Below are positions 1 to 38,315 of a stretch of 38,315 nucleotides of DNA, piece after piece. Position 1 is the stretch's first letter, and every line of letters starts with the position of its first letter. The translations under genes and the position numbers were made by a program. Location of the stretch: contig NZ_SMKZ01000062.1 of the NCBI RefSeq assembly GCF_004349065.1, positions 1-38,315 of the forward strand. The letters are read 5' to 3'. The DNA is from Jiangella asiatica. GTDB taxonomy: Bacteria; Actinomycetota; Actinomycetes; Jiangellales; Jiangellaceae. The notes under the pieces were generated by a model. The model searched no databases. It saw nothing but the letters and a program-made list of their open reading frames with translations, and was not told the origin of the DNA.

Positions 1-31
1 ATGCGGGGTGGTGCGGGGTGGCGCGGCGGGT

Positions 32-60
32 TTGGGCACTGGGCGCTGGTCCGGTAGTCT
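32..60 (+). promoter_or_regulatory. Candidate sigma-70-type promoter for the yceD-rpmF-rnc-mutM operon
   Basis: TTGGGC (32-37) and TAGTCT (55-60) are separated by exactly 17 nt. This fits an actinobacterial housekeeping promoter and would start transcription about 45 nt before the TTG start of the first gene. The call is motif matching only; a promoter further upstream, outside the window, is equally possible. Confidence 0.4.
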
Positions 61-114
61 TGGGCGTCGGCCTCACCTCGAGGTCGAGATTGGCATGCCC
101 ACACCGCACGAGAG

Positions 115-717
115 TTGATCACGCTGAGCACGCTCGATCCGCGCGCGCCGTTCGTCCTCGTCACCCACGAGCTCGGACGCCGGCCTGGCTCGACCCAGCG
201 GGTCACGCGGACGGTGCCGGCGCCTGGCGATCTCGGCCTTGGCGGCGTGGTCGGAGTGCCCGAAAGGGCCGACGTCGAGCTGAACCTGCGGCTCGACGCG
301 GTCATGGAGGGCGTGCTGGTATCTGGCACGGTGCGAGCCCGCTTCGAGGGTGAGTGCGTGCGGTGCCTGGACTCCATCGGCGGCGAGGTCGTGGCCGAGA
401 TCCAGGAGCTGTACGTCTACCCGGAGCGGGCCGACGACCCCGACACCGAGACCGACGACGACGAGATGCGTGTCGAGGACGACATGGTCGACCTCGAGCA
501 GCCGATCCGGGACGCGGTGGTGCTGGCGCTGCCGCAGTCGCCGACCTGCCGGCCCGACTGTCCGGGCCTGTGCCCGGTCTGCGGCGCCCGGTTCGCTGAC
601 GACCCGGACCACGCGCACGAGTCCACCGACCCACGGTGGGCGGCCCTGGCCGGGCTGCTCGCCGACGAAACGAAAGAGTCCGGCTCGACGAGGGCCGGCC
701 CGACGGAAGAGAACTAG
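115..717 (+). CDS. yceD: YceD/DUF177-family protein
   Basis: A 200-residue member of the YceD (DUF177) family, which is encoded next to rpmF in most bacteria and is linked to large-subunit rRNA/ribosome biogenesis. The N-terminus (LDPRAPFVLVTHELGRRPGS) is the usual actinobacterial opening. The middle carries the family motif ECVRCLD, followed by an acidic stretch (residues about 100-130) and a second cysteine cluster CRPDCPGLCPVCG near residue 147. The four or more cysteines suggest metal binding. The chosen start is TTG at 115, because the frame has no other start codon nearby and the family sequence begins right there; the Shine-Dalgarno sequence is poor. It is the first gene of a likely operon with rpmF, rnc and mutM. 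Its stop codon TAG lies inside a tandem repeat that continues into the rpmF leader. Confidence 0.9.
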   Translation: MITLSTLDPRAPFVLVTHELGRRPGSTQRVTRTVPAPGDLGLGGVVGVPERADVELNLRLDAVMEGVLVSGTVRARFEGECVRCLDSIGGEVVAEIQELYVYPERADDPDTETDDDEMRVEDDMVDLEQPIRDAVVLALPQSPTCRPDCPGLCPVCGARFADDPDHAHESTDPRWAALAGLLADETKESGSTRAGPTEEN

Positions 718-820
718 CCACGTGCCGACCGCGAGGTCGTAGGCGGCGGCGAGTCTCACGAGAAAAAGAGAGAACGAGCCACGTGCCGACCGCGAGGTCG
801 TAGGCGGCGGCGAGTCTCAC
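708..820 (+). repeat. Tandem duplication (52 bp, period 61) in the yceD-rpmF junction, each copy with a GNRA-loop hairpin
   Basis: Bases 708-759 and 769-820 are identical except one position (T715 versus G776). Positions 716-759 and 777-820 match perfectly over 44 bp. Each copy contains CGACC-GCGA-GGTCG (726-739 and 787-800), a 5-bp stem closed by a GCGA tetraloop, and a CACGTG palindrome. The second copy runs into the purine-rich AAGGGAAAGGA before the GTG of rpmF. The first copy spans the stop codon of yceD, and the single mismatch is what makes that TAG. The repeat may be a structured leader of the L32 gene or a recent replication-slippage duplication. Confidence 0.9.
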
Positions 821-839
821 AAGGGAAAGGAATCCAGCC

Positions 840-1043
840 GTGGCCGTCCCGAAGCGGAAGATGTCGCGCAGCAACACCCGCCACCGCCGTTCGCAGTGGA
901 AGGCGAAGCTGCCGCAGGTCCAGAAGCGCACCGTCAACGGGCGCACCACCTGGGTCGTCGCGCACCGCGCCCACGTGGTCGAGGACTCCCAGGGCACGCC
1001 ACTGTTCCGCGAGTACAACGGTCGCCAGGTCGGCGACGCCTGA
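840..1043 (+). CDS. rpmF: 50S ribosomal protein L32, cysteine-free type
   Basis: A 67-residue protein beginning [20 protein letters not shown], the hallmark N-terminus of actinobacterial L32 (bL32), a component of the large ribosomal subunit. The GTG start at 840 follows an AAGGGAAAGGA ribosome-binding site. The C-terminal half has no cysteines, so this is the zinc-independent form rather than the four-cysteine zinc-ribbon form. It sits between yceD and rnc as in most actinobacteria. The gap to rnc is 20 nt, so co-transcription is likely. Confidence 0.95.
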
Positions 1044-1063
1044 GGGTTCGTCAGGAGCTCCCC

Positions 1064-1882
1064 GTGACGGCCGAGACCCCACCCCTGTCCGTGCTGGAGG
1101 GGCGTCTTGGCGTGCCTGTCGATCCCGAGCTGCTCCAGCTCGCCCTGACGCACCGCTCGTTCGCCTACGAGAACGGCGGCCTGCCCACCAACGAGCGGCT
1201 GGAGTTCCTCGGCGATGCCGTCCTCGGGCTGGTCGTCACCGAGACGCTGTACCGGCTGCATCCGGACCTGTCCGAGGGGCAGCTGGCGAAGCTGCGTGCC
1301 GCGGTGGTCAACATGCGGGCGCTGGCTTCGGTCGCCCGCGACCTCGAGCTCGGCCGGTTCGTCCGGCTCGGGCGTGGTGAGGAGACCACGGGCGGCCGCG
1401 ACAAGTCCTCGATCCTGGCCGACACCGTCGAGGCCATCATCGGGGCGGTCTTCCTCGACCACGGGCTCGCCGACACCGCGGCGTTCGTGCACCGCCTGGT
1501 CGACGACCTCATCGAGGCGTCGGCGCTGCTCGGTGCCGGCCTGGACTGGAAGACCTCGCTGCAGGAGCTCACATCCCGGCACGGCCTCGGCGTCCCGGAG
1601 TACCGCATCGCCGAGGACGGCCCCGACCACGCCAAGACCTTCACCGCCGAAGTCGTCGTCAGCGGCCAGGTCCGCGGCGCCGGCACCGGGCGCAGCAAGA
1701 AGGAGGCCGAGGCGCGCGCGGCCGAGCTGGCCTGGAAGGCGCTGAGCGAGGCCGCCGAGCCCGCGACCGCCCGGACGGCGAGCGCGCAGACGGCCACCGC
1801 CCAGACGACGACCGCCGGGGCCGCCACGTCAGCGCGGAACAGCTCCGCCGTGCCGGGCAGCGACGGTGCCCGAACTTCCTGA
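1064..1882 (+). CDS. rnc: Ribonuclease III
   Basis: A 272-residue double-strand-specific endoribonuclease that processes rRNA precursors and structured mRNA in the cytoplasm. The RNase III signature [11 protein letters not shown] is at residues 43-53, with catalytic acidic residues E44, E47, D51, D120 and E123 ([13 protein letters not shown]). A double-stranded RNA-binding domain covers about residues 164-231 ([10 protein letters not shown] to AAELAWKAL). The start is GTG 1064, preceded by AGGAG at 1053-1057; the open frame extends further upstream, but over rpmF. The last 40 residues are a low-complexity Ala/Thr/Ser tail absent from short RNase III proteins. The 3' end overlaps mutM by 17 nt, suggesting translational coupling. 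Confidence 0.95.
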
Positions 1883-2726
1883 GGTCGAGGTCGTCCGCCG
1901 GGGCCTGGCCGCGCACGTCCTCGGCCGCGTCATCACCCGCGTCGACGTCGGGCACGAGCGCGCCATCCGCCGCCACGTCGCCGGGGCCGCCGACTTCGCC
2001 GGCCTGCTCGAGAACACATCGCTGACCGCTGCGCTGCGCCGCGGCAAGTACCTCTGGCTGCCGCTCGACGACGGCGTCCACGCGCTGCTGGGACACCTCG
2101 GCATGAGCGGGCAGCTGCTGGTCCAGCCGGCCGCTGTGCCGGACGAGCCGCACCTGCGGGTGCGAGTGGTGTTCGCCGACGGCGACCCCGAGCTGCGCTT
2201 CGTCGACCAGCGCACGTTCGGCGGCCTGGCGGTCGTCACCATCGGTGCCGACGGCGTGCCGGTGCCCATCGCGCACATCGCGCCGGACCCGCTCGACCCG
2301 CTCTTCGACGACGAAGCGTTCCGCCAGTCCCTGCGCCGGCGCCGCACGGGCGTGAAGCGTGCCCTGCTGGACCAGTCGCTGGTCTCCGGCGTCGGCAACA
2401 TCTACGCCGACGAGGCGCTGTGGCGGGCCCGGCTGCACTACGCGCGGGCGACCGAGACGCTGCGCCGCCCGGACGTCGCCCGGCTGCTGGCAGCGGTGCG
2501 CGAGGTCATGGGCGAGGCGTTGCGGCACGGCGGCACGTCCTTCGACAGCCTGTACGTCGACGTCAACGGCGACAGCGGGTACTTCGACCGGTCGCTGAAC
2601 GTCTACGGACGGGCCGGACAACCCTGCCGACGGTGCGCAACGCCGATCCGCCGCGACCCGTTCATGAACCGCTCGTCGTACACGTGTCCGACCTGTCAAC
2701 CGCGACCACGGCACGGACGCTGGTGA
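1866..2726 (+). CDS. mutM: Formamidopyrimidine-DNA glycosylase (Fpg/MutM)
   Basis: A 286-residue bifunctional DNA glycosylase/AP lyase that removes 8-oxoguanine and formamidopyrimidines. After loss of Met1 the N-terminus PELPEVE provides catalytic Pro2 and Glu3. Lys61 in RRGKYLWL fits the conserved beta-hairpin lysine. The helix-two-turns-helix is at about 170-183 ([14 protein letters not shown]), and the C-terminal zinc finger uses C254, C257, C274 and C277, with an [11 protein letters not shown] end carrying the conserved arginine. The length is normal. The start is GTG at 1866, inside the 3' end of rnc. All catalytic features are present, so it should be active. Confidence 0.95.
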
Positions 2727-2882
2727 GACGTGATCAGCGAAACACCCGAACGTGTTGACCGACCGGCCTACCTGGTGAGATGCTGTTTAGAGCTGCGGCC
2801 TGTGCGTCTCTTGTCAGGCTTGCCCGCCGCGGCGCTCACAATGATCATTTTTTCTTCAAGGCCTGTGTGGAGGGCTTCGACA

Positions 2883-3086
2883 ATGGCGAAGGCGCTGTTG
2901 GGTTATGTCGGGGGAACTGATCCAAGGCTTGCGACCGAGGTACAGCGTCTGCGCAGGCGGGTGACCGACCTCGAGGCGCAGATCCTGCGGCTCCAGACCG
3001 AGAACGATCAGCTCGCCGAGGCGGCTGTCGAGCACGGCCGGCTCGCCCTCGACGACACTCAGGTTCCGCAACCTGCGCTGACCTGA
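2883..3086 (+). CDS. Small conserved coiled-coil protein upstream of smc
   Basis: A 67-residue acidic protein beginning MAKALLGYVGGTDPRLATEV. A leucine/charge heptad pattern over residues 20-50 (RLRRRVTDLEAQILRLQTEN) predicts a single coiled coil. Short proteins of this kind, with the GYVGGTDPR opening, are common next to smc in actinobacteria; their role is unknown. The ATG at 2883 has GGAGGG at 2869-2874 as ribosome-binding site. The open frame extends upstream to 2730, but that part looks non-coding and lacks a ribosome-binding site. A link to chromosome structure is only an inference from position. Confidence 0.75.
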   Translation: MAKALLGYVGGTDPRLATEVQRLRRRVTDLEAQILRLQTENDQLAEAAVEHGRLALDDTQVPQPALT

Positions 3087-3099
3087 GGGTCCGCGGTTG

Positions 3100-3105
3100 T
3101 AGGCT
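3100..3105 (+). promoter_or_regulatory. Candidate -10 element for smc
   Basis: TAGGCT lies 27 nt before the GTG of smc and would leave a short leader containing the AGGGGAG ribosome-binding site (3119-3125). No convincing -35 hexamer is visible, so this is weak evidence for an smc-specific promoter. Confidence 0.35.
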
Positions 3106-3132
3106 GACCCCCAAATCCAGGGGAGTCGGTCT

Positions 3133-6100
3133 GTGCACCTGAAGAGCTTGACGCTACGGGGTTTCAAGTCCTTCGCGTCGTCAACGACGCTGCGCCTGGA
3201 ACCCGGCATCACGTGTGTGGTCGGGCCCAACGGCTCGGGCAAGTCCAACGTCGTCGACGCCCTGGCCTGGGTCATGGGCGAGCAAGGCGCGAAGAGCCTG
3301 CGCGGCGGCAAGATGGAGGACGTCATCTTCGCCGGGACGGCGGGCCGCCCCGCGCTCGGCCGCGCCGAGGTCGTCCTCACCATCGACAACGCCGACGGCG
3401 CGCTCCCCATCGAGTACTCCGAGGTCACCATCTCGCGGACGATGTTCCGCAACGGCGGCTCCGAGTACGCCATCAACGGCCAGAGTTGCCGCCTGCTCGA
3501 TGTGCAGGAGCTGTTGTCCGACTCCGGCATCGGCCGCGAGATGCACGTCATCGTCGGCCAGGGGCAGCTCGACGCCGTCCTGTCGGCCACGCCGGAGGAC
3601 CGCCGCGGCTTCGTCGAAGAGGCCGCCGGCGTCCTCAAGCACCGCAAGCGCAAGGAGAAGGCGCTGCGCAAGCTCGAGGCGATGCAGGCCAACCTCACCC
3701 GGGTGCAGGACCTCACCGCCGAGCTCCGCCGCCAGCTGGGCCCGCTGGGCCGGCAGGCCGAGCTGGCCCGCAAGGCCGCCGTCATCCAGGCCGACCTGCG
3801 CGACTCCCGGCTGCGGCTGCTCGCCGACGAGCTGGTGCAGGCCCGCGCCAACCTCGAGCAGGAGGTCGCCGACGAGACCGCGCTGAAAGCCCGGCAGGCC
3901 GAGCTGGCCCGTGCGCTGGAGCAGGCCCGCGCGGCCGAGGCGCGGCTGGAGGCGCAGGCCAAGGAGGTTGCGCCGCTGCTGTCGCGTGCTTCCGATGCCT
4001 GGTACCGCCTGTCCGGCCTGCGAGAGCGGGTGCGCGGTACGGCGTCGCTGGCCGCCGAGCGGGCCCGGCACCTGGCCGCGCCGATCGACGCCGGTGGCTC
4101 CGGGCGCGACCCGGACGCACTGGAGCGCGAGGCTGCCGCCGTCCGCGAGCAGGAGGCCGAGCTCGAGGAGCAGATCAGCGCCGCTCGCGAGGCGCTGGAC
4201 GACGCGATGGAGAACCGCCGCATCGCCGAGGACGCCGCGGAGACCGAGGAGCGCCGGCTGGCAGCGGCCGCACGTGCCACCGCGGACCGCCGCGAAGGGC
4301 TGGCCCGGCTGTCCGGGCAGCTGGAGGGCCTGCGCCGGCGGGCCGCGGCCGCCGAGGCGGAGCTGGCCCGGCTCACCGCCGCCCGCGAGGAGGCGCTGCG
4401 CCGCGCCGCACAGGCCGAGCACGACTTCACCGCCCTCGAGACCACCATCGCCGGCCTGCAGGTCGGCGACGACGGCCAGCTGGACGTCGAGCACGAGCGT
4501 GCCGCGAAGGCGCTGGCCGACGCCGACGACGCTCTGCGCCGGCTGCGCGAGGACGAGCGCGGCGCCGAGCGCGAGCGGGCGGCGCTGGCCGCGCGGCACG
4601 AGGCGCTGCAGATGGGCCTCACTCGCAAAGACGGCTCGGAGGCGCTGCTGGCCGCGTCTGACCGGCTGTCCGGCGTCCTCGGCTCCGTCGCCGCCCTGCT
4701 GACCGTCGAGCCGGGCTGGGAGGCCGCGGTCGCGACGGCGCTGGGCGCGGCCTCCGACGCGGTCGCGGTCGGCTCCGTGGACGACGCCGTCGCGGCGCTG
4801 CGGCTGCTGCGCCAGGACGACCTCGGCCAGGCGGGGCTGCTCGTCGGCGGCGCGCCCTACGACGACCCCGGCTCGTGGCAGCCGCTGCCGGCCGGGCTGC
4901 GCTACGTCGTCGACCTCGTCACCGCGCCGGCCGAGCTGCGTCCGGCGCTGACCAACTCGCTGCGCGGCATGGCCGCCGTCGACGACCTCGCCGCGGCCCG
5001 GGCGCTGGTCGCCGAGCTGCCGGAGCTGGTCGCGGTCACCCGCGACGGCGATCTGCTCGGCCGCGACCGCGCCTTCGGTGGCTCTTCCACCGCCCCCAGC
5101 CTGCTGGAGCTGCAGGCGGCCGTCGACGAGGCCGCGGACCGGCTGGCCGTGGCCACCGGCAAGGCCGAGGACCTCGCCCGCAAGCTCGCCGCCGCCGAGC
5201 GCGCCCGTGCCGAGGCGGCGGCCGCCGAGGCGGCCGCGCTGACCCGGTTACGCGAGTCCGACGCCGAGCTGTCCGCGGTCGCCGAGAAGCTCGGCCGGCT
5301 CGGCGGCACCGCGCGGGCGGCCGCCGAGGAGGCCGAGCGGCTCGCCACGCAGGTCGCACAGGCCGAGGAGGCCCGCGACCGCGACCTCACCGGCCTGGCC
5401 GAGATGGAGGAGCGTCTCTCCGCCGCGGAGGAGACTGCCGACGACGCCGTCGAGCCGTCGGCCGACGAACGCGACCGGCTGGTCGAGGCCGCCCGATCCG
5501 CCCGGCAGGCCGAGACCGAGGCCCGGCTGGCGCTGCGCACCGGCGAGGAGCGGACCCGCGCGCTGGCGGGACGGGCCGAGAGCCTGGAGCGCACGGCGCA
5601 GCGCGAGCGCGACGCCCGCGCGGCCGCCGTCGCCGCGGCCCGGCAGCGCACCGAACAGGCCCGGGTGGCCGCCGCCGTCGCCCGCGGCGCCGCCGTCGTC
5701 CTGGAGCACCTAGAGCGGTCGCTGGAGCAGGCCGCGGCCGAGCGCGACGAGGCCGAGCGGACCCGCGCGGAGCGCGACACCGCGCTGGGTGAGGAGCGCG
5801 CCCGGGTGCGCACCCTCAGCGACGAGCTCGACGAGATCACGTCCACCGTCCACCGCGACGAGCTGGCTCGCGCCGAGCACCGGATGCGGGTGGAGGCGCT
5901 GGAGACCAAGGCGGTCGAGGAGCTGGGGGTGGACCCCGCCACGCTGGTCGACGAGTACGGGCCGCACCTGCTCATCCCGGTGCCGCCGGACGACGACGGC
6001 GAGCCGCGCGAGCCGGTCCCGTTCGTCCGCGAACAGCAGCTCAAACGGATGAAGGCGGCCGAGCGCGGGCTGACCGCGCTGGGCAAGGTCAACCCGCTGG

Positions 6101-6687
6101 CGCTGGAGGAGTTCGCGGCGCTGGAGGAGCGGCACGCGTTCCTCACCGAGCAGCTGGAGGACCTCAAGAACACCCGGCGCGACCTGCTCGACATCGTCAA
6201 GGAGGTCGACGACCGCGTCCAGCAGGTGTTCGCGTCGGCGTTCGAGGACACCGCGCGCGAGTTCGCCGACGTGTTCTCACGGCTGTTCCCCGGCGGCGAG
6301 GGCCGCCTGGTGCTCACCGAGCCCGACGACCTGCTGACCACCGGCATCGACGTCGAGGCGCGTCCTCCCGGCAAAAAGGTGAAGCGGCTGTCGCTGCTGT
6401 CCGGCGGCGAGCGGTCGCTGGTGGCGGTGGCGTTCCTGGTGGCGCTGTTCAAGGCGCGGCCCAGCCCGTTCTACATCCTGGACGAGGTCGAGGCCGCCCT
6501 GGACGACACCAACCTCGGCCGGCTGCTGGGCATCTACGAGGAGCTGCGCGAACGCAGTCAGCTCATCGTCATCACCCACCAGAAGCGGACGATGGAGATC
6601 GCCGACGCGCTGTACGGGGTGTCCATGCGCGGTGACGGCGTCACGGCGGTGATCAGCCAGCGCATCCGCGAGTCCGAGCCGGTCTGA
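3133..6687 (+). CDS. smc: Chromosome segregation protein SMC
   Basis: A 1184-residue SMC ATPase, the core of the bacterial condensin (with ScpA/ScpB), acting on the nucleoid. The N-terminal head has Walker A GPNGSGKS at residues 31-38. Long coiled-coil arms, rich in Ala/Arg/Glu, flank a hinge at about 500-640 (GVLGSVAALLTVEPGWEAAVATAL region). The C-terminal head carries the ABC signature LSGGE at 1089-1093 and Walker B FYILDEVEAALDD with D1117 and E1118. The start is GTG 3133, with AGGGGAG 8 nt upstream; the start fits the family's MHLKSLTLRGFKSFA opening. Full length, no frameshift. Unlike the common actinobacterial arrangement it is not directly followed by ftsY. Confidence 0.97.
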   Translation: MHLKSLTLRGFKSFASSTTLRLEPGITCVVGPNGSGKSNVVDALAWVMGEQGAKSLRGGKMEDVIFAGTAGRPALGRAEVVLTIDNADGALPIEYSEVTISRTMFRNGGSEYAINGQSCRLLDVQELLSDSGIGREMHVIVGQGQLDAVLSATPEDRRGFVEEAAGVLKHRKRKEKALRKLEAMQANLTRVQDLTAELRRQLGPLGRQAELARKAAVIQADLRDSRLRLLADELVQARANLEQEVADETALKARQAELARALEQARAAEARLEAQAKEVAPLLSRASDAWYRLSGLRERVRGTASLAAERARHLAAPIDAGGSGRDPDALEREAAAVREQEAELEEQISAAREALDDAMENRRIAEDAAETEERRLAAAARATADRREGLARLSGQLEGLRRRAAAAEAELARLTAAREEALRRAAQAEHDFTALETTIAGLQVGDDGQLDVEHERAAKALADADDALRRLREDERGAERERAALAARHEALQMGLTRKDGSEALLAASDRLSGVLGSVAALLTVEPGWEAAVATALGAASDAVAVGSVDDAVAALRLLRQDDLGQAGLLVGGAPYDDPGSWQPLPAGLRYVVDLVTAPAELRPALTNSLRGMAAVDDLAAARALVAELPELVAVTRDGDLLGRDRAFGGSSTAPSLLELQAAVDEAADRLAVATGKAEDLARKLAAAERARAEAAAAEAAALTRLRESDAELSAVAEKLGRLGGTARAAAEEAERLATQVAQAEEARDRDLTGLAEMEERLSAAEETADDAVEPSADERDRLVEAARSARQAETEARLALRTGEERTRALAGRAESLERTAQRERDARAAAVAAARQRTEQARVAAAVARGAAVVLEHLERSLEQAAAERDEAERTRAERDTALGEERARVRTLSDELDEITSTVHRDELARAEHRMRVEALETKAVEELGVDPATLVDEYGPHLLIPVPPDDDGEPREPVPFVREQQLKRMKAAERGLTALGKVNPLALEEFAALEERHAFLTEQLEDLKNTRRDLLDIVKEVDDRVQQVFASAFEDTAREFADVFSRLFPGGEGRLVLTEPDDLLTTGIDVEARPPGKKVKRLSLLSGGERSLVAVAFLVALFKARPSPFYILDEVEAALDDTNLGRLLGIYEELRERSQLIVITHQKRTMEIADALYGVSMRGDGVTAVISQRIRESEPV

Positions 6688-6724
6688 CCGCCGGGCCATC
6701 CGACCCCTGGTCGGGCGGTGTTTT
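6687..6724 (+). terminator. Intrinsic terminator after smc
   Basis: CCGACC (6700-6705), loop CCT and GGTCGG (6709-6714) form a strong stem. It is enclosed by an outer ACCGCC/GGCGGT pair and followed by TTTT at 6721-6724. It begins immediately at the smc stop codon and separates the housekeeping operon from the sugar importer. Confidence 0.8.
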
Positions 6725-6837
6725 AGCTGGTTCACTGGTCACACAACTGCTCCTCGGTGACGGGGCATCACGTCGGAGCGCGCGGGTGACCTGCCTGCTC
6801 GCCGAGGGCTGTCAACCTTCGTGAGGGGGAATCGACA

Positions 6838-8145
6838 ATGGTGTCTTCTCTTCGCCGGAAAGGTATGGCCCTGGCCGCAGTGGTGGCCGCCGCGTCGCTT
6901 GCCCTCGCCTCGTGCGGTGACGACGACGATGGCGGCGACGAGCCGGCTGGCGGCGACACCGGTCAGGCCAGCACGGAATTCGAGTTCTTCTCCTGGTGGA
7001 CCGGCGCCGGTGACTCCGAGGGCAAGCAGGCGCTCCTCGACCTGTTCGCCGAGCAGAACCCGGACGTCGAGATCACCGACGCCGCGGTGGCCGGCGGTGC
7101 CGGGACGAACGCGCAGGCCGTGCTGACCACACGCCTGCAGGCCGGCGACCCGCCGGACTCCTATCAGCGGCACGTGGGTGCCGAGCTGCAGCCGGACATC
7201 GAGGCCGGTCTCGTGGAGGACCTGACCTGGCTGTACGACGAGGAGGGCTGGCGGGACGTCTTCCCGCAGGACATGCTCGACCTCATCACGGTGGACGACA
7301 GAATCTACTCGGTGCCGGTGAACATCCACCGGTCGAACCTGCTCTGGTACAACCCGGCGGTGCTGGCCGAGGCCGGCATCACCGCCCCGCCGACCAGCTG
7401 GGACGAGTTCCTGCAGCAGGCGGCCACACTGGAGGCGGCCGGCAAGATCCCGCTGACCATCGGTCCGTCGTGGACCCAGAAGCACCTGCTGGAGAACGTG
7501 CTGCTGGGCGAGCTGGGCGCGGAGGCGTACTCCGGGCTGTGGGACGGCTCGACCGACTGGGAGTCCTCGGAGGTCGTGGCGGCGCTGGACACGTTCACCG
7601 AGGTGCTCTCGCACAGCAACCTCGGTGAGGCGGCGGCGGATTGGCAGCCCGCGATCGACCCGATCATCGAGGGCGACGCCGCGTACAACGTCATGGGCGA
7701 CTGGGCGAACACGTACTTCGCCACCGCTCAGGGCCTGGCCTTCGAGACCGAGTACGGCGTGACGACGTCGCCGGGCACGGAAGGCATCTTCAACTTCCTC
7801 TCCGACAGCTTCACGCTGCCGGAGGGCGCGCCGCACCGCGACCTCGCGATCGAGTGGTTGCGGCTGGCCGGCTCGCAGGAGGGCCAGGACACCTTCAACC
7901 CGATCAAGGGGTCCATCCCGGCACGCACGGACGCCGACCCGGCGCTGTACACCGACTACCTGGCGATGCCGCTGACGGACTGGAACGATCCCGAGATCGA
8001 GCTGGTCGGTTCCCTGGCGCACGGCGTCGTCGCCGGTGGTGCGTTCAACACCGACATCGACTCCGCACTGGGCGAGTTCGTCGCCAGCGGCGACAGCGCC
8101 CAGTTCGCGTCGGCGGTGAAGGAGGCGTACGAGGCGAACCAGTGA
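6838..8145 (+). CDS. Extracellular sugar-binding lipoprotein of a CUT1 ABC importer
   Basis: A 435-residue solute-binding protein (SBP_bac_1 type). A lipoprotein signal peptide ends at the lipobox LASC with Cys26, followed by an acidic, Gly-rich linker (residues 27-45). The start of the mature domain (EFEFFSWWTGAGDSEGKQAL) and the stretch AVAGGAGTNAQAVLTTRLQAGDPPDSYQRH resemble the glucose/mannose-binding branch typified by Pseudomonas GtsA, so a monosaccharide substrate is likely but not shown. The ATG at 6838 follows GAGGGGGA. It is the first gene of an operon with two permeases and an ATPase. A 13-bp stem-loop directly after it may keep its mRNA level above that of the permeases. Confidence 0.9.
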   Translation: MVSSLRRKGMALAAVVAAASLALASCGDDDDGGDEPAGGDTGQASTEFEFFSWWTGAGDSEGKQALLDLFAEQNPDVEITDAAVAGGAGTNAQAVLTTRLQAGDPPDSYQRHVGAELQPDIEAGLVEDLTWLYDEEGWRDVFPQDMLDLITVDDRIYSVPVNIHRSNLLWYNPAVLAEAGITAPPTSWDEFLQQAATLEAAGKIPLTIGPSWTQKHLLENVLLGELGAEAYSGLWDGSTDWESSEVVAALDTFTEVLSHSNLGEAAADWQPAIDPIIEGDAAYNVMGDWANTYFATAQGLAFETEYGVTTSPGTEGIFNFLSDSFTLPEGAPHRDLAIEWLRLAGSQEGQDTFNPIKGSIPARTDADPALYTDYLAMPLTDWNDPEIELVGSLAHGVVAGGAFNTDIDSALGEFVASGDSAQFASAVKEAYEANQ

Positions 8146-8161
8146 GTCCATCACCTCGCCG

Positions 8162-8194
8162 GCCGGTCCCGCGGCCCACCTCCGCGGGGCCGGC
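8162..8194 (+). other. Strong stem-loop between binding-protein and permease genes
   Basis: The arm at 8162-8174 (GCCGGTCCCGCGG) pairs with 8182-8194 (CCGCGGGGCCGGC) over 13 bp with one G-U, around a 7-nt loop. There is no T tract. In binding-protein operons such hairpins commonly stabilise the upstream mRNA or attenuate read-through, giving excess binding protein; that role is inferred here. Confidence 0.7.
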
Positions 8195-8215
8195 TCCGAG
8201 GGGTCAGGAGTCCAC

Positions 8216-9106
8216 ATGCTCCGTATCCGCAAATGGGGCCCGGCGGCGCTGCTCGTCGCCCCGTCGTTGGTGGCCATCGGTGTCTTCGTGTACGGGTTCC
8301 TCGGCTGGAACCTGCGGGTCTCCCTGAGCGACTGGCGCGGCCTGCGCGCCACGTACGACTTCGCCGGTCTCGACAACTACCGGCGGCTGGCCGGCGACAC
8401 CCGGTTCATCGACGGCGTGCAGAACGTCGTGGTCTTCACGGTGGTGTTCGTGGCGGGGACGCTGATCTTCGGGTTCCTGCTGGCGCTGCTGCTGGAGCGG
8501 GGCATCCGCGGCGAGGCGTTCTTCCGCACCGTCTTCCTGTTCCCGATGGCCATCTCGTTCATCGCGACGGCAATCATCTGGCGCTGGCTGATGAGCAACG
8601 CCTCCGGTGCCCAGGAGACCGGCCTGAACAAGCTGTTCGACAGCGTCGGACTGGGCTTCCTAGCCAACGACTGGTTCAAGGCCGACTCGTACTGGGCGGT
8701 CGCGTCGGTCGCTATCGCCGCCGGCTGGGCGCTCGTCGGCTACATCATGGCGCTGTTCCTCGCCGGCATGCGCGGCGTCTCCGACGACCTGCGCGAGGCC
8801 GCGCGGGTGGACGGCGCGAGCGAGGCGAAGGCGTTCTGGCACGTGATCAGGCCGATGTTGCTGCCGGTGGTGATGAGCGCGATCGTCATCCTCGCCCACA
8901 TCTCCCTGAAGACGTTCGACCTGATCTACGCCATGGACGCCAAGAGCCGGAAGATCGAGACCCCGGCGCTGTACATGTGGTTCACGACGTTCGAGGGTCT
9001 CAACTTCTCGATCGGCGCGGCCATCGCGACGCTGCTCGTCCTGGGCATAGCGCTGGTGATCGTCCCCTACATCTGGTACTCGGTCCGATCGGAGCGCCGG
9101 CGATGA
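8216..9106 (+). CDS. Sugar ABC transporter permease (MalF-like)
   Basis: A 296-residue inner-membrane permease with about six transmembrane helices. The cytoplasmic EAA loop is at about residues 199-220 (EAARVDGASEAKAFWHVIRP), which docks on the ATPase. The N-terminal helix (GPAALLVAPSLVAIGVFVYG) is typical of the MalF/UgpA type. The ATG at 8216 has AGGAG at 8206-8210. The stop overlaps the next start as ATGA (9103-9106), so the two permeases are translationally coupled and probably form a heterodimer. Confidence 0.92.
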   Translation: MLRIRKWGPAALLVAPSLVAIGVFVYGFLGWNLRVSLSDWRGLRATYDFAGLDNYRRLAGDTRFIDGVQNVVVFTVVFVAGTLIFGFLLALLLERGIRGEAFFRTVFLFPMAISFIATAIIWRWLMSNASGAQETGLNKLFDSVGLGFLANDWFKADSYWAVASVAIAAGWALVGYIMALFLAGMRGVSDDLREAARVDGASEAKAFWHVIRPMLLPVVMSAIVILAHISLKTFDLIYAMDAKSRKIETPALYMWFTTFEGLNFSIGAAIATLLVLGIALVIVPYIWYSVRSERRR

Positions 9107-9960
9107 CGACCACCTCCGAGACTTCCACGAGGATCCGCTCGCGCTGGGCGCCGTACGTCACCACGGTCCGCTACCTCGTGCTGTTCGCGCTGGTCTGCGT
9201 GTTCCTCATCCCGGTGTACGTGCTGCTGGTCACCGCGATGAAGGACCCGGCGCAGGTCAGCCCGTCGCGGATGTGGAACCTGCCGGACTCGTTCTCGGTG
9301 GACACGTTCGGCGAGGTGTGGCCGACGCTGGAGCCCGGCTTCCGCAACAGCGTCCTGATGGCGCTGCCGGCCAGCATCATCTCGTCGCTGCTGGGTGCGG
9401 CGAACGGCTTCGTGCTGGCCAAGTGGCGCTTCCCGGGCGCGGACGTCGTCTTCCCGCTGATCCTGTTCGGCATGTTCATCCCGTACCAGGCGATCCTCAT
9501 CCCGATGCGGGAGCTGCTGACCGACTGGAACATGGTGGGCGGGCTGAGTGGGCTGATCCTGGTGCACATCATCTACGGCCTGCCGATCACCACGCTGATC
9601 TTCCGCAGCTACTTCGTCACGATCTCCGACGAGCTGATCGACTCCGCACAGGTCGACGGGGCCGGCATGATCCGCACGCTGGTGTTCGTCGCGCTGCCGA
9701 TCGCGCTGCCGGCGTTCGCGGTCGCGGTGATCTGGCAGTTCACGTCGGCCTGGAACGACTTCCTGTTCGGCCTGGTGCTCACGTCGACGGACAGCTGGCC
9801 GGTCACCGTCGCGCTGAACAACATCGCCGGCGGCCAGGTCGTGCCGTTCCACGAGGCGATGGCGGCCGCGCTGCTGGCCAGCATCCCGACGCTGCTCGTC
9901 TATGTCCTGATGGGCCGGTTCTTCATGCGCGGGCTCATGGCCGGCGCGCTGAAGGGGTGA
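9103..9960 (+). CDS. Sugar ABC transporter permease (MalG-like)
   Basis: A 285-residue permease with six predicted helices. The EAA-type loop sits around DSAQVDGAGMIRTLVFVALP, and the protein ends GRFFMRGLMAGALKG, a typical MalG/UgpE C-terminus. It starts at ATG 9103 by a 4-nt overlap with the first permease. It is the partner permease of the CUT1 importer, and the ATPase follows 5 nt after its stop. Confidence 0.92.
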   Translation: MTTTSETSTRIRSRWAPYVTTVRYLVLFALVCVFLIPVYVLLVTAMKDPAQVSPSRMWNLPDSFSVDTFGEVWPTLEPGFRNSVLMALPASIISSLLGAANGFVLAKWRFPGADVVFPLILFGMFIPYQAILIPMRELLTDWNMVGGLSGLILVHIIYGLPITTLIFRSYFVTISDELIDSAQVDGAGMIRTLVFVALPIALPAFAVAVIWQFTSAWNDFLFGLVLTSTDSWPVTVALNNIAGGQVVPFHEAMAAALLASIPTLLVYVLMGRFFMRGLMAGALKG

Positions 9961-9965
9961 GTGGC

Positions 9966-11195
9966 ATGAGCGAGAAGACCTCAGAGGGGCGGGCCGCCGC
10001 GGCGGCCGCCGACGCGCTCACCGCCGAGCTCGCGGGGCGCGAGCCGGCCGGCGTCCGCCTCGACCAGGTCTCGAAGCACTTCCGCGGCGGCGTCCAGGCG
10101 ATCAGGGACGTGACGCTCACGGTGGCGCCGGGGGAGTTCGTCGTGCTGGTGGGCCCGTCCGGCTGCGGCAAGTCCACCCTGCTGCGGATGATCGCCGGGC
10201 TGGAGGAGGTCAGCTCCGGCCGCATCCACATCGGCGACAAGGACGTCACCACCCAGCTGCCCCAGCAGCGCGACGTCGCGATGGTGTTCCAGAGCTATGC
10301 CCTGTACCCGAGGATGACGGTCCGCGGCAACATCGGCTTCGGTCTGCGGATGCGCAGGGTGCCGAAGGAGGAGCGTGCCCGCCGCGTCGACGAGGTCGCC
10401 CAGATCCTCGGCCTGGAGCACCTGCTCGACCGGCGACCGGCCGCCCTGTCCGGCGGGCAGCGGCAGCGGGTCGCGATGGGCCGGGCGATCGTCCGGGAGC
10501 CGCAGATCTTCCTCATGGACGAGCCGCTGTCCAACCTCGACGCCAAGCTGCGGGTCAGCATGCGGGCCCAGCTGACGCTGCTGCACAAGCGCCTGGGCGT
10601 CACGACCGTCTACGTCACCCACGACCAGACCGAGGCGATGACGCTGGGGCAGCGGGTGGCGGTCCTGCGCGACGGTGTCCTGCAGCAGGTCGACACGCCC
10701 CAGGCGCTGTTCCATCACCCGGTGAACCTCTTCGTCGCCGCCTTCATCGGGTCGCCCTCGATGAACTTCGTCCACGCGACCGTCGACGCCGGTGCGGTCT
10801 CGTTCGCCGGCGTACGGATCCCACTGCCGCCCGGGTCGCCGCTGGCGGACGGGGGGCGCCGGGTGATCCTGGGGATGCGGCCGACGTCGCTGTCGGTCGC
10901 GTCCGAGGACGGCGCGCCGAGGCTCACGGTGACGCCGGCCATCGTCGAGGACCTCGGCGACGAACGGTTCGTGATCTTCGACGTCGACGCGCCCCGGGTG
11001 GACACCGACGCCACCCGCGCCGCGGTCGACGCGCAGGCGGAGGACGACGCGCTCCTCGTCCCGCTGGACCGGGCCACGTTCACCGCCCGCCTGCCGGCCA
11101 CCACGCCGGTGACGGTCGGTGAGCCGATGGCCGTCGCGATAGACCCTGCCCGGCTGCATTTCTTCGACCCCGCGACCGGCGAGGTCCTCCAGTAG
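9966..11195 (+). CDS. Sugar ABC transporter ATPase (MalK/UgpC/MsiK type)
   Basis: A 409-residue ATPase with Walker A GPSGCGKST (63-71), Q-loop Q109, signature LSGGQ (161-165), Walker B IFLMDEP (181-187) and the H-loop in VYVTHDQTEAMTLGQRVAVL. About 140 C-terminal residues form the OB/TOBE regulatory region of MalK-like proteins. A 25-residue Ala-rich N-terminal extension precedes the ABC domain. The ATG at 9966 has only a weak ribosome-binding site and probably relies on coupling. Many actinobacterial CUT1 operons lack an ATPase and share MsiK; this operon brings its own. No regulator or sugar-metabolism enzyme is linked. Confidence 0.93.
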   Translation: MSEKTSEGRAAAAAADALTAELAGREPAGVRLDQVSKHFRGGVQAIRDVTLTVAPGEFVVLVGPSGCGKSTLLRMIAGLEEVSSGRIHIGDKDVTTQLPQQRDVAMVFQSYALYPRMTVRGNIGFGLRMRRVPKEERARRVDEVAQILGLEHLLDRRPAALSGGQRQRVAMGRAIVREPQIFLMDEPLSNLDAKLRVSMRAQLTLLHKRLGVTTVYVTHDQTEAMTLGQRVAVLRDGVLQQVDTPQALFHHPVNLFVAAFIGSPSMNFVHATVDAGAVSFAGVRIPLPPGSPLADGGRRVILGMRPTSLSVASEDGAPRLTVTPAIVEDLGDERFVIFDVDAPRVDTDATRAAVDAQAEDDALLVPLDRATFTARLPATTPVTVGEPMAVAIDPARLHFFDPATGEVLQ

Positions 11196-11256
11196 CAACC
11201 TGATCGACACGCCGTGCGTCATCCGGAGTGGACGGTGTGACAGACGCTACCGTCGA

Positions 11257-11291
11257 TGTTACTCAAGTGAAGGTTGTTACTGCTGTGACAT
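11257..11291 (+). promoter_or_regulatory. Direct-repeat motif GTTAC/GA upstream of the small membrane gene and ftsY
   Basis: TGTTACT occurs at 11257-11263 and 11275-11281. Each GTTAC is followed 6 nt later by a GA-rich pentamer (GAAGG, GACAT). The layout resembles GlnR half-sites (GTnAC-n6-GAAAC), but the period is 18 instead of 22 bp. It lies in an AT-richer stretch 14-48 nt before the next start, so it may be a promoter or operator. Confidence 0.35.
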
Positions 11292-11304
11292 ATGGGGGTG
11301 TCGC

Positions 11305-11538
11305 ATGACGGCAGTGGTCGTGGCCATGCTGGCCATCGTGTTGGTGGCGACGGTCGTGCTCGGTGTCGTCGGGCTCTACCACCACCTGGCGAACTCTCCA
11401 CAGATGCGCCGCCGGATGCGCCGGTGGCGGTACCTCGCGCTGGTCCGCATGGACGGCTGGCGCGACGCGGCGTTCACAGCGCTGCGGCGGATGCGCCGCG
11501 GCCTGGCCCGGCGACTCACCAGCGCGGCCACCTCGTAG
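11305..11538 (+). CDS. Small one-helix membrane protein, unknown function
   Basis: A 77-residue protein with one N-terminal transmembrane helix (residues 2-24, VVVAMLAIVLVATVVLGVVG) and a strongly basic C-terminal half (MRRRMRRWRYLALVRMDG, RRMRRGLARR), predicted to lie in the cytoplasm against the membrane or nucleic acid. The third codon positions are almost all G/C, which supports real coding. The ATG at 11305 follows a GGGGGTG stretch. It ends 27 nt before ftsY and may be co-transcribed with it. No family recognised. Confidence 0.65.
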   Translation: MTAVVVAMLAIVLVATVVLGVVGLYHHLANSPQMRRRMRRWRYLALVRMDGWRDAAFTALRRMRRGLARRLTSAATS

Positions 11539-11565
11539 CGCTGCCGGCGTGGAAAGATGGCCGCC

Positions 11566-12738
11566 GTGGAGTTCATCGTCATCGCCGCGGTCATCGTCGT
11601 TCTCGCCGTCGTCCTGGCGGTCTTGCTGGTTCCTCGTCGCCGACGGGGTCAGGTCGCCCCGCCCGCCCCGCGGCCCGGCGTCGACTACCAGCCCGGGGTC
11701 GGCGACGACGCCACCGCGCCGGTCGAGGAGCAGCGCACCCCGCTCAGCGACGTCCAGCTGCCCGAGGCCGAGCCCGCGGAGGCACCGGTCGAGCCGGTCA
11801 TCGAGCGGCCCGAGCCCGCCGCCGGCCGGCTGCTCCGGCTCCGCTCCCGGCTGGCCCGCTCGCAGTCCGGTTTCGGCAAAGGGCTGCTCGGCCTGCTCTC
11901 CCGCGAACGCCTCGACGAGGACACCTGGGAAGAGATCGAGGACACCCTCCTGACTGCCGACCTCGGCGTCACGCCCACCCAGGAGCTGGTGGACCGGCTG
12001 CGCACCCGCGCCCGGGTCGAGAGCATCGCCAGCCCCGACGCCGCCCGCACCGTGCTGCGCGAGGAGCTCGTGGCGCTAGTCGACCCGTCGCTTGACCGGA
12101 CGCTGCGCACCGAGCGGCACGTCGAGGACGGCCGGCCCGCGGTCGTGCTCGTCGTCGGCGTCAACGGCACCGGCAAGACCACCACGATCGGCAAGCTGGC
12201 CCGCGTGCTGGTGGCCGAGGACCGCGACGTCGTCCTCGGCGCCGCCGACACCTTCCGCGCCGCCGCCGCGGACCAGCTCACCACGTGGGGCGACCGCGTC
12301 GGCGTCCCCACGGTCCGCGGGCCCGAGGGCGGCGACCCGGCCAGCGTCGCGTTCGACGCCGTCAAGGCCGGCATCGAGCAGGAGGTCGACGCCGTCATCG
12401 TCGACACCGCCGGCCGCCTGCAGACCAAGGTCGGCCTCATGGACGAGCTGGGGAAGGTCAAGCGGGTCATCGAGAAGCACGGCGCGGTCGACGAGGTGCT
12501 GCTCGTCATCGATGCCACCACCGGTCAGAACGGACTCGTCCAGGCCCGCGTGTTCGGCGAGGTGGTCGACGTCACCGGCATCGTGTTGACCAAGCTCGAC
12601 GGCACCGCGAAGGGCGGAATCGTGGTCGCGGTCCAGCGCGAGCTGGGCGTGCCAGTCAAGCTGGTCGGGCTCGGTGAAGGTCCGGACGACCTCGCCCCGT
12701 TCGACCCCGAGGCGTTCGTCGACGGCATCCTGGGCTGA
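11566..12738 (+). CDS. ftsY: Signal recognition particle receptor FtsY
   Basis: A 390-residue SRP-receptor GTPase that delivers ribosome-nascent chains to the Sec translocon. The N-terminus is one membrane helix (MEFIVIAAVIVVLAVVLAVL) and a basic RRRR stop, as in actinobacterial FtsY. An acidic, Pro-rich A-domain linker follows. The NG domain carries G1 GVNGTGKT (198-205), DTAGR (280-284) and TKLDG (342-346). The preferred start is GTG 11566, because GGAAAG (11551-11556) is then 9 nt away; the in-frame ATG at 11557 touches that ribosome-binding site. It is separated from smc by the importer operon and converges with the oxidase gene. Confidence 0.95.
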   Translation: MEFIVIAAVIVVLAVVLAVLLVPRRRRGQVAPPAPRPGVDYQPGVGDDATAPVEEQRTPLSDVQLPEAEPAEAPVEPVIERPEPAAGRLLRLRSRLARSQSGFGKGLLGLLSRERLDEDTWEEIEDTLLTADLGVTPTQELVDRLRTRARVESIASPDAARTVLREELVALVDPSLDRTLRTERHVEDGRPAVVLVVGVNGTGKTTTIGKLARVLVAEDRDVVLGAADTFRAAAADQLTTWGDRVGVPTVRGPEGGDPASVAFDAVKAGIEQEVDAVIVDTAGRLQTKVGLMDELGKVKRVIEKHGAVDEVLLVIDATTGQNGLVQARVFGEVVDVTGIVLTKLDGTAKGGIVVAVQRELGVPVKLVGLGEGPDDLAPFDPEAFVDGILG

Positions 12739-12743
12739 CGCCG

Positions 12744-12763
12744 GCCGGTCAGTGGTGACCGGC
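12744..12763. terminator. Bidirectional hairpin between ftsY and the multicopper oxidase gene
   Basis: GCCGGTCA (12744-12751), loop GTGG and TGACCGGC (12756-12763) form a perfect 8-bp stem. It contains the stop codon of the minus-strand oxidase and lies 5 nt after the ftsY stop. There is no T tract on either strand, so it may act with a factor or simply protect both 3' ends. Confidence 0.55.
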
Positions 12764-14662
12764 GCCGTGGCCGCTGCCTGAGCTGCCGTGGCCGCCGGCC
12801 ACGTCGGCGAAGACGCCGTCGTAGCGCAACTGGAGCATCATCCCCTCTTCGGCGTGCGGCAGGTTGTGACAGTGGTTCATCCACACGCCCGGGTTCGTGG
12901 CCTCGAACGCGACGTCCCAGACCTCGCCCGGCTGGACGTCGAACGTGTCGACCCACAGCGGGCTGCCGGTGGCCGGCTCGCCGTCGCGGGCGAGCACCAG
13001 GACGGCGTGCCCGTGCAGGTGCCAGGGATGGGTCTCCAGGCTCCGGTTTACGACGCTCAAACGCACCAGGTCGCCCTCGGCCACCAGCTGCTCCGGGATC
13101 GAGGGGTGGCCGCGCCCGTCGACGGTGTGCGCGTAGGTCGGCCGCCCCTCGACCATCGCGACACCGCGGTCCAGCACCATCGTGAAGTGCCGGTCGTACA
13201 CGGTGTCGAGGTCGAACGGGGCGGCCGCCGGCTCGCCGTAGGCCAGCGGGTCGAGCTCCGGCCAGTCGCCGGTGCCGGCCGCGTCGTCCCCGTCGCCGTC
13301 CACCCGCGCGCCGAGCCGTAGCCGGACACTGTCGTCGACCAGCAGCGCCACCGGCCCGTCGGGCATGGGGAACGTCAGGTCGTAACGCCCGCCGGCGGGC
13401 AGCCGCAGCGCCCGCCGCTCCACCTCGCCGGGCCCGTTCAGGTCGCGCCCGTCCACCGCGGCCAGCCGGAACGCGGTGCCGGTGAGCGCGAACCGGTGCG
13501 GCTCGGAGTCGGTGTTGAGCAGCCGCAGCCGCACGACGGCGCCCGGCTCGGCGGCGTGCGAGGCGACGCCGTCGTCGGCGCCGATCGCCAGCACCTCGTC
13601 GTAGGTGTGCACCGGCAGCGTGAGGTCGAGGTCGGCCGGCACCTCGTCGCGCGGTGTCACCACGAGCGTCCCGAACAGCCCGCGCCGCACGGCGGGGTGC
13701 GACACCTGGTGCGTGTGGTACCAGTACGTGCCCACCTGCTCGGCGAGGAACCGGTAGGTGAAGGTGCCGCCGGGCGGCACCGGCTCCTGGGTGGCGCCGG
13801 GCGCGCCGTCCTCGCCGCACGGCACGTCGTAGCCGTGCCAGTGCAGGGTGACGCCGTCGTCGAGGTCGTCGTTGCGCAGCGTCACCTCGATGAGGTCGCC
13901 GTGGACGGCGGTGATCGGCGGGCCCGGCAGGTCGCCGCCGTACGTCCACGCGTCGACCTCCTGCCCGGAGGCCAGCACGACGGTCGCGGTGCGGGCGGTC
14001 AGGGTGAGCTGGCGGACGACGCCGCCCGGTGCCGGCTGCGCCGGGCCACGCAGGGTGGTGACAGGGACGCCGTCGCCCGCCTGGTGCTCCGCGGCGGCGC
14101 CGCCGCCGGTGACCGTCCCCGGCGCGGACCGGAAGGCCAGCCCCGTCCCGGCGACCCCCGCGGCCACCGCGCCGCCGGTGAGGGCGAGGAAGCGGCGGCG
14201 CGGCAGGACGTGGCCGGGCGACGGGACTCCGCCGCCGGGCGCCGTGGTCGCGCGGACGGTGACCAGCGTCGCCACCAGCACCACCGCCACCGCGAGCAGC
14301 CCGGCGCTCCACGTCAGCGGGTAGCCGGCGACGATGGTGACCGCGAACAGCGCCGTCGCAGCGTACCCGGCCGCCAGCAGCGTCACGCCCGGCCCGGCAC
14401 CGGCCAGCGCCACGAGGCCGACCACTACCAGCAGCGGCGGCCCGAGCAGCGCCTTCTCCTGGACGAACCACCAGCCGCGCTCCGCCAGCACCGCCGCCGA
14501 CGCCGCCCGTCCCACCGTCACCAGCGCGGCCGCACCGGCCAGCAGGCGCACCGCGCCGGGGCCCAACCGCCGGGAGACCGCGACGGCGCCGGCTGCGAGC
14601 CACGCCGCCGTCATGAGCAGGGCGACGGCGTGGTCCAGGACGATCAGCTGGCCGGTCGTCAC
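12749..14662 (-). CDS. Multicopper oxidase with a polytopic N-terminal membrane domain
   Basis: 637 residues. Residues 1-140 form about five transmembrane helices. A PRRRFLALTGGAVAAGVAG segment (154-172) looks like a Tat-type or membrane anchor. A complete multicopper oxidase follows: HWHG (274-277), WYHTHQ (314-319), HPWHLHGH (545-552) and HCHNLPHAEEGM (597-608), supplying T2/T3 ligands, T1 Cys598, His603 and axial Met608. The C-terminal tail is Gly/Ser/His-rich and might bind copper. The oxidase domain should be extracellular; its substrate is unknown. The start is GTG 14662, overlapping the previous stop as GTGA, so it is coupled to the DUF6220-like gene and the MMPL gene. Fusion of the oxidase to a polytopic domain is unusual. 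Confidence 0.9.
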   Translation of the reverse strand: MTTGQLIVLDHAVALLMTAAWLAAGAVAVSRRLGPGAVRLLAGAAALVTVGRAASAAVLAERGWWFVQEKALLGPPLLVVVGLVALAGAGPGVTLLAAGYAATALFAVTIVAGYPLTWSAGLLAVAVVLVATLVTVRATTAPGGGVPSPGHVLPRRRFLALTGGAVAAGVAGTGLAFRSAPGTVTGGGAAAEHQAGDGVPVTTLRGPAQPAPGGVVRQLTLTARTATVVLASGQEVDAWTYGGDLPGPPITAVHGDLIEVTLRNDDLDDGVTLHWHGYDVPCGEDGAPGATQEPVPPGGTFTYRFLAEQVGTYWYHTHQVSHPAVRRGLFGTLVVTPRDEVPADLDLTLPVHTYDEVLAIGADDGVASHAAEPGAVVRLRLLNTDSEPHRFALTGTAFRLAAVDGRDLNGPGEVERRALRLPAGGRYDLTFPMPDGPVALLVDDSVRLRLGARVDGDGDDAAGTGDWPELDPLAYGEPAAAPFDLDTVYDRHFTMVLDRGVAMVEGRPTYAHTVDGRGHPSIPEQLVAEGDLVRLSVVNRSLETHPWHLHGHAVLVLARDGEPATGSPLWVDTFDVQPGEVWDVAFEATNPGVWMNHCHNLPHAEEGMMLQLRYDGVFADVAGGHGSSGSGHGAGHH

Positions 14663-15060
14663 GCGGCAGCTGCCCCCGGCGTGGACGCCGACGGCTGGGC
14701 CGGGGAACGGGAGCCGCGCAGCAGCGCACCCACGGCCCCCGTGATCGCCAACGCGTTGAGCGCATGCAGCCCGAACACGACGTCGTTGGTCGAGTCGGCC
14801 ACCATGGCGATGACCCCTTGGAGCACCGCCAGCCCGGCCACCAGCGCCGCCCGGGCAACGAACCGGCCCGGCATCCGGGCCAGCGCCCCGACCAGCGTCA
14901 GCACCAGCGCCATCGGCACGATGGCGTAGCCCAGCTGCCGGTGTATGTCGAACGACTCGTCGTCGGGTCCGGTGTCGAACGCGCCGACCGCGGCCAGGAA
15001 GAACTGGGTGACGACCGCCAGCAGCAGCAGGCCGGCGAGTCCGGTGAAGACCTTACGCAT
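14659..15060 (-). CDS. DUF6220-like four-helix membrane protein
   Basis: A 133-residue protein with four predicted transmembrane helices. Conserved-looking histidines lie in HRQLGY (about residue 40) and GLHALNALA (about 98), both next to helices, so haem or copper binding is possible but not shown. It resembles the small DUF6220 family of unknown function. The ATG at 15060 follows AAGGAG. It overlaps the MMPL gene by 8 nt and the oxidase gene by 4 nt and is therefore the middle gene of a tightly coupled operon. The hydrophilic Ser/Pro/Ala tail is short. Confidence 0.75.
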   Translation of the reverse strand: MRKVFTGLAGLLLLAVVTQFFLAAVGAFDTGPDDESFDIHRQLGYAIVPMALVLTLVGALARMPGRFVARAALVAGLAVLQGVIAMVADSTNDVVFGLHALNALAITGAVGALLRGSRSPAQPSASTPGAAAA

Positions 15061-17380
15061 GGTGTACTCCTTCGAGTCCGCGGGTGTCCGAGGTCGCCGT
15101 GGTGGCCGGCAGGTCCGGGGCGAAGAGCTCCGGACGGCCCTCGACGTGCAGCTGGGGCAGCCGGCGATCCAGCCAGCCCGGCGCCCACCAGTTGGCCCGG
15201 CCGAGCACGTGCATGGCGGCCGGGACCAGCAGCATCCGCACGACGGTGGCGTCGATGAGGATGGCCGCGGACATGCCGACACCCATCGCCTTGAGGGTGA
15301 CGTCGGAGCTGGGGATCAGCGCGGCGAAGACCGTCACCATGATCGCCGCGGCGGCGGTGATGACGCGGCCGGTGCCGGCCAGCCCTTCCACGATGGCGCG
15401 GGCGTTGTCGCCGGTGCGCACCCATGCCTCGCGCATCCGGCTGATGAGGAAGACCTCGTAGTCCATCGACAGCCCGAACAGGACCGCGAACATCATCACC
15501 GGCACGTAGGCCGGCATCGGCGTCTCGGTGTCGATGCCGACCAGCCCGCCGGCCCAGCCGCCCTCCAGCACCAGCGCGACGACGCCGTAGGCCGCCGCCA
15601 CCGACAGCAGGTTCATGACGGCCGCCGTCAGCATGATCGTGACGCTGCGGAACGCCAGCACCAGCAGCACCATCGACACGGCGACGACGCCGCCGATGAG
15701 CAGCGGCAGCCGGTCGGCGGTGGTGGTGTTGGTGTCGATGACCGCCGCCGTGACGCCTCCCACGTGCACGTCCAGGCCGGTCGCCGGCAGGACGTCGTCG
15801 CGCAGGGTGTGCACGAGGTTCTCGGTGGCGCCGTCCTGCGGGCCGGTCTGCGGGATCACCGTCAGCAAGGCGGCGTCGCCGGCGGGGTTGACGACGGCGG
15901 GCGGCACGGCCGCGACCCCCGGCGTCGCGGCGACGGCGTCGGCCACCGCGTCGAGCGAGCCCGCCGCGGACCCCGTCGTCGTCAGGTCGGCCACCAGCAG
16001 CAGCGGGCCGTTCGCCCCCGCGCCGAAGCCGTCGGAGACCAGGTCGTAGGCCTGCCGGGCGGACGCGTCGTCGGGGTCGTTGCCGGCGTCGGGGAACCCG
16101 AACCGGGCACCCAGGAACGGCACCGCCAGCGCGAGCAGCACGACGATGCTGCCGACGGCCGCGAGCCGGCTGCGCCGCTCGATCAGCCGGCTCCACCGCA
16201 GCCACGCGCCCGACGGCTCGACGTGCCCGCCGGCGGCCAGCTGGACCGGCCGGCCACCGCCTCGCCGGCGCCCGAGGGGCAGCCGAAGCCGGTCGACCCA
16301 GTTCCCGGCGAACCCGAGGAACGCGGGGAACAGCGTCGCCGCCGCGGCCAGCACGACCAGCACCCCGACCATCGTGACCACGGCGGCGCCCTGCATGAAC
16401 GACAGACCCATCGCGAACAGCCCGAACATGCTGATCATCACGGTCCCGCCGGCCACCATGACCGCACGCCCCGCGGTGTCGAGGGTGGCCACCGTGGCGC
16501 GCTCCGCGTCAAGCCCTGCGGCTCGCCACTCGCGGAACCGGGTCACCATGAGCAGCACGTAGTCGATGCCCAGAGCGATACCGAGGACCGAGGCGAGGAT
16601 CGGCGCCCAGTCCGGCACGTCGATGAGGGCGGCGACCAGCCCGGTCAGCGTCGCGCTGACGGCGAGCCCGGCCAGCGCCACCCCGATCGGCAGGCCGGCC
16701 GCGACCACCGAACCGAACGTCACCAGCAGGATCACCGCGGCGGCGATCAGCCCGACGACCTCCGAGCCGAACTCGCTCGCCTCGGCCAGCCGGATCGTGT
16801 CGCCGCCGAGCGCGACCTCCAGGCCTGGACGTTCCGCGGCCTCGGCGGCGGCCAGCAGCCGCTCGGTGTCGGCGACCGGCATGTCCTCGGGAACGTCGAC
16901 GTCCAGGTTGAGGCGGGCGAGCAGGGTCCGCTCGTCCGGTGCCAGCGCGCCGGGAGTGACGTAGGGGTCGTCGACGGCGGCGACGTGCGGCAGCTCGCGC
17001 AGCTCGTCCAGCAGCGCGGTGACGTCGGCCTGGACACCGGGGTCGGTCACCGGGCCGTCGGCGTGGACGACCACGTCGACCGGCTCGCCGGAGCGGTCCG
17101 GGAACCGGTCGGTCAGCAGCCCCTGGGCCAGCTCGGAGTCCGAGCCGGAGATGGTGTAGTCGGCCTCGTAGTCGCCGCCGAACGCGGCGGTCAGCCCGAA
17201 CGCGGCGGCCAGTGCGAGCGCCCACGCGACGAGCACGCGGCCTCGACGCCGGTACGCGATGCCGGCGAGCCGGCCGAGCGGCCCCGGCGGGGGCACGTCG
17301 AGCGCCCCCGGCGGAGGGTCGCCGAGCGGCCCTGTCCGGCGGTCGCCCTCTGTCTCTACAGGAGTCATGGCAGCGATCAT
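15053..17380 (-). CDS. MMPL/RND-family membrane transporter
   Basis: A 775-residue member of the actinobacterial MMPL (RND superfamily) exporters, which move lipids or hydrophobic compounds using the proton gradient. The two halves repeat the usual plan: one helix, a periplasmic-type loop (residues about 75-200 and 430-560), then five or more helices. The proton-relay segments GIALGIDYVLLMVTRFREW and FGLSMDYEVFLISRMREAW are both present. The N-terminal 40 residues are Pro/Gly-rich and cytoplasmic. Start candidates are ATG 17380 and ATG 17368; neither has a good ribosome-binding site. It is first in an operon with the DUF6220-like and oxidase genes and is divergent from a two-component system. 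Confidence 0.92.
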   Translation of the reverse strand: MIAAMTPVETEGDRRTGPLGDPPPGALDVPPPGPLGRLAGIAYRRRGRVLVAWALALAAAFGLTAAFGGDYEADYTISGSDSELAQGLLTDRFPDRSGEPVDVVVHADGPVTDPGVQADVTALLDELRELPHVAAVDDPYVTPGALAPDERTLLARLNLDVDVPEDMPVADTERLLAAAEAAERPGLEVALGGDTIRLAEASEFGSEVVGLIAAAVILLVTFGSVVAAGLPIGVALAGLAVSATLTGLVAALIDVPDWAPILASVLGIALGIDYVLLMVTRFREWRAAGLDAERATVATLDTAGRAVMVAGGTVMISMFGLFAMGLSFMQGAAVVTMVGVLVVLAAAATLFPAFLGFAGNWVDRLRLPLGRRRGGGRPVQLAAGGHVEPSGAWLRWSRLIERRSRLAAVGSIVVLLALAVPFLGARFGFPDAGNDPDDASARQAYDLVSDGFGAGANGPLLLVADLTTTGSAAGSLDAVADAVAATPGVAAVPPAVVNPAGDAALLTVIPQTGPQDGATENLVHTLRDDVLPATGLDVHVGGVTAAVIDTNTTTADRLPLLIGGVVAVSMVLLVLAFRSVTIMLTAAVMNLLSVAAAYGVVALVLEGGWAGGLVGIDTETPMPAYVPVMMFAVLFGLSMDYEVFLISRMREAWVRTGDNARAIVEGLAGTGRVITAAAAIMVTVFAALIPSSDVTLKAMGVGMSAAILIDATVVRMLLVPAAMHVLGRANWWAPGWLDRRLPQLHVEGRPELFAPDLPATTATSDTRGLEGVHHA

Positions 17381-17459
17381 GGTTTGGCGGGGTCGCCCGG
17401 TCTTCGGCCTGCGGTCGCCTCCCGGTCGGCGGTTCGGCGCAGCCGGGCGGGGTGCTGCG

Positions 17460-17475
17460 TACTCCACGGGGAGTA
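17460..17475. promoter_or_regulatory. Inverted repeat TACTCC-N4-GGAGTA, candidate response-regulator operator
   Basis: TACTCC (17460-17465), ACGG and GGAGTA (17470-17475) form a perfect 6+6 dyad, 80 bp before the MMPL start and 170 bp before the kinase start. NarL/LuxR-type regulators bind short dyads of this size, so the divergent response regulator is the natural candidate. Binding is inferred. Confidence 0.55.
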
Positions 17476-17480
17476 GTCGC

Positions 17481-17502
17481 CTGCGCCCGCCGGCGGGCGC
17501 AG
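17481..17502. promoter_or_regulatory. Perfect 22-bp GC palindrome in the divergent intergenic region
   Basis: The 11-nt arm CTGCGCCCGCC is followed directly by its reverse complement GGCGGGCGCAG without a spacer. It lies 5 bp from the TACTCC dyad. It could be a second operator or a cruciform/hairpin at the start of one of the transcripts. Confidence 0.6.
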
Positions 17503-17519
17503 ATGTGCGGGAGCGCCGA

Positions 17520-17525
17520 TACGAT
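17520..17525 (+). promoter_or_regulatory. Candidate -10 element for the two-component operon
   Basis: TACGAT fits the actinobacterial TAnnnT consensus and would give a leader of about 110 nt for the kinase gene. No clear -35 hexamer is seen, as expected for an activated promoter. Confidence 0.35.
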
Positions 17526-17644
17526 CTCTGCCATGGAGCGGCGAGCCGACGAGCGAACGGAGTGGGCGGCGGGGCGTGCGGCGGGGTGTGCCGAGGGCCG
17601 GAGCCGGCCGCGGAGTGAGTGAGAAGGCGGGCGTGACCGAGTAG

Positions 17645-18847
17645 ATGGAGCGGCTGGTGCGGCGCGGTCCGCTGTCGACGCGGGCCCAGGATGGGCTGCT
17701 CGCGGCGTTCGTCACGCTGCTGCAGGTGCTGGGTACGCATTCGGCCATCGCCAACGACGCGGAGGCCAGTGAAGGGCCGCTGGACGCTCTCGGCTACGGC
17801 GGCCATGTGCTGCTGATCCTCAGCGGGCTGCTGCTGTTCGTGCGTCGCCGCTGGCCGGTCGCGGTCTTCGTCGCCACCGGACTGGTCAGCATGAGCTACT
17901 TCTTGGCCGACTACCCCGACGGGCCGGGCTGGCTGTCGCTGTTCGTGGCGACGTACACGCTGACGGCGCACGGCGACGGTCGTCGGTCGCTGGTGATCGC
18001 GGGAAACGGCGCCGTCGTCCTCACCGTCGCGTGGTTCATCGCCGCCGACCTCGACGCCGCCACCGCCGGCTGGCTGGCCTTCCGGGTCGGCGCCACCATC
18101 ATGGCCGCGGCGCTGGGCGAGTCGGTGCGGTCGCGCCGGGTCATCGCGGCCGAGGCCGAGCGGCGGGCCGAGGTCGCCGAACGGACCCGCGACGAGGAGG
18201 CGCGCCGCCGAGTCGACGCCGAGCGGCTGCGCATCGCCCGCGAGGTCCACGACACCGTCGCGCACGCCATCGCCATCATCAACGTCCAGGCCGGGGTGAC
18301 GGCACATGTGCTGGACAAGCGGCCGGAACGCGCGCGCGAGACCCTGGTCACCATCGAGCAGACCAGCGCGCAGGCGCTGCGCGAGATGCGAGCCATCCTC
18401 GGGGTGTTGCGCGGCGACGACGACGAGCGCGCGCCGGGCCCCAGCCTGGCCGCGCTGGACGAGGTGGCGGCGGTGGCGCGGCGCGCGGGTCTCGACGTGA
18501 CGGTGGTGGCGACGGGCCCGGGCGGGGAACTGCCCAGCGCCGTGGACCGGGCGGCGTACCGCATCGTGCAGGAGGCGGTCACCAACGTCATCCGGCACGC
18601 GGGGCCGGCGCGGGTCACCGTCGCCGTCGAGCATCGTCCGGACGAGCTGGAGATCGAGGTCGTCGACGACGGGGGAGCGGCCAGCAGCGGTCTTGCCGGG
18701 ACAGTGGTCACGCCGGGTCGCGGCATCGTCGGCATGCGCGAGCGGTGCGAGCTGCTCGGCGGCACGCTCACGGCCGGGCCGGCGGGCGAGGGGTTCCGGG
18801 TGCACGCGGTGCTGCCGCTGCGGCGGGTGGGCGCGTCGACGCCATGA
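17645..18847 (+). CDS. Sensor histidine kinase (HisKA_3, NarL-partner type)
   Basis: 400 residues. Residues 15-160 hold about five membrane helices with almost no extracytoplasmic domain, so it probably senses a membrane signal. A short coiled coil (165-195) leads to the dimerisation/phosphoacceptor motif REVHDTVAHAIA with His202. The HATPase_c domain follows (AAYRIVQEAVTNVIRHA N-box, GRGIVGMRERCELLGG G-box). The ATG at 17645 lacks a good ribosome-binding site; an in-frame GTG at 17633 has one but meets TAG after three codons. The stop overlaps the regulator start as ATGA. Divergent from the MMPL operon. Confidence 0.9.
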   Translation: MERLVRRGPLSTRAQDGLLAAFVTLLQVLGTHSAIANDAEASEGPLDALGYGGHVLLILSGLLLFVRRRWPVAVFVATGLVSMSYFLADYPDGPGWLSLFVATYTLTAHGDGRRSLVIAGNGAVVLTVAWFIAADLDAATAGWLAFRVGATIMAAALGESVRSRRVIAAEAERRAEVAERTRDEEARRRVDAERLRIAREVHDTVAHAIAIINVQAGVTAHVLDKRPERARETLVTIEQTSAQALREMRAILGVLRGDDDERAPGPSLAALDEVAAVARRAGLDVTVVATGPGGELPSAVDRAAYRIVQEAVTNVIRHAGPARVTVAVEHRPDELEIEVVDDGGAASSGLAGTVVTPGRGIVGMRERCELLGGTLTAGPAGEGFRVHAVLPLRRVGASTP

Positions 18848-19530
18848 CGGACGCCCCGGTGAAGGTGCTGCTCGCCGACGACCAGGTGCTGGTGCGGGCG
18901 GGCTTCCGAGTGCTGCTCGACGTCGAGGACGACATCGAGGTGGTGGGTGAGGCCGCGACCGGCGCGGAGGCCGTCGAGCTGTGCCGGGCGCACCGTCCCG
19001 ACGTCGTGCTCATGGACATCCGGATGCCGGTGCTCGACGGCATCGAGGCCACCCGTCGGATCGCCGCCACGGCGGGCCTGGACTCCGTGCACGTGCTGAT
19101 CCTCACCACGTACGACACCGATGCGTACGTCTTCGACGCGCTCGAGGCGGGCGCGAGCGGGTTCCTGCTCAAGGACGCCGGCCCGGCGGAGCTCCTGCAC
19201 GCCATCCGGGTGGTGGCTGCCGGCGAGGCGCTGCTGGCACCGAAGATCACCAGGCGGCTGATCGCTCAGATCACCGCCAGCCGTGCCGCACACCAGGTGG
19301 CCGAGGACCGGCTCGGTGTGCTGACGCAGCGCGAGCGCGAGGTGCTGGCGTTGGTCGGCATCGGCCTGTCCAACGCCGAGATCGCCGCCGAGCTGTCGCT
19401 CAGCCCGGCGACCGCGAAGACACACGTGAGCCGCGCCATGATCAAGCTGGGCGCCCGCGACCGCGCACAGCTGGTGGTCATCGCCTACCAGACCGGCCTG
19501 GTCGACCCGGTGACGTCACCAAAACGTTGA
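18844..19530 (+). CDS. NarL/FixJ-family response regulator
   Basis: A 228-residue regulator. The receiver domain (residues 5-122) has acidic pocket D12/D13, phosphoacceptor Asp58 (VVLMDIRMP), Thr88 and Lys110. The C-terminal LuxR-type helix-turn-helix (about 160-225) reads LTQREREVLALVGIGLSNAEIAAELSLS. The start at ATG 18844 overlaps the kinase stop by 4 nt. It is the cognate partner of the preceding kinase; the dyad at 17460-17475 is its likely target, which would make the system autoregulatory and link it to the exporter/oxidase operon. Confidence 0.93.
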   Translation: MTDAPVKVLLADDQVLVRAGFRVLLDVEDDIEVVGEAATGAEAVELCRAHRPDVVLMDIRMPVLDGIEATRRIAATAGLDSVHVLILTTYDTDAYVFDALEAGASGFLLKDAGPAELLHAIRVVAAGEALLAPKITRRLIAQITASRAAHQVAEDRLGVLTQREREVLALVGIGLSNAEIAAELSLSPATAKTHVSRAMIKLGARDRAQLVVIAYQTGLVDPVTSPKR

Positions 19531-19597
19531 CTCCGCTTCGCCCACGTCGCCATCAACCACCCCGTACCGTTCAACCGGCGTGGACACGATCGGCGCC

Positions 19598-21628
19598 ATG
19601 TCGAAGACTTCCTGGCGCACGGCCGCCGCCGTCTCCGTCCTGATGCTGGCGGCGCTGCCGGTCGCGCCTACCGGTGCGGCGCCGGATCGCGAGTTCGACC
19701 TGCAGGCGCACCGCGGCGGGCTCGGGCTGCGGCCGGAGAGCACGCTGGCGTCGTTCGGCAACGCGCTGCAGCTCGGCGTCTCGACGCTGGAGCTGGACGT
19801 CCAGATCACCCGCGACGAGTACGCCGTCGTCACCCACGACCGGCGCATCAACCCGGCCAAGTGCGCCGACACCGAGCCGGTGACCCCGGGTGACCCGCAG
19901 TTCCCGTACGCGCAGGGGCGCTACATCAAGGACCTCACCCTCGCTCAGCTGCGCACGCTGGACTGCGGCAGCCGGCAGCTGGCCGGCTACCCGGAGCAGG
20001 AGGTCGTGCCCGGTGCCGGCATGCCGCTGCTCAGCGAGGTGTTCGACCTGGTTGAGCGGCACGACGCCGACGACGTGACGCTCAACATCGAGACGAAGGT
20101 CGAGGCCGGCGCGCCGCACGAGACCGCGCCACGCGAGCAGTTCGTCGACGTCGTCGCGCGGGACGTCCGCGTCGCCGGGATGCAGAAGCAGGTCACCGTC
20201 CAGTCCTTCGACTGGGGCGCGCTGATGCTCATGGGCGAGGTCGCGCCGGAGCTGCCGCTGGTCGCCCTGACCAACTACGACTTCCTCCAGGTCGACCGGC
20301 CCGGCGCGTCGCCGTGGCTGGGCGGTATTGACATCGACGACTTCGACGACGACCCGATCGCCGCGATCGCGTCCTTCGGCGCCGACGTGTTCTCCCCGGT
20401 GCACGGCTTCCCGCAGGGCGGCTCGGTGGACGACCCCGGCTACGTCCCGTACGTCACGCGTGACCTGGTCCGCCATGCGCACCGCAACGGCATCGAGGTC
20501 GTCCCGTGGACCATCAACGACGTCGCGACCATGAGCAAGCTGATCGACGACGGCGTGGACGGCATCATCACCGACTACCCGGACCGGCTGCGCGGCCTGC
20601 TCGACGACCGCGGCTTCCGGCTGCCAGAACCGCACGCGTCGCCGTTCGACATCCAGGCGCACCGCGGCGGACGCTGGGACCGTCCGGAGAACACCCTGCC
20701 CGCCTTCGAGCACGCACTGGCCAACCCGGACGTCTCCACGCTCGAGCTGGACACCGGCGTCACCGAGGATGGTGTACTGGTGGTCAGCCATGACCGGACG
20801 GTCAACGGCTCGCACTGCCAGGACACCGGGCCGGCCACGCCCGGTGACCCCGAGTTCCCCTACGTCGGCGACCTCGTCCGCGATCTCACGCTGGCGCAGC
20901 TGCGGACCATCGACTGTGGGACGCTCACGACGCTGCCGGAGCAGCAGCCGGAGCCGGGCGCGGGCATCCCGACGCTGGACGAGGTCTTCGACCTGGTCGG
21001 AGCGAGCGGCCGCGACGACATCCGGCTCAACATCGAGACGAAGATCAGCCCGCTGGTCGACGACACCGCGCCCTACCGGGAGTTCACGGCCGCGCTGGTG
21101 GAGGCGGTCCAGGAGGCGAACCTGCGCGACCGCGTCACCATCCAGTCCTTCGACTGGCGCACGATCCGCCACGCCAAGCAGCTGGACGGCCGGATCGACA
21201 CCGTCGCGCTGATCTGGCAGTACGGCCCGGACGAGTGCCGGTCGCTGGCCGACGAGTGCTCCCTGCAGGCCGTCTACGGCGACTCCTCGGTGAAGAGCCC
21301 GTGGACCGCCGGCATCGACTGGTGGCGGGTCGGCGACGTCGGCCGGATGACCCGGATGGCCGGTGCGACGACGGTGTCGGCGAACTGGCAGGTGCACGAC
21401 CCGGACCAGGGCACTGTGGCCTCCGACGACTGGTACCTGCGCCAGGACCCGGCCTACTTCCACGGCCCGGAGATCGACCGCCTGCACCGGATGGGTCTGT
21501 CCGTCGTCCCCTACACCATCAACGACGCCGCCACCATGCAGCACCTCATCGACCTCGGCGTCGACGGGATCATCACCGACGACCCCGGCACCCTGGTCGA
21601 CGTCGCCGAGCTCAACGGCCTGCGCTGA
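19598..21628 (+). CDS. Secreted protein with two glycerophosphodiester phosphodiesterase domains
   Basis: 676 residues. A Sec signal peptide (SKTSWRTAAAVSVLMLAALP, cleavage near residue 28) precedes two GDPD domains at about 32-335 and 348-670. Each has the HRGG motif (His38 and His355), an E-x-D motif (ELDVQ, ELDTG), the HDR motif (VVTHDRRIN, VVSHDRTVN), LNIETK and a TINDxATM...DGIITD end. Such enzymes hydrolyse glycerophosphodiesters to glycerol-3-phosphate and an alcohol, scavenging phosphate or remodelling teichoic acid and lipid head groups. The halves share long matching blocks, so the gene arose by internal duplication. ATG 19598 fits the signal peptide; GTG 19580 is an alternative, and neither has a ribosome-binding site. 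Confidence 0.9.
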   Translation: MSKTSWRTAAAVSVLMLAALPVAPTGAAPDREFDLQAHRGGLGLRPESTLASFGNALQLGVSTLELDVQITRDEYAVVTHDRRINPAKCADTEPVTPGDPQFPYAQGRYIKDLTLAQLRTLDCGSRQLAGYPEQEVVPGAGMPLLSEVFDLVERHDADDVTLNIETKVEAGAPHETAPREQFVDVVARDVRVAGMQKQVTVQSFDWGALMLMGEVAPELPLVALTNYDFLQVDRPGASPWLGGIDIDDFDDDPIAAIASFGADVFSPVHGFPQGGSVDDPGYVPYVTRDLVRHAHRNGIEVVPWTINDVATMSKLIDDGVDGIITDYPDRLRGLLDDRGFRLPEPHASPFDIQAHRGGRWDRPENTLPAFEHALANPDVSTLELDTGVTEDGVLVVSHDRTVNGSHCQDTGPATPGDPEFPYVGDLVRDLTLAQLRTIDCGTLTTLPEQQPEPGAGIPTLDEVFDLVGASGRDDIRLNIETKISPLVDDTAPYREFTAALVEAVQEANLRDRVTIQSFDWRTIRHAKQLDGRIDTVALIWQYGPDECRSLADECSLQAVYGDSSVKSPWTAGIDWWRVGDVGRMTRMAGATTVSANWQVHDPDQGTVASDDWYLRQDPAYFHGPEIDRLHRMGLSVVPYTINDAATMQHLIDLGVDGIITDDPGTLVDVAELNGLR

Positions 21629-21675
21629 CCTCCTGAGTGAGGCTCGTCCGCAGCTTCCGTGGGTGCGCGTGCCCC

Positions 21676-21767
21676 CGAAATGATCACGTTCAGCACGAGA
21701 TCTCGTGTCGCACCATGCTCGCAATCATGGTGAGGCTCGGGGGATCCTGCTGAACGTGATCATTTCG
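21676..21767 (+). repeat. 92-bp palindromic element, copy A
   Basis: Perfect 20-bp terminal inverted repeats (21676-21695 CGAAATGATCACGTTCAGCA and its complement at 21748-21767) enclose two more dyads. These are a 14-bp palindrome CACGAGATCTCGTG (21694-21707) and CACCATG-N8-CATGGTG (21711-21732). The element contains four GATC sites, each in a six-base palindrome (TGATCA, AGATCT, GGATCC, TGATCA). It matches copy B (28003-28094, opposite orientation) at 91 of 92 positions. It lies between the convergent phosphodiesterase and LysE genes. It may be a MITE- or REP-like mobile repeat that also acts as a hairpin terminator. Confidence 0.93.
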
Positions 21768-21906
21768 AGGCCACGGTGTGAGACTGCCGCGGCTGACCGG
21801 GCGGCGGGGGCAGCGAAGCCACATCCCGAAGCCGCGGCGATCCCGCACCGTTCCAGCCGTTCGCGGCGCCGCACAGCATGCCGCTCGCACGACCGCCTTG
21901 GGGACG

Positions 21907-22506
21907 TCAGCCGAGCAGCAGACCGGCGCCGATCGCGGTCATCACCAGGGCGATCAGGCCGTCCAGGACCTGCCAGGCGCGCGGACGCTCGAACACCCGG
22001 CTCAGCGTCCGGGCGCCGAAGCCCAGGGCGACGAACCAGCTCAGGCTCGCCGTCACGGCGCCGGCGCCGTAGAGCCAGCGGCCGTCGTCGCCGTGCTGGT
22101 TGGCCAGTGCGCCGAGCAGCACGACGGTGTCCAGGTACACGTGCGGGTTGAGGAAGGTGAACCCGAGGCAGGCCAGGACGGCGGCGCGGGCGGTGGTCGC
22201 CGACCGGCCGCTCGCGGACATCGACGACGGCCGCAGCGCCCGCCGGGCCGCCAGCGCCCCGTACCCGAGCACGAACGCCGCGCCCGCGTACCGGGCGACG
22301 TCCACGGCCCACGAGTGCGCGGTCAGGACCGCGCCGAGGCCGGCGATCCCGGCGGTGATCAGCAGCGCGTCGGACACCGCGCACACCGCGACCACGGGGA
22401 CGACGTGCCGGCGGGTGATCCCCTGGCGCAGGATGAACGCGTTCTGCGCACCGATGGCGACGATGAGTGTGAGGGAGGTGACGAACCCGACGGCGGCGCT
22501 GGACAC
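21907..22506 (-). CDS. lysE: LysE/ArgO-family amino-acid exporter
   Basis: A 199-residue inner-membrane exporter with six predicted helices. The LysE signatures are [15 protein letters not shown] (residues 15-29) and [20 protein letters not shown]. Relatives export L-lysine and L-arginine, preventing toxic build-up. The GTG at 22506 has no ribosome-binding site, but ACGCTA (TAGCGT on the coding strand) lies 6 nt upstream, so it may be leaderless. It is divergent from a LysG-type regulator, the classic lysE-lysG arrangement. Confidence 0.9.
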
Positions 22507-22540
22507 GCTTCGACGCTAGGAGTCCGCGGCGGTGAGATCC

Positions 22541-22568
22541 AGCTAAAGTTTCTACATGTTCCTTAGCT
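22541..22568. promoter_or_regulatory. LysG-type operator candidate, AGCTAA-N16-TTAGCT
   Basis: AGCTAA (22541-22546) and TTAGCT (22563-22568) form a perfect dyad in the only AT-rich stretch of the lysE-lysG intergenic region. Position and dyad architecture fit a LysR-family operator controlling both divergent genes. Confidence 0.55.
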
Positions 22569-22578
22569 TGGCTTCATC

Positions 22579-23463
22579 ATGCGTATCGATCTCGCGCAGC
22601 TGACCGCGCTCGCCGCCGTCGTCGACGAGGGCAGCTTCGAGGCCGCCGCACGCCGCCTGCACGTGACACCGTCGGCGGTGAGCCAGCGGGTCAAGGCGCT
22701 CGAGGCGCGGATGGGGCAGATCCTCGTCACCCGCACCCGCCCGACCGGCGCCACTGCGGCGGGGCGGGTGCTCGTCCGGTACGCCGGCCAGGTGCGGCTG
22801 TTGGAGAGCGAGGCGTTGTCGGCACTGCCCGGAGCGGACGCCGTCGACCTGCGGCTGCCGCTGGCCGTGAACGCGGACTCGCTGGCCACGTGGTTCCTGC
22901 CGGCGCTGGCGGAACTGGCCGACGAGCGGGCCGCGTGCTTCGAGATCCACCAGGAGGACCAGGACCACTCCGCGACCCTGCTGCGCGACGGCACCGTCAT
23001 GGCCGCGGTGACGGCCGACCCGCACGCCGTCCAGGGCTGTGCCGCGCAGCCGCTGGGGCGCATGCGCTACGTCGGCGTCGCCTCGCCCGGGTTCCTCCGC
23101 CGGTACTTCGCCGACGGCCCGACGACGACGGCGTTCGGCGCGGCGCCGATGCTCGTCTTCAACAGCAAGGACGCGCTGCAGTCCCGGTTCGCCCGCGAGG
23201 TCGGCGGTCGCCGCGTCGACCCGCCGCTGACGGTGCTGCCGTCGTCGGTGGGCTTCGCCGAGGCCGCGGCGCTGGGCCTGGCGTGGGGGATGGTCCCGAC
23301 GCGGCTCGCGGCCGCCCCGCTCGCCGACGGCCGGCTGGTGGAGATCGCGCCCGGCCACCACCTCGACGTGCCGCTGTACTGGCAGCGCTGGAAGCTGGAC
23401 TCGCCGGTCCTCGCCGCACTCACCGCGTCGGTCACGGCGACCGCCGCGGCCTACCTGGACTGA
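22579..23463 (+). CDS. lysG: LysR-family regulator of the exporter (LysG/ArgP type)
   Basis: A 294-residue LysR-type regulator. The N-terminal winged helix-turn-helix (residues 4-60) contains GSFEAAARRLHVTPSAVSQRVKALEARMG. The C-terminal effector domain follows (LPLAVNADSLATWFLPAL), which matches the LysG/ArgP (IciA) subgroup. These activate the adjacent LysE gene when lysine, arginine or histidine is abundant. The ATG at 22579 is 72 bp from the divergent lysE start, with a dyad operator between them. Normal length. Confidence 0.9.
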   Translation: MRIDLAQLTALAAVVDEGSFEAAARRLHVTPSAVSQRVKALEARMGQILVTRTRPTGATAAGRVLVRYAGQVRLLESEALSALPGADAVDLRLPLAVNADSLATWFLPALAELADERAACFEIHQEDQDHSATLLRDGTVMAAVTADPHAVQGCAAQPLGRMRYVGVASPGFLRRYFADGPTTTAFGAAPMLVFNSKDALQSRFAREVGGRRVDPPLTVLPSSVGFAEAAALGLAWGMVPTRLAAAPLADGRLVEIAPGHHLDVPLYWQRWKLDSPVLAALTASVTATAAAYLD

Positions 23464-23605
23464 GGCGCCCGCGCGAAGGCGTAGAGGCGACGGCGTGTGC
23501 TTCGTCACGCCCGTCGTCGGGCCGGCGCGACCTCGCTGGCCGATGAGTTCTGGCCGGCGGCCCTGTCGGTACCGGTGCCGTGTCACCGAGCCTTGGAGGC
23601 AGATC

Positions 23606-24073
23606 ATGACCAGATCACTCAACCCGCGCCTGAGCCGCCTGGACGTCCTGGTGGGCGCCTGGGAGGTGACGGCGTCGTCGAAGGGACGCACCCTGAGCAC
23701 GGCGCCGTGTACCTTCCAGTGGTACGGCGACGGTGGCCTGCTGGTGCAGCGCACCGATCCCCAGACCTACCTCGTGCCCGAATGGGTCGGCGCGGCCCCG
23801 AGCTGGTTCGACGCCGTCATCGGTCTCGACGACCACTCCGACGAGCTCACGATGCTCTACACCGACTCCCGCGGTGTCTGCCGCACCTACCGGATGAGCC
23901 TCGACGGCGACCGGTGGACGCTCTCGAGCCGTCCCGGTCCGGACTTTCACCAGCGGTTCGTGGGCACCGTCAGCGACGACGGCACCGAGATCGACGGCAG
24001 GTGGGAGGCCTCCGAGGACGGCCAGGCCTGGTCGACGGACTTCGACGTGACCTACCGCCGTCTGCCCGGCTGA
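23606..24073 (+). CDS. Small lipocalin-like (DUF1579-like) hypothetical protein
   Basis: A 155-residue cytoplasmic protein without signal peptide. The opening RLDVLVGAWEVTASSKGR resembles the start of small beta-barrel (calycin/DUF1579-like) proteins. The rest alternates short strands (FQWYGDGGLLVQRT, MLYTDSRGVCRTYRMSL, TEIDGRWEASEDGQAW), as expected for a barrel that binds a small ligand. No catalytic motif is visible. The ATG at 23606 follows GGAGG (23595-23599); the longer open frame from 23495 lacks support. It stands alone between lysG and a pseudogene. The exact family is not certain. Confidence 0.7.
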   Translation: MTRSLNPRLSRLDVLVGAWEVTASSKGRTLSTAPCTFQWYGDGGLLVQRTDPQTYLVPEWVGAAPSWFDAVIGLDDHSDELTMLYTDSRGVCRTYRMSLDGDRWTLSSRPGPDFHQRFVGTVSDDGTEIDGRWEASEDGQAWSTDFDVTYRRLPG

Positions 24074-24074
24074 C

Positions 24075-24212
24075 TCAGCCGCGGGCCGGCTGCCGATCCA
24101 GTTCGAACCGTGCCCGTACCTGATCAGCTCGGCCGACGGACCCATGGCCAGGGACGAGGACATCGACGTCGCCCGCCACGTCCTCGAGCAGCCGCAGCCT
24201 GTCTGCGCCAAG
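24075..24212 (-). pseudogene. C-terminal remnant of a metallo-beta-lactamase-fold hydrolase gene
   Basis: Read on the minus strand, 45 codons before a TGA encode LGADRLRLLEDVAGDVDVLV followed by PGHGSVGRADQVRARFELDR. This is the usual C-terminal end of an MBL-fold metallohydrolase, including the VPGHGS motif with a metal-binding histidine. There is no start codon and the HxHxDH catalytic region is absent. The frame ends at a TAA in the promoter of the next gene, which marks the deletion or insertion breakpoint. The remnant ends 2 nt from the convergent lipocalin-like gene. Confidence 0.7.
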
Positions 24213-24251
24213 GAGATGGCAGGATTTGATCTTGATTTAGCTGGGGCTCAG

Positions 24252-24257
24252 TAGGCT
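24252..24257 (+). promoter_or_regulatory. -10 element of a leaderless promoter
   Basis: TAGGCT is 6 nt before the ATG at 24264, the spacing expected when transcription starts at the start codon. TTGATC/TTGATT sequences lie upstream, but not at an ideal distance. Confidence 0.5.
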
Positions 24258-24263
24258 GACGCC

Positions 24264-24827
24264 ATGCGGAAACTGACCTTTGGCATGAACCTGACCCTGG
24301 ACGGCTACATCGCCGCGCCCGGCGACGACCTCGGCTGGAGCGTGCCGAGCGACGAGCTGTTCCAGTGGTGGTCCGACCGGGTGGGAGCAACGGGCCTGGC
24401 GCTGTATGGGCGGAAACTGTGGGAGACGATGAGTTCCCACTGGCCGACCGCCAACCAGCAGCCCGGCGCCACACAAGCGGAGATCGAGTTCGCCCGCCGC
24501 TGGCAGGCCATGCCGAAGGTGGTGTTCTCCTCCACGATCAGCACGGTCGACTGGAACACTCGCCTGGTCACCGGCGACGCGGTCACCGAGATCACCCGGC
24601 TCAAGGCCGAGGATGGCGGCCCCATTGACATCGGCGGCGCCACACTCGCCGCAGCGGCGATGCGGGCCGGGCTGATCGACGAGTACGTGCTGGCCACCGC
24701 ACCGGTCTTGGTGGGCGGCGGCACGCCGTTCTTTACGGCCCTGGACAACTGGGTGAACCTGACCCTGGTGGAGACCCGGACGTTTCCCGACGGCGTGGTC
24801 CTGACCAGGTACGAGACCAGGCACTGA
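24264..24827 (+). CDS. RibD-C / dihydrofolate-reductase-like protein 1
   Basis: A 187-residue protein of the RibD C-terminal/DHFR-like superfamily of NAD(P)H-dependent reductases; the real substrate of the short stand-alone members is unknown. Family marks are the opening MRKLTFGMNLTLDGYIAAPG, YGRKLWETM, PKVVFSSTI, the nucleotide-binding IDIGGATLAAAAMRAGLIDEY, and PVLVGGGTPFF. It appears complete and leaderless. It is one of three such genes within 2.2 kb; the other two are on the minus strand and clearly different in sequence, so they are not recent duplicates. Confidence 0.88.
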   Translation: MRKLTFGMNLTLDGYIAAPGDDLGWSVPSDELFQWWSDRVGATGLALYGRKLWETMSSHWPTANQQPGATQAEIEFARRWQAMPKVVFSSTISTVDWNTRLVTGDAVTEITRLKAEDGGPIDIGGATLAAAAMRAGLIDEYVLATAPVLVGGGTPFFTALDNWVNLTLVETRTFPDGVVLTRYETRH

Positions 24828-25261
24828 GTGCCCTACGTCGGATCGGCGCGAACTTCGGGCCACCCAAGGATCTCGTGGCGCTGCGTTCTGAGGCGACTGT
24901 TATACCCCCGCCGGATCACCAACCGTGTATGTGCGAGATCCCCGCAACAGGACGGTCGGACCGGTGGTTACTTGGGTCCCCGTGCCGGTGACGTTCGCTT
25001 GCCGCGGCGTCGTGTCGTCAAGGGTTTGGTGGGGCCGCCGCAGGGTGTTCCCTTCAACACCGCCAACACGACCTAAATCTGCCCGGATCTGCTCGTCCAC
25101 AGCCACCTGCCTGGACGGTTTCCGCGATCTGCTCACCCAGAATGGCCGCGTCGTCCTGCGATCACGGACACCCCCGGGCAGGAGAGTTGGCAGCCCCGGT
25201 CCGGATGTCTCCAGGCCCGGATGCGTATGGCCGGCGTCGTCTCCCGCGGGCGCGTCGGCGG
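24828..25261. other. 434-bp stretch without a recognisable gene
   Basis: The frames in this stretch give proline/arginine-rich products with no family resemblance, and codon bias is weaker than in neighbouring genes. TTATAC at 24899-24904 resembles a -10 box but is not followed by a credible gene. No tRNA, terminator or long repeat was found. It may be remnant DNA left by rearrangement between two similar reductase genes. Confidence 0.5.
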
Positions 25262-25864
25262 TCAGCGCACCACCGGGAACACGAGATGGGTGACGCGGTC
25301 GCCTTGAACACAGACCGATGGGTTGCCGAGCAGCACGTCGTCAGCCGAGAGCTTGCCGAAGAAGGGGCGGTTGCCCTCGCCCATCACGACCGGGACGAGG
25401 TCTATGGCCACTTCGTCGAGCAGCCCCAGGTCCAGGCACTGCCGGGCGATGGTGCCACCGGTGACCGCGACGACACGGTCGCCAGCGAGCGTCTGCGCAT
25501 GAGCGACTGCGGCCGCTACTCCGTCGGTCACGAAGGTGAACGGTGCCTCGGGGTGTGCGTCGACCCAGTCGGTGGGGACCCGGTGCGTCACGACGACGAC
25601 GGGGACGTCCAGTGTGTGGCGACCCTGCCAGCCCTCGGCCACCTCGAACAGCGTCCGGCCGCAGACCAGTGCGCCGAGTGAGGACACCCACCGCCGCCAG
25701 TGTTCCGCGCTCGGCGGGGTCAGATGGACGGCGAAGTCCCCAGCGGGAGTCGGGAGCTCGACCTCGCCGTTTTGCAGCCAGTCGAACAACCGGCCGATGG
25801 TGTTGTCCTGTTTGGCGACGTACCCGTCGAGCGACATGATCGCCTGCGCCACCACCTTGCCCAC
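25262..25864 (-). CDS. RibD-C / dihydrofolate-reductase-like protein 2
   Basis: A 200-residue RibD-C-type reductase. Marks are VVAQAIMSLDGYVAKQDNTIG at the start, LVCGRTLFEVAEGWQG, VVVVTHRVPTDW, VAVTGGTIARQCLDLGLLDE and LVPVVMGEGNRPFFG. The GTG at 25864 is preceded by GGGGAGGAG; an in-frame GTG nine bases further in is an alternative. It lies 14 nt after the third family member and is probably co-transcribed with it. Relatives in actinomycetes are annotated as deaminase/reductase proteins; no partner of the riboflavin pathway is nearby, so a role in riboflavin synthesis is unlikely. Confidence 0.85.
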   Translation of the reverse strand: MGKVVAQAIMSLDGYVAKQDNTIGRLFDWLQNGEVELPTPAGDFAVHLTPPSAEHWRRWVSSLGALVCGRTLFEVAEGWQGRHTLDVPVVVVTHRVPTDWVDAHPEAPFTFVTDGVAAAVAHAQTLAGDRVVAVTGGTIARQCLDLGLLDEVAIDLVPVVMGEGNRPFFGKLSADDVLLGNPSVCVQGDRVTHLVFPVVR

Positions 25865-25878
25865 GGCTCCTCCCCTTC

Positions 25879-26433
25879 TCAGATGTGCTGCGGCCGGTAG
25901 ACGTGCACCACGACGCCGCTGGGAAACGACACGGCCTCGACGAGGCTCAGGCGCCGCGAGTCCGGTAGTTGATCGAACAGCGCCCGTCCCTGGCCCAGCA
26001 CCAACGGCTGGACGAAGAGGCGGTACTCGTCGATCAGGTCCGCCGCAGCCAGAGCGCCGGCGAACCGTCCGCCGCCCCACACGATCACGTCTGGGCCAGG
26101 CGCGGCCTTGATCGCGGCGATCTCGGCCGCGAGGTCACCGCGCGCGACCTGGGTGACCGGCCAGGTCGCCTCGGCGTCGCCGAGTGTCTTGGAGAACACG
26201 ACCTTGGGGGTGTCGTTCATCGGGGCCGCGTACGGGTCGTCCGACTGCGGCCAGTACGACGACATCTGCTGGTACGTGACGCGGCCCATGAGGTGGGCAC
26301 CGGCCTTGCTGATGCGGTCGAGCTTCCACTGCTTGAGTTCGGCGCCCTCGGGGATCGCGACCCCGGGGTGCCCACGGTCGCTGTCAACGAACCCGTCCAG
26401 TGACATCGACATGTACAGAATGACGTCTCGCAT
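25879..26433 (-). CDS. RibD-C / dihydrofolate-reductase-like protein 3
   Basis: A 184-residue member of the same superfamily: MRDVILYMSMSLDGFVDSDR, HLMGRVTYQQMSSYWP, PKVVFSKTLGDAEATWPVTQ, DVIVWGGGRFAGALAAADLIDEYRLFV and PLVLGQGRALFDQLP. The ATG at 26433 has GAGGAGAG upstream. It comes first in a two-gene minus-strand unit with reductase-like protein 2. A short open frame of 56 codons ends just upstream and overlaps its ribosome-binding site. Function unknown beyond a probable NADPH-dependent reduction. Confidence 0.87.
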   Translation of the reverse strand: MRDVILYMSMSLDGFVDSDRGHPGVAIPEGAELKQWKLDRISKAGAHLMGRVTYQQMSSYWPQSDDPYAAPMNDTPKVVFSKTLGDAEATWPVTQVARGDLAAEIAAIKAAPGPDVIVWGGGRFAGALAAADLIDEYRLFVQPLVLGQGRALFDQLPDSRRLSLVEAVSFPSGVVVHVYRPQHI

Positions 26434-26436
26434 GAC

Positions 26437-26607
26437 CTATCTCTCCTCGATCTTGTTCCCGTCCGGTCGACGGTCGCCGAACAACATCCCGAACCCTCGG
26501 CCGGCCACCTGGTTCGCCTCCAGGACCAGGCGTCCGGTCCGGCACTCCACGTGGTCGACGACGCGAGCGACTCGCAAGCCGTCCACCGAATCATGAGGCT
26601 GCTTCAT
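26437..26607 (-). CDS. Possible 56-residue protein or 3' gene fragment
   Basis: An open frame of 56 codons (MKQPHDSVDGLRVARVVDHV at the start, ending GDRRPDGNKIEER) with GC-rich third positions throughout. It lacks a well-spaced ribosome-binding site: the GGGAG upstream better fits a different ATG whose frame stops after eight codons. Its stop lies inside the ribosome-binding region of reductase-like protein 3, as for an operon partner. The out-of-frame start nearby suggests a truncated or frameshifted gene. Not recognised. Confidence 0.35.
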   Translation of the reverse strand: MKQPHDSVDGLRVARVVDHVECRTGRLVLEANQVAGRGFGMLFGDRRPDGNKIEER

Positions 26608-26669
26608 TCGGCTTCATGCTTCTCCCTACCGACCGCCCGCGTGCCCGAAACTCATCGTGGCCTACCAGG

Positions 26670-27266
26670 TCACCGTCCGGGGTCTCCGGGTCGTTGCAGG
26701 TCATGCCGCGGGTGCGGGTCGGTGGCGACGGCTTGCTGGAGGAGCCGGTAGAACAGCAGGCCGCGCTTGTGGGCGGTGCGGCGGTTGAACCGGAAGGTGT
26801 ACTCGCCGAGGTAGTACGGGCAGCTGCTCGGTGCTGACGCGATGGTGCAGGGTGCCGGCGATCCAGCGTTTGAACAGCGACGCGATCAGGTGGACGCCGG
26901 GCAGCACGGTCGTCGGGTCGGTCGCGTTGTGGCCGGTGGTGTCGTGATGGACCTAGCCCATGTCGCCTGGCCGGCGCAGCCCTCGGGCGCCGTCGGTGTG
27001 GATGGTAGAGCCGGGCTCGACGACACGGGCGGGCGCGGTCTCGTACGAGCCGAACCGGACCCACCGTTCTTCTGCGACGTGACGAACCAGGTCGCGGCGA
27101 ACCACGTCGCCAGCGGCGTGCGGGTCCAGTGGAAGATCGTGCCCACAGTCACCGACGTCTGTCGCCCACAGGCCGCGCACATGAGCAGCGCCTTGCCGGT
27201 CCGCCAGCACGCACCCGCCCCGCAGCGCGGGCAGACGAACCCGTCCCGCCTGCGCAGCCGCTGCCA
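26670..27266 (-). pseudogene. Degraded IS1595/ISXO2-type transposase
   Basis: Conceptual translation gives the zinc-ribbon start RDGFVCPRCGAGACWRTGKA, then MCAACGRQTSVTVGTIFHWT and WFAATWFVTSQKNG. The frame then shifts, and roughly 100 residues of the catalytic core are missing before SYETA, ARVVEPGSTIHTDGARGL, an in-frame TAG in place of the Tyr of GYVHHD, PGVHLIASLFKRWIAGTLHH, and in another frame YYLGEYTFRFNRRTAHKRGL ending at TGA 26670. The N-terminus is also cut by a stop. This pattern is the IS1595-family DDE transposase; the element is dead. Terminal inverted repeats were not found. Its breakpoint lies just before the LexA box of the next gene. Confidence 0.85.
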
Positions 27267-27292
27267 TCATACTTGATCCACCCAGACATTCA

Positions 27293-27304
27293 GAACATAC
27301 GTTC
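27293..27304. promoter_or_regulatory. LexA (SOS) box GAAC-ATAC-GTTC
   Basis: GAACATACGTTC matches the Gram-positive/actinobacterial LexA box GAAC-N4-GTTC exactly. It overlaps a further GTTCGAAC dyad (27301-27308). It sits 11 bp before the -10 element of the AlkB-like gene, over the -35 position, an ideal place for repression by LexA. Confidence 0.75.
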
Positions 27305-27314
27305 GAACGTGTAG

Positions 27315-27320
27315 TAGGGT
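27315..27320 (+). promoter_or_regulatory. -10 element of a leaderless alkB promoter
   Basis: TAGGGT is 7 nt before ATG 27328, so transcription probably begins at the start codon. The LexA box covers the -35 region. Confidence 0.5.
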
Positions 27321-27327
27321 GCTGGGT

Positions 27328-27963
27328 ATGAGCGTTGCCTTTCAAGCGTCCTTGCTCGACGGCGCGCTATATGGGCCCGAGCTCCGGCCGCTCGGCGGCG
27401 CCGTCGAGCGCACCGAGCTCACCCAGGGTGCCTGGGTCGACCTGCGGCCCGGCTGGGTCAGCGGGTCCGACGAGCTGTTCACCCGCCTGGTCGAATCGGT
27501 GCCGTGGAAGGCCGAGCGGCGCACTATGTACGAGCGCGTGGTCGACGTGCCCCGGCTGGTCCGCTTCTACGGCGACGGCGAAGCGCTGCCCGACCCGCTG
27601 CTCGAGACTGCGAAGGCACGGCTGAGCCGGCACTATGCAGCCGAGCTCGGCGAGCCGTTTACTACCGCCGGCATGTGCTTCTACCGCGACGGCCGCGACA
27701 GCGTGGCCTGGCACGGCGACACCATCGGCCGCAGCCGCACTGAGGACACCATGGTCGCCATCGTGTCGCTCGGTGCTCCGCGGTCGTTGTTGCTGCGCCA
27801 GCGTGGCGGCGGAAGCGCCACGCTGCGGTTCTCCGTCGGCCACGGCGACCTGCTGGTGATGGGCGGGTCGTGCCAGCGCACGTGGGAGCACGCCGTGCCG
27901 AAGACGGCCAAGCCGGTCGGTCCGCGCATCAGCGTGCAGTTCCGCCCCACCGGCGTGCGCTGA
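27328..27963 (+). CDS. AlkB-like 2-oxoglutarate/Fe(II) dioxygenase, SOS-controlled
   Basis: A 211-residue AlkB-family dioxygenase that should oxidatively remove alkyl groups from DNA bases. The iron ligands are His129 and Asp131 in AWHGDTIGR and His188 in WEHAVPK; Arg200 and Arg206 in GPRISVQFR bind 2-oxoglutarate and position the substrate. The usual Asn of the N-x-Y 2-oxoglutarate motif appears as Cys117 in MCFYRDGRDSVAWHGD, which may be a lineage variation. ATG 27328 fits both the family start and the leaderless promoter; GTG 27319 would add three residues. The LexA box upstream links it to DNA damage. Confidence 0.9.
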   Translation: MSVAFQASLLDGALYGPELRPLGGAVERTELTQGAWVDLRPGWVSGSDELFTRLVESVPWKAERRTMYERVVDVPRLVRFYGDGEALPDPLLETAKARLSRHYAAELGEPFTTAGMCFYRDGRDSVAWHGDTIGRSRTEDTMVAIVSLGAPRSLLLRQRGGGSATLRFSVGHGDLLVMGGSCQRTWEHAVPKTAKPVGPRISVQFRPTGVR

Positions 27964-28002
27964 GCTGAACGACCCCGCCTGATCGGCGCCTGGCGCTGCC
28001 TT

Positions 28003-28094
28003 CGAAATGATCACGTTCAGCAGGATCCCCCGAGCCTCACCATGATTGCGAGCATGGTGTGACACGAGATCTCGTGCTGAACGTGATCATTTCG
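28003..28094 (-). repeat. 92-bp palindromic element, copy B (inverted relative to copy A)
   Basis: The reverse complement is identical to 21676-21767 except at one base (position 35 of the element, G in A, A in B). It has the same 20-bp terminal inverted repeats (28003-28022 and 28075-28094), the same two internal dyads and four palindromic GATC sites. It also lies between convergent genes: the AlkB-like gene on the left and the protease regulator on the right. Flanking bases show no obvious target-site duplication. Confidence 0.93.
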
Positions 28095-28156
28095 ATCGGG
28101 CGGCGACGGGGCGAGGCATCCGCCGGATGATCGCCGGGGATGGTTCCGGGCCTGTC

Positions 28157-28186
28157 GGCGCCGCGTGGCCGAAGTCCGGCGGCGCC
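28157..28186 (+). terminator. Possible terminator hairpin downstream of the AlkB-like gene
   Basis: GGCGCCG (28157-28163) can pair with CGGCGCC (28180-28186), followed by TTT. It lies in the convergent gap between the 92-bp element and the end of the regulator gene. The loop is long and the T tract short, so support is modest. Confidence 0.3.
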
Positions 28187-28212
28187 TTTGACGCTCTGGG
28201 CGCCAGGAGCGG

Positions 28213-29292
28213 TCACAGCCAGCCGCGCCGCGCGGCCTGCACTCCTGCCTGGAACCGGTTGGTCGCGCCCAGGTGGTCGAACAGCCGCCGCGTCCGCCGC
28301 CGCATGGTCCTGGTCGACAGGCCGAGCTGGCGGGCGATGGCGCTGTCGGTGAGGCCGGCAACCAGCAGGCGTGCCAGCTGGAGGTCCTCGGCGTCCGGCA
28401 CCCCTTGCGGCACGTCCGAAGCCGGCGGGCGGCCGTCCGCGCGGTCCTCGTCCGTCAAGGCGGCGCCCGGCGCACCCGCGGCGCCGGAGCCGGCACCTGA
28501 CGCCGTCGTCGCCATCGTCCCGCCGCCGGGGCCGAGCGGCACCGCCCGCCGCCAGTACACCTCGAACAGCTCGATCAGAGCGTCCAGCAGGGTCGACTCG
28601 CGGATGAGCAGTCCCTGGGCGTGCTCGACGTCGAGTGAGAGCGGCATGAGGGCGATGCGGCGGTCGGCGATCGCGAGCTTCATCGGCAGTCCGGGGAGCA
28701 CGCGGCCCTGCTCGCCCCGGCTGGTGAGGTCGCTGACCTCGTCCAGCGCGCCGGGGACCTCCAGCGCCTCCGGCGCGTAGATGGCCCGCCAGGTCACGCC
28801 GCTGGCCAGCCGCATGGGCTCGACCGGGTTGACCGCGGCCAGCACGTACGGGGGCCGGTCCAGGACCATCATCTCGGTCTGCACCTGGTGTTGCAGCCGC
28901 ACGAACCACCGGCCCTGTTCCTGCGGCCCGTTGAGCAGCTCGACGGTGCTGCCGCCGCCGGCCTGCCGCCGGGTCGTGTGAAACACCGACGCCAGCGCGA
29001 GCACCGATGCGCGGGCCTGCTCCAGCTCGGTGCTGCGTTCGCGCACCAGGGCGTCGACGGCGGCTTCCGGGTCGACGGCGGTGTAGCGGCGGCGCCGGCC
29101 AGACATCCGGGTCACCAGGCCGAGGGCGCGCAGCCGGGTGAAGGCCCGGTCGACCTTGGCCTCGGCCTCGCCCAGCTGCTGGGCCAGCGCCGCCGGGGTA
29201 GCGTCGGCGCAGGCCAGGAGCGCTCGGTAGACACGCTCGTCGAAGGTGTCGACACCGAGGGCGGCCAGCGAGGTGGGGGAGTCCTCAGTCAC
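28213..29292 (-). CDS. Transcriptional regulator with TrmB-like and LuxR-type HTH domains
   Basis: 359 residues. An N-terminal winged helix (about 12-75: LGVDTFDERVYRALLACADA, ALAQQLGEAEAKVDRAFTRL) resembles TrmB/MarR-like domains. A coiled segment and a middle sensing region follow (115-255). The C-terminal LuxR-type HTH (about 300-357) includes LARLLVAGLTDSAIARQLGL and ends near QAARRGWL. Two separate DNA-binding domains in one chain are the notable feature; this architecture recurs in actinomycetes. Start GTG 29292 or GTG 29298, neither with a ribosome-binding site. Divergent from the giant protease, with several dyads between, so it is a likely regulator of that gene. Confidence 0.85.
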   Translation of the reverse strand: MTEDSPTSLAALGVDTFDERVYRALLACADATPAALAQQLGEAEAKVDRAFTRLRALGLVTRMSGRRRRYTAVDPEAAVDALVRERSTELEQARASVLALASVFHTTRRQAGGGSTVELLNGPQEQGRWFVRLQHQVQTEMMVLDRPPYVLAAVNPVEPMRLASGVTWRAIYAPEALEVPGALDEVSDLTSRGEQGRVLPGLPMKLAIADRRIALMPLSLDVEHAQGLLIRESTLLDALIELFEVYWRRAVPLGPGGGTMATTASGAGSGAAGAPGAALTDEDRADGRPPASDVPQGVPDAEDLQLARLLVAGLTDSAIARQLGLSTRTMRRRTRRLFDHLGATNRFQAGVQAARRGWL

Positions 29293-29321
29293 GACCACCA
29301 GATTGGCCGCATGGTGCCAAC

Positions 29322-29362
29322 GGCCGCAAGCGGCCACTCCAGACCATTGCGACAACTGGTCT
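29322..29362. promoter_or_regulatory. Dyad cluster between regulator and protease genes
   Basis: GGCCGC-AA-GCGGCC (29322-29335) and AGACCA-N10-TGGTCT (29341-29362) lie within the 132-bp divergent intergenic region. A wider pair TTGGCC (29304-29309) and GGCCAA (29380-29385) surrounds them. The paired dyads fit a regulator with two DNA-binding domains; binding is inferred. Confidence 0.5.
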
Positions 29363-29424
29363 AGGCCGCGTACCAATGTGGCCAAACCACCGTGCCGCCC
29401 TGGCCGTGGTCTGACCCCTGGAGC

Positions 29425-32400
29425 ATGAAGGTGCCTCGACGACTCCGCGCCGCACTCGGCGTGACGCTGGTGACCGGCCTCGGCGCGACAGGGCTCGCCA
29501 CGACGGGGCTCGGCCCGGCTGGGCTGACCCCGACCGCCGACGCGGCCGGCGAGGCCGCGACCGACTCCCGCGTCATCGTCGTCATGGACGACGCGCCCAG
29601 CCGGAGCCGCGCGGCCACGGCCCAGCGCGATCTGCTGGCCGCCGCGGCCGACGCCGGGGTCGAGGCGGAGGTGGAGCACCAGCTCACCGGCCTCATCGAC
29701 GCCGTCGCGATGACCGTCCCGGCCGGCGACGTGAACCGGCTGGCCGAGCTGCCCGGAGTGGCCGACGTCGTGCCGGACCGGCGGATGCGCGCGGCCACCG
29801 ACGTCAGCGTGCCGCTCATCGGCGCGCCGCAGGTCTGGGAGCAAGAGGCGCCCGTGGGCGGCCCGGCCGACGGCGCCGGCACCGTCGTCGCCGTCGTCGA
29901 CACCGGCGTCGACTACACCAACCCGTCGCTCGGCGGGGCGTTCGGCCCGGGCAACAAGATCGTCGCCGGCCACGACTTCGTCAACGGCGACGACGACCCC
30001 ATGGACGACAACGGCCACGGCACCCACGTCGCGGGCATCGTCGCCGGCGACGGAGCGGTGACCGGCGTGGCGCCGGGCGCGCTGATGACGGCGTACAAGG
30101 TGCTCGACGGCGGTGGCGACGGTTGGGAGTCCGACATCATCGCCGGCCTCGAAGCGGCCGTCGATCCCGCAAACCCGTACCGGGCCGACGTCGTGAACCT
30201 GAGCCTCGGCGGTCCCGGCGACGGTACCGACCCGCTCGGCCAGGCGGCCACCGCGGCCGCTGAGGCGGGTGTCGTCGTCGTGGCGGCCGCCGGCAACTCA
30301 GGACCCGGCGAGAACACTGTCGGCACCCCGGCCGTCGCCGATGGTGTGCTGTCGGTCGGCGCGTCGGCCAGCGGCATGGTGCTGCCGACGGCCCGGATGG
30401 TCGCACCGCGGGTCGAGCCCGTCGACGCCTACCGGGCGCCGTACTCGGCCAGCCCGCCGACCCAACCGGTCAGCGGCGAGCTGGTCGACGTCGGCGCGGG
30501 CACGGAAGCCGACTACGACCGCGTCGGCGACGTCACCGGCAAGGTGGTGGCGTACCGGGCCAACATCCCCGGCGACCTCGCGGCGGTCCAGCCGCACCTG
30601 CTCGACCAGGCCCGGCTCGCCGAGGAGCGTGGCGCGCTCGCGCTGCTGGCCTACAGCGGCGGCGGTGGCGGCCCGGTCCTGATGTCGGAGACCGCGGCGC
30701 CGTCGGCTCCCGGCGAGATCCGGGCCACGGACGCCGAGCCGGGCATCGTCGACGTCCCGCTGTCCGGCGCCGAGTCCGGCGAGAGCTTCCGCATGGACCG
30801 CATCGTCGTCATGGGCCTCATGGAGACCCAGTGGGCCCGGCTGCAGAGCGCGATGGCCGAGGGCCCGGTGAGCATCGAGATCACCGGCGAGGACGTCACC
30901 GACCAGGTCGCGTCCTTCAGCTCCCGCGGGCCGACCCGAAGTTTCGAGCTCGAACCCGACCTCGTAGCGCCGGGGGTCGAGATCCGCTCCACCTGGCCTC
31001 TCGCGCAGTGGGCACCCGGCATCTACCGCATCTCCGGCACCAGCATGGCCGCGCCGCATGTGGCCGGAGCGGCGGCGCTCGTGCGGCAGCTGCACCCGGA
31101 CGCGTCGGTGGAGGAGGTGGGCGGCCGGCTCGTCGGGTCCGCGGCCGCGACCGCCGCCGGCCCGTCCGCGTCCGGCTCCGGGCGCCTCGACGTCGAGGCC
31201 GCCGTCGCCGCGGACGTGATCGCCGAGCCGACGTCCGTGTCGCTGGGCCTGGCCGACCTGGCGGCACCGGTCCTCGACGCCAGCGGCACGACCACGCTGC
31301 GCAACACCGGCGACACCGACATCGCCGTGACCCTCGGCGCCGAACCCGCCGCGGACAGCGCCGGCACCGCCGTCGTCTCGCCGGCGCAGGGCGTCATCCC
31401 GCCCGGCGGCGAGCTGAGGGTGGAGGTCACCGTCTCCGCGGACCGGCCGGACCAGGACGCCGACCTGGCCGGCTGGGTGGTCGCCTCGCTGGCGGGAAGC
31501 ATGAGCACCGTCCGCGTGCCGTACCTGCTCTCCGCCCGCCACGTGGTGGTTCAGACGTCGCCGGACCCCAGCGACGGCGCCTCCGCGGCGTTCATCTGGA
31601 GTCCGGCACAGCTCGAGCAGCCGCCGACGGTGACGGTGACCCCGCCCGCCGGCCAGCCCTACACCGTCACCGCCGAGCACGAGTACGACAGCTGGTACCG
31701 CGCCGAGCTCACCGGCTCCCGGGTCGGCGCGTACGACGTCGCCGTCAGTGCGCTGACGACGCTCGGCGCCACGCTGACCGGCGGCTCCGGCTTCGAGGTG
31801 ACCGCGCCATTGGGCAGCTCCGCCAGCCCGGCGCGGTGGCAACCCATCGGGCCCAACGCCGAGTCCGGCCCGATCGCCACCACCCCGGCCGACCGCGGCA
31901 CCGCCGCCGTCACCCAGTACCTGCGGGCCGGACCGTGGACCACCGACGACGGCGGCGAGACCTGGGAGCAGCGCAACCGGCTGCCCGTCGCCGCCGGTAC
32001 CGGCAACGACAACCTCGTGGTGTCCGCGAACGACCCCGACGTCATGTGGTACGCCGTCAACGGCTCCAGCGGAGGCGCCTTCGACCTCCTGGTCGACCCC
32101 AGCTACCAGGGCCGGATCCTGCGCACCGAGGACGGCGGCGACACCTGGCAGCCGCTGGACGTCCCCGACGTCCACGTGATCGCGCTGCTCAGCGACCCGC
32201 GCACCCAGGTGCTCGTGGCCGTCACGGCCGACGCCGTGCTGGTCAGCCGGGACGGCGGCGACACCTGGTCGGCGCACGCGAACCCCGTCGGCGGCAACCT
32301 GTCCGGCGGCGCGGTCGGCGGCGACGACCTCTACCTCGCCACGTACGACGGGGTGTGGGCGGTGCGCGGGCTGCTGGCCGGCGACCCGACCGGCACCGAC

Positions 32401-33699
32401 CAGGTGTTCACGCCGGCGAGCGGCCTGGTGGAGGGCCTGGTGGCCGACGACTCGCTGGTCGCGGTGCTGGGCGACGACGTCGTGACCGGCTCCTGGGACG
32501 GCGGCAACACGTGGGCCGACCTCTACACCGTCCCCGGCGGTGGCGCGCTGGACATCGTCCTCGACGGCGACGTGCTCATGGTGACGACCTACCGGCCCGT
32601 GCAGCACGTCAGCCGCGACGGCGGCACGACCTGGTCGCAGGTGGCCCAGCCCGTCAACGGCGCGATCGAAGACGACGCCGTGGCCTGGGGCGACGGTCTG
32701 CTGTGGTCGTCGCCGGGTGCCGGGCTCTTCCAGACCGGCGACGACGGCGCCGACCCGCGCCGCATCGGGGTCCAGGGGGCGACGGCGTACGACCTGGCCG
32801 TCGTCGAGGACGCCGACGGCACCGCGCGGCTGCTCGCCGGCACCGACGCCGACGTGTTCGGCACCGACCTGCCGACCCGGCCGAAGCTGCCCGACGGGGT
32901 GGCCGAGTGGGGTCTGTCCGGGTACGAGGCCTACGTGGGCACGCGAGTGGGGCAGCTCGCCGTCGACCCTCAGGACCCGGCGACGGTGTGGAAGATCCGC
33001 AAGGACGCCCTGTCGCAGTTCTGGGTCTACCGCAGCACCGACGGCGGCGCCAGCTGGCAGGTGCGCGGACGCACGAACGAGCTGCCGTTCGACATCGTGG
33101 TCTCGCCCACCGACTCCGACCTGGTCGCGGTGGCGTTCTGGAGCCTCGGCGGCGTCGGGCTGTACGTCACCCACGACGCCGGCGCGACCTGGGACAAGCA
33201 CTTTCACGACCAGGTGTTCACGACCGTCGCCACCGACCCGGCCGACCCCGACCGGCTCTGGCTGGGCAGCTCCGACGGCCTCTACCGCAGCGACGACTTC
33301 GGCGTGAGCGCGGAGAAGGTCGCCGACGGCCAGGTGAGCGCGGTCGCGGTCGACGAGCACCGCGTCGTCGCCGCCGGTGCCGCCATCCGGGTCAGCGAGG
33401 ACGGCGGCCAGACGTTCGCCGTCGCCGACAGCGGCGACCTCCCGATGCTGGTCAGCGAGGTGCTGGTGTCGCCGTCCGACCCCGTCACGTGGTACGCCGC
33501 GACCGGCGCGCACACCGCCAACGGGCTGGTCAAAGGCGGTCGCGGGGTGCTGCGCAGCACCGATGGCGGGCACACCTGGGTCAACGTGTCCAGCGGCCTG
33601 CAGAACCTGTCCGTGGTGTCGCTGACGGCCAGCCCCGACGGCCGCTGGCTGTACGCGGGCACCGAGAACGGCGGCGTACACCGGGTGCGAGCCCGGTAG
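29425..33699 (+). CDS. Secreted subtilisin-like (S8) protease with PA-type insert and Asp-box beta-propeller
   Basis: 1424 residues. A long signal region (residues 1-42) and an inhibitor-I9-like propeptide (about 50-125) precede an S8 catalytic domain with Asp159 (VVDTGVDYT), His198 (NGHGTHVAG), Asn in AAGNSGPG and Ser540 (SGTSMAAPHVAG). A PA-like insert lies at about 340-470. A beta-sandwich-like stretch (about 600-790) leads to a propeller-like region with at least nine Asp boxes of the S-x-D-G-G-x-T-W type (for example TTDDGGETW, RTEDGGDTW, SRDGGDTW, STDGGHTW) plus degenerate ones. The propeller probably binds a polymer or cell-surface ligand. ATG 29425 gives the best signal peptide; GGAG is very close. 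No sorting motif at the C-terminus. Confidence 0.9.
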   Translation: MKVPRRLRAALGVTLVTGLGATGLATTGLGPAGLTPTADAAGEAATDSRVIVVMDDAPSRSRAATAQRDLLAAAADAGVEAEVEHQLTGLIDAVAMTVPAGDVNRLAELPGVADVVPDRRMRAATDVSVPLIGAPQVWEQEAPVGGPADGAGTVVAVVDTGVDYTNPSLGGAFGPGNKIVAGHDFVNGDDDPMDDNGHGTHVAGIVAGDGAVTGVAPGALMTAYKVLDGGGDGWESDIIAGLEAAVDPANPYRADVVNLSLGGPGDGTDPLGQAATAAAEAGVVVVAAAGNSGPGENTVGTPAVADGVLSVGASASGMVLPTARMVAPRVEPVDAYRAPYSASPPTQPVSGELVDVGAGTEADYDRVGDVTGKVVAYRANIPGDLAAVQPHLLDQARLAEERGALALLAYSGGGGGPVLMSETAAPSAPGEIRATDAEPGIVDVPLSGAESGESFRMDRIVVMGLMETQWARLQSAMAEGPVSIEITGEDVTDQVASFSSRGPTRSFELEPDLVAPGVEIRSTWPLAQWAPGIYRISGTSMAAPHVAGAAALVRQLHPDASVEEVGGRLVGSAAATAAGPSASGSGRLDVEAAVAADVIAEPTSVSLGLADLAAPVLDASGTTTLRNTGDTDIAVTLGAEPAADSAGTAVVSPAQGVIPPGGELRVEVTVSADRPDQDADLAGWVVASLAGSMSTVRVPYLLSARHVVVQTSPDPSDGASAAFIWSPAQLEQPPTVTVTPPAGQPYTVTAEHEYDSWYRAELTGSRVGAYDVAVSALTTLGATLTGGSGFEVTAPLGSSASPARWQPIGPNAESGPIATTPADRGTAAVTQYLRAGPWTTDDGGETWEQRNRLPVAAGTGNDNLVVSANDPDVMWYAVNGSSGGAFDLLVDPSYQGRILRTEDGGDTWQPLDVPDVHVIALLSDPRTQVLVAVTADAVLVSRDGGDTWSAHANPVGGNLSGGAVGGDDLYLATYDGVWAVRGLLAGDPTGTDQVFTPASGLVEGLVADDSLVAVLGDDVVTGSWDGGNTWADLYTVPGGGALDIVLDGDVLMVTTYRPVQHVSRDGGTTWSQVAQPVNGAIEDDAVAWGDGLLWSSPGAGLFQTGDDGADPRRIGVQGATAYDLAVVEDADGTARLLAGTDADVFGTDLPTRPKLPDGVAEWGLSGYEAYVGTRVGQLAVDPQDPATVWKIRKDALSQFWVYRSTDGGASWQVRGRTNELPFDIVVSPTDSDLVAVAFWSLGGVGLYVTHDAGATWDKHFHDQVFTTVATDPADPDRLWLGSSDGLYRSDDFGVSAEKVADGQVSAVAVDEHRVVAAGAAIRVSEDGGQTFAVADSGDLPMLVSEVLVSPSDPVTWYAATGAHTANGLVKGGRGVLRSTDGGHTWVNVSSGLQNLSVVSLTASPDGRWLYAGTENGGVHRVRAR

Positions 33700-33720
33700 T
33701 CCCCGAACGCCGCCCGGCGC

Positions 33721-33755
33721 GAGTGGGACGGCGAGCGTCAGCCGTCGTCCCACTC
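33721..33755. terminator. Bidirectional hairpin between the protease and the 90-residue gene
   Basis: GAGTGGGAC (33721-33729) pairs perfectly with GTCCCACTC (33747-33755). The hairpin covers the stop codon region of the minus-strand gene and lies 22 nt after the protease stop. There is no T tract. Confidence 0.55.
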
Positions 33756-34010
33756 GTCGCGCAACTCCTTGCGCAACACGTCCACCTGCACCATCAGGGC
33801 GCCGAGCAGCTCCTCGCGGTTCAGCCGGTTCGTGGTGCGGTACGACCAGGCCGGCCGCCCGTCCGCGTCCAGCACCTTGATGAGGACGAAGGCCTCGATG
33901 GCGGTCTCGCCGGGCGAGAGCGGGTGCAGCTCGAGGCCGCTGAGCACTTGCGCGACCGGGACGCGCTCGTCGCCGCTGGCGTCGTGATCGCTCTGCATGG
34001 CGTCATACAA
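33738..34010 (-). CDS. Conserved 90-residue acidic protein, unknown function
   Basis: A 90-residue soluble protein with a compact alpha/beta look: an N-terminal acidic segment, GLELHPLSPGETAIEAFVLI, RPAWSYRTTNRLNREELLGA and a C-terminal helix ending KELRDEWDDG. No known domain was recognised. The pattern of third-position GC supports coding. Start ATG 34010 (MYDAMQSDHD) or ATG 33998 (MQSDHDASGD); neither has a clear ribosome-binding site. It is convergent with the protease and divergent from the ABC exporter. Confidence 0.65.
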   Translation of the reverse strand: MYDAMQSDHDASGDERVPVAQVLSGLELHPLSPGETAIEAFVLIKVLDADGRPAWSYRTTNRLNREELLGALMVQVDVLRKELRDEWDDG

Positions 34011-34066
34011 CCACTCGTGGCCACGTCCCGCTCAGGGACCACCCTGGGATGACCCTGATGCGGCCC

Positions 34067-34093
34067 TGAAACCACCCTTGAACTGCTGTTTCA
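34067..34093. promoter_or_regulatory. Dyad TGAAAC-N15-GTTTCA before the ABC exporter operon
   Basis: TGAAAC (34067-34072) and GTTTCA (34088-34093) are inverted copies lying just upstream of the -10 at 34110. The octamer ACCACCCT also repeats at 34039-34046 and 34071-34078. It could be an operator for a local repressor; no candidate regulator is adjacent. Confidence 0.35.
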
Positions 34094-34109
34094 CGGCGTC
34101 CGTGACCCG

Positions 34110-34115
34110 TACCGT
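34110..34115 (+). promoter_or_regulatory. -10 element of a leaderless promoter for the ABC exporter
   Basis: TACCGT ends 7 nt before ATG 34123, the spacing of leaderless actinobacterial transcripts. No strong -35 hexamer is present. Confidence 0.5.
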
Positions 34116-34122
34116 TGCGGCC

Positions 34123-35061
34123 ATGATCACAGCTGATGGGCTCACCAAGCGCTACGGCGACAAGACCGCCGTCGACGCGATCGACTTCACGGTCCGCCCG
34201 GGCTCGGTCACGGGCTTCCTCGGCCCCAACGGTGCCGGGAAGTCCACGACCATGCGGATGGTCATGGGCCTGGACCACCCCTCGCGCGGGAGCGTCACCG
34301 TCAACGGGCGCGCCTACCGTGACCTACCGGCACCGCTGCACGAGGTCGGCGCCCTCCTCGAGGCCAAGGCCATCCACGGCGGCCGCAGCGCCTACAACCA
34401 CCTGCTGTGGCTGGCCAAGTCCAACGGCATCTCCCGGAAGCGGGTCGACGAGGTCATCGGCCTGGTCGGCCTCGGCGAGGTCGCACGCAAGCGGTCCGGT
34501 GGGTTCTCCCTGGGCATGGGACAGCGCCTGGGCATCGCCGCCGCACTGCTCGGCGACCCCGGCGTGCTGTTGTTCGACGAGCCGGTCAACGGTCTGGACC
34601 CGGAGGGCATCCGCTGGATCCGCACGCTGATCCGCAACCTCGCCGCCGAGGGCCGGACGGTGTTCGTGTCCAGCCACCTGATGTCGGAGATGGCGCTGAC
34701 CGCCGACCACCTGCTGGTGATCGGCCGCGGCCGCATCCTCGCCGACACCGGCATGGCCGACTTCATCGCCCGCAACTCCGCCGCCTACGTGCGGGTCCGC
34801 TCGCCGCACGCGGCACCGCTGGCGACCGCGCTGACCGGCGCCGGCTGGGCGGTCTCACCCGGCAGCGACGACGACCGCACGGCGCTGCGGGTCGAAGGCG
34901 CCACGGCCAAGCAGATCGGCGACCTCGCCGGCGCCCACGGTCTGTACCTGCACGAGCTGACCGTGGTCAACGCGTCGCTGGAGGAGGCGTTCATGCGCCT
35001 CACCGCGGACAGCGTCGAGTACCACGCACGCATCGACCAGCCGATCCCCGCCGGAGTGTGA
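34123..35061 (+). CDS. ABC-2 type exporter ATPase
   Basis: A 312-residue ATPase of the DrrA/CcmA-like family. Walker A is GPNGAGKST (34-42), signature SLGMGQ (129-134), Walker B VLLFDEP (148-154), followed by NGLDPEG and the SSHLMSEM H-loop. The about 85-residue C-terminal extension ends with the usual NASLEEAFMRLT motif. ATG 34123 fits both family and promoter; the open frame before it is non-coding. The permease gene follows 7 nt downstream. These pairs export antibiotics, lantibiotics or lipids, or serve self-protection; the substrate cannot be told. Confidence 0.93.
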   Translation: MITADGLTKRYGDKTAVDAIDFTVRPGSVTGFLGPNGAGKSTTMRMVMGLDHPSRGSVTVNGRAYRDLPAPLHEVGALLEAKAIHGGRSAYNHLLWLAKSNGISRKRVDEVIGLVGLGEVARKRSGGFSLGMGQRLGIAAALLGDPGVLLFDEPVNGLDPEGIRWIRTLIRNLAAEGRTVFVSSHLMSEMALTADHLLVIGRGRILADTGMADFIARNSAAYVRVRSPHAAPLATALTGAGWAVSPGSDDDRTALRVEGATAKQIGDLAGAHGLYLHELTVVNASLEEAFMRLTADSVEYHARIDQPIPAGV

Positions 35062-35068
35062 CGACGCC

Positions 35069-35893
35069 ATGACAACAGCAACCCTCGAACCCGCCACCGC
35101 CCCCGCGCGGGCAACCGCGGCGCCGCGGCTGACTTTCGGCCGTCTTCTCGATGCGGAGTGGACGAAGCTGCGCACCGTCCGGTCGACCGTCTGGACGCTG
35201 ACGGCGTTCGTCACGCTCAGCGTCGGGCTGACGGCCCTCATCTGCCTGGCCGCCGCCGGCGAGCTCAGCGCCGCCGACAACGACGAGCCGGTCGGCGCGT
35301 TCGTCACCTGGGGCCTCCTGTTCGGCCAGCTCGCCGCCCTGGTGCTCGGTGTTCTGGTGGCGTCGGCCGAGTACTCCAGCGGGATGATCCGCACGACGCT
35401 CGCGGCGGCACCGCGCCGCTGGCCGGTCCTCGCCGCCAAGACGACGGTACTCACCGGGCTGCTGCTGGTCCTGGGCACCATCACGTCGGTCGCCAGCTTC
35501 CTGGCCGGCAACTACTTCCTGTCCCGCGAGGGGATCGGGTTGGAGATCTCCGACCCTGAGGCGCTGCGAGCGCTGCTCGGCGGCGGCCTGTACGTGGCCG
35601 TGCTCGGCGCGTTCGGCCTCGGCCTGGGAGTCCTGATGCGGCACACCGCCGGCGCGGTCACTGTCGGCATCGCGACCATCTTCGTCGTCGGCAACCTGGT
35701 CAACCTGGTCCCCGGCGCGTTCGGGGAGTGGCTGATGAAGCTGATGCCGGGCAACGCCGGCTCGGCCATCGCCAATGTCGAGCAGTTCAACCCCGAGCTG
35801 CTCGAACCGTGGGTCGGGTTCGCGGTGTTCGCCGGCGAGACGGCGCTCCTGCTGGCCGTGGCCGGGTGGCTGTTCGCCCGCCGCGACGCCTAG
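35069..35893 (+). CDS. ABC-2 type exporter permease
   Basis: A 274-residue membrane protein with six predicted helices. The cytoplasmic N-terminus (residues 1-40, Ala/Pro-rich) contains LLDAEWTKLRTVRSTVWTL, the hallmark entry of actinobacterial ABC-2 permeases. AEYSSGMIRTTLAAAPRR marks the coupling loop. The last helix ends with WLFARRDA, also typical. It begins 7 nt after the ATPase stop and forms a two-gene operon with it. Confidence 0.9.
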   Translation: MTTATLEPATAPARATAAPRLTFGRLLDAEWTKLRTVRSTVWTLTAFVTLSVGLTALICLAAAGELSAADNDEPVGAFVTWGLLFGQLAALVLGVLVASAEYSSGMIRTTLAAAPRRWPVLAAKTTVLTGLLLVLGTITSVASFLAGNYFLSREGIGLEISDPEALRALLGGGLYVAVLGAFGLGLGVLMRHTAGAVTVGIATIFVVGNLVNLVPGAFGEWLMKLMPGNAGSAIANVEQFNPELLEPWVGFAVFAGETALLLAVAGWLFARRDA

Positions 35894-35950
35894 AGACGGT
35901 TCCGGTAAATCGAGAGGCGACGGGTCGGGCGGTTCGGTGAGAATGACGCC

Positions 35951-36838
35951 GTGACCGCCTTCGCCGTCCCCACGAAGCTCGCCGAGTTCGCCGCCCGCGA
36001 CGACCAGCCCGAGGTCGCCGCCTGGGTGCGTACCCTTCCGGCCCTGGTGCCCGAGCTGTGCGAACGGTGGGAACTGACCGTCGGCGCTCCGTACGAGCCC
36101 GGCGGTCAGTGCTCGTGGGTGGCACCGGCCACGACCCGCACCGGCGACGCCGTCGTGCTCAAGGTCGGCTGGCGCCACGAGGAGGCCGAGCACGAGGCGG
36201 CCGGGCTGCGCTTCTGGGACGGCGACGGTGCGGCCCGCCTGTTCGCCGACGAGACGTTCGACAGCACCAGCGCGATGCTGATGGAGCGCTGCGAACCGGG
36301 CACCATGCTGGCGAGGGCACGGCCGCCGCTCGAACAGGACGAGGTCATCGCCGGCCTGCTGCGCCGGCTGTGGAGGCGGCCACCGGACGGCCACCCATTC
36401 CGGCCGCTGACCTCCATGTGCGACTTCTGGGCCGACGAGTTCGAGGAGAAGCTCGCCGCGGCCGCACCCGGCCGCGTCGACCCCGGCATCGCCCGCGCCG
36501 CGATGCAGCTGATGCGGTCGCTGCCCCGGGAGAGCACCGACCAGGTCGTCCTCTGCACCGACCTGCACACCGAGAACGTGCTGGCCGCCGAGCGCGAGCC
36601 GTGGCTCGTCGTCGACCCCAAGCCGTACGTGGGCGACCGCAGCTACGACGCGTTGCAGCACATGCTCAACATGGACCGGCTGACGAAGGACCCGAACCGG
36701 CTGCTCGAGCGGATGGCCGATCTGCTGGATCTCGACCGTGAGCGGCTGCGGCGGTGGTTGTTCGCCCGGTGTGTCCAGGAGTCGCTGGGCTGGGACGGCT
36801 TCTACGACGTGGCGTTGCAGGTCGCGCCCCGGGGGTAG
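35951..36838 (+). CDS. APH(6)-type aminoglycoside/hydroxyurea phosphotransferase family kinase
   Basis: A 295-residue kinase of the APH_6_hur family (streptomycin 6-phosphotransferase and relatives). The ATP-binding Lys71 is in AVVLKVGWRH. The catalytic loop CTDLHTENV supplies Asp204 and Asn209, and VVDPKP supplies Asp222 for magnesium. All needed residues are present, so an active small-molecule kinase is likely. Whether it acts on streptomycin is unknown; many chromosomal members have other substrates. The start is GTG 35951, with GAGAAT 6 nt upstream as a possible leaderless -10. It lies 57 nt after the exporter operon. Confidence 0.85.
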   Translation: MTAFAVPTKLAEFAARDDQPEVAAWVRTLPALVPELCERWELTVGAPYEPGGQCSWVAPATTRTGDAVVLKVGWRHEEAEHEAAGLRFWDGDGAARLFADETFDSTSAMLMERCEPGTMLARARPPLEQDEVIAGLLRRLWRRPPDGHPFRPLTSMCDFWADEFEEKLAAAAPGRVDPGIARAAMQLMRSLPRESTDQVVLCTDLHTENVLAAEREPWLVVDPKPYVGDRSYDALQHMLNMDRLTKDPNRLLERMADLLDLDRERLRRWLFARCVQESLGWDGFYDVALQVAPRG

Positions 36839-36868
36839 CGTCGTGACTCCGCGACGAGGAGGCCAGAC

Positions 36869-37204
36869 ATGGCGACGTTCATCACGATCGGCTACGGCGA
36901 CAGCGCAGGGTACGAGCGGACCGATGGCGCCGTGCGTGACGCGGCCCACGAGCACGACGCCCGGCTGCGCGACGGCGGCGCCGTCATGGGGATCGCCGGC
37001 GCGCCGGTGCAGGTGCGCAACCACGACGGCGCGGCAATGCGGACCACCCCAGGGCCGTTCATGCACTCGGACCTGCCGATCGCCGGGTTCGCCGTGATCG
37101 AGGCCGACACCATCGAGGAGGCGGTCCAGCTCGTGTCCGGCACGCCCTGCGCCGTCGCTCAGGGTGTGGTCGAGGTCTGGCCGCTGGACCAGCCGGCCGA
37201 GTGA
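36869..37204 (+). CDS. YCII/DGPF-domain protein
   Basis: A 111-residue protein of the YCII-related, DGPF-type family: a ferredoxin-like fold of unknown function, often adjacent to sigma factors or reductases. Marks are MATFITIGYGDSAGYERT, DAARLRDGGAVMGIAGAPVQ-like strands, TTPGPFMHSDLPIAGFAVIE (the region of the DGPF motif) and a C-terminal EVWPL strand. ATG 36869 follows GAGGAGG (36856-36862). It converges on the lysyl-oxidase-like gene, with only 10 nt between the stops. Confidence 0.8.
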   Translation: MATFITIGYGDSAGYERTDGAVRDAAHEHDARLRDGGAVMGIAGAPVQVRNHDGAAMRTTPGPFMHSDLPIAGFAVIEADTIEEAVQLVSGTPCAVAQGVVEVWPLDQPAE

Positions 37205-37214
37205 TCGGGCCGGG

Positions 37215-38045
37215 TCACGGCGGCGGCGCGGCGCCCTCGCAGGCCGGTGCCGCGGCCGGCGCCGCGGTGCTGCCGATGACCTGTACCCCGACGGTGGACG
37301 CGTTGTCGCCGTCGTCGAGCTCGCGCAACAGGCGGTCGGGGTCGGCCGAGAGCGTCAGGCAGTAGACGCCGTCGGCGAGGTCGCGCGGCAGTGGCAACGC
37401 CTGGCCGTCGAGGTCGAAACGGTAGAGGTCGCCGAAGCCGACGCTGATGCCCTGGATGCTTTCGCGGTCGCAGTCGCCGAAGGCGCCGTCGCGGGCCGGC
37501 CCTTCGAGCGGATGGCTGTCGCGCAGGCAGAAGCTGACCTTGTCGCTGGTTACGATCGGGACGTCGTCGCCGGGCCGGGTCAGCACATAGCTGGCCGACG
37601 CGTCGAAATGCCAGTGCAGGTGCGTCGGGTGATCGACCATGCAGCCGCCGGGCGCCGGCTTCACCGAGCGGTCCACCGCCGGGTCGAACCGCCCGTCGCC
37701 GTCCACGTCCGCGACGACGCGCTGGGCGGCGTGCCGCTGCCCGGCGGGGCAGACGGCGTGGTCATCGGGCGCCACGATCAGCGGCCCGACCCCCGTGTTC
37801 GCGATCGTGGCGGAGAACCGCAGGTCCCGGGTGCCGGCGTCGGTCAGGGTGATCTGGATGTCCTCGGCCGGCAGGCTGTGCAGGTCGGGCAGCAGGTAGG
37901 CGGCCCGATCCGGCCGCTTGGCCTGCACCGTTGCACTCGCCGGGGCGTCGGACGGCGTGGGGTCGCCGCCCGCCGCGCCGCCGCAGGCCGCACCCAGGAC
38001 CGCGGCGACGAGGGTCGCCAGGACCGGCATCGGCAGATCGCCCAC
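37215..38045 (-). CDS. Lysyl-oxidase-like copper lipoprotein
   Basis: 276 residues. A lipoprotein signal ends at LGAAC with Cys21. The body resembles the lysyl oxidase family: HLHWHF (His142, His144, His146) is the putative copper site, CLRDSHPLEGPA and QGISVGFGDLYRFDLDGQAL are characteristic blocks, and a DVDGDGRFDPAVD loop (113-125) looks like a calcium-binding loop. Lysyl oxidases oxidise primary amines to aldehydes for cross-linking; bacterial members are known mainly from actinomycetes. Whether the quinone-cofactor residues are present could not be judged. GTG 38045 or ATG 38030 could be the start; no basic n-region is seen with either. Confidence 0.8.
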   Translation of the reverse strand: MGDLPMPVLATLVAAVLGAACGGAAGGDPTPSDAPASATVQAKRPDRAAYLLPDLHSLPAEDIQITLTDAGTRDLRFSATIANTGVGPLIVAPDDHAVCPAGQRHAAQRVVADVDGDGRFDPAVDRSVKPAPGGCMVDHPTHLHWHFDASASYVLTRPGDDVPIVTSDKVSFCLRDSHPLEGPARDGAFGDCDRESIQGISVGFGDLYRFDLDGQALPLPRDLADGVYCLTLSADPDRLLRELDDGDNASTVGVQVIGSTAAPAAAPACEGAAPPP

Positions 38046-38315
38046 AAGCCATCATTGCTCACCAATGGGGTGAATGCGGCCTGCGTCACACCTGGAGTTC
38101 GGTTGGGAAGCCGGTCCAGGACGGCCTGCTGTCGGCCACGCTCGCTCAGGCCGCCGTGCCCGCATGCCCGGTGACGCTGATGAGCGGTTGGGAGATCGCG
38201 TCGTCACGATGACGCTGTTGGCGCCGCGGTGGTCCGCACCGCGTGGCCGACTCGTCGTCGATCTCTGGACGGGTGCGGTCATAAGGGCGCTGGTTGGGCT
38301 GGGTCGGGTGTGGCG
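38046..38315. other. Right-hand end without a recognisable gene
   Basis: Frames on both strands give Arg/Pro/Ser-rich products without family resemblance. The start of the lysyl-oxidase-like gene and its promoter (AT-richer bases about 38046-38065) lie here. A gene reaching in from beyond the window cannot be excluded. Confidence 0.5.

Follow-up and report, generated by a model that had tools for sequence, protein, structure and literature searches.

The window, that is the whole stretch of 38,315 nucleotides of Jiangella asiatica DNA analysed here, carries two near-identical, inverted copies of a short palindromic element, which raises the question of what kind of repeat this is and what has spread it. 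Non-coding repeats of the REP-like kind are widespread in bacteria. The preliminary description of the locus had proposed a REP-like or MITE element moved in trans or, alternatively, a double-sided terminator.

Window copies and the repeat family

Direct reading and a script agree that copy 1 (21676..21767, plus strand; an 88-bp core at 21678-21765 with CG on either side) and copy 2 (28003..28094, minus strand) are inverted and 91/92 identical, the sole difference being G/A at position 35. The 20-bp terminal inverted repeats match perfectly. In copy 1, these are CGAAATGATCACGTTCAGCA at 21676..21695 (plus strand), corresponding to the conserved foot of the family, and its counterpart at 21748..21767 (minus strand), which is missing in the 78-bp form described below. 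Both inner dyads are present as well, the 14-bp palindrome CACGAGATCTCGTG at 21694..21707 and a 7-8-7 hairpin at 21711..21732 (arms 21711-21717 and 21726-21732) forming the apex of the conserved hairpin. The fold is much more stable than that of shuffled sequences, with z-scores of -8.95 for RNA and -8.24 for DNA and 0 of 200 shuffles as low, while the element has no coding capacity and the window yields 0 matches to Rfam families at gathering score. Copy 1 is situated between convergent genes, a GDPD gene (plus strand, ending at 21628) and a LysE gene (minus strand, 21907-22506); copy 2 is preceded by a 2OG-Fe(II) oxygenase gene (plus strand, ending at 27963) and opposed by a minus-strand gene predicted by the gene caller of this analysis. 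Of these features, the near-identity, the terminal repeats, both inner dyads, the absent coding capacity and the convergent surroundings had been described beforehand and are borne out. The assumption of otherwise unrelated surroundings, in contrast, fails for copy 1, which is embedded in a longer mosaic repeat (about 21638..21868; boundaries from alignments and approximate) common to other copies in the genome. This mosaic is fullest at C90:161293, C127:9400 and C56:22687, at roughly 320-410 bp with limits again approximated by alignment, and copy 2 shares only the core.

In the J. asiatica genome, 151 forward and 143 reverse element ends, 294 in total, were detected at up to 2 mismatches (control: 0), giving a family of well over 100 copies. 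The 40 full matches that score best share 96-100% identity with copy 1. A local duplication of one intergenic sequence, as might be suspected from two near-identical copies only 6.3 kb apart and as the preliminary description would have favoured if these were the only ones, is refuted by the 294 ends and retains practically no probability. Among the genomes searched, the element is multicopy in Jiangellaceae only.

Three forms can be distinguished, namely an asymmetric 78-bp unit, the symmetric 88-bp form represented by the window copies, in which the right arm is completed, and a perfect 46-bp palindrome. The 78-bp unit consists of the conserved foot AAATGATCACGTTCAGCA and an imperfect hairpin in fixed register, with positions 17-40 paired with 49-72, while positions 1-16 (AAATGATCACGTTCAG) are without pairing partner. 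Positions 2-10 are invariant in all 50 own units, where the foot reads (G/A)AATGATCACGTT, and 25 gene-flanking units bear variants of the same foot. Length is strictly kept, as 48 of 58 solo ends belong to asymmetric 78-bp units, this form being about as frequent as the symmetric one, and the 73-nt register is constant across genera. RNAalifold did not give a convincing consensus fold for the 50 own 78-bp units (-1.8 kcal/mol). The register was first noticed on other species after that run, and covariation was tested afterwards; the stem pairs covary, albeit weakly within the J. asiatica genome alone (z 1.3).

Location and site occupancy

Copies are intergenic and lie close to gene 3' ends: the median distance from the preceding stop codon is 43 bp (n=123), and that on the 5' side, measured in tandem pairs, is 160 bp (n=55). 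Convergent gaps account for 22/48 sites of the 88-bp form and 12/48 of the 78-bp form, compared to 56/373 gene pairs in contig C37. Occupancy varies from species to species, and the element is nearly absent from some species of the genus Jiangella. Among seven comparable sites, four are occupied in both J. asiatica (G000) and J. gansuensis (G006), with species-specific stems at the shared sites. From these four it follows that part of the copies, or at least of the sites, is old or convergent. The 88-bp form is compatible with the proposed recent spread, the sites also occupied in J. gansuensis less so.

The position behind stop codons, the share of convergent gaps, the stable fold and the shared sites with their differing stems would all suit a bidirectional terminator or 3'-end mRNA stabiliser, with selection and gene conversion keeping the copies and any link to a nuclease gene being secondary. 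This explanation is the strongest competitor, although rather unlikely, as it does not account for one nuclease gene bracketed by units at different loci (see below), for the constant 73-nt register across genera and for the near absence in some species of the genus; moreover, the element has no T-run beyond ATTT. A terminator role alongside mobility may nevertheless apply.

A target-site duplication was sought on 49 78-bp and 51 88-bp units, using boundary offsets of -12 to +5 and -6 to +12 and k = 2-6, 8 and 9, and direct repeats showed no clear excess over permuted flanks at any tested offset. In 15 loci compared, no copy within 2 mismatches of a 14-base core was present, which is sparse evidence. 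Base-exact junctions at other loci were not obtainable, the intergenic DNA being too diverged (the loci of G001, G002 and G009 are disregarded in part of this comparison). The locus on the mshC side was considered as a possible empty site in G001, G002, G008 and G010 but rejected, since it contains other sequence of about 450-520 bp. In G014, this locus is unoccupied; with flanks of only 73% identity, it does not provide a base-exact junction. A classical MITE derived from a now-lost DDE insertion sequence could explain the near-perfect terminal inverted repeats of the 88-bp form and the close similarity (96-100%) of the 40 copies scored. However, it is very improbable in view of the lack of a clear excess of direct repeats, the asymmetric units of strict length and the recurrent presence between inverted units of a gene that does not encode a DDE transposase. 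Genes lying between inverted units also looked unlike DDE transposases by eye. Of the initial proposal, the REP-like half is supported, in line with a genome-wide, non-coding element of variable occupancy, and the classical MITE with target-site duplication is not supported.

A gene bracketed by inverted units and its predicted product

The preliminary description had suggested a search for a transposase with matching ends. A candidate for a gene acting in trans and carrying such ends does exist, and it is not a RAYT gene. Homologues of this gene are flanked by units in 14 Jiangellaceae genomes, in inverted orientation on both sides in 13 and on one side in one; in G012, a second flanking unit was not found. 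The position of the unit-flanked gene changes with the genus, two species have it in reversed orientation, and the gene broadly parallels element copy number across genomes. G002, however, possesses the gene (ends with 3 mismatches) yet has 0 dispersed matches to the search pattern, and G003 has 14 ends and no gene listed. The J. asiatica copy adjoins an mshC-like ORF (name given by eye) and, in the sequence of this genome examined, the gene is limited to a single place whereas element copies are found everywhere. At C37:116333, a distant paralogue lacks flanking inverted repeats longer than 11 bp. The nearest neighbours of the gene ends are clearly from the same species in G000 and G006 and mixed in G004, G005, G007, G009 and G011, for which the number of dispersed copies available is small.

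The gene product is predicted to be an AbiEi-like part fused to a nuclease of the Vsr/homing-endonuclease type. An AbiEi domain was found (PADLOC AbiEi match, 1.2e-14), and residues 219-330 are predicted to adopt the Vsr/EDxHD nuclease fold, the corresponding Foldseek E-values being weak (0.016 and 0.074). In 45 homologues, E222, E265 and K271 are invariant and D254 and D267 nearly so, making these five residues candidates for catalysis as far as conservation goes. Searching PDB sequences with the protein gave nothing convincing, and NCBIfam gave no match. In total, 563 homologues were scored, and the viral contigs contained 23 pattern stretches and 0 relatives of the protein.

With a probability of about 0.6, the element represents a palindromic, non-autonomous repeat of the REP-like kind in Jiangellaceae that is mobilised in trans by this predicted non-RAYT nuclease, which suggests a repeat-spreading system with an enzyme other than the known one. 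The 88-bp form would then be a recently multiplied version of the basic unit. The architecture itself is observed; from it, we infer that the partner protein binds and cuts the unit and takes part in its copying. Most likely, the protein encoded by the bracketed gene would recognise the unit and, once the hairpin is extruded, nick it at the foot. Repair of the nick or joining at another place would then duplicate or relocate units into the gaps that follow stop codons, no target duplication being made.

Mobilisation by a RAYT, a Y1 tyrosine transposase, would match the architecture, which is the same as in REP and RAYT. It is highly improbable, though, as PF01797 is missing at E <= 0.001 in 12/12 genomes of the genus and was found in 5/14 control genomes; a divergent Y1 protein below detection is possible. 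The bracketing units might otherwise be operators to which an AbiEi-like regulator or defence factor binds for self-control, the dispersed copies being spread by another enzyme. In line with this, AbiEi of Streptococcus agalactiae autoregulates by binding inverted repeats (PMC7319586), and the PADLOC match points to the same family. Against it stand the presence of units downstream of the gene as well, the single gene place as opposed to copies everywhere, and the predicted nuclease domain fused to the AbiEi-like part, so that this explanation is unlikely.

Extending the preferred reading of trans mobilisation by the bracketed nuclease, actinobacterial AbiEi-Vsr proteins might generally be repeat-spreading nucleases, with the gene of each lineage seeding its own border hairpins in a REP-like manner independent of RAYTs, a proposal given somewhat less than an even chance. 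Among four distant homologues examined, three have repeats on both sides and one is without clear flanking repeat; in two of the four, the flanking repeats are direct, not inverted. The gene-flanking repeat of Collinsella has only 2 matches, at 2 mismatches, in the second 50-kb stretch. A flanking-repeat control on 161 of 181 annotated genes in four 50-kb stretches (two Collinsella, two Tsukamurella; edge genes and some mostly short genes left out) flagged 5/161 genes. These included both AbiEi-Vsr genes (E 7e-26 and 2e-19). The remaining three were an acyltransferase gene (E 3e-6) and two genes annotated as IS transposases, both with E 2e-7.

Comparison with known systems

In the portions of the literature covered, RAYTs are the only dedicated partners described for REP-like repeats, and other repeat families are without known enzyme. 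If the trans-mobilisation reading is true, such orphan repeats would gain a candidate mechanism in a second nuclease, unrelated to RAYTs and enclosed by repeats of its own, and a family of actinobacterial proteins currently annotated as AbiEi antitoxins or as hypothetical would gain a function.

The predicted folds of the two protein parts resemble the homing endonuclease I-Bth0305I and Vsr on the one hand and AbiEi antitoxins on the other, whereas fusion of both parts and linkage to dispersed palindromes were not found in the parts of the literature searched. With MITEs of DDE insertion sequences, the element shares being short, non-coding and multicopy with terminal inverted repeats (88-bp form), but differs in that a target-site duplication was not seen, the hairpin register is fixed and the asymmetric form is about equally common. 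As far as the accessible text goes, the CGTC-tagged REPs (PMC3733652) are likewise dispersed tagged hairpins, not RAYT-flanking and without a known dedicated transposase; tag and size are different, and no repeat-flanked transposase gene appears there, in contrast to the flanked predicted nuclease gene in Jiangellaceae.

The closest resemblance is to the REP/REPIN system, whose partner RAYT is a REP-associated tyrosine transposase of the Y1/HUH type (PMC2817692). Both comprise more than 100 intergenic copies of an imperfect hairpin with conserved foot, a gene between two inverted copies (13/14 Jiangellaceae loci), compensated stem changes and inverted doublets. Nevertheless, the foot starts with AAATGATCACGTT instead of GTAG or GT(A/G)G, and the unit of 73-78 bp exceeds the 20-40 bp given for REPs (PMC3733652). 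Above all, with no PF01797 found in the genus, the Jiangellaceae gene product is predicted to be not a Y1 protein but an AbiEi-like part joined to a Vsr-type nuclease.

Forms and abundance of the repeat

By direct comparison, the two 92-bp copies (window 21676–21767, forward strand, and 28003–28094, reverse strand) differ by a single base, as given in the preliminary description, and the element folds far better, by folding energy, than its shuffled versions. The genome-wide copy search proposed there settles that this is a member of a family and not one pair: in the 7.03-Mb J. asiatica genome, of which the window is contig C93, the 18-base end gives 151 + 143 matches at up to two mismatches, compared with 0 for the control. 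Forms were inspected in 1.486 Mb of this genome, mostly picked for holding copies and thus no fair sample of density. Found were 51 symmetric 88-bp elements (the form of the window copies), 2 perfect 46-bp palindromes and 58 solo ends, the latter comprising 48 in asymmetric units of exactly 78 bp (foot plus imperfect hairpin), 2 whose unit measures 77 or 79 bp, and 8 that fit neither class. Completing the right arm of the 78-bp unit gives the 88-bp form. Since 40 scored symmetric copies are 96–100% identical, compared with 78-bp units whose hairpins vary while their first 20 bases hardly do, the 88-bp form looks like the product of a recent burst. In the 46-bp palindromes (C37:383591 and C37:43684), two units are fused at the 14-bp inner palindrome, which suggests arm copying by template switching.

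Elements lie within about 75 bases of the starts of contigs C8, C56 and C70 and of the ends of C82, C87 and C89; as the assembly thus seems to break at elements, copy number is probably undercounted. Copy 1 is enclosed by a longer mosaic repeat (window 21638–21868), and copy 2 lacks such surroundings. The mosaic reaches up to about 400 bp, has imperfect TTCTGCTGC(A/T)TCCGTGGGTG termini and encloses some of the 88-bp copies; it is also present at C90:161023–161411, C127:9354–9672 and C56:22414–22831.

Position and site occupancy

With gene positions from a simple GC-frame caller, none of 98 classified copies lies inside a gene, 5 further copies being too close to the stretch end. The median distance to the adjacent gene 3′ end is 43 bp (n = 123) and that on the 5′ side in tandem gene pairs 160 bp (n = 55); in 14 of the 98 copies, the stop codon is the element's own TGA. 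Elements are enriched in convergent gaps (34/96 versus 56/373 gene pairs) and rarer in divergent ones (9/96 versus 56/373). No target-site duplication was detected in the 49 and 51 copies tested.

The exact 13-base foot occurs in 12 of 22 Jiangellaceae genomes from three of the six genera, two of the 12 having a single match. Among 395 further genomes of the phylum, five have one match each; these are attributable to chance, as the reversed control is equally frequent (one match in five others). Comparison with 400 kb of J. gansuensis sequence was possible for the 7 of 17 C37 copies with both flanks aligned. Four of these sites hold the element in both species, each hairpin being of its own species' type (site 334799 is more loosely aligned), and three are unoccupied in J. 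gansuensis; conversely, J. asiatica lacks at least one element of J. gansuensis. A composite insertion on C56 is found only in J. asiatica, J. gansuensis having a unit of its own type in the same gap, and the neighboring gap carries a unit in opposite direction in G004, taken as J. aurantiaca.

A gene bracketed by units

Neighboring 78-bp units are inverted with feet outward in 6/6 pairs within 1.5 kb and 7/8 within 3 kb. Between the units of one such pair lies a gene of 318–334 codons, predicted to encode an AbiEi-like part fused to a Vsr/homing-endonuclease-type nuclease (AbiEi-Vsr). Units flank this gene at all 14 loci examined, on both sides in 13 and on one side in G012. Among the matches listed, the gene unit adjoins an mshC-like gene (named by eye) in 9 genomes, with both flanks on one contig in 8 and one flank in G004, and it is inverted relative to its flanks in J. 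gansuensis (G006) and G007. Homologues of 52–72% identity occupy other loci in G002, G014, G016, G018 and G021; the mshC-side locus of G014 is unoccupied, the stop codons of the two neighbors being 3 bp apart. End counts in the seven Jiangella genomes carrying the gene at the mshC-side locus are 294 (J. asiatica), 156 (J. gansuensis), 41 (G007), 39 (G009), 39 (G011), 33 (G005) and 32 (G004). Where no gene is among the matches listed, in which weak gene matches may be missed, 0 (G001), 14 (G003), 0 (G008) and 1 (G010) were counted. G002 shows 0 by this pattern, its gene's own ends having three mismatches.

The 25 gene-flanking units found by pattern align without gaps over 73 columns. In the distant genera (G014, G016, G018 and G021), stems are near perfect with 21–24 of 24 pairs in six of seven units and 19 in the seventh, and stem sequences differ between the two sides of one gene. 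Pairing of positions 17–40 with 49–72 is realized in 70.3% of cells, versus 62.6% in shuffles and 31–46% in slid registers, the latter being the better control because relatedness inflates shuffle tests. Compensated cells number 70 versus 36.1 in shuffles (0/500 as high); further pair types do not exceed shuffles (246/500). Within single genomes, covariation is weak in J. asiatica (z 1.3) and clearer in J. gansuensis (z 3.3).

Other genes lying between inverted 78-bp units, named by eye, encode a small lipoprotein, an acetyltransferase and an AsnC-type ligand-binding protein (C36:13905–14538, C85:6463–7452 and C90:10654–11193). A distant AbiEi-like paralogue (C37:116333–117202, 27% identity) has no flanking inverted repeats above 11 bp. 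Contigs of 1.05–1.30 kb, approximately the gene plus ends, carry 26 of 118 homologues among the matches listed with size; the cause may be breaks in the assembly at repeats, or merely a length cut-off. A second palindrome type with TGATCATCAAC ends, possibly a sister family, occurs in J. anatolica, Haloactinopolyspora and G008 (L061:4275, L065:3338 and 11988, and L270, the mshC-side locus of G008).

Distant homologues and comparison with REP systems

Four of six matches in a plasmid collection were examined (two partial ones were left out), all in records with chromosome-like gene content. The Collinsella homologue is flanked by 57-bp hairpins, four on one side and two on the other, and this repeat is hardly present in a second 50-kb stretch (2 matches at two mismatches). 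Direct repeats flank two Tsukamurella homologues (78 bp at 88% and 117 bp at 85% identity), and the fourth homologue shows no clear flanking repeat. In a small control sample (200 kb from two records; 161 of 181 genes tested), flanking repeats were flagged for five genes: the two AbiEi-Vsr genes it contains, two genes annotated as insertion-sequence transposases and one further gene.

The repeats form a family with non-random location and linkage to the AbiEi-Vsr gene. That the AbiEi-Vsr protein moves them is the most likely reading, to which we assign a probability of roughly 0.6; they may also function as terminators alongside any such mobilization. In the accessible part of the open-access literature searched, no description of this Jiangellaceae repeat/AbiEi-Vsr system was found. 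For CGTC REPs, a dedicated transposase is seemingly absent (PMC3733652). Despite its REP-like working, the system is not classed as REP/RAYT, since tests for the REP foot and for the Y1 tyrosine transposase (RAYT) were both negative. It shares the anatomy of REP systems but differs in its foot, in the greater length of its unit and in its predicted enzyme, which is unrelated.
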